Positions 1 to 64,000 of a stretch of DNA of 64,000 bases are shown piece by piece. Source of the stretch: Enterococcus wangshanyuanii (lineage in GTDB: Bacteria > Bacillota > Bacilli > Lactobacillales > Enterococcaceae). A program made the translations under genes and the position numbers. Below the pieces are notes generated by a model. It did no database searches. It was given only the letters and a program-made list of their open reading frames with translations, and had not been told where the DNA came from. The DNA lies in the NCBI RefSeq assembly GCF_002197645.1, contig NZ_CP021874.1, positions 558,001 through 622,000 of the forward strand. The letters are read 5' to 3'. The first letter of the stretch is position 1, and every line of letters begins with the position of its first letter.

Positions 1-319
1 CACGGTGGAAAGTAACGTTATCATAATAGCCGTCTTTTGCATGGGTCATAAAGTTTTCAACTGTTTTTGGTGCTTGTTTTGGGAAGAGCTTGATTTCAAT
101 TGAGCCTTCTGTCGTAACCATCTCAACTAAATCCTCATCTTCAGCAACTTTATCTGATAATTGAGGTAACTCTAAAGCATTTAAATCAACCGATTCAGAT
201 GTTTTTGTTTCTGAGCTTGAAGATGAATCTGTTTTGTTTTCAGTTTTAGATCCGCACGCTGCAAATACTACTAGTGCTCCTAGAAGAGCTGCAGCAGTGA
301 TGAATTTTTTTGTTTTCAT
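1..319 (-). CDS. Peptidyl-prolyl cis-trans isomerase lipoprotein, cyclophilin type (partial, runs off left edge)
   Basis: The reverse strand encodes a signal peptide starting [20 protein letters not shown] followed by a lipobox-like Ala-Ala-Cys at residue 22. A Ser/Thr/Glu-rich linker follows, then the start of a cyclophilin domain ([20 protein letters not shown], then a segment ending TFHR). Cyclophilins isomerise X-Pro bonds; the exported lipoproteins act on secreted proteins at the outer membrane face. The ATG at 319 has an AAGGAAG ribosome site upstream. The -3 residue of the lipobox is Phe rather than the usual Leu/Val/Ile. Only the first 106 codons lie in the window. It is divergent from the next gene. 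Confidence 0.88.
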
Positions 320-496
320 AAGGGTAAGTCTTCCTTTCAAAAATAGTTTACATTTCATGATAACAAATGATCAGTATAACTGCTAGTCAAAATAGATTTT
401 TTTTAAAATTTAGGAAAGGTGTAGACCACTTTTCTTCATTCTGCTATAATGAAAATGGATACATTATAATCAATAAAACTCTTAGGGGGCAGCACA

Positions 497-1591
497 ATGG
501 GAAAATTAGGTATTTCGATTTATCCAGAACGTTCAACTTTCGAAAAGGACAAAGCATATTTAGACTTAGCGCATAAATATGGATTTAAACGTGTATTTAC
601 CAGCTTGCTTCAAATTACAGAAAATAAAGAAAAAGTATTAGCAGAATTTAAAAAAGTCGTCGACTACGCAAATAGCCTTGACATGGAAGTGATGGTAGAT
701 ATCAACCCAGCTCTATTTGAACAATTAGAGATTTCTTATGATGATTTATCATTTTTCAATGAAATGGGCGCTTACGGCGTACGTTTGGATATTGGTTTTA
801 CAGGAGCCGAAGAAGCAAAAATGACCCGTAACCCTTATGGAATCAAAATAGAAATCAATATGAGTACAGGCACAAGCTATGTAGATAATATCATGAGCTA
901 TTCACCGAATACGGAGAATTTACTAGGTTCGCATAATTTTTATCCGCATCGTTATTCAGGTTTAGGTTATGATCATTTTGTCTTTTGTTCTGAGAAATTT
1001 AGAAAATACAATTTGAATACAATGGCGTTTGTCAATTCACATGACGCAACGTTTGGTCCTTGGCCGACACAAGATGGCTTATGTTCATTAGAAGATCACC
1101 GTGATCTTGAAATTGCTACGCAAGTGAAACATCTTGTACTTACAGGCTTGATCGATGATATTTTAGTAGGAAACGCTTATGCTTCAGAAGCTGAATTAAA
1201 GGCAATGGCAGAGGCTTTCAATGCCGAATATCCATCTGTAAAAGTCGATGTGGCAGATGATATTTCAGAGGATGAAAGAGAAGTTTTATTTACTAGCTTG
1301 CATAGCTACCGCGGTGATCGTTCAGAATACATTTTACGTTCTACAATGACCCGCATTCATTTTAAAGATCGTGAATTTCCAGCACATAACACGATCGATA
1401 TGACTAAAGGTGATGTTTTGATCGATAATGTTGGCTATGGTCAATACAAAGGCGAAACGCAAATTGCTTTGAAGCCAATGAAAAATGATGGACGTGTCAA
1501 TGTGGTTGGGCGTATTTCTGATGACGAACTATTCTTATTAGATTTCCTGAAACCATGGTCCAGTTTTAAATTGATCGAAAACAAAAAATAA
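497..1591 (+). CDS. mupG: DUF871/MupG-type 6-phospho-N-acetylmuramidase
   Basis: The 364-residue protein begins MGKLGISIYPERSTFEKDKA and has the features of the DUF871 family: an N-terminal TIM-barrel-like part with a NMSTGTSYVD segment and the HNFYPHRYSGLGYDHF block, and a small C-terminal barrel-like part. The characterised member, S. aureus MupG, is a cytoplasmic enzyme that splits imported MurNAc-6-phosphate-GlcNAc during cell wall recycling. No murQ or murP transporter gene is adjacent, so its partners must lie elsewhere. An AGGGGG ribosome site precedes the ATG, and an extended -10 (TATAAT, 445-450) lies upstream. The family call is firm; the exact substrate is inferred. Confidence 0.85.
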   Translation: MGKLGISIYPERSTFEKDKAYLDLAHKYGFKRVFTSLLQITENKEKVLAEFKKVVDYANSLDMEVMVDINPALFEQLEISYDDLSFFNEMGAYGVRLDIGFTGAEEAKMTRNPYGIKIEINMSTGTSYVDNIMSYSPNTENLLGSHNFYPHRYSGLGYDHFVFCSEKFRKYNLNTMAFVNSHDATFGPWPTQDGLCSLEDHRDLEIATQVKHLVLTGLIDDILVGNAYASEAELKAMAEAFNAEYPSVKVDVADDISEDEREVLFTSLHSYRGDRSEYILRSTMTRIHFKDREFPAHNTIDMTKGDVLIDNVGYGQYKGETQIALKPMKNDGRVNVVGRISDDELFLLDFLKPWSSFKLIENKK

Positions 1592-1733
1592 TTGAAAAAA
1601 ATGAAATGGGGACAGAAGAGTTAGTCTTATTTTCTTGGCTTTCAAGTCTTGGTGCTTCAGCAGTTATAATTTTGTTAGCTATGCTCGAAGTGGGGGATTT
1701 ACTTCTATTTTCACTGTTTATTCGTTTTTAAAA

Positions 1734-1777
1734 GGACTGGGGCATAACTTATAGAGTTATATCTCAGTCCTATTTTT
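1734..1777 (+). terminator. Rho-independent terminator after the mupG-like gene
   Basis: A 16-bp hairpin has arms 1734-1749 and 1755-1770 with one C/A mismatch and several G-U pairs, followed by TATTTTTA. It belongs to a hairpin family that recurs in this window (see findings). Confidence 0.75.
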
Positions 1778-1838
1778 ATGTTTGCTCTGCGTAAATAGCT
1801 GTCCCTTTTGGTATAATAGGTAAAATGAGGTGATAGTA

Positions 1839-2468
1839 TTGGAGAAGGAATTAAGTATTTTATTGTCAAAACTTCAAGGAATCGCACAGACTGGTAAACA
1901 GTTTGGCAAAGATATTTTTGATCAAGAACGATACGAGGAGCTCTCGATCGTTGCTAAAGAATTAACTCACTTACTGTATCCAGAGTTACCTGAACGAGAG
2001 CTTATGATTTTTTTCGATGAAGATGAAGGCTACGCGACGCCTAAAGTAGATATTCGAGCAGTTGTTTTCAATCAAGAAGGTAAATTACTATTGGTTAAAG
2101 AAAAAAGCGATGATTCTTGGGCTTTACCGGGTGGTTGGGCTGATATCGGGTATTCTCCAAAAGAAGTTGCGGAAAAAGAAGTTATGGAAGAAACAGGACT
2201 AAAAGTCAAGGCCGAACGACTAGTAGCAGTTTTAGATAAAGCCAAACATGCATACCCATCATCATTGACCTACGTGTATAAATTTTTTATACGATGTCAG
2301 CCGATTGGCCAAAAAATCAAGCCTGGGATTGAAACAAGTGAAGTCGGTTATTTTACACTTGAAGAAATTTACGCACTGAAACTTTCTAAAGCGCGAGCGA
2401 TCAAACAAAATTATGAGATGCTTTTTCATGATTACCAGCATGAAAAAAATGAAATGATCTGTGATTAA
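1839..2468 (+). CDS. Nudix hydrolase with N-terminal Nudix_N-type domain
   Basis: The protein has about 209 residues. Its N-terminal helical part (roughly 1-65) is typical of YjhB-like Nudix hydrolases, followed by a Nudix fold. The Nudix box reads GGWADIGYSP, then EKEVMEETGL. The catalytic REUxEE core is present as KEVMEE, but the first box Glu is Tyr, as is usual in the GGW(A/C)D(V/I)G subgroup. It should hydrolyse a nucleoside diphosphate linked to another moiety, possibly ADP-ribose; the substrate cannot be read from sequence. I chose TTG 1839 because GAGGTG (1827-1832) is the ribosome site, which would overlap the upstream GTG at 1830. An extended -10 TGGTATAAT lies upstream. Confidence 0.85.
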   Translation: MEKELSILLSKLQGIAQTGKQFGKDIFDQERYEELSIVAKELTHLLYPELPERELMIFFDEDEGYATPKVDIRAVVFNQEGKLLLVKEKSDDSWALPGGWADIGYSPKEVAEKEVMEETGLKVKAERLVAVLDKAKHAYPSSLTYVYKFFIRCQPIGQKIKPGIETSEVGYFTLEEIYALKLSKARAIKQNYEMLFHDYQHEKNEMICD

Positions 2469-2587
2469 GATTGCGAAAATGAGGATAAAACTTTATACTG
2501 TTTAAGGATTAAAAAAAGATCGCAATTTGTATAGGGAAACGAGAAATCTAAATAATAATGCTTTATCGTGAAGTAAGGAGTCATTAA

Positions 2588-3520
2588 ATGAAAAAAATAG
2601 GAAAGATATTGGTTGCCGTTTTTGTGATCATCGCGATCATCTTGATCGGCGCAGGGATGTACTTTTATAATTACGCAGTTGTTCCATCTGAAAAAGACTT
2701 TTTAGCGGGAGATACTCCCGGCACTGACATAGAGGCAAAAAGTCCAGAAGAAAAATGGTTTAAGGATGATCAGAACCGTTCTTATTGGTCACAGCAATCG
2801 GAAGATGGATTAAAGCTCCAAGCCATCTATTTACCAGCTGATGAAAAAACAGATAAAAATGTTATTATGGCGCATGGTTATATGGGAACGGCGGAAACAA
2901 TGGCTAAGTTTGCAAAAATGTATCATGATTGGGGATATAATGTGTTAGTTCCTGATGCTCGCGGACATGGTGAAAGCGAAGGAGAATATATCGGTTTTGG
3001 CTGGCCGGAACGTAAAGATTATCTTCAATGGATCGATCAAATGATCGATAAAAATGGAGAAAATGCACAAATCACACTATATGGAATTAGTATGGGCGGA
3101 GCGACCGTTATGATGACAAGTGGTGAAAAACTGCCAAAAAATGTTAAGGCGATCGTAGAAGATTGTGGTTATTCTTCAGTAAACGGAGAATTGACGTATC
3201 AATTAAAAGATATGTTTAATTTGCCATCCTTTCCTCTGATTCCAGTGACAAGCACGATCACTAAAATACGTGCGGGCTATTTCTTTGGTGAAGCAAGTTC
3301 AGTCGCGCAATTGAAGAAAAATAAAACCCCGATATTATTTATTCATGGTGATGCTGATACATTTGTACCATTTGAAATGTTGGATGAGGTGTATAATGCA
3401 ACTGATGCACCGAAAGAGAAATATGTTGTTCAAGGCGCTGAACATGCAAAAGCCTTTTCTATTGATCCAAAAGCATATAAAGAAGAGGTCAATAAATTTT
3501 TAACGCAATACGTAGATTAA
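2588..3520 (+). CDS. Membrane-anchored alpha/beta hydrolase
   Basis: This 310-residue protein has one N-terminal membrane segment (about 6-28) and an extracellular alpha/beta hydrolase domain. The oxyanion-loop motif is AHGYMG, the nucleophile elbow is GISMGG, the likely acid is in HGDADTFVP and the catalytic His is in GAEHAKAF. The ARGHGESEG motif is typical of YqkD/BAAT-like hydrolases of Firmicutes, which are thought to be esterases or peptidases of unknown substrate. The ribosome site is TAAGGAG upstream of the ATG. It is a single gene bounded by its own terminator. The catalytic triad is assigned by eye. Confidence 0.85.
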   Translation: MKKIGKILVAVFVIIAIILIGAGMYFYNYAVVPSEKDFLAGDTPGTDIEAKSPEEKWFKDDQNRSYWSQQSEDGLKLQAIYLPADEKTDKNVIMAHGYMGTAETMAKFAKMYHDWGYNVLVPDARGHGESEGEYIGFGWPERKDYLQWIDQMIDKNGENAQITLYGISMGGATVMMTSGEKLPKNVKAIVEDCGYSSVNGELTYQLKDMFNLPSFPLIPVTSTITKIRAGYFFGEASSVAQLKKNKTPILFIHGDADTFVPFEMLDEVYNATDAPKEKYVVQGAEHAKAFSIDPKAYKEEVNKFLTQYVD

Positions 3521-3537
3521 AAAAACTCAATTCCTAA

Positions 3538-3583
3538 GTGGCTGAGATATGACTTTGATTAGTTGTATTTCAGTCACTTTTAA
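3538..3583 (+). terminator. Rho-independent terminator after the alpha/beta hydrolase
   Basis: The arms 3538-3554 and 3561-3577 form 17 continuous pairs, four of them G-U with G on the 5' side, followed by a short T-run. Same hairpin family as 1734 and 54074. Confidence 0.7.
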
Positions 3584-3678
3584 AATGGTGGTGAGAACTG
3601 TTTGTGTTTTTTTCGTGTGAAGACTAGTCAGAGGTCAGCATTCTTTGATATGATAATAAAAAGAAATGAGGTAAAATA

Positions 3679-4569
3679 ATGGAAGAACAAATAACCGATT
3701 ATTTACACTACTTACAAATCGAACGCGGACTATCTCTTAACACAAGAAAAAGCTACGAACGCGACTTACATAAATACAATGCCTTTTTGACAGAACAGCA
3801 AATAGACTCTTGGCAATCGGTGGACCGATACATAATTATGGAATATTTACAATCGTTGAATAATGACAATAACTCTTCTGCAACGATCATCCGGATGATT
3901 TCGACTTTAAGAGGGTTTCATCAATTTTTGAGGCAAGAACGCCTGACGGATCACGATCCAATGCAGCATATCGATTCACCGAAAAAAGCGCAAAAACTAC
4001 CTAGTACACTGTCTGTAGAAGAAGTAACAACATTGATCGAAACACCAGATACGACAAAACCACTGGGCATAAGAAATCGGACGATTTTAGAAGTGATGTA
4101 TGCTACAGGTTTGCGTGTGAGTGAACTTGTAGATTTAAAAATTGGCGATCTTCATTTATCGATCGGTTTATTACAAACGATCGGTAAAGGAGACAAAGAA
4201 CGTATCATCCCTTTAGGAGATTATGCAATTCAATGGATCGAGAAATATATGGAAGAAGCCCGGCCTGTGCTCATCAAAAAAAATCCTAATGAAACACATT
4301 TATTTGTCAATCATCATGGAAAACCACTATCTCGTCAAGGGGTTTGGAAAAATTTAAAACAAATCGTTCAAGAAGCTGGGATCAGTAAAAACATCACGCC
4401 GCATACATTAAGACATAGTTTTGCTACCCATTTGTTAGAAAACGGTGCAGATTTGCGTATTGTCCAAGAATTGCTAGGTCATGCAGATATTTCAACTACT
4501 CAAATTTATACTCATATTACAAAACAACGAATGGCGGATGTCTATAAACAGCATTTCCCAAGAGCTTGA
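3679..4569 (+). CDS. xerD: Site-specific tyrosine recombinase XerD
   Basis: This 296-residue protein is the usual length for XerD, which with XerC resolves chromosome dimers at dif. It has an N-terminal SAM-like DNA-binding domain (about 1-85) and a C-terminal catalytic domain. The catalytic set is visible: Arg in ATGLRVSEL, Lys in GKGDKER, His-x-x-Arg in TPHTLRHSF, His in LLGHADIS and the nucleophile Tyr in QIYTHIT. The start follows GAGGTAAAATA. It heads the conserved order xerD-ribT-scpA-scpB-rluB. There are no adjacent inverted repeats or cargo, so it is the housekeeping enzyme and not an integrase. Confidence 0.95.
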   Translation: MEEQITDYLHYLQIERGLSLNTRKSYERDLHKYNAFLTEQQIDSWQSVDRYIIMEYLQSLNNDNNSSATIIRMISTLRGFHQFLRQERLTDHDPMQHIDSPKKAQKLPSTLSVEEVTTLIETPDTTKPLGIRNRTILEVMYATGLRVSELVDLKIGDLHLSIGLLQTIGKGDKERIIPLGDYAIQWIEKYMEEARPVLIKKNPNETHLFVNHHGKPLSRQGVWKNLKQIVQEAGISKNITPHTLRHSFATHLLENGADLRIVQELLGHADISTTQIYTHITKQRMADVYKQHFPRA

Positions 4570-4603
4570 TCAAAGCAGGTATTCTACAGAAGAAGGTGAG
4601 ACC

Positions 4604-4966
4604 ATGTTAACGAACTACCGAAAAGAACAGCGGAAAATAGCGATGGGCTTGTTGAGCTTTCACCAAAAGCTGACAGAATATCATTCGTTGTTGAAAGAAA
4701 TCGACATGTATGAAAATGACGAAAACCTTTATTTGCTCCTTTGGACACCAGAAGGGGATCAGAATATCCAGGGAATCATAGGGATCGAGTTAGAAGATTC
4801 TGCTGGAATAATCGTTCACGATATTTCGATCACACCTTCTTTCCGTGGTGAAAAGCTTGGATTTGAGCTTTTGGATGAAGTTCTAGAGCTATATCCAGGG
4901 CTGAAATTATACGGCACTGTTGCTACATCTGCTTATTTATCTAAATGGAAAGAACACAACGAATAA
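4604..4966 (+). CDS. ribT: RibT-like GNAT-fold protein
   Basis: The protein has about 120 residues, starting MLTNYRKEQRKIAMGLLSFH, and resembles B. subtilis RibT, a GNAT-type putative acetyltransferase encoded in the rib operon there. The GNAT acetyl-CoA region corresponds to VHDISITPSFRGEKLGFELL. In Lactobacillales it commonly sits between xerD and scpA, as here. The open frame extends further upstream into xerD, but AGAAGGTGAG just before ATG 4604 decides this start. No biochemical function is firmly known. An FMN riboswitch and the riboflavin transporter lie 2.7 kb downstream, so a riboflavin link is suggestive only. Confidence 0.78.
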   Translation: MLTNYRKEQRKIAMGLLSFHQKLTEYHSLLKEIDMYENDENLYLLLWTPEGDQNIQGIIGIELEDSAGIIVHDISITPSFRGEKLGFELLDEVLELYPGLKLYGTVATSAYLSKWKEHNE

Positions 4967-5004
4967 ATTTTATGGTAAACTAGAGAGTCGAAAAAGAAAG
5001 TTGG

Positions 5005-5790
5005 ATGATCTTGCAGGAAATGAATGTAAAGTTAGATGTATTTGAAGGACCGCTCGATCTTCTTTTACATTTAATCAAGAAACTTGAAATTGATATTTAC
5101 GATATCCCAATTGCTGCTGTAACAGAGCAGTATATGAATTATATTCACACAATGAAAACCTTGGAACTGGAAGTAGCTGGTGAATATATCGTTATGGCGG
5201 CAACTTTGATGGCTATCAAAAGTAAAATGTTGCTGCCAAAACAAGAGCTGGAAGTTACAGATGATGATGAACTTCTAACAGGTGAAGATCCGCGGGATGC
5301 GCTCGTGGCTCAATTATTAGAATATCGTAAATTCAAATATGCAGCTGGGCTTTTGCATGAAAAAGAGTCTGAAAGAAGTCTTTATTATACGAAAGAACCA
5401 ATGGATGTCGACGAATATAAGGAAGACAACCCTTTGCTGGAGCCAAATCAATTAAATACGATCGATTTATTTTTGGCTTTTCATGCAATGCTTGAAAAGA
5501 AAAAAAATCGGCAGCCTGTAGAAACTACTGTGGCCGGCGATGACGTGTCGATCGAGGAAAAAATAACTGCGATCTCGCAAAGAATGGCTCAAATCGACCG
5601 CCAAACACCGGTCAATTTTGAAGATTTTTTTACATCACATTCAAAACAGGAAATCGTCACAACCTTCATGGCGCTACTGGAATTGATGAAAAAGGGATCG
5701 ATACATGTAGAGCAGGAAGAAAATTACAGTACAATTTTGCTGTACAATACAGCAAATGAGATCGAATCAAGTACGGAGGAAACAGCGTGA
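5005..5790 (+). CDS. scpA: Segregation and condensation protein A
   Basis: The 261-residue kleisin subunit of the SMC-ScpAB condensin begins MILQEMNVKLDVFEGPLDLL; the VFEGPLDLLLHLI block is the ScpA signature that binds SMC. The C-terminal winged helix ends near residue 250. It acts on the nucleoid in chromosome compaction and segregation. It overlaps scpB by 4 bp, implying translational coupling. Both ATG 5005 and ATG 5020 have weak ribosome sites, so the start could be five codons downstream. Confidence 0.95.
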   Translation: MILQEMNVKLDVFEGPLDLLLHLIKKLEIDIYDIPIAAVTEQYMNYIHTMKTLELEVAGEYIVMAATLMAIKSKMLLPKQELEVTDDDELLTGEDPRDALVAQLLEYRKFKYAAGLLHEKESERSLYYTKEPMDVDEYKEDNPLLEPNQLNTIDLFLAFHAMLEKKKNRQPVETTVAGDDVSIEEKITAISQRMAQIDRQTPVNFEDFFTSHSKQEIVTTFMALLELMKKGSIHVEQEENYSTILLYNTANEIESSTEETA

Positions 5791-6401
5791 CCACAATTAG
5801 TCAAATCGAAGCAATTCTATTCGTTGTTGGTGAGGAAGGAATTGGCTTGGAAGAATTATCCTATTTATTAGAACTTTCTACAGCGAAAACCTATGAATCA
5901 CTAACAGCTTTAAAAGAACGCTATGAAACAGATGATCAGTCTGCATTGAATATATTAGAAGTTGGAAATCATTTTGTCTTATCGACTAAAAAATCCTTTG
6001 CACCACTATTGAAAAAATATGCGCAATCACCGATTTCAAATGCTTTGTCACAAGCCGCATTAGAAACATTGTCGATCGTGGCCTATAAACAACCAATTTC
6101 AAGAGTAGAGGTGGATGAAATCCGAGGTGTGCAGTCAGCAGGTTCAATGCAAAAATTAGTTGCACGTCAATTAATAGAAGAAAAAGGGCGAGTAGACGGT
6201 CCGGGACGCGCAATTTTGTATGGTACAACTGCCTATTTTATGGATTATTTTGGTTTAAAATCATTAGAAGAGTTGCCGGATATTCAGCAAATGGAAGAAG
6301 AAATCGCTGAAGAATTGCCATTAGACCTCTTTTTTGACCGCTATAAAGAATTGAACGAAGAAGAACAAACGGAGATCAACGAATCGGAGGAAGAAAACTA
6401 A
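5787..6401 (+). CDS. scpB: Segregation and condensation protein B
   Basis: This 204-residue partner of ScpA has tandem winged-helix domains. The characteristic blocks are IEAILFVVGEEGIGLEEL at the N-terminus and LETLSIVAYKQPISRVEVDE in the second domain. The GTG start overlaps the scpA stop (GTGA) and is preceded by GGAGG. The C-terminal tail (about 170-204) is very acidic. It is followed directly by rluB with no intergenic base, so scpA-scpB-rluB should form one transcript. Confidence 0.95.
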   Translation: MTTISQIEAILFVVGEEGIGLEELSYLLELSTAKTYESLTALKERYETDDQSALNILEVGNHFVLSTKKSFAPLLKKYAQSPISNALSQAALETLSIVAYKQPISRVEVDEIRGVQSAGSMQKLVARQLIEEKGRVDGPGRAILYGTTAYFMDYFGLKSLEELPDIQQMEEEIAEELPLDLFFDRYKELNEEEQTEINESEEEN

Positions 6402-7118
6402 ATGGAGAGACTTCAAAAAGTAATCGCTCATGCTGGTATCGCATCACGCAGAAAAGCAGAAGAATATATTGTGAAGGGGCGGGTCAAAGTAAATGGAAAA
6501 GTCATTCGTGAACTTGGCACGCAAGTAGGGAAAAGTGATCTAGTGGAGGTCGATGACGTACCGATCTATAAAGAAGAGTACGGATATTACTTGTTTTATA
6601 AACCTAAAGGAGTCATCTCGGCTGTATCAGATAATAAAGGGAGAAAAGTGGTTACTGACTATTTCACTCATATCAAAGAACGTATTTATCCCGTTGGACG
6701 ATTGGATTACGATACATCAGGATTGCTGCTACTGACAAATGACGGTGAATTTTCACAGCGTTTGACACATCCGAGTCATGAGGTAGATAAAGTGTATGTA
6801 GCAAAAGTTAAGGGTTTAGCTAAAAAACATGATTTTCTTCCCTTGACAAAAGGAATCAAAATCGACGGCTATAAAACGGCGCCAGCGGCTTTTCAAATCA
6901 TTTCTGTTGATTTGAAGACAAATACAAGTATTGTAGAACTGACGATTCACGAAGGACGCAACCATCAAGTAAAAAACATGCTTCAGTCAGTTGGTTATCC
7001 AGTTCAAAAACTTAAAAGAGAAAAATATGGAGATTTAACCTTAAAAGGACTTCGTCCCGGTGAATACCGTTCTTTAAATAAAAAAGAAATCAGTGTGTTG
7101 ATGAACCAGTCAAAATAA
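6402..7118 (+). CDS. rluB: 23S rRNA pseudouridine synthase B
   Basis: This 238-residue enzyme has an N-terminal S4 RNA-binding domain (ERLQKVIAHAGIASRRKAEE) and an RsuA/RluB catalytic domain. The catalytic Asp is in VGRLDYDTSGLLLLTNDG. Typical substrate motifs YKPKGV and HEGRNHQVKNML are present. It isomerises a uridine near the peptidyl transferase centre of 23S rRNA. The start is set by CGGAGG, located inside the scpB end. Its closest relatives include RluB and RsuA; the scpB context favours RluB. Confidence 0.93.
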   Translation: MERLQKVIAHAGIASRRKAEEYIVKGRVKVNGKVIRELGTQVGKSDLVEVDDVPIYKEEYGYYLFYKPKGVISAVSDNKGRKVVTDYFTHIKERIYPVGRLDYDTSGLLLLTNDGEFSQRLTHPSHEVDKVYVAKVKGLAKKHDFLPLTKGIKIDGYKTAPAAFQIISVDLKTNTSIVELTIHEGRNHQVKNMLQSVGYPVQKLKREKYGDLTLKGLRPGEYRSLNKKEISVLMNQSK

Positions 7119-7126
7119 AAGGGAAG

Positions 7127-7168
7127 AGAGCGAAACAAAACTGATTTTTAGTTTTTGTCTTGCTCTTT
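7127..7168 (+). terminator. Terminator of the xerD-rluB block
   Basis: The arms 7127-7142 and 7150-7166 pair along almost their whole length with one mismatch and one bulged T. The U-tract is weak, so termination efficiency is uncertain. Confidence 0.6.
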
Positions 7169-7243
7169 ACATCCAAATCGACACTTTTTTCTCAGCCTTT
7201 TTTCTATAAATAAAATTATTATGTGACAATCTGAACATAAAGA

Positions 7244-7271
7244 TTGATTTTTCTCGAAAAGGTTGTATACT
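7244..7271 (+). promoter_or_regulatory. Predicted promoter of the ribU riboswitch transcript
   Basis: TTGATT (7244-7249) and TATACT (7266-7271) are separated by 16 bp, ending about 30 bp before the FMN riboswitch. Confidence 0.6.
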
Positions 7272-7299
7272 GTAGTTGTACTAAAAAAATTAATAAAGG

Positions 7300-7421
7300 T
7301 TCGTCTTCAGGGGCAGGGTGAAATTCCCGACCGGTGGTTATAGTCCACGACCTACTTCTTTTGAAGTAGTTGAATTGGTGAAATTCCAGTACCGACAGTA
7401 AAGTCTGGATAAAGAAGATAG
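7300..7421 (+). ncRNA. FMN riboswitch (RFN element)
   Basis: The conserved RFN landmarks are in order: TCTTCAGGGGCAGGGTGAAA, TTCCCGACCGG, a variable hairpin (CTACTTC/GAAGTAG), GGTGAAATTCCAGTACCGAC, and the closing CAGTAAAGTCTGGAT with AAAGAAGATA. The element binds FMN and turns off downstream riboflavin genes. A 10-bp hairpin (CTTATTTGAA/TTCAAATAAG, 7424-7452) and a strong terminator (7461-7494) follow, so the off state is probably premature termination before ribU. Confidence 0.95.
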
Positions 7422-7460
7422 GGCTTATTTGAATTGGCATTTTTCAAATAAGATAACTCT

Positions 7461-7494
7461 ACTCTATTTTCCCTGTTGGAAAATAGAGTTTTTT
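7461..7494 (+). terminator. Riboswitch-controlled terminator
   Basis: ACTCTATTTTCC and GGAAAATAGAGT (7461-7490) form a perfect stem followed by TTTTTT. It lies 40 bp after the FMN aptamer, the expected place for the expression platform. Confidence 0.85.
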
Positions 7495-7499
7495 GTTGT

Positions 7500-7870
7500 G
7501 AATCACTACGCTATGCTTTGATCTCATCAATTTCTAAAAGTTAAAGTACCTAAAATTAATTAGAAGTAGAGGATGTAAAGTATATGGTGAGCTAATCAAG
7601 TGACTTTACTGGTCTTGATCCTAATGATCGTGTTTCGTTTCAGTATCATCAATCTATAAGAGCTTAATTTTCAATAATTGATGAGCGATACTCGTGTAAG
7701 GGTAGGCATGATGAATAGCAGAAATATTATCGGGTCGAGGCACTTAAGCTATTTTGGTCTCGTTCTCGAAAGAGTATTAATCACTGCTCACAGCAAAATT
7801 GGAGTTTTAGTTGGAAATGTTGATTTAGAGAAGTTCGTTTGAAGATGGGTCCTTAACAGGAGGATTTCAT
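7500..7870 (+). other. Unexplained 370-bp stretch between riboswitch terminator and ribU
   Basis: I see no convincing gene here. A 44-codon frame (7708-7842) with a poor ribosome site matches nothing I know. One inverted repeat stands out: 7643-7653 against 7677-7691 (TCATCAAT/ATTGATGA plus flanking GTATC/GATAC). The stretch should be the transcribed leader of ribU when the riboswitch reads through. Confidence 0.5.
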
Positions 7871-8479
7871 ATGCGAAACAACAAGGTACAAAAAATGGTA
7901 AGTGTAGCAATGTTAGCAGCAATCGGTGTGGTTTTACAGTTCGTGGCTTTTCCAATCATGCCAGCATTCAGTTTCTTGAAAATCGATTTCAGTGATATTC
8001 CAGTCATGATCAGTATGTTCTTATTTGGACCGCTGGCAGGAATCAGTACAGCTTTTATCAGATCTGTTCTGCATTTGTTTACAACGGGAATATCGCCGCA
8101 AAATTTTGTTGGAGATGCTGCCAGCTTTTTTGCAACAACGATGTTCACCTTACCAATGTATTACTTTTTTAAACGAGGAAGCCATAAGACGGCAAATAAG
8201 GTTTTCGGTGTGATAACGGGAATTCTTGGTCTGACTATATTTATGAGTGTGGCCAACTATTTTGTGATTACGCCAATTTATTTGAAGTTGTTCGGAGTAT
8301 CCGCTGGAGAGTTTTTAGGAATGTCTTTAGCGAAATACGTAACGATCGGTATTCTTCCATTTAACCTGATCAAGGGAGCTATCGTGAGTGCTGTTTTCTT
8401 AGTTCTTCATGCAAAATTATTACCATGGCTTTCTAGAAAACAACATCAGTTAGGAAATAAAAAACCAATAATGAAATAA
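7871..8479 (+). CDS. ribU: Riboflavin ECF transporter S component
   Basis: This 202-residue membrane protein has about six hydrophobic segments, as in RibU, the substrate-binding subunit of the energy-coupling-factor riboflavin importer. The start MRNNKVQKMVSVAMLAAIGV and the block KIDFSDIPVMISMFLFGPLAG are typical of the family. It works with the shared EcfA/EcfA'/EcfT module, not encoded here. The upstream FMN riboswitch independently supports flavin transport. AGGAGG lies 9 bp before the ATG. The gene ends just before its own terminator. Confidence 0.95.
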   Translation: MRNNKVQKMVSVAMLAAIGVVLQFVAFPIMPAFSFLKIDFSDIPVMISMFLFGPLAGISTAFIRSVLHLFTTGISPQNFVGDAASFFATTMFTLPMYYFFKRGSHKTANKVFGVITGILGLTIFMSVANYFVITPIYLKLFGVSAGEFLGMSLAKYVTIGILPFNLIKGAIVSAVFLVLHAKLLPWLSRKQHQLGNKKPIMK

Positions 8480-8490
8480 TTTATAGATGA

Positions 8491-8521
8491 AAGAATCGAG
8501 CCATTTCTCGATTCTTTTTTT
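8491..8521 (+). terminator. ribU terminator
   Basis: AAGAATCGAG (8491-8500) pairs with CTCGATTCTT (8507-8516), followed by a T-run. Confidence 0.88.
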
Positions 8522-8600
8522 ATATTCAGAGCTAATTTATCTATTTCTATACTTCTTTCTGATAAAATGTAAAAGAAGAAGAAAGGGGCAAAAATCCAAA

Positions 8601-9326
8601 ATGAAAAAATGGCAAAAACGTTTGCTGTGGATATTCGGAGCGATAGTCGCACTGACTTTGATCGGGTTATTTTATCTCAAGACCATTACTTATACACCAA
8701 CGACTGCAGCAATTGAAAGTGCTAAACAAGCAGAAAAAGAAAATGGAGTTTTAGTATTCAAAGGGGACGAAAATAAACCATCAGTGATTTTTTATCAAGG
8801 AGCCTTGGTTGAAAATACAAGCTATAGCCCTTGGGCGCAACAAGTGGCAAAAGCAGGCTACTCAGTCTATTTAGTACAACAACCATTTAATTTGGCTGTT
8901 TTAGGGCAAAATAAAGCAGAATCGGTGATCAAAGATAACAAACTTACGAACTACGTGATTGGCGGGCATTCTTTAGGCGGCGTCATGGCAAGTCGTTTTG
9001 CAGCGGATCAAGAAGAACAAGCTACTCTCAAGGGTGTCTTTTTCTTAGCAAGTTATCCTGATGAAAAAGGCAGCTTAGCCGAATTTAACGGGCAGGTTTT
9101 ATCGTTGACTGGTTCAGAAGATGGTGTATTGAACTGGAAAGCGTATGAGGATGCTAAAAAGTATTTACCGAAGCAAACACTATATGAAGAAATAAACGGT
9201 GGGAACCATGCTGGTTTTGGCAGTTATGGGGAACAAAAAGGAGATCAGCCTGCTTTGATCAATAATGATGAACAGCAAAAAGAAGTAGCTGAGCGCTTAA
9301 TCAAGTGGCTAGATACGATAAAATAA
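8601..9326 (+). CDS. Membrane-anchored alpha/beta hydrolase (dienelactone hydrolase-like)
   Basis: The 241-residue protein has an N-terminal membrane anchor (about 8-27) and a short alpha/beta hydrolase domain. The nucleophile elbow is GGHSLGG, the acid is probably in LTGSEDG and the catalytic His is in GGNHAGFG. The short YQGALVENTSYSPWAQQVA start of the domain is typical of the PF12695-like hydrolases of Firmicutes, whose substrate is unknown. The open frame starts inside the ribU terminator, so I use ATG 8601 behind AAAGGGG. It converges on the ferredoxin gene across a shared terminator. Confidence 0.82.
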   Translation: MKKWQKRLLWIFGAIVALTLIGLFYLKTITYTPTTAAIESAKQAEKENGVLVFKGDENKPSVIFYQGALVENTSYSPWAQQVAKAGYSVYLVQQPFNLAVLGQNKAESVIKDNKLTNYVIGGHSLGGVMASRFAADQEEQATLKGVFFLASYPDEKGSLAEFNGQVLSLTGSEDGVLNWKAYEDAKKYLPKQTLYEEINGGNHAGFGSYGEQKGDQPALINNDEQQKEVAERLIKWLDTIK

Positions 9327-9328
9327 AA

Positions 9329-9379
9329 AAAGAACAGAAGACGGACGTGATAAGTTGCAGCCAGCTTCTGTTCTTCTTT
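9329..9379. terminator. Bidirectional terminator between the hydrolase and ferredoxin genes
   Basis: AAAGAACAGAAG (9329-9340) pairs with CTTCTGTTCTTCTTT (9365-9379); A-rich and T-rich flanks allow use on both strands. Confidence 0.75.
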
Positions 9380-9383
9380 ATTG

Positions 9384-9596
9384 TTATTTTTCAGCGATCT
9401 CTATTGCACGAACCGGACATTTGCGGTACGCTGTTAAGACATTCCTTTGTTCATCATCACTTATCCATTCTTGTTGAGCAGAGTGATCATGAGTTAAGAG
9501 AACAATGCCGTCATCATCATAATCGAAAATTTCAGGTGCATAGATTTGACATAAACCACAAGCGATACATTTATCTGGAATTATTTTACATAACAT
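9384..9596 (-). CDS. fer: Ferredoxin, single [4Fe-4S] cluster
   Basis: The roughly 70-residue protein has CIACGLCQIYAPEIF, giving three cluster Cys residues, and the fourth in the C-terminal RKCPVRAIEI. This is the Bacillus Fer type, a small cytoplasmic electron carrier. The frame extends to 9623, but ATG 9596 is preceded by AGGA at reasonable spacing and gives the family length. It is divergent from the ypbB/recQ-like pair, the same neighbourhood as in Bacillus. Confidence 0.9.
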   Translation of the reverse strand: MLCKIIPDKCIACGLCQIYAPEIFDYDDDGIVLLTHDHSAQQEWISDDEQRNVLTAYRKCPVRAIEIAEK

Positions 9597-9635
9597 AGTG
9601 ACACATCCTATTCTAGCATTCAAAGAGGTGAAACA

Positions 9636-10670
9636 ATGGATCCACTCTTTATTTTAACGTTATTTCAGCACGGATACAAGGTTCGAACATCCACATTATA
9701 CCATCTTTTAAAAGGAAAACGAACGAGTTCTGTTTTGGTTTATGGCTACCTTTATAGGAATCTCCGCTTCTTTCACCTATGCCCGGAATTATCTGAACAA
9801 GAATTTAACAGGCAGCTACAAAGCTTGAGTGAAGCTGGCTTGCTGACGATAGACCAATCGGGAGAAGTCCAGATCACAGCTAAAGGAAATCTGACCTTAA
9901 ATGATCAAAATCAAACTATTCAATGGCTCGACAATTATCGCTTTGGTAAAACAGATGAAGAAATTTGGCGTTTTTTACAATTTCTAGTACAAGTGACCTC
10001 TCATTTGTCTTACGGAGATAAAAAATATATCCCCCTTGAACAATCTCCCTTTTATCAAGCTTTCTTAAAACAAAGGATTGCAGTGGTCAAAAAAAATGAA
10101 CTGATTCAAATGATGAAAACAGAATGGCATTGGTTACTATCGCGTTTATCGAAAAAGGAAGCCGATTATTTTGCTCAACAATTTTCTGGTTATGAGCAAA
10201 TTGGCAAAACAGTCACTCAAATCCTGCACAAAGAATCAACGCCATTCGAGCAGTTTTTAGTAAAGAAAGAACGGCTGCACCATCTACTCTATGAAATTGA
10301 AAACATGCCAGGAGAAACGTTTTTAAAACAGTCGATCCAACCTTTTATGATAAAAAATGACAATCAGAGTATGACTCAAACAAAAAAGCACTTGCGTCAA
10401 CAGAGTTCAATTGAAACAATAGCACAACAAAGAGGAATGAAAAAAAGCACGATTCAAGATCATTTGCTGGAACTTGCTTTAACAGAAGAGATCCCCTTTG
10501 AACAGTATATTTCAAAAGAAACCTATCAATTTTTAGATCAACTTTCAAGCCCCTGCCCACAATGGGTCTATCGCACCTTGAAGCAAAAAAATAAAGACCT
10601 TGATTATTTTGAATATCGATTATACCAAATTGAAAAACTAAAAAACGAAAGAGCTGATACATTGCCATGA
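9636..10670 (+). CDS. YpbB-like helix-turn-helix protein, helicase partner
   Basis: The 344-residue protein begins MDPLFILTLFQHGYKVRTST. Its C-terminal part contains the helix-turn-helix segment SIETIAQQRGMKKSTIQDHL, typical of the HTH_40 domain of the YpbB family. YpbB is encoded directly upstream of the RecQ-like helicase RecS in Bacillales, and here the stop overlaps the helicase start (ATGA), implying coupling. The role is unproven; a helicase loader or DNA-binding partner is the natural guess. Divergent from fer. Confidence 0.78.
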   Translation: MDPLFILTLFQHGYKVRTSTLYHLLKGKRTSSVLVYGYLYRNLRFFHLCPELSEQEFNRQLQSLSEAGLLTIDQSGEVQITAKGNLTLNDQNQTIQWLDNYRFGKTDEEIWRFLQFLVQVTSHLSYGDKKYIPLEQSPFYQAFLKQRIAVVKKNELIQMMKTEWHWLLSRLSKKEADYFAQQFSGYEQIGKTVTQILHKESTPFEQFLVKKERLHHLLYEIENMPGETFLKQSIQPFMIKNDNQSMTQTKKHLRQQSSIETIAQQRGMKKSTIQDHLLELALTEEIPFEQYISKETYQFLDQLSSPCPQWVYRTLKQKNKDLDYFEYRLYQIEKLKNERADTLP

Positions 10671-12103
10671 TCGATCTAGAGCAGTTTTTACATGATAATT
10701 TTGGCTTTCCTACATTTAAACCAGGACAAAAAGAAGTGATCCAGCAATTGCTAAATAAAAAAGATACGCTGGCTGTTTTACCAACTGGAACGGGCAAGTC
10801 ACTTTGTTACCAAATGATTGGGCAACTTACTGAAGGAACGGTTATCATCGTATCGCCTTTGCTATCTTTAATGGAAGATCAAGTGATTCAGTTACAAAAA
10901 CAAGGAGAAACAAGAGGAATAGCACTAAATAGCAGCTTGAACTTTTTTGAAAAACGATTTGTGTTGGCTCACTTGAATCAATATAAATATATTTTTGTCA
11001 GCCCTGAAACCTTGTTGCAAAAGGAAGTTCGGACAAGTCTTTCTCAAGTGACCGTGTCACTATTCGTGGTGGATGAAGCACATTGTGTTGCTCAATGGGG
11101 CGTAGATTTTAGGCCAGAATACACGAAACTAGCTCAAATTCAGCAAGAATGCGGGTTTCCTTTGACCCTAGCGCTAACTGCTACCGCAACACCAGCAGTC
11201 AAAGAGGAAATCATCGCTCAATTGTTTGCTCACAGTCAAGAAGTTTCGCAAATCGTATACTCTGTCAACCGGCCGAATATTGGACTCATTGTCGATCAAA
11301 CGACGGAAAAAGAAGAACTGCTGATTTCTTATCTAATGCAATTGAAGCAAAAAGGGGTCATTTATTGTGCGACAAGAAAAACGGCCGAAATGCTTGATCG
11401 TCTTATCAAAGAACAAACGAACTTGAAAACAGCGTATTATCATGGCGGCTTGACCCCTGTTGAACGCAGCTTACTGCAGCAGCAGTTTGTCCACAATCAA
11501 CTTGATGTTTTATGTGCGACGAATGCTTTTGGAATGGGGATCGATAAGCCGGATGTTCGGTTTGTTATTCATTATGATTGTCCAGACAGCTTAGAAAATT
11601 ATGTTCAGGAAATCGGTCGTGCAGGACGAGATGGACTAAATAGTATTGCGATCTTACTCTACCAAAAAGGCGATGAATCGATCCATTATTATTTTCAATC
11701 TGAAAGTCGAATGGATCGTGAAATCCTACATACATTGATATCTTCACTCTCTGAAAATGAACTAGATGAGTTAGCGCTGAGTGAAATCCAACAAAAATGG
11801 ATTCAAGGGTATCTGGACCAAGAATATACAATTGAAGAATTGGAACAACGATTATTAAGAAAAGAGAAAGAACGTCAACAACAATTGAGAATTATGTTAA
11901 ACTATATCCAGCAATCAAACTGCCGCCGTCGATTCATTCAACAGTATTTCTCAGAGGAAGTAGAAGAAAATCATCAAGTATTATGCTGTGATAATTGTGG
12001 CTTATCCTTTGACAGTTACCGAGGACAAATAGTACAATCACCAGAAGAAAACGAAATCCTCGATCGGTGGGAGGATATTTTGATAAGATTATTTAAAGAA
12101 TGA
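10667..12103 (+). CDS. recQ: RecQ-family ATP-dependent DNA helicase (RecS-like)
   Basis: This 478-residue SF2 helicase has LPTGTGKSLCYQ (Walker A), VVDEAHCVAQWG (DEAH box), ALTATATP (motif III), GMGIDKPDVRFV and QEIGRAGRDG (motifs V-VI). A C-terminal zinc-binding region has Cys in NCRRRF and CCDNCG. It lacks an HRDC domain, like the short B. subtilis RecS. It unwinds DNA 3' to 5' in repair and fork restart. It overlaps the ypbB-like gene by 4 bp. Confidence 0.92.
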   Translation: MIDLEQFLHDNFGFPTFKPGQKEVIQQLLNKKDTLAVLPTGTGKSLCYQMIGQLTEGTVIIVSPLLSLMEDQVIQLQKQGETRGIALNSSLNFFEKRFVLAHLNQYKYIFVSPETLLQKEVRTSLSQVTVSLFVVDEAHCVAQWGVDFRPEYTKLAQIQQECGFPLTLALTATATPAVKEEIIAQLFAHSQEVSQIVYSVNRPNIGLIVDQTTEKEELLISYLMQLKQKGVIYCATRKTAEMLDRLIKEQTNLKTAYYHGGLTPVERSLLQQQFVHNQLDVLCATNAFGMGIDKPDVRFVIHYDCPDSLENYVQEIGRAGRDGLNSIAILLYQKGDESIHYYFQSESRMDREILHTLISSLSENELDELALSEIQQKWIQGYLDQEYTIEELEQRLLRKEKERQQQLRIMLNYIQQSNCRRRFIQQYFSEEVEENHQVLCCDNCGLSFDSYRGQIVQSPEENEILDRWEDILIRLFKE

Positions 12104-12182
12104 AAATAATCTTTTTTTAGACTGCAACTCAAAAAAAGCTGTGGTATAATAGCAAAAGAGAATTTTTAGGAGGAACAGATAC

Positions 12183-12716
12183 GTGAGTAAACGAGATAAG
12201 AAAAATGGTGTACGTGAACCATGGGAGCAGTCAATTTATGATACAGATAAGGGTGCGGGAGGTTCTCGTTCAGAAAAGCGTCAACAAAAGAAAGGAAACA
12301 CAGTTTTTCTAACGATTTTAGTTATCTTATTACTATTGATCATTTCACTGCCGGTAGGAACTTACCTTTATGTAATGAGAGATAAAAAACCAGATGCAAG
12401 CAAACAAGCGAGTCAGCCGTCATCATCAGTTGTCGTTCAATCGTCAACTAAAAACAGCTCGACACAGCCTTCGTCATCAAGTGAATCTCAACAACAATCT
12501 ACTTCATCATCAGAAGCGGAAACAGATCCGAATGGTGTAACGACGCCATCGTCAAGTGAAGCAGAGGCTGGTGCGGTATATGATGCTGTTCAGTCTGGAG
12601 AAGGTCCAAACCAAGTAGCAGCCAGAAACGGGATCACTTTAGAAGAGTTACTGCAATTGAATGGTATGACAGGTGACGAAATGTTACAGCCAGGGCAAGA
12701 GTTACGTGTAAAATAA
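12183..12716 (+). CDS. Single-pass membrane protein with C-terminal LysM domain (YpbE-like)
   Basis: The 177-residue protein has a charged cytoplasmic N-terminus, one membrane segment (41-64), a Ser/Gln-rich linker (about 75-130) and a LysM domain (about 133-177, ending LQPGQELRV). LysM binds peptidoglycan GlcNAc, so it should tether membrane to wall. B. subtilis YpbE has the same layout and follows recS. The GTG start has AGGAGG 9 bp upstream, and an extended -10 TGGTATAAT (12142-12150) suggests its own promoter. Confidence 0.85.
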   Translation: MSKRDKKNGVREPWEQSIYDTDKGAGGSRSEKRQQKKGNTVFLTILVILLLLIISLPVGTYLYVMRDKKPDASKQASQPSSSVVVQSSTKNSSTQPSSSSESQQQSTSSSEAETDPNGVTTPSSSEAEAGAVYDAVQSGEGPNQVAARNGITLEELLQLNGMTGDEMLQPGQELRVK

Positions 12717-12728
12717 TAAACAATACAT

Positions 12729-12762
12729 CAGCAGGAAATGATCCAATGTTTTCTGCTGTTAT
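12729..12762 (+). terminator. Terminator of the LysM gene
   Basis: CAGCAGGAAA (12729-12738) pairs with TTTTCTGCTG (12749-12758). Confidence 0.6.
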
Positions 12763-12765
12763 TAA

Positions 12766-12808
12766 GGGTCTGAAGCAAAACGATCATTGTTTTGTACCAG
12801 ACTCTTTT
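12766..12808 (+). terminator. Second, nested terminator hairpin upstream of cmk
   Basis: The outer stem GGGTCTG/CAGACTC and the inner stem GCAAAAC/GTTTTGT are separated by a two-base mismatch and followed by TTTT. Two terminators in tandem separate the LysM gene from cmk. Confidence 0.65.
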
Positions 12809-12835
12809 ACTATGTGATAAACAAGGGAGCGCATT

Positions 12836-13504
12836 ATGAAAAAGATAAGTATTGCAATCGATGGTCCGGCTTCATCCGGCAAAAGTACTGTAGCGAAAAT
12901 TTTAGCAAAAAAACTTAACTATATTTACTGCGATACAGGTGCGATGTATCGTGCCTTGACCTATTTAGCGATTCAAAAAGACGTTGATTTTGAAGATGAA
13001 TCAGGTTTAGTTAAATTATGTTTGGAACATACGATCTCATTTAAGCAAACTGAAAAAGAGCAGCTCGTCTTTGTTGACAACAATGAAGTAACAGAAGCAA
13101 TCAGACAGCCGGATGTTACGAATGCAGTCTCGATCGTTGCGAAACATAAAGAAGTTAGAGAAAAAATGGTTGAGCTGCAACAAGCAATTGGTCAAGCTGG
13201 TGGCGTAGTGATGGATGGCCGCGATATCGGTACAGCAGTCTTGCCAAATGCTGAAGTAAAAATCTTTTTAGTTGCTAGTGTTTCGGAACGAGCAGAACGA
13301 CGTTATAAAGAAAATCAGGAAAAAGGAATCACAACTGATTTTGAAACATTGAAAAAGGAAATCGAGCAGCGTGATCATCTTGATTCAACTCGAGCAGTTT
13401 CACCTTTGAAGCAAGCAGAAGATGCAGTAAAGATCGATACAACAGGTTTAACCATAGAAGAGGTCGTAGCAGCGATCGAGCAAGTTATTTTAGCAGCTTG
13501 TTAA
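12836..13504 (+). CDS. cmk: Cytidylate kinase
   Basis: This 222-residue enzyme phosphorylates CMP and dCMP. It has the P-loop [14 protein letters not shown], the CMP-binding block [15 protein letters not shown] and [20 protein letters not shown], with the lid Arg residues in [10 protein letters not shown]. Length and motifs match the family. AAGGGAG precedes the ATG. The cmk-rpsA order is conserved across Firmicutes, and 190 bp separate the two genes here. Confidence 0.96.
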
Positions 13505-13694
13505 ACAATAATTTTCCTTTAGAAAGCTGATAAGGATATACTTTCTTTGTCTTTAAGCAAGAAAATGTCTTCTTATTCGAAAGAAAAAAAAGAAAATGAG
13601 AGAAATCGCTTTATTTTTTCTGGAAAATCCCGTACTATTAAGGGAGTAGGTCAGTTTTTTACGAATTTTTGGTTGCATAGGAGGATTAGTATTC

Positions 13695-14906
13695 ATGACA
13701 GAAGACAAACAAATGGAAAACAGCAATGAAACAATGGAAGATGTAATGAACAGCGTCCAAGAAGTAAACGTTGGCGACATCGTTAAGGGTGAAGTACTTG
13801 CCGTTGAGGACAAACAAGTAATTGTTGGTATTGAAGGCGCCGGTGTTGAAGGCGTAGTTCCCGCAAAAGAATTATCTACAACACAAGTAGAAGATATCAA
13901 TGAATTAGTGAAAGTCGGTGACATCTTAGATTTAGTTGTCATCACATCAATTGGTAAAGATAAAGAAAATGGCAGTTACTTACTTTCAAAACGCCGTCTA
14001 GATGCGAAAAAAGTTTGGGAAGAGATCGAACAAGATTTCCAAGCAGGTAAAATCATCGAAGCACCTGTTACAAATGTTGTAAAAGGCGGTTTAGTTGTTG
14101 ACGTTGGTGTACGTGGATTTGTTCCTGCATCAATGGTCGAAGATCATTTTGTTGATGATTTCTCAGAATACAAAGGGAAAACATTGACATTCAAAATCAT
14201 TGAAATCGAACCTTCAGAAAATCGATTGATTTTATCTCATAAAGCCGTTGTTGAAGCTGAAAAAGAATCGAAGAAAAAAGATATCCTAGCAACATTACAT
14301 GATGGGGACATCGTGGATGGAAAAGTTGCGCGTTTAACTGATTTCGGTGCGTTTATCGATTTAGGTGGTATCGATGGATTGGTTCACGTTTCAGAAATCG
14401 CTCATCAACATGTTGGTAAACCAAGTGATGTTTTATCCGTTGGCGATGATGTGAAAGTCAAAATCCTTTCGATCAATCCAGATGAAGAGCGTGTTTCTTT
14501 ATCTATCAAAGAAACATTAGCAGGTCCATGGGAGGATATCGAAAATAAAGCAGCTGTTGGCTCTGTTCTTGACGGAGTTGTTAAGCGTTTGACTAGCTTT
14601 GGTGCATTTGTCGAAGTGTTCCCAGGTGTGGAAGGTTTAGTTCATATTTCTCAAATTTCGCATAAACATATTGCAACGCCTCATGAAGTGTTACAAGAAG
14701 GTGATGCAGTTCAAGTGAAAGTATTGGAAGTCAATCCTGAAGAACATCGTATTGCTTTAAGTATCAAAGCATTAGAAGCAAAACCAGAATCTAAAGAAGA
14801 GCCAAAAGATGTCGAAGATTATGAATTACCAGAAGAAAATACTGGATTCACAATGGGTGATATCTTAGGTGATGCATTAAAGGGTCAAGATACTGATTCA
14901 GAATAA
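13695..14906 (+). CDS. rpsA: 30S ribosomal protein S1 homologue
   Basis: The 403-residue protein has four S1 RNA-binding repeats, starting near residues 24, 110, 197 and 282; repeats three and four carry clear LTDFGAFIDLGG and LTSFGAFVEVFPG blocks. Four-repeat S1 is the Firmicutes form, shorter than the six-repeat E. coli protein. It binds mRNA and may assist translation initiation. The ATG at 13695 follows AGGAGG. The 190-bp leader contains a possible -10 (TATACT near 13533) and no clear structure. Confidence 0.94.
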   Translation: MTEDKQMENSNETMEDVMNSVQEVNVGDIVKGEVLAVEDKQVIVGIEGAGVEGVVPAKELSTTQVEDINELVKVGDILDLVVITSIGKDKENGSYLLSKRRLDAKKVWEEIEQDFQAGKIIEAPVTNVVKGGLVVDVGVRGFVPASMVEDHFVDDFSEYKGKTLTFKIIEIEPSENRLILSHKAVVEAEKESKKKDILATLHDGDIVDGKVARLTDFGAFIDLGGIDGLVHVSEIAHQHVGKPSDVLSVGDDVKVKILSINPDEERVSLSIKETLAGPWEDIENKAAVGSVLDGVVKRLTSFGAFVEVFPGVEGLVHISQISHKHIATPHEVLQEGDAVQVKVLEVNPEEHRIALSIKALEAKPESKEEPKDVEDYELPEENTGFTMGDILGDALKGQDTDSE

Positions 14907-14916
14907 TTGCTTATCC

Positions 14917-14947
14917 AAAAAGTGCTGACAATTGTCAGCACTTTTTT
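14917..14947 (+). terminator. rpsA terminator
   Basis: AAAAAGTGCTGACA pairs perfectly with TGTCAGCACTTTTT and a T-run follows. Confidence 0.92.
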
Positions 14948-15037
14948 TGTTTAAAAAATACATGCATAAAAAAGCAGATCAAAACGGAACATCTTTTTGG
15001 TCTGCTTTATCTTTTATCTGAAACGTGTTCTTTTTGC

Positions 15038-15814
15038 TTATTGATAAATAATTCTTAAGTCAGCTGGAGTATGTTCCCCGTGGTATTGTTTACGAAATTG
15101 ATGAGGAGACTGCCCCACTTTTTTCTTGAATAATTTACTAAAATACGTTGAGTCTATGTAGCCGACTGTTCCTGAAATTTCAGTAATAGACTCCTCTGTC
15201 TTCATCAGTAGTTGTTTCGCTTTTTCAATTCGATAGGCAGTTAAATAATCAATAAAATTCATTCCAACAGCTTCTTTAAAGAAACGACTCACATAATGTC
15301 GGTTTAGATGCATAATATCAGCTAGTGTAGTCAAGTTGATTTCCTCATTGTAATGCTCGTGGATATAATCCAACATCGTGTTGATCTGTTCTTTAGCTAA
15401 GACGGTCGGTTTATTATTCAACACATCCATTAGTGAAACTTGATTTAAGGATCTGACACAGCGGTCGACCGCAACTTTTAATTCATCAAAGTCTACAGGA
15501 GTAAGTAAATAGTCGATAACACCGCAGCGCAAAGCTTGATGAAGGCTTTGAAAACTTTCGTGTTCAGTCAAAATGATCACTTTGATATTCGGCAAACTTT
15601 TAACTATTTTTCGTTTGACAATGAATCCATCAATTTCTATATGATCGATCGAAATCAACAATATCTCCGGTAAAAACTCTTCTGTAATTTTTAATGCTTC
15701 TGCTTCAGTTGTAGCAGGAGGTAAGATTTTTATATTCATGAAAGAATCGTTAATCGATTTTTGGAGCATCAATTGCTCCTGTAAATCATCACTGACAATC
15801 AATAGTCGGCACAT
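15038..15814 (-). CDS. AraC-type regulator with degenerate receiver domain (YesN-like)
   Basis: This 258-residue protein has an N-terminal response-regulator receiver fold (about 1-115) and a C-terminal AraC double helix-turn-helix (about 155-250; LADIMHLNRHYVSRFFKEAV and VGYIDSTYFSKLFKKKVG). The acidic pair SDD is present. However, the phosphoacceptor position in LLISIDHIEIDG is Ser, and the usual Lys of the YLLKP motif is Thr (YLLTPVD). It therefore probably works without phosphorylation, and no histidine kinase gene is nearby. ATG 15814 is chosen because AGAGGA precedes it. It is divergent from the aldehyde dehydrogenase, its likely target. Confidence 0.85.
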   Translation of the reverse strand: MCRLLIVSDDLQEQLMLQKSINDSFMNIKILPPATTEAEALKITEEFLPEILLISIDHIEIDGFIVKRKIVKSLPNIKVIILTEHESFQSLHQALRCGVIDYLLTPVDFDELKVAVDRCVRSLNQVSLMDVLNNKPTVLAKEQINTMLDYIHEHYNEEINLTTLADIMHLNRHYVSRFFKEAVGMNFIDYLTAYRIEKAKQLLMKTEESITEISGTVGYIDSTYFSKLFKKKVGQSPHQFRKQYHGEHTPADLRIIYQ

Positions 15815-16017
15815 AAACAAATCCTCTTTTCTTTGTGAAATTTATCTTGCATCCTTATCATACATTGAATAGGTAGTGCTTTCAAGTGTAATTCTTTGTG
15901 AAAAAAATACAGCAAGAGGTAAATATTGTCCATAATCTTCTTAAATTTGTCCCTAACAAATTGGTTAAAATAGATTAAACTCTATCTGTAAGCGTTTAAA
16001 AAAGAAGGGGTGGCAAC

Positions 16018-17358
16018 ATGACAGAAGAGATCAAAGTAAAAGAAATTGAAACTCTTGTTGAAACAGCGAAGAATGCACAAAAGGAATATGAACATTTTAC
16101 GCAAGAACAAGTAGATGCAGTCGTAAAAAGTGTCTACCAAGAAACATTAAATAATGCCGAACAACTAGCTATCGCGGCAAACAAAGAAACAGGTTTCGGA
16201 AAAGTAACAGATAAAGTCATCAAGAATACTTTTGCGAGCGAACAAGTCTATGAGAGTATCAAAGAGTTGCCGACAGTTGGAATTGTCAATCGTCTTGAAC
16301 AAGAAAAGATTATTGAAATCGGGATACCTTTAGGCGTCGTTGCTGGATTGATTCCATCGACAAATCCAACAGCAACAGTTATTTTCAAATCATTGATTGC
16401 TTTAAAAACTGGAAACGCAATTATTTTTTCACCACATCCAAAAGCTTTGAATGCCATCTTATTAGCTGCTGAAATCATTGAAAATGCTGCAGTTGCTGCT
16501 GGTGCACCAGCAGGTTTGATTCAAGTGATCAAGGAGCCAACACTTGAAGCAACAAGTGCTTTAATGAAGCATACAGATGTTTCATTGATTCTTGCAACGG
16601 GTGGAAAAGCAATGGTTCAAGCAGCCTATAGTTCAGGCAATCCAGCAATTGGCGTAGGACCTGGGAATGTTCCGGTGTTGATCGATCACTCTGCTGACAT
16701 TACTCATGCTATAAATTGTATCGTCAGTAGTAAAACCTTTGACAATGGGATTATTTGTGCTTCAGAACAGGCTTTGGTAGTAGAAGACTCTGTTAAAAAT
16801 GAAGTGATCGAACAATTGAAAGAAAAAGATGCTTATTTTATGAATGAAGAAGAAGCAGCTAAAGTCAGTCGTTATATTTTAAGAGAAACAGGCACGTTGA
16901 ATCCTGAAATTGTTGGGAAAAGTGCGGTTGATGTAGCGAAATTAGTTGGTATCACTGTGCCGAAAACGACAAGCATTTTAATTTCAGAACAGACGGAAAT
17001 TGGCCGCCATAATCCATATTCCAGAGAGAAACTAACACCGATTTTAGGAATGTATACTGTAGCTTCCTTTAAAGAAGGAGTGGATACGTGTAAAGCATTG
17101 CTAGCAAATGAAGGGACTGGGCATACCGCTGTTATCCATACGACAACAGATGCACATGCTGAAACTTTCGGGCTGGAAATGAAAGCATCACGAATTTTAG
17201 TGAATACGTTAGGTGCTTTGGGTGCTATCGGAGCAACGACAAAACTTTCACCTTCGATGACTTTAGGCTGTGGTGCAATGGGTGGCAGCAGTACAACGGA
17301 TAATGTGACAGCCCATCATTTAATGAATGTAAAACGTATTGCTTATGGTACGGAATAA
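16018..17358 (+). CDS. Acylating aldehyde dehydrogenase (EutE/AdhE-N-terminal type)
   Basis: This 446-residue enzyme resembles the acetaldehyde dehydrogenase half of AdhE and EutE. The conserved blocks are GLIPSTNPTATVIFK, LATGGKAMVQAAYSSGNPAIGVGPGN and the catalytic Cys in FDNGIICASEQ. It should convert acetaldehyde or another short aldehyde with CoA and NAD+ to the acyl-CoA. There is no N-terminal encapsulation extension and no microcompartment gene nearby, so it is a stand-alone cytoplasmic enzyme. Sulfoacetaldehyde dehydrogenase is an alternative within this subfamily. The ribosome site is AAGAAGGGG. It is flanked by the AraC regulator and its own strong terminator. Confidence 0.85.
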   Translation: MTEEIKVKEIETLVETAKNAQKEYEHFTQEQVDAVVKSVYQETLNNAEQLAIAANKETGFGKVTDKVIKNTFASEQVYESIKELPTVGIVNRLEQEKIIEIGIPLGVVAGLIPSTNPTATVIFKSLIALKTGNAIIFSPHPKALNAILLAAEIIENAAVAAGAPAGLIQVIKEPTLEATSALMKHTDVSLILATGGKAMVQAAYSSGNPAIGVGPGNVPVLIDHSADITHAINCIVSSKTFDNGIICASEQALVVEDSVKNEVIEQLKEKDAYFMNEEEAAKVSRYILRETGTLNPEIVGKSAVDVAKLVGITVPKTTSILISEQTEIGRHNPYSREKLTPILGMYTVASFKEGVDTCKALLANEGTGHTAVIHTTTDAHAETFGLEMKASRILVNTLGALGAIGATTKLSPSMTLGCGAMGGSSTTDNVTAHHLMNVKRIAYGTE

Positions 17359-17389
17359 GCGACAATTAAAATTAGAGTAAGTGTATTTG

Positions 17390-17445
17390 AACGATACTGT
17401 GCGTAATGACAAATTGGTGTCATCTACACAGTATCGTTCTTTTTT
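17390..17445 (+). terminator. Nested terminator after the aldehyde dehydrogenase
   Basis: The outer stem AACGATACTGTG/CACAGTATCGTT (12 bp) encloses an inner ATGACA/TGTCAT stem; TTTTTT follows. Confidence 0.88.
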
Positions 17446-17541
17446 CATCTTTAGTCGCATATTTCACTAGTTTTTCTTGCATCTTCGACAGGCATTAGGT
17501 AAACTAGTAAGGATTGAAAACTTGTCAAGGAGGTAGTTTGA

Positions 17542-18852
17542 ATGGCAAATCCAACAATTGCAATTGTCGGTCGCCCCAATGTAGGAAAGTCGACGATTTT
17601 TAACCGTATAGCTGGTGAACGAATTTCTATCGTTGAAGATACACCAGGTGTCACTAGAGACCGTATTTACGCCACAGGAGAGTGGTTAGGTCGTGAATTT
17701 AGTATAATCGATACAGGTGGTATCGATCTTGGTGATGAGCCCTTTATGGAGCAAATCAAGCATCAGGCAGAAATCGCGATTGAAGAAACCGATGTCATCA
17801 TTTTTGTTGCCAGCGGCAGAGAAGGTGTGACAGATGCGGATGAACTTGTAGCAAAAATTTTATACCGTAGTAAAAAGCCAATCATTTTGGCTGTGAATAA
17901 AGTCGATAACCCAGAAATGCGTAATGATATTTATGAGTTTTATGCGTTAGGATTAGGAGATCCATTTCCAATTTCAGGAAGTCATGGACTTGGAATTGGT
18001 GACGTGTTAGACGAAGCGGTCAAACATTTTTCAACTGAGATTGAAGAGGAAGATGAAGGCACGATCAAGTTTAGTTTGATCGGTCGTCCAAATGTAGGGA
18101 AATCTTCATTGATCAACGCGATTCTTGGTGAAGAGCGTGTGATCGTTTCTGATATTGAAGGAACTACACGTGATGCAATCGATACACACTTTGAATCTGA
18201 AGATGGACAAAAGTTCCTGATGATCGATACAGCGGGAATGCGTAAACGCGGGAAAGTCTATGAAAGTACTGAAAAATATAGTGTGATGCGTGCGATGCGT
18301 GCGATCGAACGTTCAGATATTGTTTTGATGGTTCTAAATGCAGAAGAAGGTATTCGTGAACAAGATAAAAAAGTTGCTGGTTATGCACATGAAGCCGGGA
18401 GAGGGATCATCATTGTTGTCAATAAATGGGATACGTTGAAAAAAGAAACGAATACTATGCGTGATTTTGAGGAAGAAATTCGTGATGAATTCCAATATCT
18501 GGATTATGCTCCGATCATTTTCGTTTCAGCTGTGACGAAGCAGCGTTTAAACAAGTTGCCTGAGCTGATCGAAACAGTCAGCATGAATCAAAATCTACGA
18601 ATTCCATCAGCCTTATTGAATGATGTGGTCATGGATGCGATCGCGATCAATCCAACACCGACAGACAAAGGCAAACGATTAAAGGTCTTTTATGCAACAC
18701 AAGTCGCTATCAAACCGCCGACCTTCGTCATTTTTGTAAACGAAGAGGAATTGATGCATTTTTCTTACGCACGATTTTTGGAGAACCAAATTCGAAAAGC
18801 ATTTACTTTTGAAGGCACACCGATCAAAATTATTCCAAGAAGACGGAAATAG
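17542..18852 (+). CDS. der: Ribosome biogenesis GTPase Der (EngA)
   Basis: The 436-residue protein has tandem GTPase domains and a C-terminal KH-like domain. Both P-loops read GRPNVGKS (near residues 9 and 180), with DTPGVTRD and DIEGTTRD switch regions and NKVD/NKWD base-recognition motifs. It is essential for 50S subunit maturation. AAGGAGG precedes the ATG. In most Firmicutes it follows rpsA directly; here the regulator and aldehyde dehydrogenase pair sits between. Confidence 0.97.
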
Positions 18853-18952
18853 CGCATTTTACCACACTTTTTTCAAATGTACAAACAAATTCATTGAGTT
18901 CTAAAAAAAAATGACATTTTTTGAAAAAACTGGTTAAAAAGCATCAAAAACC

Positions 18953-18981
18953 TTGCTATTACAAGCTTCCTATGATATCGT
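18953..18981 (+). promoter_or_regulatory. Possible hup promoter
   Basis: TTGCTA (18953-18958) and TATCGT (18976-18981) are spaced by 17 bp with a TG just before the -10. A hairpin (ATTTTTG/CAAAAAT, about 19022-19042) and a GATATCT/AGATATC repeat (19053-19069) lie in the leader between it and hup. Confidence 0.35.
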
Positions 18982-19099
18982 GATAACAGAATATTGAACC
19001 AAATCAATATTTGTACGTCATTTTTGGACCACTCAAAAATGAACGTAAATTCGATATCTATTAGATATCCTATCCCTTGTGGAGGAGGTGAAATAATCC

Positions 19100-19375
19100 A
19101 TGGCAAATAAAGCAGAATTAATCGAAAACGTTGCATCTTCAACTGGTCTAACTAAAAAAGACGCAACTGCAGCAGTGGATGCTGTATTTTCAACAATCCA
19201 AGAATCTCTTGCTAAAGGTGAAAAAGTTCAATTAATCGGTTTTGGTAACTTTGAAGTTCGCGAACGTGCGGCTCGTAAAGGACGTAACCCACAAACTGGT
19301 AAAGAAATTCAAATCGCTGCAAGTAAAGTACCTGCGTTCAAACCAGGTAAAGCCTTGAAAGATGCTGTTAAATAA
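19100..19375 (+). CDS. hup: HU family DNA-binding protein
   Basis: This 91-residue protein has the full HU length and the signatures [12 protein letters not shown] and [21 protein letters not shown], where the Arg-rich arm contacts DNA. It is the main nucleoid-associated protein of Firmicutes. A very strong GGAGGAGGTGA ribosome site suits a highly expressed gene. It is followed by two terminators. Confidence 0.97.
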
Positions 19376-19385
19376 GACAGTTCTT

Positions 19386-19421
19386 AGAATCCCTGATTTT
19401 CAGGGGTTCTTTCTTTTTTTG
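19386..19421 (+). terminator. hup terminator 1
   Basis: AGAATCCCTG pairs with CAGGGGTTCT and a T-rich run follows. Confidence 0.85.
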
Positions 19422-19433
19422 AATGATAAAAAG

Positions 19434-19492
19434 CTGAGATAAGTGCTGCTTCCATAAATTATGGACGTTGACAGCATTTATCTCAGTTTTTT
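19434..19492 (+). terminator. hup terminator 2, long nested hairpin
   Basis: CTGAGATAAGTGCTG (19434-19448) pairs with CAGCATTTATCTCAG (19472-19486) and encloses a near-perfect TCCATAAATTATGGA dyad; TTTTTT follows. Confidence 0.82.
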
Positions 19493-19856
19493 AAGGATAA
19501 TGAATAATTAGTTATGTCAAAAAGATAAATTTACCTATGAACAGTTAAGGCGACTAATTATTCAATTTAGATCGAATCACTAAGCTTCTAGAACGCTGTA
19601 TGTTTAAGGAGTGCGCTAAGATCCGTAACATACATTTTCTTTGAAGCAAACTTATTATAATCATCGGTGTATTAGAATTTTATATGCTGTAAAAACGGAA
19701 TATTCCGTAGGAAAATATGAATCAATAATGTCTGTTCTTTAAGAAACTCTAAAGAACCATTGTTATTTAGATGGAAATGCTTGTTACATAAAATAGTCCA
19801 TCCCTCTTTATGTTTTCCAACAAATAATGGTAGAATAAGGAAGAGGGGTGTCAGCG
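19493..19856 (+). other. 363-bp intergenic stretch rich in inverted repeats
   Basis: No gene is visible. Four inverted repeats are present: TGAATAATTAGT/ACTAATTATTCA (19501-19512 and 19553-19564), GTATGTT/AACATAC (about 19598 and 19628), a self-complementary ACGGAATATTCCGT (about 19694-19707) and GTTCTTT/AAAGAAC (19734-19740 and 19751-19757). This could hold a small RNA or the leader of the next gene. AGAGGGG at 19842-19848 is the ribosome site of the next gene. Confidence 0.5.
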
Positions 19857-20903
19857 ATGGAATTCATTTATGCAAAGAATCATCAAAAAACCACCATTAC
19901 ATATGGAAAAACCTTCGCTTCTCAGCTTAGGACAACGACAGTGAGCGCAACACATGTTTTTTTAATCACCAATCAGCGCTACTACGATTTGTTTGCGGAT
20001 AAATTTATTCAGTTTTTTGATGAGGGGCAAGAAATCGATTGGTTTATTTGTAAAAATGACGCGCACTGCAATAATATGAACGAACTGGAAGGACTCCTTG
20101 CGTTTATTGCCGATTTTGACCAGCAACAGGATTTCTTGTTTTTAGGTATCGGAAATGAAGGAGTAATTCAATTGACTAGCTTTTTGCACAGTACATCAGT
20201 ATTAACATCGACCTGCTGGTTACTCCCTTTATCTGTTCGTTCACTAAGTAAGAGTTTACTTGGCGCCGCTGAAATAGAACTAAACAATCATCCTGTTTTA
20301 AAAAATACAGTGCTTCCAGAACAAATTATCTATGATCATACATTGATCACTGATCATGGGGATGGAAAATTGGTTGACTTTCTGATTTTTATCCGATGCG
20401 GTATTGTGCGAAGTCATGATTATTTGAGAGTACTTTTTAAAAACTATAATGATCGTTCGAAATTAAATCAGCAGTCATTCGCTGCTTTATTGAATGAAAT
20501 GATTCATTATTATGAGATAGATGGACAAAAAATCGATCAGTTTGGTACACTATTCGAGCACGGCTTTTCCGAAGTAGCCAACGGGCATCTTTTATCTAGA
20601 AATATGAAGCGACTTTTAGGCTGTTTATTGCAGTTGCTTTGGGCTCAGGAAGTGAATAATTTCTCCTTTCATTATAAAAATTTTGTGATTTGGTTGATCC
20701 ACTTAGGCTTTCCTGTCGATTTTCCAGAACAAATTTTGACTAGCGATTATGTCGAAGGGATCCTAACCTGTGTGGACCGAGGAGAACGAGCGCTTTTGTT
20801 AAATGAAATCGGCAATGGCGATCAGCTTCAAAAGCCGAAAGCAGAAGACTTATTACAAACCGTTGAACATTATAGACGAATACTAAAAGAAATCAGAGGG
20901 TAG
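19857..20903 (+). CDS. Probable catalytically inactive 3-dehydroquinate synthase-like protein
   Basis: This 348-residue protein is not one I can name. Its order of segments follows AroB: THVFLITNQRYYDLF resembles the Rossmann strand KVVIITDTNVQPLY; FLFLGIGNEGVIQLTSFL matches the AroB block IIALGGGVVGDLAGFV; TCWLLPLSVRSLSKSLLGA matches LQVPTTLLAQVDSSIGGK. The glycine-rich GGGxxGD, the catalytic Lys of GGKTAVN and the metal-binding HTIGH motif are all lost. If related, it is a pseudoenzyme. A genuine aroB lies at 29534. ATG 19857 is favoured over GTG 19848, which is part of the ribosome site. It is four bases upstream of the TPR gene and probably co-transcribed. The alternative is an unrelated Rossmann-like protein. 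Confidence 0.6.
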   Translation: MEFIYAKNHQKTTITYGKTFASQLRTTTVSATHVFLITNQRYYDLFADKFIQFFDEGQEIDWFICKNDAHCNNMNELEGLLAFIADFDQQQDFLFLGIGNEGVIQLTSFLHSTSVLTSTCWLLPLSVRSLSKSLLGAAEIELNNHPVLKNTVLPEQIIYDHTLITDHGDGKLVDFLIFIRCGIVRSHDYLRVLFKNYNDRSKLNQQSFAALLNEMIHYYEIDGQKIDQFGTLFEHGFSEVANGHLLSRNMKRLLGCLLQLLWAQEVNNFSFHYKNFVIWLIHLGFPVDFPEQILTSDYVEGILTCVDRGERALLLNEIGNGDQLQKPKAEDLLQTVEHYRRILKEIRG

Positions 20904-20907
20904 AACA

Positions 20908-22167
20908 ATGACAACGTATAGTGAAAAAATGCTACAAGCATTACATGAAGATGATTTAGCGCAAGCGCAATTGATGCTTGCGGAAGCAATTAGAAAAGAT
21001 GACGATGATACACTTGCTGATTTAGGTGAAGAGTTGTTGTCATTAGGTTTTTTAGAAGAAGCAAAATTGATTTTTGACCATTTACTATCGATTTTCCCTG
21101 ATGCGGAAGGATTGAATATTCCATTAGCTGAGATTGCGATCGAGAATAATTTGATCGATGAAGCTTTTGAATATTTAGAAAAAGTAACGAAAGACAGTGA
21201 TAGCTATGTTCAAAGCCTGCTAGTTACAGCAGATTTATATCAAGTGATCGGTATTCCAGAAGTCAGTGAAGCAAAATTGAAAGAAGCACAACAGATTTTA
21301 CCGGATGAACCACTTATTTTATTCGCTTTAGGCGAACTATACTTTGTAAATGGACAATTTGGTGAAGCCATTGAGGCATACACGACACTACTTGAGGAAC
21401 AAGTAACAGATATTTCCGGAGTCTCGATCAATGAACGCCTTGGAAGTTGTTACAGCATGATGGGTGAATTTGAAGAGGCCATCCCATATTTGGAAAAAGC
21501 CTTAGGAGAAGGACAGACGGATGAACGTCTATTTCAGCTTGCGTTCACGTATTTACAGTTACACGAAAATCAAAAAGCTATTGCATTGCTGCAGCAATTG
21601 AGAGTTTTAAATCCACATTATCAGTCCTTGTATCTTTCATTAGGTGAAGCCTTACAAGAAGAGGAACAACTTGAAGAAGCTCAAACAGTTTTATCAGAAG
21701 GAATCAAAGAAAATCCATTTCAAGTTGATTTGTACCATCTTGCTTCTGAAAATGCTTATCGTTTACATGATACAGTGCAAGCAGAAGAATTATTGAAAAA
21801 AGCTCTAGAACTTGGGGAAAAAACAGATGAAACGCTGCTTACCTTAAGTAATTTGTATTTAAATGAAGAACGCTTTGATGAAGTTGTCGAAGTCGTCCAA
21901 AAGATGGAAGAACAAGGACATCCATACGCTGAATGGAATCTCGCTCATGCATATAATGAACTGGAAGAATTTGCATTGGCAAAAGTTCACTATGAACAAG
22001 CCTATCAAGAGCTTAACCATGAGCCGGATTTTTTGAAAGAATATGCGGTGTTTCTACGTGAAGAAGGCCAACTGGAAAAAGCGAAGGAACTGTTACAGCA
22101 TTATCTTCACCATGAGCCTGGTGATACAGAAGCACAATCATTACTGGATGATATAGAAGAAAGATAG
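20908..22167 (+). CDS. TPR repeat protein (YpiA-like)
   Basis: The 419-residue cytoplasmic protein is made of about ten tetratricopeptide repeats, visible as recurring (A/L)xxx(F/Y)...A...Y..A/L..P patterns such as EEAIPYLEKALGEGQTDERL and LFALGELYFVNGQFGEAIEAY. In B. subtilis the TPR protein YpiA precedes YpiB, the same order as here. TPR arrays mediate protein contacts; the partner is not known. The downstream ribosome site overlaps its end, so it is coupled to ypiB. Confidence 0.85.
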   Translation: MTTYSEKMLQALHEDDLAQAQLMLAEAIRKDDDDTLADLGEELLSLGFLEEAKLIFDHLLSIFPDAEGLNIPLAEIAIENNLIDEAFEYLEKVTKDSDSYVQSLLVTADLYQVIGIPEVSEAKLKEAQQILPDEPLILFALGELYFVNGQFGEAIEAYTTLLEEQVTDISGVSINERLGSCYSMMGEFEEAIPYLEKALGEGQTDERLFQLAFTYLQLHENQKAIALLQQLRVLNPHYQSLYLSLGEALQEEEQLEEAQTVLSEGIKENPFQVDLYHLASENAYRLHDTVQAEELLKKALELGEKTDETLLTLSNLYLNEERFDEVVEVVQKMEEQGHPYAEWNLAHAYNELEEFALAKVHYEQAYQELNHEPDFLKEYAVFLREEGQLEKAKELLQHYLHHEPGDTEAQSLLDDIEER

Positions 22168-22176
22168 GTGATGACG

Positions 22177-22716
22177 ATGTTTGTCAATGTCTCTGATAAG
22201 AAAGAATTTTTACTTTGGTTAGTGAATAATGTTTCTTTTAGTCAACGAGAAGTATTATGGATTTTGAATTATCTAATCAATCACGAAGCGATTTTAAATA
22301 ATGTGCATTTTGTTGAGCATGCAGATAAAACAGTGAGAGGGATGAAGGTGACATCGAAGGAAGTTGAAGACGAACCGATCACCTTATTCCTTTCAGGAAA
22401 AGAGTTCGTAGATACGGATCAGATTTTTCATGAAATTCGAATGAATTGGAAGGAAGCTCTTTATATTGAATGTATATTTGATGGGGCTTGGCAAAATAGC
22501 CAATATTTATCTATTTTAGAAGACAATCCATATGCTCGTTGGAACGAACAGGTCAGTGAAGAAATCATGGAAAACATCAATACCTTTTTTGCTCAAGAAG
22601 AAAAACAAGCGAAGATCGATTTATTGTATAGTCAAATCGATTTGGCGCTGGAAGATGATAACTATGAAGCGTTTCTTGAATTATCAGATGAACTGAATCA
22701 TTTGAAAAATTCATGA
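22177..22716 (+). CDS. ypiB: YpiB family protein (UPF0302)
   Basis: This 179-residue protein starts [20 protein letters not shown], the typical opening of YpiB, and has the two-part layout of the family: an N-terminal UPF0302 domain and a C-terminal IDEAL-type segment ([20 protein letters not shown]). The function is not established. The frame can start at 22168, but AGGTGATG there is the ribosome site, so ATG 22177 is used. It closes the three-gene block from 19857. Confidence 0.85.
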
Positions 22717-22724
22717 TAAATACT

Positions 22725-22770
22725 AAAAGGAGTGAAACGAAAGGCTATCCCCTTTGCTTCACTCCTTTTA
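22725..22770. terminator. Bidirectional terminator between ypiB and the YitT gene
   Basis: Arms 22725-22744 and 22749-22769 (AAAAGGAGTGAA against TTCACTCCTTTT) pair closely and have A/T-rich ends on both sides, suiting the convergent genes. Confidence 0.82.
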
Positions 22771-22773
22771 AGG

Positions 22774-23664
22774 TCAATTTAAGACCTTTTTCTTTTTGAA
22801 TAATGTTTTAGTTGGTCGGGCATAAGTAAAGCCTTCACCAATGGCCTCATGAACATTGATGACTGAGATAAACGCCTTTGGATCCAGTTCGTGAACGATT
22901 CGTTTGATTTCCATCAATTCACTTGGGCTAACGACCATATACAGCACTTTTTTCTCTCCTTGAGAGTAACCGCCTTGACCATTCAAATAAGTAACACCAC
23001 GTTCTAAAATAGCCATAACGACTTCGCCGATATCTTCTGTATGATCAGAAATGACCAGCATTCCTTTTGCAGCATATGCTCCATCCAGCACAGAATCAAC
23101 CACGCGGCTAAACACAAACGATACGATCAGTGTATACATCATTCGTTTAACATCAATGTAACTTAGTGACAGAACAAGGACTAAAATATCAAAAATCAGT
23201 AATGAGCGTCCCATGCTGATCCCATAATTCTTTTCTAAAATCCGGGCAATAACATCTGTTCCACCAGTGGTTCCGCCAACACGATAGACAAATCCGCTGC
23301 CTAAGCCTGCAGCTAACCCCGCAAGTAAAGAAGCAATCAACAAATCGTGATCCAGATTAACTTCGATCGGGAAACGTTGCCATAGCCATAAGAAAACGGA
23401 TAAAGAGACCGTTCCTAAAATAGTATAATAAAATGAATGTTTACCAAGAACTTTGCCACCGATCAAAATCAGTGGAATATTGATGATCAGCGTTGAGTAC
23501 GCTGGATCAATATGAAATAATGCCCGTAAAATCAAGGTGATCCCTGTCACGCCGCCTTCAGCCAAGTCATTTGCAATGTTAAAAGTAACTAGACCAAATG
23601 CATAGAGACAGGTTCCAGCTAAAATCAGCAAAACATCCTTAACATAAAATTTTTTTTCTTCCAT
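22774..23664 (-). CDS. YitT family membrane protein (YpjC-like)
   Basis: The 296-residue protein has an N-terminal five-helix membrane domain (about 8-190; blocks LAEGGVTGITLILRALF and GSGFVYRVGGTTGGTDVIA) and a C-terminal DUF2179 domain (about 215-285) with RGVTYLNGQGGYSQGEKKVL. B. subtilis YpjC lies next to ypjD and dapB, the same neighbours as here, although on the opposite strand. The transport substrate is not known. ATG 23664 follows GGGAGTGG and is preferred to GTG 23673. Confidence 0.88.
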   Translation of the reverse strand: MEEKKFYVKDVLLILAGTCLYAFGLVTFNIANDLAEGGVTGITLILRALFHIDPAYSTLIINIPLILIGGKVLGKHSFYYTILGTVSLSVFLWLWQRFPIEVNLDHDLLIASLLAGLAAGLGSGFVYRVGGTTGGTDVIARILEKNYGISMGRSLLIFDILVLVLSLSYIDVKRMMYTLIVSFVFSRVVDSVLDGAYAAKGMLVISDHTEDIGEVVMAILERGVTYLNGQGGYSQGEKKVLYMVVSPSELMEIKRIVHELDPKAFISVINVHEAIGEGFTYARPTKTLFKKKKVLN

Positions 23665-23824
23665 GAAATCCACTCCCTAACAACGCAAAATTTAGCGAAG
23701 TTCTTTACCATAAATTGTCCATATCCAGTACTCACTTTAGCATTCTACAGATAAAACAACAAGTAGAACCTTTCCAGATCACAAAGTTTTTGATAAGATG
23801 AATACTAAGAAAGGTTGAGATAAA

Positions 23825-24172
23825 ATGAATGAGAATAAACAGTCACTGTATTCGATGCAGCAGGAAGTTGATGCGTATATCCAACAATTTAAAACAGGCT
23901 ATTTTTCTCCTTTGAGTCAAATGGCTCGTTTGACTGAGGAAGTTGGTGAACTAGCCAGAGAAATCAACCACTATTACGGTGAAAAACCTAAAAAGGCAAA
24001 CGAACAACCAAAGACCGTGACAGAAGAACTAGGAGATGTGTTATTTGTGACGATGATCATGGCCAATTCTCTAGATATAGATTTAACAGAAGCGTTTCAA
24101 AAGAATATGGAAAAATTCAATCAGCGAGATAAATATCGTTTTGAACGAAAGGATGGTCAGACAAATGATTAA
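23825..24172 (+). CDS. MazG-family nucleotide pyrophosphohydrolase (YpjD-like)
   Basis: The 115-residue protein carries a MazG fold with the metal-binding pattern [12 protein letters not shown] and [15 protein letters not shown], the ExxE/ExxD motifs of these pyrophosphatases. They hydrolyse NTPs, often to remove abnormal nucleotides. It heads a tight cluster (ypjD-dapB-cca-thioesterase) with overlapping ends, as in Bacillus. The ribosome site is AAAGG 11 bp before the ATG. Confidence 0.9.
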
Positions 24173-24953
24173 AGTGTTAGTAGCAGGTTTCAAAGGGAAG
24201 ATGGGTGTTATCGCGACCAAAATGGTTTTAGCTCATGATAATTTTGAGTTAGTAGGTGTATTAGATCCGTTTGAAGAAAAAAACAATCTTAAAGAATTAG
24301 CTGAATATGAAGTAGTCGACGTCCCGATTTTTAAAGCTAAAAAAGATGTAGTATCTGTTAAACCAGATGTTTGGATCGATTTTACTATTCCCGCGGTTGC
24401 TTATGAGAATACACGATTTGCAATCGAAAATCATATTTCACCAGTTGTTGGAACAACTGGATTAACAGAAGAACAATTGTCTGAATTAACGACGCTCTCT
24501 GAAGAACTTAAAGTTGGTGGCTTAATCGCACCTAATTTTGCTGTGGGTGCAGTTTTAATGATGCAGTTTGCACAAAAAGCAGCAGCCTATTTTCCAGATG
24601 TGGAAATCATCGAGCTTCATCATGATAATAAGCTGGATGCTCCGAGTGGAACAGCGCTTAAAACAGCTGAAATGATGAGTGAAGTTCGTCAAAAGAAACT
24701 GCAAGGACATCAAGAAGAAAAAGAACTACTTGCTGGTGCACGAGGCGCAGATTTTGACGGTATGAAAATCCATAGTGTACGATTGCCAGGATTAGTTGCA
24801 CATCAGCAAGTGCAATTTGGTGGTGTGGGTGAAGGGCTGACTATCAGACATGATTCTTATGATCGTAGTTCATTTATGACTGGAGTCGCTTTAGGTTGTG
24901 AAAAAGTGATTCATTTAGACAAATTAGTCTATGGATTGGAAAATCTTTTATGA
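24165..24953 (+). CDS. dapB: 4-hydroxy-tetrahydrodipicolinate reductase
   Basis: This 262-residue enzyme reduces the dipicolinate precursor of lysine and meso-diaminopimelate. It has the nucleotide-binding motif VAGFKGKMG, the VVGTTG loop, and the catalytic region [20 protein letters not shown]. The ATG 24165 start overlaps the preceding gene by 8 bp and has AAAGGATGG upstream. Enterococci use L-Lys in their peptidoglycan stem, so the product probably feeds lysine. It overlaps cca by 4 bp. Confidence 0.95.
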
Positions 24954-26161
24954 AACTAGATATGGTTCCAGCTGAATTTATCAAAGCATCTGATATTTTA
25001 AAAGAAATTCATTCTCATGGATATGAAGCCTACTTTGTGGGCGGCAGTGTTCGAGATGCCCTTTTAGGTCAAGAAATTCATGATGTAGATATTGCTACTA
25101 GCGCTTACCCAGAAGAGATCAAGCAAATATTTAGTCGGACAATCGATGTTGGGATCGATCATGGTACGGTTCTTATATTAGCAGGTGAAGAACAATATGA
25201 GATCACGACTTTTCGAACGGAGTCCACTTATCAAGATTATAGAAGACCAGACAAAGTTACATTTGTCCGCACATTAAAAGAAGATCTGAAACGACGTGAC
25301 TTTACGATCAATGCGTTGGCGATGACTGTCGAAGGGGAAATCATTGATTTATTTGATGGTATGGCAGATTTGGATCAACAAATCATTCGGGCAGTAGGTA
25401 ACCCGAAAGAACGTTTTCATGAAGATGCTTTACGTATGATGCGCGGTTTACGTTTTGCCAGTCAGCTTGATTTTTCGATTGAAACCAATACATTGGCCGC
25501 TATCCAAGAATTTCATTCGTTACTTGAAAAGATTTCAGTGGAGCGGGTCGCTGTGGAGTTCAGCAAATTATTACTAGGAAAAAACAGACGGGCAGGAATC
25601 TTACCTTTTGTCGAGACTGAATGTTATCAATATTGTCCAGGATTAGAACAATTTGGGGATGCTTTGCTAAGGTTTGCTGATTTCCCAGACCGAAAGATAG
25701 AGACGGAAGCACAAGCGTGGACATTGCTGATTAAAACAATTGGTCTAAAGGAAAGTGACCTACGCAACTTTTTAAAATCATGGAAGCTTTCCAACCATTT
25801 ACTTCAGGAAGTACAACAGCTATTATATGGTTTAGAGAAACGTCACGTTGCTGATTGGCAAGCCATCGATTTATTCGATTTAGGCTTAGAAGCGGTCGTA
25901 TCGGTTGAAAAACTATTGTTTTATTATAACCAAAAGAGTAAAATTGAAGAAGCAAGTAAACTTTATTTAAGTCTGCCTATCCATGATCGGAAAGAACTAG
26001 CCATTTCAGGGAATGAGTTGATGAAGTCCTTTGACAAAAAGCCTGGAAAATGGTTAGGTGATTTAATTCAAACAATCGAGAGAGCGGTTGTTGATGGACA
26101 GGTTGAAAATACGCAGGAAGCATTACTTTCTTTTGCAAAAGACAAGCTGGAGAAGGAGTGA
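24950..26161 (+). CDS. cca: CCA-adding tRNA nucleotidyltransferase
   Basis: This 403-residue class II nucleotidyltransferase adds or repairs the 3' CCA of tRNAs. The head motif [10 protein letters not shown], the catalytic [17 protein letters not shown] and the nucleotide-selecting region around [15 protein letters not shown] are all present. Its length fits the Firmicutes enzyme. The start overlaps the dapB stop (ATGA), and its stop overlaps the ribosome site of the next gene. Confidence 0.95.
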
Positions 26162-26166
26162 GCGCC

Positions 26167-26538
26167 ATGGGGAAATTTTCTAAGTCGTTTATTGTCAGTC
26201 AAAAAGACACTGCAAAAATGATAGGATCAGGTGATTTAGATGTTCTTGCAACACCTGTATTGATCACGATGGTTGAAAATACGGCCAAAAATTTCTTGGC
26301 TAAAGAGCTGACATCGGAAGAAACAAGTGTCGGTACGATGATCAATGCGAAGCATTTAAGACCTTCAAAAGTAGGAGCCAAAATTTCCGTTCATATCAAG
26401 GTTGAAACAAGAGAGAAATCCAAAGTCGATTTTTCTTTTGAGGTTTTAGATAATGAGTGCGTCGTAGCTTCTGGAACGCATCAAAGAGCTGTTATCTTAA
26501 CTGATGTATTTTTAAGCAAATTAGCGCTTTCTAAATGA
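26167..26538 (+). CDS. Hotdog-fold thioesterase (FlK-like)
   Basis: This 123-residue single hotdog domain protein begins MGKFSKSFIVSQKDTAKMIG. The segment LATPVLITMVENTAKNFLAK matches the substrate-binding helix of the fluoroacetyl-CoA thioesterase-like family, with SVGTMINAKHLRPSKVG as the conserved middle strand. It probably hydrolyses an acyl-CoA, the identity unknown. ATG 26167 is used because AAGGAG lies at the right distance; the open frame begins at GTG 26158. It is the last gene of the ypjD-dapB-cca cluster. Confidence 0.78.
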   Translation: MGKFSKSFIVSQKDTAKMIGSGDLDVLATPVLITMVENTAKNFLAKELTSEETSVGTMINAKHLRPSKVGAKISVHIKVETREKSKVDFSFEVLDNECVVASGTHQRAVILTDVFLSKLALSK

Positions 26539-26619
26539 TGAAGCGAATAGAGTGACCTAGTTTAAAAGTTATGCTAAACTTAAAAATGTATAAAATATTT
26601 TAGTAAGGAGACTTATATC

Positions 26620-27072
26620 ATGAGCAGAGAAATGACAGGATTGAAGTTTTATTTTAGAAATGGTGAAACATGGACGATCGGACGCCGTTTTATCGGAGAT
26701 TTATGGATCAAACAAATCACAACAAGTTTTGGTCGTATCCACGGAAGCGAATTTATGGAAATTCATCCATGCGAAGGCTTCAAAATTGAAATTTTCCAAG
26801 AAGGGGATCATGTTCAAACACATGACATCAACCTTGGTGGTTTGGAATTAGGTATGTTTGCCCGCGCCTTAAAATATGAAGATATTGAACGTATGGAAAT
26901 TTTATACAAAACAGGTACACCTGACTTAGTATACTTCCCATACAAAGACAAAACTGACGAAGGTTTAGACAACGTGTACCAATCAACTAAAGTCAGTGAA
27001 AAAACAAAAAGCTTATACATCGTGATCGATCCAACACAAACAGTTGACGATGTTTATGGTGAAGAGCTTTAA
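26620..27072 (+). CDS. Conserved hypothetical protein, 150 residues
   Basis: I do not recognise a characterised family. The protein is soluble, without a signal peptide or membrane segment, and begins MSREMTGLKFYFRNGETWTI. It is rich in aromatic residues and alternates short strands, suggesting an all-beta or alpha/beta fold. A good ribosome site (TAAGGAG) and codon use like its neighbours make it a real gene. It is monocistronic, lying between the cca cluster and the aro leader, with a terminator after it. Confidence 0.75.
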   Translation: MSREMTGLKFYFRNGETWTIGRRFIGDLWIKQITTSFGRIHGSEFMEIHPCEGFKIEIFQEGDHVQTHDINLGGLELGMFARALKYEDIERMEILYKTGTPDLVYFPYKDKTDEGLDNVYQSTKVSEKTKSLYIVIDPTQTVDDVYGEEL

Positions 27073-27089
27073 TAGTAAGCGATCTAATG

Positions 27090-27125
27090 AAGAGGCAAAT
27101 CTTATAGTTTTGTCTCTTTGTTTTT
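27090..27125 (+). terminator. Terminator before the aro leader
   Basis: AAGAGGCAAA (27090-27099) pairs with TTTTGTCTCTT (27108-27118), then a T-rich run. Confidence 0.75.
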
Positions 27126-27201
27126 CAATCAAGAATAGTTAGAAGAATAAGAAAATTCAAATAAATATCCTTGAGGTTTTAACCATACACGAAAATAATT
27201 G

Positions 27202-27230
27202 TTGACACATGTAAATTTGAGGTATATACT
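27202..27230 (+). promoter_or_regulatory. Promoter of the aromatic amino acid operon
   Basis: A perfect -35 TTGACA (27202-27207) and TATACT (27225-27230) are separated by exactly 17 bp. Transcription should begin near 27237, about 35 bp before the leader peptide. Confidence 0.85.
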
Positions 27231-27270
27231 GAGAACAATTCTTAAATAAATCAGTTACGGAGTGATTCAT

Positions 27271-27333
27271 ATGACAAGCATGAAGCATAACCAATTACAA
27301 CTGAATAATTATTACTTTAGCTATTTTAGATGA
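27271..27333 (+). CDS. Tyr/Phe-rich leader peptide of the aro operon
   Basis: This short frame encodes 20 residues, MTSMKHNQLQLNNYYFSYFR, then TGA. It has its own ribosome site (CGGAG, about 10 bp before the ATG) and lies between a consensus promoter and tandem hairpins with U-rich tails. Five of the last seven codons are Tyr or Phe, the two amino acids made by the operon downstream (tyrA, pheA). In ribosome-mediated attenuation such codons cause stalling when the charged tRNA is scarce. The peptide itself probably has no function. Confidence 0.85.
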   Translation: MTSMKHNQLQLNNYYFSYFR

Positions 27334-27348
27334 GTTTGTGTTCATGAA

Positions 27349-27513
27349 CATTGTGGATACAAACAGACACGTTTGTATCTATGATGGCTAAGGGATTTTG
27401 AGATGACTTTCAGCCGCGTAGATGAGAAATCTATAGTGGCTTTTATTTTACCTATTTTTTTGCAAGGTGTTCACTGTAGATTTTTCTGAAAATTTACGTG
27501 AACACTTTTTTTG
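27349..27513 (+). promoter_or_regulatory. Aro operon transcription attenuator
   Basis: Three hairpins follow the leader peptide. Hairpin B:C (27349-27386) has a perfect 9-bp core GATACAAAC/GTTTGTATC. T1 (27412-27441) pairs AGCCGCGTAGAT with ATCTATAGTGGCT and is followed by TTTATTTTA. T2 (27467-27505; GTGTTCAC/GTGAACAC core) is followed by seven T. GTTTGT at 27334-27339, just after the leader stop, can compete for ACAAAC of arm B. TGAACA at 27345-27350 can pair with TGTTCA of T2's 5' arm, and ATCTA of arm C with TAGAT of T1. Mutually exclusive pairing is therefore possible; which fold wins under starvation needs a folding calculation. Confidence 0.8.
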
Positions 27514-27542
27514 TTGAAAAGATTGTTAGAGGAGGAGATGAG

Positions 27543-28412
27543 TTGAGCAATAAAATTACAGGAAAAACAAGGTTGGCTGCATTGTTTGCTACACCGGCTC
27601 GGCATAGTGTTTCACCAATGATCCATAATACAGCCTTTCAAGCATTGGGGATCGATGCCGTATATCTAGCTTTTGATGTTGGAACTAGTAACCTTGAAAG
27701 AGCGATTGCTTCAATCAAAGATCTGGATATGCTCGGTGTCAATTTATCAATGCCAAATAAAATTTTAGCGGTTGATTATATGGATGAATTGAGTGAATCC
27801 GCTCGGTTGATCGGGGCGATCAATACGATCAAGAACGACAAGGGTCGACTGATTGGGCATAACACAGACGGCATCGGCTTTTTGAAAAGTCTAAATGATA
27901 TGGATGTCACTATCATCGATCAAAAAATGACTATTCTTGGAGCAGGTGGAGCGGCAGCAGCTATCATAGCACAAGCCGCGCTAGATGGAGTGAATGAAAT
28001 TGCTGTATACAATCGTAAAAGCTCTTCGTATGAAAAAGCCAAGGTGAAATTAAAAACCATCGCTGAAAAGACAGGCTGTAACATTAGCTTGAATGATTTA
28101 GCTGACGAACAAGCCTTGGCTAAAGATATTGAAGAAAGTGTTTTATTATTAAATACCACTTCTGTTGGAATGAAACCATTAGAAGAAGCGACGCCTATTC
28201 AAGATTTTTCAGTTATCCGATCCGATTTAGCAGTCTATGACGCCATTTACACACCGAGAGAAACTGAATTTTTAAAACAAGCACGAATACGCGGTGCACA
28301 GACAGCAAACGGCTTAGGAATGCTGCTTTATCAAGGTGCAGAAGCGTTTGAAATATGGACAGGACAAGAATTGCCTATTGAAATAGTTAAACCCATTATT
28401 GAGAATATATAA
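27543..28412 (+). CDS. aroE: Shikimate dehydrogenase
   Basis: This 289-residue enzyme reduces 3-dehydroshikimate to shikimate with NADPH. The substrate site SVSP (in [11 protein letters not shown]), the catalytic Lys in NLSMPNK, the NTDGIGF motif and the cofactor loop [10 protein letters not shown] are present. GGAGGAG at 27531-27537 selects TTG 27543; the ATG at 27538 runs into a stop after two codons, and the upstream in-frame start lies inside the terminator. It is the first gene of the aro operon and is presumably controlled by the attenuator. Confidence 0.94.
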
Positions 28413-28441
28413 AAAGAACGAAACCAGAGGAGAGAATTAGA

Positions 28442-29464
28442 ATGATCGTAATCATGAAATCAGAAGCAACAAAAGCACAAATTAAATCAGTAATCGAACG
28501 AGTAAAAAAAGAAGGACTTGAGGTTCATTTAAGCGAAGGAAAAGAACAAACGATCATTGGATTAGTTGGTGATACACGTAAAATGCAGGATGTAGCGTTC
28601 AATAGTTATGATGGGGTAGAAAATGCAGTAAGAATCTCTTTGACCTACAAATTGACAAGTCGTGAGTTTCATCCGGAAAACACGATTGTTGATGTAGATG
28701 GCGTCAAAATTGGTGACGGAAGTATGACAATGATGGCTGGACCTTGCTCGATTGAAGGACTGGACCAAATCCGTGAATGTGCTAGAATCGCTAAAGCTGG
28801 TGGGGCAACTATTTTACGAGGTGGTGCTTTTAAACCAAGAACGTCTCCATACGCATTCCAAGGTTTGGAAGAAGAAGGGTTGAAATACATTCGTCAAGCA
28901 GCAGACGAACTAGACATGAAAGTCATCACAGAAGTAATGGATGAAGCGCATATCGATATGGTTGCTGAATACAGTGACATTTTACAGATCGGTGCTCGAA
29001 ATATGCAAAACTTTAAACTACTAGAAGCTGTTGGGAAAACAGGGAAACCGATTGGTCTGAAACGTGGGATATCTGGTACAATTGATGAGTGGTTGAATGC
29101 TGCCGAATACATTGCAGCGCAAGGTAATTTTAATGTCATTTTCATTGAACGTGGGATTCGGACATATGAAACGGCTACACGAAATACATTAGATTTAAGT
29201 GCAGTACCGCTGATCAAAAAATTAAGTCACTTCCCGATCATTGTCGATCCTAGTCACGGGGTGGGTATTTGGGATCTCGTTCCGCCAATGGCTCGTGCAG
29301 GTGTCGCAGCTGGCGCAGATGGTCTAATCGTTGAAATCCATCCAGATCCGGTCAATGCTTGGTCAGATGGCCCACAATCGCTAAATGAAAAAACATACAT
29401 GCGCATGATGAAAGAAGTGCATATCATGGAAAAAGCAATGAAAGAAATCAATGCATTAGACTAA
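28442..29464 (+). CDS. aroF: 3-deoxy-7-phosphoheptulonate (DAHP) synthase with N-terminal regulatory domain
   Basis: This 340-residue enzyme condenses PEP and erythrose 4-phosphate, the committed step of the shikimate pathway. An N-terminal ferredoxin-like domain (about 1-70, [20 protein letters not shown]) precedes a type I-beta barrel with [29 protein letters not shown] and [17 protein letters not shown]. The T. maritima enzyme with this layout is feedback-inhibited by Tyr and Phe through that domain. It has no chorismate mutase domain, unlike B. subtilis AroA. Symbols differ between species (aroF/aroG). Confidence 0.94.
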
Positions 29465-29533
29465 TTCGAAAAATAGAAGGCAGAATGTTCCAAGGCGGCC
29501 ATTCTTCCAATCAAATACAGGAGTTGAACGAAA

Positions 29534-30595
29534 ATGAAACTTACCGTAACCTTACCAAATCATTCCTATGATTTGACGATTGAAAAAGGCTTGCTGACTG
29601 AAATTGGTCCATGGGCTGCAACTATTTGGTCCCCGCAAAAAGTTGTTATCATTACTGATACGAATGTTCAACCTTTATACGGTGCTCAGGTTGAGACAAG
29701 TTTGAAGAATGCCGGATTTGAAACAGCAACTTTTGTTATTGAGGCTGGTGAACAAAGTAAATCGCTAAAAGTCGCTGCTGATCTATATGATTTTTTAGCA
29801 GAGGAAGGCTTAACTAGAAGCGATGGGATCATTGCCTTAGGTGGGGGTGTGGTCGGTGATTTGGCGGGTTTTGTAGCATCGACTTATATGCGTGGGTTGC
29901 ACTTTTTACAAGTGCCGACTACTTTGTTGGCTCAAGTTGACAGCAGTATCGGCGGTAAAACGGCTGTCAATACATCTAAAGCAAAAAATCTAGTTGGAAC
30001 CTTTGCTCAGCCAGATGGCGTGTTGATCGATCCAAATACCTTGAATACATTGGAACTCAGACGTGTTCAAGAAGGAATCTCCGAAATCATCAAATCAGCA
30101 GCAATTGCTGATAAACAGCTTTGGCAGCAATTAGCAGCTTTAAAAGATGAACATGATTTACTAGTACATGCGACTGAAATTATTGCAGCTTGCTGTAAGA
30201 TCAAGCGAAAAGTTGTGGAGGAAGATGAATTAGATCATGGAGTGCGTCTGCTACTAAACTTTGGACATACCATAGGTCATGCTTTGGAAAATACAGCTGG
30301 ATATGGAAATTTGACTCATGGCGAAGGCGTAGCTATTGGGATGCTTCAAATCACTCGTATAGCAGAGGAAAAAGGGTTGACTCCAGTTGGAACAACTGAG
30401 CAATTGAGCCAAATGATTCAAAAATTTCATTTACCTATTTCATCTGAAAATTGGGACAAACAAGCGCTGTATAATGCGCTGACCCATGATAAAAAGACAC
30501 GCGGCGGAAAAATCAACATTATTTTATTAGAAGCGATCGGCGAAGCTAAAATCGTTCGTATACCAATTGAAGAAATGAAGAGTTATTTAGATTAG
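29534..30595 (+). CDS. aroB: 3-dehydroquinate synthase
   Basis: This 353-residue NAD+- and metal-dependent enzyme closes DAHP into 3-dehydroquinate. GGGVVGDLAGF binds NAD, QVDSSIGGKTAVN carries catalytic Lys residues, and metal ligands lie in SEIIKSA, GHTIGHALE and HGEGVAIGM. All are intact, unlike the related protein at 19857. It is preceded by a 69-bp spacer after aroF. Confidence 0.96.
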   Translation: MKLTVTLPNHSYDLTIEKGLLTEIGPWAATIWSPQKVVIITDTNVQPLYGAQVETSLKNAGFETATFVIEAGEQSKSLKVAADLYDFLAEEGLTRSDGIIALGGGVVGDLAGFVASTYMRGLHFLQVPTTLLAQVDSSIGGKTAVNTSKAKNLVGTFAQPDGVLIDPNTLNTLELRRVQEGISEIIKSAAIADKQLWQQLAALKDEHDLLVHATEIIAACCKIKRKVVEEDELDHGVRLLLNFGHTIGHALENTAGYGNLTHGEGVAIGMLQITRIAEEKGLTPVGTTEQLSQMIQKFHLPISSENWDKQALYNALTHDKKTRGGKINIILLEAIGEAKIVRIPIEEMKSYLD

Positions 30596-30607
30596 GGAGG
30601 AATAAAT

Positions 30608-31774
30608 ATGCGCTTTATTACAGCGGGAGAATCGCACGGACCAGAATTAACTGCAATCATTGAAGGCTTACCAGCGGGATTACCTTTATCACCTGAAGAT
30701 ATTAATTTCGAATTAGCAAGAAGACAAGGCGGCTATGGACGCGGCGGCAGAATGCTGATCGAAAAAGACCAAGTGAAAATTACATCCGGCATTCGGCATG
30801 GTAAAACTCTTGGCTCACCAGTGACCCTTGTCGTTGAAAACAAAGACTGGAAAAACTGGACATCTGTCATGTCCATTGAAGAAGTCACAGAAAAAGAAAA
30901 GAAAATTCGTCGTGTTAATAAACCAAGACCAGGACATGCAGATTTGGTTGGCGGGATCAAATATCAGCATGATGATCTTAGAAATGTTTTAGAGCGCTCC
31001 TCAGCACGTGAAACAACGATGCGTGTCGCGATCGGTGCTGTTGCCAAAAAGTTATTGAAAGAGCTGGATATTGAGGTAGCTGGACATGTGGCTGTTTTGG
31101 GCGGGATCAGAGCCGAAATCCCGGAAAACCTGACTGTTTCTGAAATTCGTGAGCGCTCCGAACAATCAGACGTTCGAGTGTTAGATCCTGAGGTTGAAGA
31201 ACAAATGAGAAATTTGATCGATCAAACTAAGAAAAATGGGGATACGATCGGTGGAGTTGTTGAAGTCATTGTCGGCGGCGTGCCAATCGGCTTAGGTAGT
31301 TATGTACAATGGGACCGGAAATTAGATGCTAAAATTGCTCAAGCTGTTACAAGTATCAATGCATTTAAGGGGGTTGAATTTGGTATCGGTTTTGAAATGG
31401 GGAATCGCCCTGGCAGTCAAGTGATGGATGAAATCATCTGGAACAAAGAAACCGGCTATACTCGGACATCCAATAATCTAGGTGGCTTTGAAGGTGGAAT
31501 GACCAATGGGATGCCGATTATTGTCAGAGGGGTGATGAAGCCGATCCCGACGCTCTACAAGCCATTACAAAGTGTCAATATCGATACGAAGGAGCCGTAC
31601 AAGGCTAGTGTGGAACGTTCTGACAGTACCGCTGTACCAGCTGCCAGCGTTGTTTGCGAAGCGGTCGTTGCAACAGAAGTTGCTCAAGCAATGCTTGAAA
31701 AATTTGGCAGTGATGCATTTGAACAAATGAAAGAAGAAGTTTCAGCTTATCGTCGTTATACTCAATCGTTTTAA
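30608..31774 (+). CDS. aroC: Chorismate synthase
   Basis: This 388-residue FMN-dependent enzyme converts EPSP to chorismate. Signature blocks are [18 protein letters not shown] at the N-terminus, [25 protein letters not shown] and [19 protein letters not shown]. The length matches the Gram-positive family. GGGAGG precedes the ATG, 12 bp after aroB. It probably needs a flavin reductase encoded elsewhere. Confidence 0.97.
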
Positions 31775-31802
31775 TCAAAAAATAAATGGAGAGTGACACG
31801 AT

Positions 31803-32900
31803 ATGAAAAAAAATGTAGTAATTGTTGGATTAGGACTCATTGGTAGTTCATTAGCGTTGTGTATAAAAAAAATGCATCCATCAGTAACAATCATTGGTTT
31901 AGATAAAGAAGAAACATCAATGACTTTTGCGTTAAAAAGGCAGATCATCGATCAAAAAGCAGATTCATTAAAAGAAGCAGTGGTCGATGCGGATATAATT
32001 TTTTTATGCGCTCCAGTTAAAAGTACTCTAACACAACTAGAGATTTTGAGTCACCTAGATCTTAAAAAGAATGTGGTGATCACAGATGTCGGCAGCACGA
32101 AAAAGGAAATCGTTGCTAAAGCTCAATCATTAGGGTTAAACTCTTTTATAGGCGGTCATCCAATGGCTGGTTCGCACAAGTCAGGTGTAACAGCAGCTGA
32201 TGAAGATTTATTTGAGAATGCCTATTATATCCTTACGAACTCAGATCAAGCGAACGCACAGAATGTTCGCCAATTGCAGGAATTACTGCAGGGAACTAGA
32301 GCGAAATTTGTTGTTTTAACAGCGAAAGAACATGATCAAATCACAGGAATGCTTAGTCACCTTCCGCATATTATTGCTGCAGGCTTAGTGAACCAAAGTA
32401 AGCAATTTAATGAAGAACACCCTCGTTCTAAGCAATTAGCTGCAGGTGGCTTCAGAGATATTACAAGAATTGCTTCATCAGATCCGCAAATGTGGACGGA
32501 TATTTTATTAAGTAATAAAGAAGCTCTGTTGGACTTGATGCATCTATGGCAAAAGGAAATGACACAAGTGGCTGACTGGATCGCTTCTGAGAATTCTGAA
32601 GCCATCTTTCAATTTTTCTTTGAGGCAAAAGAGACAAGAAATCAGCTACCTGTCCATAAAGAAGGGGCAATTCCGGCATTCCATGATTTATTTGTGGATG
32701 TACCGGATGTTCCAGGTGTGATCGCTGAAATTACCGGCTTATTAGGTAAAGCTGAACTTTCCCTAATTAATTTAAAAATTCTTGAAACGCGAGAAGATAT
32801 CTATGGTATCCTACAATTGACTTTTAAACGACAAAAAGATGTAGAAAAAGCAAAAAAATATATAGAAAAACAAACAAGTTACCTGTGCTATGAAAAATAA
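31803..32900 (+). CDS. tyrA: Prephenate dehydrogenase with C-terminal ACT domain
   Basis: This 365-residue enzyme oxidises prephenate to 4-hydroxyphenylpyruvate, the tyrosine branch. It has the NAD-binding motif VGLGLIGSSLAL, the substrate motif GGHPMAGSHKSG and HDQITGMLSHLPHIIA. A C-terminal ACT domain (about 295-365, DVPDVPGVIAEITGLLGKAE) probably senses tyrosine. Its presence fits the Tyr codons of the leader peptide. No chorismate mutase domain is fused. Confidence 0.95.
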   Translation: MKKNVVIVGLGLIGSSLALCIKKMHPSVTIIGLDKEETSMTFALKRQIIDQKADSLKEAVVDADIIFLCAPVKSTLTQLEILSHLDLKKNVVITDVGSTKKEIVAKAQSLGLNSFIGGHPMAGSHKSGVTAADEDLFENAYYILTNSDQANAQNVRQLQELLQGTRAKFVVLTAKEHDQITGMLSHLPHIIAAGLVNQSKQFNEEHPRSKQLAAGGFRDITRIASSDPQMWTDILLSNKEALLDLMHLWQKEMTQVADWIASENSEAIFQFFFEAKETRNQLPVHKEGAIPAFHDLFVDVPDVPGVIAEITGLLGKAELSLINLKILETREDIYGILQLTFKRQKDVEKAKKYIEKQTSYLCYEK

Positions 32901-32906
32901 GTATGA

Positions 32907-34217
<1,311 letters not shown>

Positions 34218-34229
34218 GCGGTGATCCAA

Positions 34230-34730
34230 ATGAAAGGAATTATTTTAATAGGATTCATGGGTTCAGGCAAAACGACCGTCGGAAAATTGTTAGCTGAAAA
34301 AACAGGAATGCAGCACATTGATTTTGACGAGCAGTTAGTCGTTGAACTGGGGATGTCGATCCAGGAGTATTTTGATCTTTATGGGGAAGAAGTTTTTAGA
34401 GATCAAGAAACAAAATTGTTAAAACAGTTTGTTGATCACGAACAGGTCATTTCGACCGGCGGCGGAATTGTTTTGAGGTCAGAAAACCGCCAATTATTGA
34501 AACAATTGACGCCAGTCGTTTATCTAAAAACAGAACCGGAAACTTTTCTTTCTCGGTTAAAAGAAGATCAGGAAAATGTACGGCCTTTGATCTTATCGAA
34601 AACAGCAGAGGAGATCCAACAAATTTTTGAACCACGGATTCCTTTTTATGAAGAAAGTGCAAGCCTGATTATTCCGACAAGTGATCGAACACCGGAAAGC
34701 ATTGTTCAAGAGATTTTAGAAAAAATATAA
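34230..34730 (+). CDS. aroK: Shikimate kinase
   Basis: This 166-residue kinase makes shikimate 3-phosphate. It has Walker A GFMGSGKTT, the shikimate-binding DFDEQ and STGGGIV, and the lid Arg near ENVRPLIL. The open frame reaches back to GTG 34221, but AGGCGGTGA there is the ribosome site, so ATG 34230 is chosen. It is 12 bp after aroA. Confidence 0.94.
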   Translation: MKGIILIGFMGSGKTTVGKLLAEKTGMQHIDFDEQLVVELGMSIQEYFDLYGEEVFRDQETKLLKQFVDHEQVISTGGGIVLRSENRQLLKQLTPVVYLKTEPETFLSRLKEDQENVRPLILSKTAEEIQQIFEPRIPFYEESASLIIPTSDRTPESIVQEILEKI

Positions 34731-34742
34731 GTAGGTGAACAA

Positions 34743-35591
34743 ATGAGAGTGGGTTTTTTAGGTCCAGAAGCTTCTTTTACACACAATGCAGCAAAAACAG
34801 CTTTTCCAAAAGAAGAATTAGTTCCGTTCCATTCAATTCCGGCCTGTATCAAAGGAGTTGAATTTGGCGAAGTCGATCTCGGTGTTGTACCAATCGAAAA
34901 TACCATTGAAGGCTCTGTCAATACAACAGTAGATTATCTATTTCATCAATCAACGATTCCAGTTGGCGGTGAAATCGTTCTGCCGATCTATCAGCAGTTT
35001 ATGGTTGCTAAATCAAATGAACAAACTTGGCAGGAAACAACACGAATTTTATCTCATCCGCAGGCGTTAGCTCAATCACAAGAGTTTATCCGGCTGTATT
35101 TTCCGAATGCTCGTTTAGAAGCAACGCCTTCAACTGCTTATGCTGCGAGTTTTGTGGCTGACCATCCAGAGCAAAAAATGGCAGCGATCGCACCGAAAAA
35201 ATCTGCCGAAACATATAACCTTGCTGTTGTTGGAGAGAACATTCAAGATGTCGCTACCAATCAGACACGTTTTTGGATCTTGGGTGCTGAAAACATCCAT
35301 TTACCGCTAACGATCGAAAACCAAAAGATGACCATTGCGGTGACGATGCCAAATAATATGCCGGGTGCGCTCCATAAAGCACTTTCCGTATTTAGTTGGC
35401 GAGAAATCGATCTGAGTAAAATCGAATCTAGACCTTTAAAAACGACCTTAGGGGAGTATTTCTTTCTAATCGACATCAATATCCAGCAACCACGACCATT
35501 GATCGACTATGCACTTGAGGAACTGCGTTTAATGGGAGGAACGGTTAAAGTGTTTGGTAACTACAATGTTCATTTGATAGAAGGTGTATAA
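34743..35591 (+). CDS. pheA: Prephenate dehydratase with ACT domain
   Basis: This 282-residue enzyme converts prephenate to phenylpyruvate, the phenylalanine branch. The catalytic motif TRF is in TNQTRFWIL, and a C-terminal ACT domain (about 200-280) has the ESRP effector motif in KIESRPLKTTLGEYFFLID, for Phe feedback inhibition. There is no fused chorismate mutase, unlike E. coli PheA. The last gene of the operon; a terminator follows. Confidence 0.95.
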   Translation: MRVGFLGPEASFTHNAAKTAFPKEELVPFHSIPACIKGVEFGEVDLGVVPIENTIEGSVNTTVDYLFHQSTIPVGGEIVLPIYQQFMVAKSNEQTWQETTRILSHPQALAQSQEFIRLYFPNARLEATPSTAYAASFVADHPEQKMAAIAPKKSAETYNLAVVGENIQDVATNQTRFWILGAENIHLPLTIENQKMTIAVTMPNNMPGALHKALSVFSWREIDLSKIESRPLKTTLGEYFFLIDINIQQPRPLIDYALEELRLMGGTVKVFGNYNVHLIEGV

Positions 35592-35620
35592 AAGATCTGC
35601 AAAGGTCTTTTTATTTTTTT
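35591..35620 (+). terminator. Terminator of the aro operon
   Basis: AAAGATC (35591-35597) pairs with GGTCTTT (35604-35610), followed by TTATTTTTTT. Confidence 0.75.
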
Positions 35621-35705
35621 GTTAAAATTTTAACGAAGCATTAGGCTTTTAGGGTAAAATAAGGTATGCTTGTTAATGTTGTAATATTTAAGTGAGGTGG
35701 AAATA

Positions 35706-36833
35706 ATGAGCCGAGTGGATCGTTACAAACATATCCATGAAAAAGCTAAACCAATTGAAGAGAAAAAAACATTCAACCCAAGAAAAGAAAAGAATTATGG
35801 TGATGAAGCATACTACGAGGAATCAGAGTCGTTTAACGAGCCAGAAATAGCACCTCGTTCCCATGAACGTATCGATCAGTCAAAAGAAAAGAAACGTTTT
35901 TTCAAGAAAGAAAAACAACCGAAAAAACCAAAAAGAAAGAAACGTTTTAGTTGGCCCAAAAGAATTTTACTTGTCTTGCTATTATTGATCGTATTAGCTG
36001 TTGGCTTTTTTTTCAAAGGGAAGTCTTACGCTGAAAATGATACTTCTCTTCCAAAAGAAGAACTTGAAACATTTAATGGGGTAAAAAGCGCTAATGGTGC
36101 CCACAATATCTTGATTTTAGGAAGTGATACACGGGGAGAAGATAGCGGTCGTGCAGATACGATCATGGTCCTACAGTTAGATGGACCTTCTAAAAAACCT
36201 AAGTTGGTTTCTTTCATGCGCGATACCTTTGTTGATATTCCAGGCTATGACGCAAATAAAATCAATGCTTCTTACGCTTTAGGCGGTGCAGAGTTAGTTC
36301 GCCAAACCTTAGCTGAAAACTTTAATATCCAATGTAATTACTATGCAAAAGTTGATTTTCAATCATTCGAAAAGATCGTCGATTCAATGTTTCCTAATGG
36401 TGTCAAAATAGATGCTGAAAAAGATCTAAATCTAGATGGCGTCGATATTGCTAAAGGCAGTCAAAAAATGGATGGACATACTTTATTACAATATTCACGC
36501 TTTAGAATGGATGAAGAAGGCGATTTTGGCCGAGTTCGCCGTCAACAACAAGTGATGACGGCAGTGATGGGACAGTTGAAAAATCCATTAGCATTATTGC
36601 GCACACCAGAATCGCTTGGCCGTTTAGTAGGATATATGTCAACCGATGTTCCTACTAGCTTTATGATCAAAAATGGTCCGTCTCTTCTTTTAAAAGGCGG
36701 CAGCGGCATCGAAAGATTAACAGTTCCAGTGGAAAATTCTTGGCAGAATGTCGATTACGATTACGCTGGCAGCGTGCTTCAAATCGATCCAGATATGAAC
36801 CGTGCAGCTGTACAAAATTTTCTTGATCAATAA
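35706..36833 (+). CDS. LytR-CpsA-Psr (LCP) family cell wall polymer ligase
   Basis: The 375-residue protein has a long, highly charged cytoplasmic N-terminus (1-80), one membrane segment (about 87-104) and an extracellular LCP domain with LILGSDTRGEDSGRADTIMV, SFMRDTFVDIPG and the Arg pair in EGDFGRVRRQQQVM. These enzymes transfer undecaprenyl-linked wall polymers to peptidoglycan. Enterococci carry several paralogues, so the polymer cannot be named. ATG 35706 follows GAGGTGG. The long basic cytoplasmic tail (KKEKQPKKPKRKKR) is notable. Confidence 0.9.
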   Translation: MSRVDRYKHIHEKAKPIEEKKTFNPRKEKNYGDEAYYEESESFNEPEIAPRSHERIDQSKEKKRFFKKEKQPKKPKRKKRFSWPKRILLVLLLLIVLAVGFFFKGKSYAENDTSLPKEELETFNGVKSANGAHNILILGSDTRGEDSGRADTIMVLQLDGPSKKPKLVSFMRDTFVDIPGYDANKINASYALGGAELVRQTLAENFNIQCNYYAKVDFQSFEKIVDSMFPNGVKIDAEKDLNLDGVDIAKGSQKMDGHTLLQYSRFRMDEEGDFGRVRRQQQVMTAVMGQLKNPLALLRTPESLGRLVGYMSTDVPTSFMIKNGPSLLLKGGSGIERLTVPVENSWQNVDYDYAGSVLQIDPDMNRAAVQNFLDQ

Positions 36834-36908
36834 GTATTTTATTTAAATATCAGGTAATCTATGCTATATTTATAATATCGTGTAAAATTAGTGAAACGAG
36901 GTTACAGA

Positions 36909-37757
36909 ATGAAAATCGCTATTGTGACAGATAGTACCGCTTATTTACCTGAGCGAATTAAGAATTCACCTAATTTGTTTGTGATACCGATCCCAGTCAT
37001 TTTGGATGGTAAAATATATAACGAAGGAATCGACATTGAGGCAGATGAATATTACAGCTTATTGAATAGCAGTAAAGAATTCCCAACGACGTCTCAGCCA
37101 GCTTTAGGAGAAGTCATCGATTTGTATGAAAAGATTGCAGCAAAAGGCTACGATACGATCATCAGCATTCATCTTTCTGCTGGAATTTCTGGTTTTGTCA
37201 ATACATTGTTTTCTTTGACAGATGCAGTGAAAGGAATCACTCTTTATCCTTATGATTCTAAGATCACAAGTGTACCGATGGGCCATATGGTAGAGGTCGC
37301 ACTTGATCTAGTTCAAGAAGGCGCTAGCCTAGAAGAGATCTTTGCACGATTGGATATTATTAGAGATAATACTTACGCTTATCTGATTGTTGATGATCTA
37401 AATAATCTAGTTCGTGGCGGACGTTTGACAAATGGAGCAGCACTGATTGCCGGTTTATTGAAAATCAAACCGATCTTGACCTTTGAAGAAGGAAAAATAG
37501 TCTTGTTTGAAAAAATCCGTTCGACTAAGAAAGCTTTTGCCCGAGCGGAAAAAATTATCGGTATGCGTGATAAAGAGATCGACCGTCCAGTTAAATTATA
37601 TGTGATCCATGCAAATAATTTGGCAGTCGCTGAAGAAGAGAAAGAAAAGCTTGCAAAACAATATCCTGATGCAATTATTGAAATCGGTCATTTTGGTCCT
37701 GTCATTGGGACACATTTAGGTGAAAAAGCAATTGGTTTATGTATCTCAGCTCAATAA
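36909..37757 (+). CDS. DegV family fatty acid-binding protein
   Basis: The 282-residue protein begins MKIAIVTDSTAYLPERIKNS, the standard DegV opening, and has TTSQPALGEVIDLYEKI, HLSAGISG and LVRGGRLTNGAALIAGLLKIKPIL. DegV/FakB proteins bind one fatty acid for presentation to the kinase FakA. The frame starts at GTG 36891, but CGAGG just upstream of ATG 36909 favours the latter. FakA is not in the window; which fatty acid it binds is unknown. Confidence 0.92.
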   Translation: MKIAIVTDSTAYLPERIKNSPNLFVIPIPVILDGKIYNEGIDIEADEYYSLLNSSKEFPTTSQPALGEVIDLYEKIAAKGYDTIISIHLSAGISGFVNTLFSLTDAVKGITLYPYDSKITSVPMGHMVEVALDLVQEGASLEEIFARLDIIRDNTYAYLIVDDLNNLVRGGRLTNGAALIAGLLKIKPILTFEEGKIVLFEKIRSTKKAFARAEKIIGMRDKEIDRPVKLYVIHANNLAVAEEEKEKLAKQYPDAIIEIGHFGPVIGTHLGEKAIGLCISAQ

Positions 37758-37767
37758 TAATAGGTGA

Positions 37768-37817
37768 CATAGGATGAAGTAAGACTGATCGATGGTTTTA
37801 CTTTATCCTATGTTTTT
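37768..37817 (+). terminator. Terminator after the DegV gene
   Basis: A 15-bp stem (CATAGGATGAAGTAA, 37768-37782, against TTACTTTATCCTATG, 37798-37812) with one G-U pair is followed by TTTTT. Confidence 0.88.
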
Positions 37818-37946
37818 CATATAATTCAACAGATAATAAATAGTATGTTAAAATAGAAGACAGATCCTATTTTTTAATAAAAATAACGATTCGATAGTCA
37901 TTTTTCTTTAAAAGTAAGGTATACTTAAAGAAAAGGAGGCGAGTGG

Positions 37947-38138
37947 ATGAATCTAAATGAAGAGCGATTACAGAAAGAAAAAATGAAGCAGGTTCAACTG
38001 CTCGCAGCTTATTACCAGGTGATCAACCGTTTACCGCTTGGGGATCAGAGGGACCAAATGATTCGCGATATACTCGCAAGTAAAGATAGAATAAAGAAAA
38101 TAAATCAGAAATTAACAGAATTAAATAATAAAGAGTAG
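37947..38138 (+). CDS. Small hypothetical protein, 63 residues
   Basis: No family recognised. The protein is short, charged and probably all helical (MNLNEERLQKEKMKQVQLLA, ending KINQKLTELNNKE). It has an excellent ribosome site (AAAGGAGGCGAG) and a possible -10 TATACT near 37920. It is 40 bp upstream of a small membrane protein gene, so the two may be co-transcribed. Confidence 0.7.
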   Translation: MNLNEERLQKEKMKQVQLLAAYYQVINRLPLGDQRDQMIRDILASKDRIKKINQKLTELNNKE

Positions 38139-38178
38139 TCAACGATTCATGTGGCTATTTATCAAAAAGGAGCATGAT

Positions 38179-38661
38179 TTGATTATCGATTTTTTTACTG
38201 TACTACTTTTCATTTTTGTACTACTGATGTATGTTTATTTAATTTTAGTCAGAAAGAGTATTCTGATTAAGAGCGTCAAGAAAAAAATTGTCTATGTTTT
38301 TATCAGTACGGTCAGTTTGTTGATTCTATTTATGGCTTTAAGCGTTGAACAAAGTGCTGATCAACGGATTCGTAGTTTTCTTGCTCTCTTACTTGTCTTA
38401 AGTTTTTTATTAGATGCAAAAGGTTTTTCAGATGATCGCTTGATTTTAGGGCCTTTTGACCGTAAAGGGATATTGTATCGTGACATTGACAAGATGGCTT
38501 TGTTATTAAAAGAAGAAGAGATTTGGTTGAATTATTTCAAAGACGGTAGGAGAGGCCCCATGTTGAAATTTTCTATCCCATTAGAGGAATTACTTTGTTT
38601 CCTCTCTGACCGGTTGAATGAAGAGGCAGAAATCAACATACTTGTTGATGAAAATCAATAA
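38179..38661 (+). CDS. Small membrane protein of unknown function
   Basis: The roughly 160-residue protein has two or three N-terminal membrane segments (about 3-23, 33-50 and 65-80) and a soluble C-terminal part (about 85-160) that ends EINILVDENQ. The domain (DRKGILYRDIDKMALLLKEE, WLNYFKDGRRG) suggests a small PH-like or DUF5673-like fold, but I cannot confirm it. AAAAGGAG six bases before TTG 38179 favours this start over ATG 38149, which lacks a ribosome site. Confidence 0.65.
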   Translation: MIIDFFTVLLFIFVLLMYVYLILVRKSILIKSVKKKIVYVFISTVSLLILFMALSVEQSADQRIRSFLALLLVLSFLLDAKGFSDDRLILGPFDRKGILYRDIDKMALLLKEEEIWLNYFKDGRRGPMLKFSIPLEELLCFLSDRLNEEAEINILVDENQ

Positions 38662-38672
38662 GTAATAGACGA

Positions 38673-38720
38673 GTAAAGGTGGATTCACGTACAAAACTAG
38701 GTACGTCGTTTTCACTTTTA
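38673..38720 (+). terminator. Nested terminator-like hairpin
   Basis: ACGTAC/GTACGT nests within AAAGGTG/CACTTTT, with T-rich sequence after it. Confidence 0.6.
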
Positions 38721-38842
38721 TTAAATTATTGAGAGAATAGAGTAAAAGAAATCTATTTTTCAAAATAATAGTCAATTTTGATAGGTATTTTTTGAACAGT
38801 TTGCTATAATGTGTCAGAGAAATTCTGAAAGGAAGTATCATT

Positions 38843-39121
38843 GTGCATAAAGAAATTGAAGAGCGGCTTGCTGAATTACGCGAAAAATACAAAGAATTGC
38901 CGCCAGAGAAAAAAGCGGAGTGGGAACGCCACATCAAAAAGAAAAATTTCCTGAACTATAAGAAGATCGAGCATGTGAAATCTGACCTACTGCGCTTGGA
39001 GGCTCGACGTGCACAACTAGAGCTTTGTGATAGAGAAAAAGAATTAAGCTTGGTTGAAAAGAAAATCAGTTGTAAGAAGGAAAAATTACTTCGTTATTTA
39101 GGAAAACAAATCGATCAATAA
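38843..39121 (+). CDS. Small coiled-coil protein of unknown function
   Basis: The 92-residue protein is highly charged and helical, with heptad-like Leu spacing, starting MHKEIEERLAELREKYKELP. GTG 38843 has AAAGGAAG upstream. It contains two Cys residues but no metal motif. It lies 26 bp before the Na+/H+ antiporter gene, so it may be translated from the same mRNA. Confidence 0.7.
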   Translation: MHKEIEERLAELREKYKELPPEKKAEWERHIKKKNFLNYKKIEHVKSDLLRLEARRAQLELCDREKELSLVEKKISCKKEKLLRYLGKQIDQ

Positions 39122-39147
39122 CACCATTAGTCAAAGGGGGATACAAG

Positions 39148-41202
39148 ATGGAGTTTGTCTATTTAATTATTGTATTTGCTTTTGCTATTACTTTCTCTAA
39201 TGTCTTTAACCGAATTTTCCCGATCGTTCCGTTGCCGATCGTACAGATCATCGTTGGTGTACTGATTGGTATTACCGAGATCGGGCACGAAATAGTATTT
39301 GAACCAGAAATATTTTTAGTGATGATCATTGCACCTTTATTATTTCGAGAAGGTGAAAGAAATGACATTTCATCCACACTGAAAAACTTTAGTGTGATCT
39401 TATTTTTAGCCTTCTTCGGCGTACTGATCACATTGATCAGTGTTGGATGGGCCTTACATATAATACTCCCGGCATTGCCGATTGCAGCGTGTTTTGCTTT
39501 GGGAGCCGCTTTGGGTCCTACGGACGCCGTGGCAGTTGGTTCGTTATCAGGGAAGATTCAAATTCCGGAAAAGGCGATGCATATTCTTGAAGGTGAAGGA
39601 CTGATCAATGACGCGTCTGGCGTTACTGCCTTTCAATTTGCATTAGCTGCGTTGCTTACAGGTTCTTTTTCTGCAACAGATGCCGGAATCATGTTGATTG
39701 TTTCAAGTATTGGCGGTGCAGTCGTCGGTGCGATTTTAGTAATGATCAAAAGACAAGTTGTTATGATATTAGAAAAAGCATCAGCAAGAGATGTAACAGG
39801 TTATTTATTATTAGAATTATTACTACCGTTTTTAGCTTATATGGTTGCGGAATTATTCAATGTTTCTGGAATCATCGCAGCAGTTGTTGCAGGTGTTATG
39901 CAAGCTGCGACTTTCAAAAAAGTATCGTTATTTGAAGCGGAATTATCGAGTGTGTCTGAAAGCACTTGGGGTACGATCACTTTTATGTTGAATGCATTAG
40001 TTTTTCTTTTTCTTGGGATCGAGTTGTCTCAAGTATTTTCACCGATCTGGAATAGCGAAACGTATTCAAACAGCTTTTTGATGCTGGTTATTTTGCTTTT
40101 AAGTGTGACTTTGTTTGTTGCGCGCTTCCTTTCGATCGTTTTGATTTATAGTGTAAAAAAAGGGATCAAAAATCTTTGGCAATCTATGAATGAAATGTTG
40201 ATTTTAACATTTGGTGGTGTAAAAGGAACAGTCAGCTTAGCAACGATCTTCATTTTACCGATCACAATCAATGGCCAAACGTTTGAGGAACGCTCCTTAT
40301 TATTATTCATAACGGCCTGTGTCATTTTAGTTACCTTAGTTGGCGGAATTTTGGTATTGCCATTCTTAACGGATTCAGAAGATGTAGAGGAGATAAATCC
40401 TCAAGGAATCACCTTATTGCAAGATGTGATTGAAAAGTTGAAAGTTATCAATAAAGAAGATCCTCAAGTAGAAATGAACGTGGTCATTGAAAACTATCAA
40501 GATCGCCTAAAGGAATTGTATACCAGTCAGCTACCTTCTGATCAGAAACAGGAAGTGCAGGAATTACGGGCTTTGATCGTTTCTATTGAACGTGACGGAC
40601 TTGAAGAAAGTTTTCGTCAAAAGGAAATCGGTGTTGATGGTTATCGTCTCTATGGACGTCTGATTTCAAGGATGGAACGCTCGATTGCAAGACAGCTTCT
40701 TTCGATCATTGGTTTTTGGCTGTTGTTTGTCCGACAAATCATTGCTTTTTTCGTTCATCCAGATTTTCTATTTGCACGTAAAAACGAAGAAGATAGAAGA
40801 GAGCTCCAATCAGAAGAATTAGAAAATGTCCGACAAGTTTTCTTACAAAATACTGAAGTCATTTTAAAGAGTTTGGACAACTTAAAAGGTGTCTATGATG
40901 ATGAAATCATTCGTTTTTTCATTGAGAGTCGTCTGCAATTAGCTCAACGTTTAGAAGATGGGACATTTATCGACTCCTTTATCGTTCATTCTCAATCAAA
41001 TTATGTTAAAGAGTTATTGATCGGCTATCAAGAAGAACGAAAAGTGATCGATGAATATGAGTTATGTGATAAAATATCTTCACTAGAAGCAAACGAGTAT
41101 AGAAAAAATGTGAATTTGTTGGAATCTTATTCGATCAATGACGTTTCTAATACGATTCCATTTAGAAAGTTAGCGAAAAAATTAGAAAAAGAAGCTGAGT
41201 AA
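39148..41202 (+). CDS. CPA1-family Na+/H+ antiporter (NhaP-type)
   Basis: The 684-residue protein has about 12 membrane segments in residues 1-420 and a long cytoplasmic C-terminus (about 430-684). Transport motifs are GAALGPTDAVAVGSL and EGEGLINDASGVTAFQFALA (the Asn-Asp pair of CPA1 exchangers) and the late GGVKGTVSLATIF block. It should exchange external protons for internal Na+ or K+. The C-terminus is helical and may regulate activity. The start follows AAAGGGGG. A terminator overlaps its last codons. Confidence 0.92.
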   Translation: MEFVYLIIVFAFAITFSNVFNRIFPIVPLPIVQIIVGVLIGITEIGHEIVFEPEIFLVMIIAPLLFREGERNDISSTLKNFSVILFLAFFGVLITLISVGWALHIILPALPIAACFALGAALGPTDAVAVGSLSGKIQIPEKAMHILEGEGLINDASGVTAFQFALAALLTGSFSATDAGIMLIVSSIGGAVVGAILVMIKRQVVMILEKASARDVTGYLLLELLLPFLAYMVAELFNVSGIIAAVVAGVMQAATFKKVSLFEAELSSVSESTWGTITFMLNALVFLFLGIELSQVFSPIWNSETYSNSFLMLVILLLSVTLFVARFLSIVLIYSVKKGIKNLWQSMNEMLILTFGGVKGTVSLATIFILPITINGQTFEERSLLLFITACVILVTLVGGILVLPFLTDSEDVEEINPQGITLLQDVIEKLKVINKEDPQVEMNVVIENYQDRLKELYTSQLPSDQKQEVQELRALIVSIERDGLEESFRQKEIGVDGYRLYGRLISRMERSIARQLLSIIGFWLLFVRQIIAFFVHPDFLFARKNEEDRRELQSEELENVRQVFLQNTEVILKSLDNLKGVYDDEIIRFFIESRLQLAQRLEDGTFIDSFIVHSQSNYVKELLIGYQEERKVIDEYELCDKISSLEANEYRKNVNLLESYSINDVSNTIPFRKLAKKLEKEAE

Positions 41203-41220
41203 GAAAACAAGCTTCTTTTT
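41189..41220 (+). terminator. Terminator overlapping the antiporter stop codon
   Basis: AAGAAGCT (41189-41196) pairs with AGCTTCTT (41210-41217), followed by a T-run; the 5' arm lies in the last coding codons. Confidence 0.72.
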
Positions 41221-41259
41221 TTTGTTTATTTTTGATACAATAAGCAGGATGAAAAGGGT

Positions 41260-43158
41260 GTGAGCAAACAGATGAAAGAATTAAAAGTCACAGAACTAAC
41301 TAAAACATACGGGGAAAAAACATTATTTGATCATATATCCTTCTATATCCATGAAAAAAATCGAATTGGTTTGATTGGAACGAACGGGACTGGAAAAACT
41401 ACTTTATTAAATATACTAGCTGGTAAAGATAGTGGAGATGGAGACGTTCAAGCAATTCAGCAACCAAATGATTATCAAATCGGTTACCTTTCACAAGATC
41501 AGGTTTTTGATCCTGAATTAACAGTCGTGGATGCTATTTTCCAAGGAGAAACACCGATTATTCAAGCAGTTAAACGGTACGAGCTGGCACTTATTGCTCT
41601 GGCTGAAGACGGTAGTAGTGAAGCTGCTCAAAGACAATATGCTCAGGCCGAAGAATTAATGAACAAAGAAGATGCTTGGACAGCAGATACAGATGCTAAA
41701 ATCATTTTACAAAAATTAGGAATCGAAACGCTCCATAAAAAAATTGGAGAATTATCCGGCGGTCAAAAAAAGCGTGTTAGTTTAGCACAGGTTTTGATCG
41801 AATCCCCAGACCTACTGATTTTGGATGAGCCGACAAATCACTTGGATTATGAAGCAATCAGCTGGCTTGAAAGCTTTTTGAATGGTTATCGTGGTGCCAT
41901 CTTAATGGTGACACATGATCGTTATTTTCTCGACCGAGTGACCAATCGAATTTTTGAGCTGTCATTTGGAAAATTATATGAATATAAAGGGAATTACGAA
42001 GCATATATTTTGGCTAAGGCTGAACGTGAGCGGATCGAGATCGATCAAGAAGAGAAACGAAAACAACTGTATAAACAAGAGCTTGAGTGGATGCGCGCAG
42101 GAGTTCAGGCTCGCGGAACCAAACAACAAGCTAGACAAGATCGGTTTCATGATCTTAAGGAAAACTTGCATCAGGTCAATCAAAAAGGGCAATTAGAGAT
42201 CGATATTGCTGGACAACGGCTTGGAAAAAAGGTACTTGAAATAAAAGACGGGAATTATTCAATTGAACAGAAAGTTATTTTAAAGCAATTTGACCTTCTT
42301 GTGCAGGCAAAAGACCGCATTGGAATCACAGGAAAAAATGGTGCAGGGAAATCAACTTTATTAAATATCTTAGCCGGGCGTTTACCTTTAGAGAGCGGTC
42401 TCTATTCGATTGGTGAAACAGTGAGATTAGCATACTACACGCAACAAAATGAAGCTATGGATCCAAACCAGCGGATGATCGCGTATCTTCAAGAAGCTGC
42501 TGAACAGGTACAAAGGACAGACGGCAGCAGCATTGGAGTCGCTGAACTGCTTGAACAGTTTCTTTTCCCTCGTTTTATGCATGGGACGATCATCGGCAAG
42601 CTTTCTGGTGGAGAAAAACGACGTTTATATCTATTGAAACTACTAATAGGTCAGCCAAATGTTTTGCTGCTTGATGAACCGACCAATGATTTAGATATCG
42701 ATACATTGACAATTTTAGAAGATTATATCCGTACATTCAAAGGTGCGGTTATTGCCGTATCACATGACCGATATTTTCTTGATAAAACAATGGAAAAACT
42801 ACTTGTTTTTGAAGGAGAAGGACAGATAAGTACGTATTTTGGTTCGATGAGTGATTACTTGAACCAAAATAAAGAATCTGCTAAAAAAACGGTTAAATCT
42901 GAGCCGAAACAAATTCAAGTGACCGAAAAAAAAGAAAAAGTAAAATTGACTTATATGGAACAAAAAGAATGGGCCACAATTGAAACTGAAATCAGTGAAC
43001 TAGAAAATCGTTCCGCTCAACTTGGAGAAGAAATGAATCATCAAGGAGATGATTTTACAAAGCTTCAGCAACTGCAAACAGAATTAACGACTGTTGAACA
43101 GCAACTAGAAGAAAAATTGGAACGTTGGGAATATTTGAGTGAATTTGCAGAAAATTAG
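41260..43158 (+). CDS. ABC-F family ATPase (Uup/YfmR-like)
   Basis: The 632-residue protein has two ABC domains without membrane segments: Walker A GTNGTGKTT and GKNGAGKST, signatures LSGGQKKR and LSGGEKRR, Walker B LLILDEPTNHLD and VLLLDEPTNDLD. A linker and a C-terminal coiled coil (about 560-630) place it near Uup/YfmR, which act on stalled ribosomes, rather than among the resistance ABC-Fs. GTG 41260 and ATG 41272 are both possible starts. It is 10 bp upstream of thyA. Confidence 0.92.
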   Translation: MSKQMKELKVTELTKTYGEKTLFDHISFYIHEKNRIGLIGTNGTGKTTLLNILAGKDSGDGDVQAIQQPNDYQIGYLSQDQVFDPELTVVDAIFQGETPIIQAVKRYELALIALAEDGSSEAAQRQYAQAEELMNKEDAWTADTDAKIILQKLGIETLHKKIGELSGGQKKRVSLAQVLIESPDLLILDEPTNHLDYEAISWLESFLNGYRGAILMVTHDRYFLDRVTNRIFELSFGKLYEYKGNYEAYILAKAERERIEIDQEEKRKQLYKQELEWMRAGVQARGTKQQARQDRFHDLKENLHQVNQKGQLEIDIAGQRLGKKVLEIKDGNYSIEQKVILKQFDLLVQAKDRIGITGKNGAGKSTLLNILAGRLPLESGLYSIGETVRLAYYTQQNEAMDPNQRMIAYLQEAAEQVQRTDGSSIGVAELLEQFLFPRFMHGTIIGKLSGGEKRRLYLLKLLIGQPNVLLLDEPTNDLDIDTLTILEDYIRTFKGAVIAVSHDRYFLDKTMEKLLVFEGEGQISTYFGSMSDYLNQNKESAKKTVKSEPKQIQVTEKKEKVKLTYMEQKEWATIETEISELENRSAQLGEEMNHQGDDFTKLQQLQTELTTVEQQLEEKLERWEYLSEFAEN

Positions 43159-43167
43159 GAGGCAATA

Positions 43168-44118
43168 ATGATGGAAGAAGCATACTTAGCACTAGGCCGC
43201 AAAATTTTAGAAGAGGGACATGTAAAAGAAGATCGGACTGGAACTGGGACTAAAAGTATTTTTGGTCATCAAATGCGTTTTGATTTATCTCAAGGGTTTC
43301 CATTGCTTACGACAAAGCGTGTTCCTTTTGGCTTGATCAAAAGCGAGTTGTTGTGGTTTTTAAAAGGAGACACGAATATTCGTTACTTATTGGAGCATAA
43401 TAATCATATTTGGGACGAGTGGGCCTTTGAGCGATACATTAAAAGCGAAGATTATCGAGGACCAGATATGACAGATTTTGGTCGTAGAGTATTAGTGGAT
43501 GACGAATTTAAACTAAGCTACGAGGCCGAGCACAAAGCGTTTTGTGAAAAGATCGTATCAGATGAAGCATTTGCTGCTAAGTATGGAGAGCTAGGTAATA
43601 TTTATGGTGCGCAGTGGCGTCATTGGGAAACAAAAGACGGCGGTTTTATCGATCAACTGAAAAATGTCATTGAGATGATCAAAACAACGCCAGACTCACG
43701 TCGATTGATCGTCTCTGCTTGGAATCCAGAAGATGTGCCTTCAATGGCTTTACCTCCATGTCACACTATGTTTCAATTTTATGTGAATGATGGTAAATTG
43801 AGCTGTCAATTATATCAACGTAGTGGAGATGTCTTTCTAGGTGTACCGTTTAACATCGCTAGTTATGCATTATTGACTCATCTAATTGCTCACGAAACGG
43901 GCTTAGAAGTGGGGGATTTTGTCCATACTCTTGGAGATGCGCATTTGTATACAAATCATATTGATCAAATGAAAGAGCAGTTATCAAGAGAACTTCGTTC
44001 ATTTCCTACACTTAAGTTGAACCAAGAAAAGGAATCTGTTTTTGATTTTGAAATGGAAGATATTGTAATAGAAGGATATGATCCTCACCCAGCAATCAAA
44101 GCACCTATCGCCGTTTAA
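43168..44118 (+). CDS. thyA: Thymidylate synthase
   Basis: This 316-residue enzyme methylates dUMP with methylene-tetrahydrofolate. The catalytic Cys is in [44 protein letters not shown] and [12 protein letters not shown] are conserved. It carries the insertion (around residues 85-140) seen in the long Lactobacillales form, making it about 50 residues longer than E. coli ThyA. AGGAGG precedes ATG 43168. It is 18 bp upstream of folA. Confidence 0.97.
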
Positions 44119-44136
44119 GTTTGAAAGGAGCATTTT

Positions 44137-44646
44137 ATGTTAGCAGCTATCTGGGCACAAGATGAACAGGGAACGATCGGAAAGGAAAATCGATTGCCGT
44201 GGCATCTGCCAAATGATCTAAAATTTTTTAAGCAAATGACGGAGGATAATACAATCGTCATGGGAAGAAAAACATTTGAAGGAATGGGAAGTCGTCCGCT
44301 GCCTAATCGACAAACGATCGTTATGACGAGGGACAAAAACTATAAGGCTTCTGGCGTTATTGTTGTTCATGATATAGACGAAGTACTGGCCTATGCCCAA
44401 GAATTTTCAGGAATTACTTTTATAGCTGGCGGTTCCAAAGTTTACGAGGAATTTTTACCTTACTGTGACGTTTTATATCGTACAGTGATCAGCCATACTT
44501 TTGATGGAGATTCAGTATTTCCAGAAGTTTCTTGGGAAGATTGGACGTTGATCAATCTTAGCCCTGGTGAGCAGGATGAACAAAATTACTATTCTTATCA
44601 GTTTGAAACATACCAAAGGAAAGTCTGCCCAGAGCAGGAAGAGTAA
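44137..44646 (+). CDS. folA: Dihydrofolate reductase
   Basis: This 169-residue enzyme regenerates tetrahydrofolate consumed by ThyA next to it. The active-site acid is in LPWHLPNDLKFFKQMT and the NADPH site in VMGRKTFEGMG and FIAGGSKVYEEF. It is the chromosomal, trimethoprim-sensitive type by length and context; resistance cannot be judged from this. GAAAGGAG precedes the ATG. Confidence 0.96.
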   Translation: MLAAIWAQDEQGTIGKENRLPWHLPNDLKFFKQMTEDNTIVMGRKTFEGMGSRPLPNRQTIVMTRDKNYKASGVIVVHDIDEVLAYAQEFSGITFIAGGSKVYEEFLPYCDVLYRTVISHTFDGDSVFPEVSWEDWTLINLSPGEQDEQNYYSYQFETYQRKVCPEQEE

Positions 44647-44688
44647 AAAAAGTTAGCAGGTCTGTAGAAGATTCTGCTAACTTTTTTA
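44646..44688. terminator. Bidirectional terminator between folA and lexA
   Basis: AAAAAAGTTAGCAG (44646-44659) pairs with CTGCTAACTTTTTT (44674-44687) between the convergent genes. Confidence 0.88.
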
Positions 44689-45309
44689 TTAAATATGATT
44701 GCGGTATAAACCAACAACTTTACCAAGAATACTAACATTAGGCAGAATGATCGGTTCTAATGCATCATTCTCAGGTTGTAGGCGAATATGGTCTGTTTCC
44801 TTAAAGAATCGCTTGCATGTTGCTTCATCTTCATCTGTCATTGCAATAACAATGTCCCCATTTGCTGCAGCACTTTGTTTACGAACGATAACTTGATCAC
44901 CATCCAGTATTCCAGCGTTGATCATACTTTCTCCGCGAATCGTCAACATGAATAGTGAATTTTCTTCGGATTGTAAATCAGGCGGCAATGGGAAAAAATC
45001 CGATGCCTCTTCAACAGCTAGGATTGGTTCACCAGCAGTAACCACCCCCAACATAGGAATGACTGTTGGCTTGATACCGATTTTTTCCAATCCTTCAGCA
45101 GTCAGTTCGATCGCTCGAGGTTTAGTCGGGTCTCTTAGGATCAATCCTTTTTTTTCTAAACGTGCTAAATGTCCATGAACAGTAGAAGTAGAGGATAGGT
45201 CTACTGCTTTTCCGATTTCTCGAACGGTTGGAGGATAGCCTTTAAGTTCGACTTGTTCATATATATATTTTAATACTTCGACTTGTCTTGTATCTGTACG
45301 TTTCACCAA
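44689..45309 (-). CDS. lexA: LexA repressor of the SOS response
   Basis: The roughly 206-residue protein has an N-terminal winged helix ([20 protein letters not shown]) and a C-terminal self-cleaving protease. The Ala-Gly cleavage site is in [10 protein letters not shown], the nucleophile Ser in [10 protein letters not shown] and the general base Lys in VIVRKQSAA. It represses DNA-damage genes until RecA triggers cleavage. TTG 45309 or GTG 45306 is more likely than GTG 45318, which overlaps the AAGGTG ribosome site. A LexA box lies in its promoter. Confidence 0.95.
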
Positions 45310-45365
45310 AACCCGCACCTTCTTTCAATTTATAAATTTAGTGTACCATAGTTTTCTATAGGAAT

Positions 45366-45379
45366 CAAACAAGCGTTCG
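45366..45379 (-). promoter_or_regulatory. LexA box over the lexA promoter
   Basis: The reverse strand reads CGAACGCTTGTTTG, close to the Firmicutes consensus CGAACRNRYGTTYG. It overlaps a predicted -35 TTGATT, with -10 TACACT 17 bp downstream, fitting LexA autoregulation. Confidence 0.75.
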
Positions 45380-45557
45380 TATTTTTTGTTAAAAGTATTA
45401 TTATATGCAAAAAAAAGGGTAAGAACATTGTTTTATCTAGAATATGGTTGTATTTTTATAATACATCTTATAAGATAGACATGGAAAGTAAACTCTTATT
45501 TCTTATTATGATTACTATCAAGATTTTTGCTAACCTTTCATTAAAGGAGGACAATAA

Positions 45558-45800
45558 ATGCTATCACCAGAAAAAATGAACCGCATCAATGAACTTGCTA
45601 AAAAAGCAAAGGAGAGCGGATTATCAGAAACTGAAAAAAAAGAACAGAACGAACTCAGACAAGAATATTTAGCGACCTTCCGCAGCGGCATGCGTCATCA
45701 TATCGAAGGGATGAAGGTCGTAGATCCGGAAGGAAAAGATGTGACCCCAGATAAATTAAAGAAAATCCAAAAGCAAAAAGGGCTGCATAATAGAAAATAA
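45558..45800 (+). CDS. ynzC: DUF896 family protein (YnzC-like)
   Basis: The 80-residue protein has the DUF896 pattern: MLSPEKMNRINELAKKAKES, then NELRQEYLATFRSGMRHHIEG and a basic tail. In B. subtilis ynzC lies near lexA and tkt in the SOS-induced yneAB-ynzC unit, so the context is conserved although yneA and yneB are absent here. Its function is unclear. AAAGGAGG precedes the ATG. Confidence 0.92.
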   Translation: MLSPEKMNRINELAKKAKESGLSETEKKEQNELRQEYLATFRSGMRHHIEGMKVVDPEGKDVTPDKLKKIQKQKGLHNRK

Positions 45801-45898
45801 TTTCAGTTTTTTTTACTGAAAGTAATTGCTTTCATAAAAGAAATACGCTAAAATGGACTTAATAAAGGTAAAAAAAACCTAAATAGGAGATGATTTTT

Positions 45899-47893
45899 TT
45901 GTTCGACAACACTGATCAATTAGGCGTCAATACCATTCGTACCTTAAGTATCGAAGCGATTCAAAAAGCTAATTCAGGACATCCTGGATTACCAATGGGG
46001 GCAGCCCCTATGGCCTATGCACTTTGGACAAAACACTTAAAAGTAAATCCTAAAACCTCAAGAAACTGGGCAGACAGAGACCGTTTCGTTCTTTCTGCCG
46101 GGCATGGTTCAGCGATGTTATATAGTTTGCTTCATTTAGCAGGTTATAACGTTTCTATCGATGATTTGAAAGGTTTCCGTCAATGGGAAAGTTTGACTCC
46201 TGGTCACCCTGAAGTTCATCATACAGATGGTGTCGAAGCAACAACTGGTCCATTAGGTCAAGGGATTGCGATGGCTGTGGGAATGGCAATGGCTGAAGCG
46301 CATACTGCTGCAGTCTACAACCGCGATAGTTTCCCTGTGATCGATCATTATACTTATGCACTTTGTGGTGATGGTGACTTGATGGAAGGCGTTTCTCAGG
46401 AAGCAAGCTCAATGGCTGGTCATATGAAACTCGGCAAATTGATCGTGTTATATGATTCAAATGATATTTCATTAGATGGACCAACGTCTAAAGCCTTCAC
46501 TGAAAATGTCGGTGCCCGCTATGAAGCATACGGCTGGCAGCATATCTTAGTAAAAGACGGAAATGATTTAGAAGCCATTTCAAAAGCAATCGAAACTGCT
46601 AAAGCTGAGACAGATAAACCAACATTGATCGAAGTGAAAACAGTGATTGGATTTGGGTCACCTAAAGAAGGAACATCAGCTGTTCATGGAGCACCTCTTG
46701 GAGCAGAAGGTATTACTGCAGCGAAAGCCGTTTACGGCTGGGAATACCCAGATTTTACAGTTCCGGATAAAGTTGCAGCACGATTCAAAGAAACAGTAGT
46801 TGATGAAGGCGAAAAAGCTGAAAACGAATGGAATACAATGTTTGAAAACTATACAAAATCACATCCTGAACTAGCGAAACAATTCAAACAAGCTTTTGCT
46901 GATGAACTTCCTGAAAATTGGGATAGTGAATTGCCAAGTTACGAGGTTGGGACTAGTGCAGCGAGTCGTGTGACTAGTAAAGAGACGATCCAAGCTCTTT
47001 CTAAAACTATTCCTAGCTTCTGGGGCGGATCAGCTGATTTGTCAGCTTCAAATAATACAATGGTTGCTGCTGAAAAAGATTTTGAGCCTGGACAATACGA
47101 AGGTCGTAATATCTGGTTTGGTGTTCGCGAGTTCGCCATGGCAGCTGCTATGAACGGTATTCAATTACATGGAGGAAGCCGTATTTACGGAGGAACGTTC
47201 TTTGTATTTACTGATTATCTTCGTCCGGCAGTTCGTTTAGCTGCTATCCAAAATACACCTGTGACATATGTCTTGACGCATGATTCAGTCGCAGTCGGAG
47301 AAGATGGACCAACCCATGAGCCTGTTGAGCAATTGGCAAGTATTCGTTGTATGCCTGGTGTTCAAGTTATCCGTCCGGCAGATGGCAATGAAACAGTTGC
47401 AGCTTGGAAAATCGCGATGACAACAAAAGACGCACCAACTATTCTAGTACTAAGCCGTCAAAACTTACCAGTTATTGAAGGCACTAAAGAAAATGCAGGT
47501 GAGCTTGTTAAAAAGGGAGCCTATGTAATATCAGCTCAAAAAGGAGCAAAACCTGAAGGTATTTTGATTGCAACAGGTTCTGAAGTTAATCTAGCAATCG
47601 AAGCGCAAAAACTGCTCTCTGAGCAAGGAAAAGATGTTTCTGTTGTTTCAATGCCAAGTTTCGACTTATTTGAAAAACAATCAGATGAATATAAAGAATC
47701 AGTTCTTCCTAAAGAAGTAACTAAGCGGGTAGCGGTTGAAGCGGCTTCTCCATTCGGTTGGGAGCGTTATGTAGGAACTGCAGGAACAACTGTAACGATC
47801 GATCATTTTGGAGCATCTGCACCAGGCGATCTAGTCTTGAAAGAGTTTGGTTTCACACCAGAAAATGTTGCTGCGAAATTCAATACTTTATAA
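45899..47893 (+). CDS. tkt: Transketolase
   Basis: The 664-residue thiamine diphosphate enzyme transfers two-carbon units in the pentose phosphate pathway and so makes erythrose 4-phosphate, the aro precursor. Motifs are [54 protein letters not shown] (ThDP/Mg site) and [16 protein letters not shown]. The open frame begins at ATG 45890, directly abutting AGGAG, so TTG 45899 is more plausible. Confidence 0.94.
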
Positions 47894-47904
47894 TAGCTAA
47901 CTGA

Positions 47905-47947
47905 ACACACAAAATTCACTTTGCATGGTGAATTTTGTGTGTTTTAT
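47905..47947 (+). terminator. tkt terminator
   Basis: ACACACAAAATTCAC (47905-47919) pairs perfectly with GTGAATTTTGTGTGT (47928-47942); TTTA follows. Confidence 0.85.
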
Positions 47948-48240
47948 TTAATCAAATCTATGTAATAAATGTAACCAAATCGAAATAACTGGAAAGAATC
48001 TGCTTTTTTGTTAACTTTTTCTTAGAAAGCTGTTAGTGAGCGTTTTATTCAATAAATAGTTATAAATATAGAACACACTCTGTGAGAAATGCAAAACAAT
48101 TAACAATAATATAATAAAACAAACATTTCAACCGAGTTACACTACCTTTAAATATCTATTTTTCGAATCTAAATGATTGTTTATAAAAAAAACTCCTAGT
48201 AGAATGAATGTACGATGTTCTATTGAGGAGGAACAAATGG

Positions 48241-49068
48241 ATGGACAAGAAAATGACAAGAAGTAGCAGACATCAACTTAAAGCGAAGCAACATAGCAAT
48301 AAAAAAGCTGCGTCGGTAATTGGAACATCATTAATATTTTTACCAATTGCTGGAAATTTACTTCCACTGGGAGCGCAAGCGACTGAGTATGAACAGCAAG
48401 AAGCGGTTTCTCAACAAGCATTTATTGATTCTATTGGTTATTCAGCTGCTTCCGTGGCTAGTTCGAATGATTTATATGCGTCTGTCATGATTGCTCAAGC
48501 TTTACTAGAAAGTAGCTACGGTACGTCAGGCTTAGCATCAGCACCTAATTATAATTTATTTGGAGTAAAGGGCAGTTACGGTGGACAAACAGTCTATATG
48601 CCAACGAAAGAATATTTAAATGGCGAATGGGTCACTCTTACCGAACCGTTTAGAAGCTATCCTTCTTATGCCGATTCATTTCAGGACCATGCAAATGTTC
48701 TTATGAGTGCTCACTATGCAGGTGCTTGGAGAAGTAATACGACAAGCTATATGGATGCAACCGCTGCTTTGACAGGACGTTATGCAACAGATCCAAATTA
48801 TGCAGATAAGTTGAACTGGTTAATTTCAACCTATGGATTAACAGCTTATGACTGGGGCACTTCTGAAGTAGCTACGACTACTGCTGATCAATCGATGATT
48901 GGACAAAGCACTGAAACAGCAACTTTTTCAGGACAAACCTATACAGTAGCTTCTGGAGATAGCCTTTGGGGAATTGCAGAAAATTTTGGCGTTTCAGTTG
49001 ATCAACTGATGGCAATGAATGGATTATCTGCTGAGTTGATTACTGTTGGACAAACTTTACAAGTATAA
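48241..49068 (+). CDS. Secreted N-acetylglucosaminidase with LysM domain (autolysin, GH73)
   Basis: The 275-residue protein has a signal peptide (1-46, cleavage near GAQA/TEY), a GH73 glucosaminidase domain (about 55-205) with the catalytic Glu in IAQALLESSYGTSGLA and the NYNLFGVKG block, and one C-terminal LysM (about 229-275, YTVASGDSLWGIAENFGVSV). It should cut GlcNAc-MurNAc bonds in the cell wall. It resembles E. faecalis AtlA without the Thr-rich region and extra LysMs. The frame extends to 48208, but GAGGAGG selects ATG 48241. The 300 bp upstream is A/T-rich with no clear structure. Confidence 0.9.
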   Translation: MDKKMTRSSRHQLKAKQHSNKKAASVIGTSLIFLPIAGNLLPLGAQATEYEQQEAVSQQAFIDSIGYSAASVASSNDLYASVMIAQALLESSYGTSGLASAPNYNLFGVKGSYGGQTVYMPTKEYLNGEWVTLTEPFRSYPSYADSFQDHANVLMSAHYAGAWRSNTTSYMDATAALTGRYATDPNYADKLNWLISTYGLTAYDWGTSEVATTTADQSMIGQSTETATFSGQTYTVASGDSLWGIAENFGVSVDQLMAMNGLSAELITVGQTLQV

Positions 49069-49074
49069 CATGTT

Positions 49075-49120
49075 AAAAAGCAACAGCATTTCACAGATAC
49101 GTGAAGCTGTTGCTTTTTTT
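49075..49120. terminator. Bidirectional terminator between glucosaminidase and ispH
   Basis: AAAAAGCAACAGC (49076-49088) pairs with GCTGTTGCTTTTT, with an inner TTCAC/GTGAA; poly-T and poly-A flanks suit both strands. Confidence 0.88.
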
Positions 49121-50114
49121 AGCGTTTTCCTGAGCGTAGTTCTTCTAAACGACGTTGTCGATTTTTGGTCAAGTCCTTGATTCTAGGTCTTGGTAATATG
49201 GATTCAGGTATGGTTGTTGATTCTCTTTTATGTGTTTGTGGATCATTTGGATCGAATTCTTTTAAATAGTCGATCACTTCTCGAACAATTTGAGTTGGGG
49301 TTGAGGCACCAGCAGTCACTGCAACCGTCTCCACATTCAAAAGCCAAGTAGGATCTATCTGGGAGACGTCCGAGATACGATAAGCATTGACACCGGCTTG
49401 TTCGATCGAAACCTGAGCTAATCGATTGCTGTTGTTACTTTTAGGATCGCCTACAACGATTGTCAGATCGCAACCTTTCGCTTGTTCGACCACCGCTTCT
49501 TGGCGGACTTGCGTTGCTTTACAGATATCTTTATGAATTAAGACATTTGGGTATTTTTCTTTGATCAGATTCATCAAATCACTGACATCCCATTGACTCA
49601 TTGTTGTTTGATTGGTAACGAAGATCTTATCAGCAACTAATTTTAAATCTGCGATTTCATCAGTATTAGATACCAGATGAACATGTTCAGGAGACACACC
49701 AAGTGCACCTTCCGGTTCCGGATGATTTTTTTTGCCGATATAAATAATTTCATATCCTTCAGCAACTTTTTCGGCAATCAATTCGTGGGTAATCATCACG
49801 TCAGGACAGGTTGCATCAATAATCGTTAAGCCTTTTTCGATAGCCATTTCTTTCACTTTTGGCGATGTCCCGTGAGCAGTAAAAATAACGGTCCCTTGAT
49901 CGACTTGAGCTAAGATATCTTCACGATTTTCGCCTTCTAACGTATGAATACCAATGCTTTCAAAGGCATCGGTGACATGTTTATTGTGAACGATCATTCC
50001 TAAAATATAAATAGGACGTGGCAGATTTTCATCAAGAGAAGCATTTCTAGCGATGACCATAGCATCAACAACGCCATAACAATAGCCTCTAGGACTAATA
50101 TTTACTATTTTCAT
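49119..50114 (-). CDS. ispH: 4-hydroxy-3-methylbut-2-enyl diphosphate reductase (IspH)
   Basis: This 331-residue iron-sulfur enzyme would make IPP and DMAPP at the end of the MEP pathway. The three cluster Cys lie at residue 12 (PRGYCYG), in IDATCPDV and in [10 protein letters not shown]. The substrate residues are present: IVHN, TAHG, NHPEPEG, TNQTTMS and SNNSNRLA. It looks complete, so an active enzyme is likely. No other MEP or mevalonate gene is in the window. ATG 50114 follows AGGAG with long spacing; the frame extends further. A possible -10 TATAAT lies at about 50229-50234 on this strand. Confidence 0.92.
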
Positions 50115-50348
50115 AAATAAAATAACTCCTATTTTTAAGTATTTATTCTCTTCATAACTATACACTATTTTTATTAAATTTGTCTTAAATGATAAGAATC
50201 GAAAACAAGTGCAGCCTTTTAAAGAGTAATTATAGCATAAAAGAATGACTGTTAAGCCTTTTCAAGGGTACAATGTTTTTATTCTAATGCATAAGAATGA
50301 AAAATAAGCCAATCCTTCATAGAGATAGGTAAATACTTGCAAAATGAT

Positions 50349-50375
50349 AGCCATATGAAAAAATATGAGCTATTA
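50349..50375. promoter_or_regulatory. Inverted repeat in the cysK upstream region
   Basis: ATAGC-ATAT on the left and ATAT-GCTAT on the right surround a GAAAAA centre. It could be an operator for sulfur control; I cannot name the regulator. Confidence 0.35.
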
Positions 50376-50417
50376 TAAAATTACCAAGTCTCATAATAGA
50401 AAATGGAGGAATAGCTA

Positions 50418-51347
50418 ATGACTCAAATTTTTCATTCAGTTACAGAATTAATCGGAAAGACACCCATTGTCAAGTTAGGTAAAATCGTTCCTGAAGATGC
50501 CGCAGATGTATTTGTGAAACTGGAATTCTTTAACCCCGGTGGAAGTGTCAAAGATCGGGTTGCACTTAGCATGATCGAAGCGGCTGAAAAAGATGGTCAT
50601 TTAAAAAAAGGAGATACTATCGTAGAACCAACAAGTGGGAATACAGGTATCGGCTTATCGATGGTTGGTGCAGCCAAAGGCTATCAAGTGATCATTGTCA
50701 TGCCTGATACAATGAGTATTGAACGCAGAAAGTTGATGCAGGCGTATGGTGCCCAGCTGCTATTGACTCCAGGAGCAGAAGGGATGAAAGGAGCTATTGC
50801 TAAAGCTTCTGAGTTAGCGGAGCAAGATGGTTATTTCATGCCGATGCAATTTGAAAACCCAGCAAATGCACAGACTCATGAGAAAACAACAGGAAAAGAA
50901 ATTCAAGATGCTTTTGGCCCTTCTGGGTTAGATGCTTTTGTGGCAGGTGTCGGTACTGGCGGGACGATTACAGGTGTTGGAAAAGAGTTGAAACGTGTGT
51001 ATCCAGCTATTTCTATCGTTGCAGTAGAGCCGTTAGAATCTCCTGTCTTAGAAGGTGGAAGTCCGTCTCCACATAAAATTCAAGGAATCGGCGCAGGTTT
51101 TGTACCGAAAATATTGGACACAGAAATTTATGAGCAAATTGCTGCTGTTCCAAGTGAAACGGCTATGGAAACAGCACGCCAGTTAGCCGTTCAAGAGGGC
51201 TTGTTAGTCGGTATTTCTGCTGGAGCTGCAGTTTATGCTGCGATTGAAAAAGCAAAAGAATTAGGTAAAGGAAAAAAAGTATTGACGGTTGTTCCAGATA
51301 ATGGAGAACGTTACCTTTCAACTGCATTATACAATTTTTCTGAATGA
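50418..51347 (+). CDS. cysK: Cysteine synthase A (O-acetylserine sulfhydrylase)
   Basis: This 309-residue PLP enzyme makes cysteine from O-acetylserine and sulfide. The PLP Lys is in [12 protein letters not shown], the phosphate loop in [12 protein letters not shown] and the substrate loop in [11 protein letters not shown]. It is a single gene followed by a hairpin (AAAGCGGGA/TCCCGCTTT, 51445-51465). The C-terminal block [15 protein letters not shown] is typical. AATGGAGG precedes the ATG. Confidence 0.95.
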
Positions 51348-51444
51348 TTGATCATCTAAAGGAATAAACAAGTAAAACGGGCTGTGTCTATATATTTTGT
51401 CAAAAAGCGAGTATTATTTCTTTTTTATGTGGAAAATTGAAATA

Positions 51445-51468
51445 AAAGCGGGATTTTCCCGCTTTATT
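51445..51468 (+). terminator. Terminator-like hairpin after cysK
   Basis: The 9-bp perfect stem AAAGCGGGA/TCCCGCTTT has a 3-base loop and is followed by ATTA; the U-tract is poor. Confidence 0.6.
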
Positions 51469-51537
51469 ACTCGATTATTCTTGTCAAGTCAGATTAGAAA
51501 TAGTATTATTTAAGAAAGAAGACTGGAGGGGAACAAA

Positions 51538-51975
51538 ATGGACAATGTATTGGTTAAAAATGCACTTGAAGAGTTAAAAGAAGCCAATATCCGTATCACT
51601 CCTCAAAGATATGCGATTTTAGAATATCTAATTGAGAATCATAGTCATCCAACAGCTGACGAAATTTATCGTTCATTGGAAGATCGGTTTCCAAATATGA
51701 GCGTAGCGACCGTGTATAATAATTTACGATTATTTACAGATATCGGTTTCGTTCAAGAGATGAATTATGGGGATGCATCCAGCCGTTTTGATTTTAGTTC
51801 TAAAAAACATTATCATGCGATTTGTCAAAACTGTGGTAAAATCGTCGACTTTCATTATCCGGGATTAGAAGATGTTGAGATGGCTGCCAGTAAACTTACA
51901 GGCTTTGAAATCAATGAACACAGATTGGAACTATATGGTTTGTGTCCAGAGTGCCAAGCTGCTGAAAAGAAATGA
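51538..51975 (+). CDS. perR: Peroxide-responsive repressor PerR
   Basis: This 145-residue Fur-family protein matches PerR: RITPQRYAILEYLIENHSHPTADEIY (winged helix) and YGDASSRFDFSSKKHYHAIC, where the Asp and His residues bind the sensing Fe/Mn. CQNCG and CPEC form the structural zinc site. When oxidised by peroxide it releases DNA and derepresses defence genes. Its DASSRFDF signature separates it from Fur and Zur. It is followed by ridA within 10 bp, then nox downstream. Confidence 0.96.
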   Translation: MDNVLVKNALEELKEANIRITPQRYAILEYLIENHSHPTADEIYRSLEDRFPNMSVATVYNNLRLFTDIGFVQEMNYGDASSRFDFSSKKHYHAICQNCGKIVDFHYPGLEDVEMAASKLTGFEINEHRLELYGLCPECQAAEKK

Positions 51976-51984
51976 GTGAAAAAG

Positions 51985-52365
51985 ATGAGAGCAATACATA
52001 CAGACAATGCACCTAAGGCGATTGGTCCATATGTTCAAGGGAACATCATCAACGGACTATTATTTGCTTCTGGTCAAGTACCTTTGGATCCCGTAACTGG
52101 GGAAGTGGTAGGGACTACGATAGAAGAACAGACGAAGCAAGTACTGAAAAATATTTCAGCGATTTTAGAAGAAGTAAAGAGTGATTTCGATCACGTTGTT
52201 AAAACAACATGCTTTTTGAAGAATATGGATGATTTTGCAGTATTCAATGAAGTCTATGCTTCTGCATTTACTTCACAATTACCAGCTCGCTCTGCAGTTG
52301 AAGTAGCCCGACTGCCCAAAGATGTTCTTATAGAAATAGAAATTATTGCAGCTGTTAATCAATAA
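51985..52365 (+). CDS. ridA: RidA family enamine/imine deaminase
   Basis: This 126-residue protein hydrolyses reactive 2-aminoacrylate-type enamines released by PLP enzymes such as cysteine-related ones. The catalytic Arg is in LPARSAVEVARLPKD, and GPYVQGNIINGLLFASGQVP is the family opening. Starting at ATG 51985 gives the usual length; the GTG 51976 alternative adds three residues, and neither has a good ribosome site, so it may be coupled to perR. Confidence 0.93.
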   Translation: MRAIHTDNAPKAIGPYVQGNIINGLLFASGQVPLDPVTGEVVGTTIEEQTKQVLKNISAILEEVKSDFDHVVKTTCFLKNMDDFAVFNEVYASAFTSQLPARSAVEVARLPKDVLIEIEIIAAVNQ

Positions 52366-52379
52366 CATAGCGTTTTCAC

Positions 52380-52412
52380 AAGTTGAGGATTTCTTGATCC
52401 TCAACTTTTTTT
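52380..52412 (+). terminator. Terminator after perR-ridA
   Basis: AAGTTGAGGAT (52380-52390) pairs perfectly with ATCCTCAACTT (52397-52407), followed by a T-run. Confidence 0.92.
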
Positions 52413-52482
52413 GTTGTTAAATCAATGATTTTTCTGAAATCTATTTAAATCATGCTGTGAAAATGATTAAATGAGCAAGAGT

Positions 52483-52511
52483 TTGTGAAAAAATATCTTT
52501 GTGATTCACAA
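52483..52511 (+). promoter_or_regulatory. Rex-like half sites upstream of nox
   Basis: TTGTGA occurs at 52483-52488 and again in the perfect dyad TTGTGATTCACAA (52499-52511). These match Rex half sites, but their spacing is not the usual TTGTGA-N6-TCACAA, so the assignment is tentative. Confidence 0.4.
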
Positions 52512-52618
52512 GCAAAGAACTCGAAACTGGTTGTTCACTTTGTTATATTTTAAGTAGACCAGTGTAGAATAAAACATATATTGGTGAAAAATTTAACTTG
52601 AAAGAAGGGATTTACAAA

Positions 52619-53968
52619 ATGAAAGTCGTAGTCGTAGGATGTACGCATGCAGGAACAGCTGCAGTCAAAAGTATTTTAACAAATCACCCAAATGCGGAGG
52701 TAACCGTTTATGAAAGAAATGATAATGTATCATTTTTATCATGCGGGATCGCTCTATATGTTGGTGGAGTAGTGAAGGAGGCTGACAGCTTATTTTATTC
52801 AAGTCCTGAAGAGCTAGCGTCACTAGGTGCTACAGTTAAGATGGAACATGAAGTCGAAATTATCGATGTTGAGCATAAAACGGTTACAGCTAAAGATTTA
52901 ACTACTGGAAGTGTTGAAACAGTTTCATATGATAAATTAGTAATGACCACAGGTTCATGGCCAATTGTACCACCAATCAAGGGCATTGAAGCAGAAAATA
53001 TTTTATTGTGTAAAAACTTTAATCAGGCAAATGTCATTATCGAACGTGCCAAAGAAGCGAAAAAAGTTGTTGTAGTTGGTGGAGGTTATATCGGAATCGA
53101 ATTAGTTGAAGCTTTTGTAGAGTCTGGTAAAGAAGTCACGTTAATTGATGGTTTAGACCGTATTTTAAATAAATATTTGGACAAACCATTCACAGATGTT
53201 TTAGAAAAAGAGCTTGTCGATCGCGGTGTGACTTTAGCGTTGGGCGAAAATGTTCAAGAATTTCAAGCTGACGCAGCTGGTCATGTGAATAAAGTAATTA
53301 CTCCTAGTCAAGAATTCGATGCTGACATGGTTATTATGTGTGTAGGTTTCAGTCCTAATACAACGTTGTTGAAAGATAAAGTTGATATGTTGCCTAATGG
53401 AGCCATCGTTGTAGATAAATTTATGCGTTCGAGCAACCCTGATATCCTTGCTGCAGGTGATAGTGCAGTTGTACACTATAATCCAAGCAATTCAACCAAT
53501 TACATTCCTCTAGCAACGAATGCTGTTCGTCAAGGGATGCTTGTTGGGTACAATTTAGTTGAACAAAAGCTAGCTTATCGTGGGACTCAAGGAACATCTG
53601 GTTTATACTTATTCGGTTGGAAAATAGGTTCAACAGGGGTAACTTTAGAAAGTGCGAAAATGAACAATTTAGAAGTCGGCGCGACTTTGTTTGAAGATAA
53701 CTATCGTCCAGAATTTATGCCAACAACTGAAAATGTTATGATGGAATTAGTTTACGAAAAAGGAACAAACCGAATTGTCGGAGGACAATTGATGTCTAAA
53801 TATGATATTACACAGTCGGCCAATACGCTATCATTAGCTGTTCAAAACGAAATGACTGTTGAAGATCTTGCGTTATCTGATTTCTTCTTCCAGCCGCATT
53901 TTGATCGACCTTGGAACTATCTAAACTTATTAGCGCAAGCAGCATTAAAAGATCTCGCTAAAAATTAA
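52619..53968 (+). CDS. nox: Water-forming NADH oxidase
   Basis: This 449-residue FAD enzyme reduces O2 to water using NADH, regenerating NAD+ and removing oxygen. It is very similar to E. faecalis Nox as I remember it. The redox Cys42 is in VSFLSCGIALYVGG, the FAD site in VVVGCTHAGTAAVKS and the NADH site in VVVGGGYIGIELVEA. The ATG at 52619 follows GAAGGG and is preferred to the frame start at 52598. Redox or PerR control is plausible given the neighbours. Confidence 0.95.
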   Translation: MKVVVVGCTHAGTAAVKSILTNHPNAEVTVYERNDNVSFLSCGIALYVGGVVKEADSLFYSSPEELASLGATVKMEHEVEIIDVEHKTVTAKDLTTGSVETVSYDKLVMTTGSWPIVPPIKGIEAENILLCKNFNQANVIIERAKEAKKVVVVGGGYIGIELVEAFVESGKEVTLIDGLDRILNKYLDKPFTDVLEKELVDRGVTLALGENVQEFQADAAGHVNKVITPSQEFDADMVIMCVGFSPNTTLLKDKVDMLPNGAIVVDKFMRSSNPDILAAGDSAVVHYNPSNSTNYIPLATNAVRQGMLVGYNLVEQKLAYRGTQGTSGLYLFGWKIGSTGVTLESAKMNNLEVGATLFEDNYRPEFMPTTENVMMELVYEKGTNRIVGGQLMSKYDITQSANTLSLAVQNEMTVEDLALSDFFFQPHFDRPWNYLNLLAQAALKDLAKN

Positions 53969-54073
53969 TGACACAAGCTAACTATATATTGAAATTTTGA
54001 AGTAAAAGTGTAGTATAGCCGTTTACTTCAAAAGGTGAAACAGCTTTCGATTTTACGATCTATTCAAATTTCT

Positions 54074-54122
54074 GATACTTGAGGTATGACTTAAAGAGTC
54101 ATATTTCAAGTATCTTTTTTTC
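54074..54122 (+). terminator. nox terminator
   Basis: Arms 54074-54091 and 54097-54114 form 18 continuous pairs (two G-U), followed by T8. Same hairpin family as 1734 and 3538. Confidence 0.88.
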
Positions 54123-54204
54123 TGATTTTTTAGAGCTCGTTTTTTTGCTTTTTTTTGATTAGTTTGAGATGCTTTATCTATATAAGAAAGGGGCAATTAA
54201 ATAA

Positions 54205-54834
54205 ATGAAAAAATCAAAAGAATATATCCTACGAACAGCTTACGCTTTTTTAGGAGTAGCCATTTTGGCCTTTGGAGCAGCAACTTTACGTGTTGGAAAA
54301 GTCGGTCTGGATCCATATACAGCAGCGAATATTGGAATAGGTAAGAGCTTAGGTCTTTCTCTAGGTGTGTATCAGCTGATCGTGAATTGTGTCATTTTGG
54401 GGCTAGTATTCGTTTTCGGGAGGAAGTATATAGGGATTGGTACAGTTGTTAATATGGTTTTGACAGGTTTTTTTATCGATTTCTACACATGGGTTTATGA
54501 AACATATATCCCGTTGGAAATCACTCGCTTTGTCCAATTGATATTACTATTGATCGGTGTGATAGTTTTTACTTTCGGTGCGTCATTATATATGTCAGCT
54601 GAACTAGGAAATGCTCCTTATGATGCGATTGCTCCGATTATCGTAGATAGAACACATGGTTCTTATAAAATCATTCGAATTTCACAAGATGTCTTTTTCG
54701 TTTTATTAGCATTTATATTCAGCGGACCTGTTGGAATCGGTACAGTTATTAATGCTTTTTTGACTGGCCCATTAATCGATTTTTGGAACAATAAAGTTAG
54801 CTTACCACTAATTAAGAAAAGCGTGAACTCTTAA
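54205..54834 (+). CDS. YczE/YyaS/YitT-like membrane protein
   Basis: The 209-residue protein has about five membrane segments (about 12-28, 48-68, 75-95, 108-128 and 155-175) and two internally repeated halves: LGVAILAFGAATLRVGKVGLDPYTA and the later LIGVIVFTFGASLYMSAELGNAPYDAI. This is the YczE family pattern. Its substrate is not known. The ribosome site AAAGGGG is somewhat far (about 11 bp). It is a single gene between nox and the surface protein gene. Confidence 0.8.
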   Translation: MKKSKEYILRTAYAFLGVAILAFGAATLRVGKVGLDPYTAANIGIGKSLGLSLGVYQLIVNCVILGLVFVFGRKYIGIGTVVNMVLTGFFIDFYTWVYETYIPLEITRFVQLILLLIGVIVFTFGASLYMSAELGNAPYDAIAPIIVDRTHGSYKIIRISQDVFFVLLAFIFSGPVGIGTVINAFLTGPLIDFWNNKVSLPLIKKSVNS

Positions 54835-55257
54835 CAGCTGAACTTTAAAAATTGATCATTTTAGTTGTTATTTTAATAAAACTAAAATGTAAGCGAATAC
54901 AATTTGTGTTTCGTAAACGTCAATATTAATCAAATAATATCCAATCGTTTTTTTTATTATTTTTATTAAATAATGATTAGTATAGGAGATAGCAGTTAAA
55001 CTTTGTTATATAAGCATTTATAAGATTTTTTTCTTCTCTTTTTCTTGTCTGTTTTTTTTATTATTAAAAAAAACGATGATTTTCAGTACATATTATTTCC
55101 AAAAATATTATAAAGGTTATAAAATCCTTTGGTAGAATCTTAAATAAATTTTTACGTTGCTCACAATTTATGAAGGGAGAGTGTCTTATAGGTTTTGGAA
55201 AGCTTCTAATTGTTTGTTTTGTGTTATTAAGTCTTATAAGTAAAGAGGAGGACAATC
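54835..55257 (+). other. 420-bp A/T-rich intergenic region before the surface protein gene
   Basis: No gene is visible. An inverted repeat ATTTTAGTT/AACTAAAAT (about 54861-54891) may end the preceding transcript. Two GTCTTATA copies (near 55180 and 55233) flank the ribosome site region. Long T-runs suggest promoter DNA for the surface protein. Confidence 0.5.
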
Positions 55258-56299
55258 ATGAAAAATGATAAGCAAAAAAAGAAAAGCACCGCAAAGTCAA
55301 AAAAGCAAAATAAATATCGTGCATTATCTTTAGTAATGACAAGTAGTTTAATCATTGCACCTTTGACTGTTCCATTGTCATTTTATCTACCAGGGGGAAT
55401 CACAGCTTCAGCAGCGGTTTTAGATGCCGAGATCTTATCTAACATTTCTAGTTCAAACAACAGTGGAACAAATACGTCGAATCGTTGGGCTGCCGATGGT
55501 ACTTCCAAAAATGTTGATTTTTCGATTTCTGGTAGTGAGCTAGTAGGTGCTTCAGTTGTTGCAGACGGAACGAAACAAGCAGTTTTAGCTATACCAAATG
55601 AATTACAAGGGCGTGTATCTCCTAATGGAGCAGCTCAAATCGATACAAATATAACATTAACAGTGGGAGACTTAACGTTTTTAACTGGGACCTTGGATGC
55701 AGTTAATCAATTATCCAATTTATTAACTGATATTGTTGATGGGTCACTTGGAAGTTTAACTGGGGTTACACTTGATTTAACAACGGTCAATCAAAAAATT
55801 GATGCTTTAAATAATTTAGAAAATTTTGGTAGTGCATCATTTACTAGTAATGCTGTATTATCGCCAGATGGATCATATATCAATGCGAACATTGATGACG
55901 GACTAGGATTAGTTCTAACACAAAATGTTTCAACCTTACTACAAGATTTGAAAGCAGCTGTAGCAGCATTAAACGCTACAGGAAGTGGTATTGCCAGCAA
56001 TATCGTTGCAACAGCCATCAATACTGCATTGCTACCTGTGAAAGGCACTGTTAATACAGCTATCGATCTTGCTTTGCCGCTTGTTGGATTAGGTGGAGAA
56101 GGTGTTAATCAATTAGCCGATGCATCAGTTTTAGGCGGGACAGATATCAATATCCCAACAACGGTACTTAGCCCACAAGGTTTAACACAAAATCTAGATG
56201 CTAGATTTGTCGGAACAGTTGTCAAAGCAGATCTTATCGATGTCGCTTTGATCAAAACAGCAAATGGCGTATCTGATATTTACTACGCTGGAACTGCTG

Positions 56300-59200
56300 C
56301 AGCTGTTGCACCACCGGTTGTTACAAATACAACTGGAACCTCTGCAACAGGTTATACAGTTACAGGGACGGCCACTGCTGGAAATTCAATCGCTATCAGA
56401 AATGCAGGAGGAACAACAATCGGAACAGGAATTGTTGACGGAACTGGTAATTTCACAGTGACGATTCCTCAAGGAGCTGCGACTGCGAATGAATCATTGA
56501 ATGCTATTGCCATCGACGGAACTGATGAAAGTACACCTACAGCCTTTACGACACCAGCTGATGCAGTAGTCGTCGCTCCACCAGTTGTTACAAGTACAAC
56601 AGGAACTTCCTTGACTGGTTACACAGTTAAAGGGACTGCAACTGCTGGAAATACAGTCGATATTCGTAATGGAAGCGGCAATACTATCGCTTCTGGAGTC
56701 GTAGATGGAAACGGCGATTTCACGATCACTATTCCATTAGGTCAAGCGACTGCTGATGAGTCGTTAAATGCTGTTGCTAAGGACGGAGCAAATGAAAGTA
56801 CACCGACTCCGTTTAAAACACCATTGGATGTTGCTTTAGTTTCACCACCAGTAGTAACTAGCACAACTGGCTCGTCCGCAACTGGCTATACAGTTAAAGG
56901 GACAGCTACTGCTGGAAACACAATAGATATTCGTAATCTTGGTGGCACGACGATCGGTACAGCTACAGCAGACGGAAATGGTGATTTCACTGTTACGATC
57001 CCTCAAGGAGCTGCATCAGCGAATGAAGCATTGACTGCCGTGGCGAAAGATGGAGCGAACGAAAGTTTACCAACAGCCTTTACGACACCAGCTGATGCAG
57101 TAGTAGTAGCACCTCCAGTTGTTACAAGTACAACCGGTAACTCAACTCTTGGCTATACAGTTAAAGGGACAGCGACAGCAGGTGATACAGTTGATATTCG
57201 TAATCTTGGCGGTACAACGATCGGTACAGCTACAGTAGACGAGAATGGCGATTTCACTGTTACGATTCCTCAAGGTCAAGCGACAGCACTTGAACCTTTG
57301 ACTGCCGTAGCTAAAAACGGAGCGAACGAAAGTTTGCCAGTTGCATTCATTACACCCGCAGATCCAATCGTAGTTGTTGCACCTCCAATTGTGACGGATA
57401 CGACAGGTACCGCTGCTACAGGCTATACAGTCAAAGGAACTGCTGAAGCAGGTGCTACGGTTGAAATCCATAATCTCGGTGGTACAATAATCGGTTCTGG
57501 CATTGCAGATGAAAATGGTGACTTCACGGTTACGATTCCTCAAGGCTAAGCAACAGCGAACGAAGCCTTAACCGCTATTGCTAAGATCGACGCTGATGAA
57601 AGTTTACCGACAGCATTTACAACACCAGCAGATCCAGTTTCAGTTACAGCACCGACCGTTGATACCGTGACTGGTACTTCATCTACAGGTTATACAGTGA
57701 CAGGAACTGCCACTCCTGGTAATACAGTAGAAATCAAAAATACCGGTGGTACTGTTGTCGGTTCAACAATTGCTGACGGTAGCGGGAACTACACAGTCTT
57801 GATTCCAGTTGGATTAGCCGGAGCAAATCAACAACTTTCAGCAGTAGCTAAAGATTTAGATGGTAACCAAAGTTCTGCTACGCTATTCACTACTCCAGCA
57901 GATCCTGTATTTGTTACAGCGCCAACAGTGGATAATGTAACTGGTACTTCTTCTACTGGCTATACAGTAACTGGTACTGCGACTCCTGGTAATACAGTAG
58001 AAATCAAAAATACTGGCGGTACAGTGATCGGTACAACAATTACTGATTTGAGCGGGAATTACACGATAGTGATACCAGTTGGTTTAGCAACACCAAATCA
58101 ACAGCTATCAGCAATTGCCAAAGACTTATTAGGTAATCAAAGTTCAGCTACACCATTTACAACACCAGCAGATCCAGTTGTCGTCACAGCGCCAACCGTT
58201 GATAACGTAACAGGAACATCAGCAACTGGCTATACAGTGACAGGAACTGCAACTCCTGGTAATACTATCGAAATCAAGAATACTGGCGGTACTATCATTG
58301 GCACTACTATCGTAGACGGCAGTGGCAATTACACAGTCTTGATTCCGGCAGGACAAGCAACACCGAACCAACAACTGAACGCTGTAGCAAAAGATTTAGA
58401 TGGCAACCAAAGCCCAGCTACACCGTTTATAACACCTGCAGATCCGGTTGTTGTCACAGCACCAACCGTTGATAATGTAACAGGAACATCAGCAACTGGC
58501 TACACGGTGACAGGTAAAGCAACAGTCGGAAACACCGTTGAGATTAGAAATACTGGAGGAACAGTAATTGGTACAACGATCGCTGACCTGAATGGTGATT
58601 ACACAATCAATCTTCCAATCGGTTCTGCAGTACCAAGTCAACAATTGAACGCTATAGCCAAAGATTTATTGGGCAATCAAAGTTCAGCGACACCATTTAC
58701 GACACCAGCAGATCCAGTTGTTGTAACAGCACCAACTGTTGATAGCGTAACAGGTACTTCCTCTACTGGTTATACTGTAACTGGTACAGCGCCAGCAGAC
58801 AGTACAGTAGAAGTGAGAAATACAGGAGGCACAGTAATAGGCACAGCAACAGCAGATGAAAATGGCGATTACACCGTTACAATCCCAGTAGGAGCAGCAG
58901 CACCAAGTGAACAATTAAATGCAGTTGCAAAAGATGCGGATGGTAACACAAGTCCTGCAACACCGTTTACGACACCAGCAGATCCAGTTGTCGTAACAGC
59001 GCCAACAGTGGATAATGTAACAGGTACTTCGTCTACCGGATATACGGTCACAGGTACGGCAACACCTGGAAACACTGTGGAAGTGAAAAATACCGGTGGC
59101 GTAGTGATCGGTTCAGGTTTAGCTGACGGCAGCGGCAATTACACAGTAACTCTACCAGTTGGAGCTGCTTTACCAAACGAACAATTAACTGCAATTGCAA

Positions 59201-60640
59201 AAGATGGCAGCGGCAACCAAAGTCCAGCGACACCATTTACGACACCAGCAGATCCAGTTATTGTAACAGCACCAACCGTTGATAGTGTCACAGGAGATTC
59301 ATCTACTGGCTACACAGTGACAGGTACAGCACCAGCTGGCAGCACTGTAGAAATTACAAATGCCGGTGGTACGGTGATCGGCTCTGCAACAGCAGATGAA
59401 AATGGCGATTACACTGTAACAATTCCAGCAGGTTCTGCAGCACCGAATGAACAGTTGACTGCAACTGCTAAAGATGAGGATGGCAATTCAAGTCCAGGTA
59501 CTTCGTTTACGACACCTGCAGATCCTGTAGTCATTGCAGCACCAACCGTTGATAGTGTTACAGGAACTTCTTCTACAGGCTATACAGTGACAGGAACAGC
59601 ACCAGCTGGCAGCACTGTAGAAATCAAAAATAGTGGTGGTACAGTGATCGGTTCTGCAACAGCAGATGAAAATGGCGATTACACTGTAACGATTCCAGCA
59701 GGCTCTGCAACACCAAACGAACAATTGACTGCAACAGCGAAAGATGCCGATGGTAACACAAGTCCGGGTACTACATTTACGACACCTGCAGATCCTGTAA
59801 ATGTCCTTGCACCGACTGTTGAGACAGTAACTGGTAGTTCAACTTCGGGGTATACAGTGACTGGTAAAGCTACAGCAGAAAACACAGTAGAAATTCGTAA
59901 TACTGATGGAACTGTGTTGGGAACAGATGTAGCGGATTCTAATGGCGATTACACAATTGTACTCCCAGTAGGAGCTGCATCTGCTAGAGAACACTTGAAT
60001 GCTGTAGCGAAAGATGGGGCTGGTAATACAAGTTCGGCTACACCATTTACAACGCCGGCAGACCCTAAAATAAATGTTGCTCCGCCGATCATCTTAGATG
60101 TAGAAGGAACTTCGCTTACTGGATACACAGTTTTCGGTAAAACGACGTTTGGAAATAAAGTTGAAATCTACAATGCAGATGGTGACCTATTAGGTCAAGC
60201 AACTGCAGATGGAGAACTTCCAACAACTACTAATGCTAGAGCAGCAGAGGCAGAGGGTAGCTTCACAATTACTATCCCAATGGGAATGGCCTCTCCAAAT
60301 GAACAGTTGACTTCAATTGCAAAAGATAGCGCAAATAACGAAAGTGTTCCTACGTTGTTTGAATTACCTGCAGATCCTGGTGCAACTGTTTCCGCACCAA
60401 TCGTTAATAGTGTGACTGGAACATCAACAACTGGTTATACAGTAACTGGAACAGCTGACCCTGGCAACACTGTCAATTTATATAGTGATGAAGGTATGTT
60501 GGTAGGTGCCGGCCAAGTTGATGAAAATGGCAATTACACAATCGCTATCCCTAAAGGTATGGTATCACCTAGAGAAACAGATACAGCCGTTGCTTTTGAC
60601 GAAAATGGGAACCAAAGCTTACCAACTGAATTCCTAATCC
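56300..60640 (+). repeat. Sixteen tandem Ig-like repeats of about 88-90 residues
   Basis: The unit of about 264-270 bp follows the pattern (P/A)xVxxxTGTSxTGYTV(T/K)G, then NTGGTVIG, then (N/D)(Y/F)TVxIPxG and ending FTTPADPV. Units 1-5 are PPVVTSTTG/TVKG type; units 6-14 are APTVDNVTG/TVTG type; units 15 and 16 diverge. Unit 15 (about 60065-60384) is longer by about 15 residues. The unit looks like the Big_6-type bacterial Ig domain. Nucleotide identity between units 6 and 14 is high, so unit number may vary by recombination or be misassembled. Confidence 0.9.
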
Positions 60641-60786
60641 CAGTTGATCCTGGATCAGGAAATGGTAACGGGAATGGTAATAACAACAATGGCAACGGAA
60701 ATGGTACTGGTACTGGTACTGGCAATAACGGCTTAAACAATAACGGTTCTGGATTGAAGAATCTAAGCTCAGGCACAAGAAAAGAT

Positions 60787-60897
60787 CTCCCTAACAATGG
60801 TGAAATCGTTAATAACTGGGGCTTAGTAGGTGCATTATTATTAGGTGCACTAGGAATCTTTGGTCTTAACCGTAGAAACAAAAAAGAAGAAGAATAA
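60787..60897 (+). other. Cell wall sorting signal with non-canonical LPNNG motif
   Basis: The C-terminus has the tripartite layout of a sortase substrate: LPNNGE, a hydrophobic segment (NNWGLVGALLLGALGIFGL) and a basic tail (NRRNKKEEE). The fourth motif position is Asn (AAT, 60796-60798) in place of Thr (ACN). Confidence 0.85.
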
Positions 60898-60927
60898 ATA
60901 AAGTATTTATTTATACTTCCATAAGTT

Positions 60928-60965
60928 ACATGAGATGAAGAGAAACTCTTCATCTCATGTTTTTT
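60928..60965 (+). terminator. Terminator after the surface protein gene
   Basis: ACATGAGATGAAGAG (60928-60942) pairs perfectly with CTCTTCATCTCATGT (60946-60960); TTTTT follows. Confidence 0.93.
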
Positions 60966-61141
60966 CTATTTGATTTTCAATAAGCTTCTGATTTTTGAAA
61001 TAGTGTTGAAATAAGAAAGCATAGATCATTTATCTCAATGAAAGCTCAGTTAAAAAGTGATGCTGATCAATAAGTATCTTTCTTTATATCTATTTATAGC
61101 GTAGAATAGATTTACATAATAAGAAAGGGAGGAATATGTGT

Positions 61142-62077
61142 ATGCCGATCCGAGTGCCAAAAGAACTACCAGCTATCAAAGTTTTAGAGAAAGAGAACAT
61201 TTTTGTAATGGATGAAGATCGCGCCATGCACCAAGATATTCGTCCGTTGCAGCTTCTTATTTTGAATTTAATGCCAAAAAAAGATGAAACAGAAGTGCAA
61301 TTATTACGTTTATTGAGTAATACACCGCTACAGATCAATGTGGACTTTTTGCACATGAGTAGTCATAGAGCAAAAAACACCTCCAAAGATCACTTAAAAC
61401 GTTTTTACCATCGATTTGACGAGGTCCAGGAAAATTATTATGATGGATTAATCATTACCGGAGCGCCTGTTGAGCAATTGCCTTTTGAAGAGGTAGATTA
61501 CTGGCCGGAGTTGTCAGATATTTTTAAATGGAGTAAAACCCATGTTTTTTCGACGTTTCATATTTGCTGGGGCGCGCAAGCAGGTCTCTATTATCATCAT
61601 AAAATCAATAAACATCAATTAGCTCAAAAAATATCTGGGATTTATTTGCACGATGTTCTTGATAGTGCCTGGAGTATTTTAAAGGGATTTGATGATGTTT
61701 TTTTTGCACCTCATTCCCGGTATACTACCGTTCAAAAAGCAGATATTGAAGCAACTGCAGAGCTTGACATTTTGGCGGAATCACAGGAAGCCGGCATTTT
61801 TTTAGTAGGGAATAAAAACAATCGTGCTTTCTACGCAATGGGACATTTAGAATATGATAGAGAGACACTAGAGCAAGAATTTAAACGGGATTTAGAGAAG
61901 GGGATCGACCCAGAGGTTCCAGCACATTATTTCCCGGATAACGACCAAGAAAAGACGCCTCAATTACGTTGGCACATGGCTGCCTCTCTGCTTTTTTCCA
62001 ACTGGCTAAACTATGCAGTCTATCAAAATACGCCTTACGATTTAACTTCTTTATCCAAAGAACAAAATCAACTATAA
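61142..62077 (+). CDS. metA: Homoserine O-acetyltransferase (MetA type)
   Basis: This 311-residue enzyme activates homoserine for methionine synthesis. The catalytic Cys142 is in STFHICWGAQAG, followed by the family HDV and PHSRYT blocks. Residue 111 is Glu (GAPVEQLPFEEVDYW); in characterised MetA enzymes Glu111 goes with acetyl-CoA and Gly111 with succinyl-CoA, so acetyl transfer is predicted. GGGAGG is too near ATG 61136 but right for ATG 61142, which gives the typical MPIRVPKELPA start. It is a single gene; cysK lies 10 kb upstream. Confidence 0.93.
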   Translation: MPIRVPKELPAIKVLEKENIFVMDEDRAMHQDIRPLQLLILNLMPKKDETEVQLLRLLSNTPLQINVDFLHMSSHRAKNTSKDHLKRFYHRFDEVQENYYDGLIITGAPVEQLPFEEVDYWPELSDIFKWSKTHVFSTFHICWGAQAGLYYHHKINKHQLAQKISGIYLHDVLDSAWSILKGFDDVFFAPHSRYTTVQKADIEATAELDILAESQEAGIFLVGNKNNRAFYAMGHLEYDRETLEQEFKRDLEKGIDPEVPAHYFPDNDQEKTPQLRWHMAASLLFSNWLNYAVYQNTPYDLTSLSKEQNQL

Positions 62078-62080
62078 AAC

Positions 62081-62133
62081 AACAACTAGAAATCAATGGG
62101 AAGGATATCTTTTCATCGATTTCTAGTTGTTTC
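62081..62133 (+). terminator. metA terminator
   Basis: AACAACTAGAAATC (62081-62094) pairs perfectly with GATTTCTAGTTGTT (62118-62131) around a long loop; short T-tract. Confidence 0.75.
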
Positions 62134-62179
62134 TATTTAAGAAGACGATAATTTTATTATGTTAACTGATTTTAGTTTT

Positions 62180-62209
62180 ATTCTCAATTAATATCACTTA
62201 ATTGAGAAT
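62180..62209. promoter_or_regulatory. 12-bp perfect inverted repeat upstream of npr
   Basis: ATTCTCAATTAA (62180-62191) and TTAATTGAGAAT (62198-62209) are perfect inverted repeats with a 6-bp spacer. They lie just upstream of the predicted -35, where an activator or repressor could bind. Confidence 0.6.
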
Positions 62210-62224
62210 GTATTCATAAATCAC

Positions 62225-62252
62225 TTGTTTTCTAAGGTGAGTATATGATACT
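62225..62252 (+). promoter_or_regulatory. Predicted npr promoter
   Basis: TTGTTT (62225-62230) and GATACT (62247-62252) are spaced by 16 bp. The -10 overlaps the left end of a 28-bp palindrome. Confidence 0.5.
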
Positions 62253-62275
62253 ATTTATTATATAATAAATAGTAT
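62248..62275. promoter_or_regulatory. 28-bp perfect palindrome between npr promoter and start codon
   Basis: The left half ATACTATTTATTAT (62248-62261) is exactly repeated in reverse complement at 62262-62275. It is A/T-rich, has no spacer and covers the likely transcription start. PerR-type boxes (TTATAATNATTATAA) are similar in composition, but this does not match that consensus. Confidence 0.8.
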
Positions 62276-62290
62276 TGGAGGAATAGAAGT

Positions 62291-63634
62291 ATGAAAGTTA
62301 TCGTTTTAGGTTCATCTCATGGAGGTTATGAAGCAGTAGAGGAGTTATTGATCTCACATCCAGATGCAGAGATTCAATGGTACGAAAAAGGAGATTTTAT
62401 TTCTTTTCTCTCTTGCGGGATGCAGCTTTATCTAGAAGGAAAGGTTAAAGATGTCAATTCAGTCCGTTACATGACTGCAGAGGGCATGGAGAGTAGAGGA
62501 GTCAATGTTTTTTCAAACACAGAGATTACTGCGATTAATCCGGAAGCACATAATGTTACTGTAAAAGATTTAGTCACTGGAACTGAACGTACTGAGGACT
62601 ATGACAAACTTATTATCAGTCCCGGAGCTGTTCCATTTGAGTTGGATCTCCCAGGTAAAGACTTGGAGAATATCTATTTGATGCGCGGCAGAAAATGGGC
62701 CATCAAACTAAAACAAAAAACAGTAGATCCAGAAGTAAATAATGTTGTTGTCATTGGTAGTGGCTATATCGGAATTGAAGCAGCAGAATCATTTGCAAAA
62801 GCTGGGAAAAACGTAACAGTGATCGATATTTTAGATCGACCATTAGGTGTTTATCTTGATAAAGAATTTACAGATGTATTGACTGAAGAAATGGAAGCGA
62901 ACAATATTAAAGTTGTAACTAACGAAACCGTTCAAAGCTATAAAGGCGATGGACATGTTCAAAAAGTTGTGACAGATAAGGGCGAATATGCTGCTGATCT
63001 AGTAGTTGTAGCGGTCGGTGTTCGTCCGAATACAGGTTGGCTAGAGGATACACTTGAGCTTCATCCTAATGGATTGATCAAGACAGATGAGTACATGCAG
63101 ACAAGTGCTCCGGATGTATTTGCTGTTGGTGACGCAACCTTGATCAAATACAATCCTGGACAAACAGAGGTAAATATTGCGTTAGCTACGAATGCTAGAA
63201 AACAAGGTCGCTTTGCAGTGAAAAACTTAGAGGCTCCTATAAAACCATTCCCAGGAATTCAAGGTTCATCAGGACTAGCCGTATTTGATTATAAATTTGC
63301 TTCAACTGGTATCAATGAAGAAATGGCCAAAAAACTAAATAAACAAACAAAATCAGCATTAGTTGTTGAAGATTATTTAATGGACTTTAACCCGGATAAG
63401 CAAAAAGCATGGTTCAAGCTAGTTTACGATCCGGAAACGACACAAATTTTAGGCGCACAATTGATGTCCAAAGCTGATTTAACAGCAAATATCAATGCCA
63501 TTTCATTAGCGATCAAAGCAAAAATGACGATCGAAGATTTAGCTTATGCAGATTTCTTCTTCCAACCTTCATTTGATAAACCTTGGAATATTATCAACAC
63601 AGCAGCGCTAGAAGCAATGAAAAACGAAAGATAA
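62291..63634 (+). CDS. npr: NADH peroxidase
   Basis: This 447-residue FAD enzyme reduces hydrogen peroxide to water with NADH. Length and sequence match E. faecalis Npr very closely from memory, including His10 ([10 protein letters not shown]) and the sulfenic acid Cys42 ([14 protein letters not shown]), with [17 protein letters not shown] for NADH. It is a paralogue of nox at 52619 and would remove peroxide made by flavin oxidases. GGAGG precedes the ATG. Two striking dyads mark the upstream region. Confidence 0.96.
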
Positions 63635-63650
63635 TAGCAGTAAAATAAAA

Positions 63651-63692
63651 AAACTGGAGCACAACTTTAAAAAGTTTTGTTTCAGTTTTTTT
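63651..63692 (+). terminator. npr terminator
   Basis: Arms 63651-63668 and 63671-63688 pair with one mismatch, a 2-base gap and a T-run. Confidence 0.82.
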
Positions 63693-63718
63693 ATTTTATA
63701 CTAAACACCTGATCTAGG

Positions 63719-63747
63719 TTGTTTTAGTTGACGAGTTTCATTATAAT
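63719..63747 (+). promoter_or_regulatory. Predicted promoter of the corA-like gene
   Basis: TTGTTT (63719-63724) and TATAAT (63742-63747) are separated by 17 bp. A short hairpin (GACTTTT/AAAAGTC, 63807-63824) follows in the leader. Confidence 0.6.
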
Positions 63748-63876
63748 TAAGTAGTTCTAATAAAAAGACTTTTTAATTTTGTTGAAATATCACTAATTTC
63801 CGAAAAGACTTTTTCTGAAAAGTCAGACAATTTTAAAAGATTGACTCATAATTTATAGAAGTAAGGAGTGCGAAAT

Positions 63877-64000
63877 TTGATTACTAAAACAGCCTTAAGT
63901 CAAAAAGGTGATTATTGGATGAATATCACAACTGATGAGAAAGAAACACTAACAAAATTTTATCAGGAATATAAAATCGATGAAGAAATCGTCGCCTATT
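63877..64000 (+). CDS. CorA-like divalent cation transporter (partial, runs off right edge)
   Basis: Only the first 41 codons are present: TTG 63877 behind AAGGAG gives MITKTALSQKGDYWMNITTD, then KETLTKFYQEYKIDEEIVAY. This resembles the soluble N-terminal domain of Gram-positive CorA-family magnesium transporters as I remember it. The membrane segments and GMN motif would lie beyond the window, so the call is tentative. Confidence 0.65.
   Translation, partial: MITKTALSQKGDYWMNITTDEKETLTKFYQEYKIDEEIVAY

Follow-up and report, generated by a model that had tools for sequence, protein, structure and literature searches.

A predicted Tyr/Phe leader-peptide attenuator before an Enterococcus aro operon and its likely kinship with Trp leaders at the trpB motif

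The aro operon and its leader region

The window analyzed here is a 64-kb stretch of Enterococcus wangshanyuanii DNA. Within it lies an eight-gene operon in the order aroE, DAHP synthase, aroB, aroC, tyrA, aroA, aroK, and pheA (Table 1). These identities indicate Tyr and Phe as the end products; trp genes are absent from the operon. The longest aroE frame opens at GTG 27498, inside terminator T2, and the TTG at 27543 is the likelier start. The same window carries an FMN riboswitch (RF00050, 101.7 bits) at 7299-7423 on the + strand.

A preliminary description of this DNA had proposed that the region before aroE is a Tyr/Phe leader-peptide attenuator, and its landmarks were all located: the promoter, a 20-codon leader with its own ribosome site and a Tyr/Phe-rich end, a 16-bp hairpin (27349-27364 with 27371-27386), the U-tailed hairpin T1, and terminator T2. 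Tyr/Phe codons occupy positions -7, -6, -5, -3, and -2, counted back from the stop. GTTTGT (27334-27339) does pair with ACAAAC; the two lie in a 14-bp helix that joins 27334-27347 to 27351-27364. Folding of the 307-nt leader gives -82.6 kcal/mol; shuffled versions average -61.1 (z, -4.8), and none of 100 reaches so low a value. Within the leader, f1 resembles d and e1 resembles e2. In the minimum-energy fold, UCAGUU (27251-27256), which precedes the ribosome site of the leader, forms a helix with AACUGA (27299-27304) in the conserved QLNN codons, a pairing that may tune leader translation; QLNN recurs in both the Trp and Tyr leader types described below.

Table 1. Positions of the promoter, leader, RNA segments, and genes in the window
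Feature	Position	Strand	Evidence or remark
Sigma-70-type promoter, TTGACA-17-TATACT	27202..27230	+	11 of 12 consensus matches; consensus match only
GGAG, ribosome site of leader	27259..27262	+	Sequence
Leader peptide MTSMKHNQLQLNNYYFSYFR-stop, 20 codons, ATG 27271 to TGA 27333	27271..27333	+	Ends YYFSYFR-stop
Segment 1, leader codons pairing with d (27377-27391) without a ribosome	27317..27331	+	Fold; 98.9 and 99.1% of cells paired in 66 aligned leaders
Segment a, directly 3' of stop; pairs with b (27351-27364)	27334..27347	+	93.1% of cells paired; 10 of 14 pairs changed on both sides
Segment b; partner a or c/d (27371-27386)	27349..27364	+	b:c helix, 94.1% of cells
Segments c and d (d, 27377-27391); d partners segment 1, b, or e1 (antiterminator)	27371..27391	+	Folding and alignment
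Hairpin T1: e1 27412-27423, f1 27429-27441, U-rich tail 27442-27449	27412..27449	+	-13.9 kcal/mol; d:e1, 92.7% of cells
f1 side of proposed relay helix, 16 bp with e2 (27471-27486)	27424..27439	+	Fold with ribosome at codon -3; cognate-specific complementarity
Terminator T2: hairpin 27466-27506, U-tract 27507-27512; e2, 27471-27486	27466..27512	+	-18.1 kcal/mol
aroE, first gene, TTG start behind AGGAGGAG	27543..28412	+	TIGR00507 above cut-off
DAHP synthase, aroB, aroC, tyrA, aroA, aroK, and pheA, rest of operon	28442..35591	+	Gene identification

Leader types and the genes behind them

The element is neither confined to this operon nor to this genome. In a DNA search, 48 of the 60 genomes gave a match, with the own genome counted, and 34 of these did so at two or more places. 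The own genome holds at least three copies, before the aro operon and two ABC transporters. The second copy (C1:2687324) encodes the leader MTYLINPQLNKAYFSYFR-stop, of the Tyr/Phe type, 5' of an ABC substrate-binding protein; the third (C1:507885), found by RF04312, has a leader ending NSWQNWRR-stop, 5' of another ABC transporter substrate-binding protein. The preliminary description regarded the sensing of two amino acids in one peptide with two terminators as unusual. The two terminators and the Tyr/Phe leader are real; the arrangement is no isolated case and represents one specificity of a widespread scaffold.

With four seeds, nhmmer found 256 sites (223 distinct cores) in 223 of 285 loci; the seeds included leader codons, and this set is therefore not independent evidence for the leader. 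The 62 loci without a match comprised 47 from an exact-pattern scan, 9 members missed by the seeds, and 6 chance matches. Shine-Dalgarno (SD)-like sites precede most leaders of the set. Trp stands near the C terminus in 78 of the distinct cores and Tyr/Phe in 145. Downstream genes, labeled by clustering and resemblance to the genes of the window, follow the codons. Behind the 77 Trp leaders with a downstream open reading frame (ORF) in the sequence, the first ORF is a transporter in 76 cases, trpB in 1, and aro in none; behind 140 such Tyr/Phe leaders it is a transporter in 64, an aro gene in 73 (59 aroE, 6 DAHP synthase, 4 aroB, 3 aroC, and 1 aroK), another gene in 3, and trp in none. The trpB genes of loci L159 and L277 were confirmed by NCBIfam. 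Where aro operons are split, separate copies lie 5' of separate genes and the element accompanies the genes: E. florum has four Tyr/Phe copies, before DAHP synthase, aroK, aroC, and an ABC transporter (L032, L133, L102, and L039).

Cross-genome alignment, which the preliminary description had named as a check, bore out the conservation of the aromatic codons. In 100 distinct Tyr/Phe-type leaders, Tyr/Phe occurs at -7, -6, -5, -3, and -2 in 82 to 100% (-6, 100%; -3, 96%), and 74 Trp leaders have Trp at -6 in 91% and at -3 in 78%. All 47 aligned Trp leaders keep the first UGG, a codon that takes part in none of the helices counted; this suggests that the codon itself is under selection. Four Trp leaders (L258, L262, L265, and L093, the last from Tetragenococcus solitarius) end TWQSWYKTLY-stop or similarly, the usual RR-stop end being replaced and the stop lying further downstream.

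Conserved helices and co-change of codons with segment d

Twelve of the 223 sites were dropped for want of the d pattern and three more for want of T1. Alignments comprised 47 of 55 Trp and 66 of 72 Tyr cluster representatives, 14 longer or odd ones being left out by choice (L189 by a length cut). Paired cells in the Trp alignment amounted to 89.2% for 1:d (about 99% in Tyr), 95.0% for a:b, 97.1% for b:c, 85.8% for d:e1, and 92.3% for e1:f1 (78.8% in Tyr; other Tyr values are in Table 1). Changes on both sides of a pair exceeded the column-shuffle mean in all six structures, and slid controls gave far lower percentages paired in each. A slid control did equal the both-side changes for Trp a:b + d:e1 and Tyr b:c + e1:f1, and further pair types in Trp a:b + d:e1 were unremarkable (94 of 500 shuffles as high). 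Covariation in the alignments is solid for 1:d + a:b + e1:f1, with 14 (Trp) and 19 (Tyr) both-side changed pairs against 7.0 and 9.7 in shuffles, and thin for d:e1, with such changes in 4 of 12 pairs (Trp) and 2 of 12 (Tyr). The d:e1 helix beats shuffles at P ≤ 0.05 in 98% of Tyr and 84% of Trp representatives and shows no preference for its own partner over same-type swaps (24 of 49 Tyr; 25 of 37 Trp).

Segment 1 of Tyr/Phe leaders binds its own d at -19.4 kcal/mol and a Trp-type d at -8.3; for Trp leaders, the values are -15.9 with their own d and -11.6 with the Tyr/Phe-type d. In the leaders of a distant class of the phylum (see below), binding to the own d was -17.1 for Phe and -15.5 for His (n = 5) and not specific for Leu (n = 2). 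By sequence comparison, the specifier codons of segment 1 and segment d change together.

Ribosome position and proposed mechanism

Antiterminator probability was computed as that of d:e1, in a transcript ending at e1 with the ribosome placed at each codon, the folding being at equilibrium and the edge of the ribosome an assumed value. For an edge of 12 nt, Tyr leaders averaged 0.74 to 0.77 at codons -7 to -3 versus 0.31 at the stop, and Trp leaders averaged 0.56 to 0.60 at -6 to -3 versus 0.23. Codon -3 exceeded the stop by >0.1 in 62 of 72 Tyr and 42 of 55 Trp clusters, the reverse occurring in 1 and 3. A 10-nt edge gave the switch in 58 Tyr and 41 Trp clusters (reverse, 2 and 3), and with a 14-nt edge it was weaker (52 of 72 and 36 of 55; reverse, 5 and 8). 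The regulatory codons of both types fall in this fold-predicted window, with -2 at its edge. By a looser measure, the best of codons -8 to -3 exceeded the stop in 17 of 20 leaders of the distant class and the reverse in none; the computed window precedes the His codons of L292 and L293, and the switch is absent from the computation for L296, L297, and L307. Against the model, d:e1 without a ribosome stays at 0.63 for the window (L001) and 0.98 for L153.

These computations suggest the following mechanism. Without a ribosome, segment 1 would pair with d around the a:b hairpin, leaving e1 free, and the terminators would form. When amino acids are plentiful, a ribosome at the stop would cover a, b would pair with c/d, and e1 would again be free for termination. 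When Tyr or Phe is short, a ribosome stalled at -7 to -3 would cover segment 1 but not a, and a:b would form; d, thereby freed, would capture e1 as the antiterminator. The released f1 would then capture e2, opening T2 as well, and the operon would be transcribed. The signal sensed would be charged tRNA-Tyr and tRNA-Phe, read by the ribosome.

Folding with and without the ribosome-covered bases, as proposed beforehand, thus favors the antiterminator at -7 to -3 and disfavors it at the stop. The preliminary description had the stalled ribosome covering GTTTGT; the folding model reverses this, a stall at -7 to -3 leaving segment a free and a ribosome at the stop covering it. Its expectation that stalling gives readthrough agrees with the folding, by a route that frees segment a rather than covering it. 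Its core idea, Tyr/Phe attenuation of the aro operon, is strongly supported by comparison and folding. Features of ribosome-mediated attenuators recur here: a leader ORF with a ribosome site and cognate codons near its 3' end, conserved helices that make terminator and antiterminator mutually exclusive, and stalling that, in the folding computation, favors the antiterminator. The leader, its codons, the helices, the co-change of codons and d, and the gene context are established at the level of comparison, and the stall window is a computed one; from these we infer that stalling occurs, the order of folding, and the relay. We conclude that the element is very probably a ribosome-read leader-peptide transcription attenuator sensing charged tRNA-Tyr/Phe, one specificity of a shared scaffold.

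A possible relay to the second terminator

With the ribosome at -3 and the transcript ending inside T2, the minimum-energy fold of the window consists of a:b, d:e1, and a 16-bp helix of 27424-27439 with 27471-27486. That helix persists with the ribosome at the stop because f2 has not yet been made. The comparison covered the 86 of 127 cluster representatives with T2 (49 Tyr and 37 Trp). The own f1:e2 outscored the mean of same-type swaps in 46 of 49 Tyr and 28 of 37 Trp representatives and reached a shuffled P of ≤0.05 in 69 and 51%, respectively; own-partner preference was absent for d:e2 (20 of 49 Tyr; 19 of 37 Trp) and e1:e2 (22 of 49; 14 of 37). Computed f1:e2 values when e2 had been made were 0.60 and 0.35 for Tyr types (26 of 49 up and 4 down), a moderate switching, and 0.31 and 0.24 for Trp types (9 of 37 up and 2 down), which barely switch. 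The T1 U-tract is present in 58 of 69 Tyr leaders before aro genes, 7 of 55 Tyr leaders before transporters, and 43 of 75 Trp leaders before transporters. Among the 48 Tyr-transporter sites without it by our own measure, 41 have T2 and 7 have neither. Most T1 hairpins of Tyr-transporter leaders thus lack a U-tract, and T1 can therefore hardly be the terminator there.

If the attenuator were an ordinary one, T2 would serve just as a reserve terminator and the f1:e2 match would be a remnant of T1 duplication. This reading would accord with the likeness of f1 to d and of e1 to e2 in the window and with the slight computed switching in Trp types. The preference for the own f1:e2, not shared by d:e2 or e1:e2, and the Tyr-transporter sites that have T2 behind a T1 without a U-tract argue against it, and we regard it as unlikely. 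We hold the relay through f1:e2 to be likely in Tyr types; it may also operate in Trp types. For contact with the second terminator, the preliminary description had pointed to TGAACA (27345-27350), which lies in a loop that is variable in the alignment of relatives; pairing of the T1 3' arm with the T2 5' arm is the better-supported link.

Trp leaders beside the trpB motif

In a low-threshold Rfam scan of 27100-27600, the window scored 59.4 bits against RF02863 (sRNA_2410; cut-off, 61) and 36.6 bits against RF04312 (trpB motif; cut-off, 59) and thus lies below both cut-offs; its paralogues score 146.7 bits (the Tyr-transporter copy, RF02863) and 59.5 bits (C1:507885, RF04312). The accessible part of PMC11109978 places the trpB motif among strong riboswitch candidates and counts >900 representatives of it, from Firmicutes and Fusobacteria, which mostly precede an uncharacterized ABC transporter. 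The motif's match in the window, 27350-27451, begins 17 nt after the leader stop, and the stop ends 10 to 22 nt before the match in 31 of 31 matches measured. The RF04312 model therefore contains no mini-ORF and offers an independent test of the leader.

In 98 related genomes, 93 RF04312 matches were found and 92 were examined for a mini-ORF. A Trp-codon mini-ORF with an SD sequence lies beside all 72 matches of ≥45 bits, with 1.1 expected from shuffles: 35 of 35 at ≥59 bits, 25 of 25 at 50 to 59, and 12 of 12 at 45 to 50 (shuffles, 0.5, 0.4, and 0.2). Matches at 40 to 45 bits had 9 Trp, 3 Tyr/Phe, and 3 no leaders, and those at <40 bits had 1, 3, and 1. The same RNA switch with swapped codons appears to explain the published trpB motif in the genomes examined. 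Leaderless matches (L155, L156, L280, L282, L283, L285, L294, L295, and L311) were read as chance terminators and rejected as members. In an even sample of 398 genomes of the phylum, with Fusobacteria outside it, RF04312 occurred in only 5, of which 2 were read as chance; the class is therefore patchy.

sRNA_2410 of E. faecium is described as a small RNA of 195 nt with two transcripts (PMC5593968, seen in part). RF02863 matches 27317-27497 of the window, and its best match in the own genome is the Tyr-transporter leader, which it fits best, through the T2 U-tract; sRNA_2410 is therefore probably the terminated Tyr-transporter leader.

Transporter ligands

The 140 substrate-binding proteins behind Trp (76) and Tyr (64) leaders fall into two clades separated by one change (FastTree split support, 99). 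The closest solved structures are 3lft (Trp type), an S. pneumoniae protein according to the part available of PMC9382623, and 6hni (Tyr type). Trp is bound in SP1069 of S. pneumoniae, probably identical with 3lft, and Tyr in CD0873 (6HNI), with Gln-284 versus Tyr-279 as the deciding residue (PMC6816091, consulted in part). This position holds Gln in 76 of 76 Trp-type and Tyr in 64 of 64 Tyr-type proteins, matching the leader type in 140 of 140; the split is one evolutionary event, and it therefore confirms the assignment rather than supplying many independent trials. Glu-263 of CD0873 was rejected as a shared ligand residue (Ser in 60, Ala in 2, Glu in 1, and Trp in 1 of 64 Tyr-type proteins), and in these sequences only the Tyr-279/Gln-284 position fits the leader type.

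Other specificities in a distant class

RF04312 also matched in a distant class of the phylum, that of genome G416, in 12 of 291 genomes at the class level and 12 of 59 at the family level, none above the cut-off; the likeness of the relatives' loci to Terrisporobacter (L076) leads us to guess that the class is Clostridia. Besides L155, 28 of 31 matches follow a leader enriched in codons of a single kind (26 found by script and L306 and L290 by eye; the codon class of each is a reader's judgment, and the count is uncorrected for chance). The three others, all ≤38.6 bits, look like chance. His leaders read EFHHHR-stop before the hisZ-like gene of L296 and MHHHH-stop before hisS of L314, Leu leaders NNLLLLANLR-stop before SNF carriers, a Phe leader QFFFNSQFR-stop before an ABC permease, and a Tyr leader MYYFSYFS-stop before a BrnQ-like carrier. 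Four loci (L305, L308, L313, and L315) have Val-Val-Phe instead of a Phe run. BrnQ-like carriers (PF05525) stand behind a Tyr leader at L299 and L076, which, at the sequence level, suggests Tyr/Phe rather than branched-chain substrates for them. The carriers behind Leu-run leaders at L298 (SNF by Pfam), L302, L306, and L309 (by resemblance) are a lead for Leu transport.

Alternative explanations

A TnaC-like arrest peptide, in which nascent YFSYFR or WQNWRR acts together with a small-molecule ligand to halt the ribosome, would fit the very conserved C-terminal residues and the QLNN of both types. Against this, N termini are variable, distant leaders carry unrelated ends (HHHR, LLLLANLR, and FFFNSQFR) on the same RNA, and pairing with d accounts for much of the conservation at the end; we consider such a peptide very unlikely.

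Even less probable is a riboswitch or protein-bound leader, in which the RNA itself would recognize an amino acid or protein and the mini-ORF would be there by chance, despite the strong conserved structure and the published label of the trpB motif. On a constant hairpin scaffold, the codons vary according to which genes are regulated, and the available text of PMC11109978 itself leaves a classic attenuator possible. A ligand riboswitch was set aside on the Trp mini-ORF found beside every RF04312 match of ≥45 bits.

T-boxes are usual in this phylum, and TRAP-controlled leaders have about 11 GAG/TAG repeats. Control of the operon by either can be dismissed almost outright, even though S. suis trpX uses a T-box (PMC9382623, in part): as the preliminary description had noted, the leader bears no T-box hallmark, Rfam giving no T-box match at the gathering cut-off in the window and none up to an E value of 10 in 27100-27600; TrpBP (PF02081) was not found in the own genome by a search that does find B. 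subtilis TrpBP; and the longest GAG/TAG run with 2- to 3-nt spacers in 27237-27543 is 3.

Relation to known systems

Aromatic regulation in low-GC Gram-positive bacteria is reportedly the subject of a 2003 FEMS study. A literature search, mostly outside subscription papers and partly on incomplete texts, returned no paper that describes Tyr/Phe or Trp leaders from Lactobacillales, a shared scaffold, or an attenuator function for the trpB motif, and a term search for such leaders in the accessible text of PMC3616900 gave nothing.

The enterococcal element shares with the E. coli trp and other attenuators (trp, his, and pheA; PMC1183508, in part) a short leader, regulatory codons, exclusive hairpins, and a decision made by ribosome position. 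It differs from them, as described there, in having one scaffold with several specificities, Gram-positive hosts, a specificity change matched in d, and the additional alternative helices 1:d, a:b, b:cd, d:e1, e1:f1, f1:e2, and e2:f2. The trpB motif, in the part seen of PMC11109978, has the same b:c hairpin and a terminator with the antiterminator in its right shoulder, but its model begins after the leader stop and ends at T1. Leader peptides are likewise found in Firmicutes, with His runs before hisS/hisZ paralogues or his operons and Leu-rich runs before ilv-leu; the papers concerned (PMC2965389, PMC9413887, and PMC5794164) treat single specificities, and the parts covered mention neither a Trp or Tyr/Phe version nor a scaffold common to several. 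His and Leu leaders in Firmicutes were known one by one. The T-box, too, has one scaffold, a swappable specifier codon, and a terminator/antiterminator output, but it binds tRNA directly, whereas here a translating ribosome would read the codon.

Implications

We think it fairly likely that Lactobacillales and the distant class have one codon-swappable class of attenuator (Trp, Tyr/Phe, Phe, Leu, and His) in which d coevolves with the codons, that this class explains the trpB candidate and sRNA_2410 and predicts transporter ligands, and that its tandem form relays to the second terminator by a domino of helices. This is held slightly less firmly than it might be because d:e1 covariation is thin and two His leaders lie off the computed window. 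If it is true, an orphan riboswitch candidate with >900 published representatives would become a ribosome-read switch for which no ligand search is needed. Leader codons would annotate transporters, separating Tyr from Trp ABC systems and marking BrnQ-like and SNF carriers as seemingly for Tyr, Phe, or Leu, and the tandem-hairpin relay would be a new way of carrying the ribosome's decision further downstream. The element would then be a Gram-positive counterpart of the T-box, one scaffold re-aimed by codon swap, and a system in which to study how regulatory RNAs change specificity.
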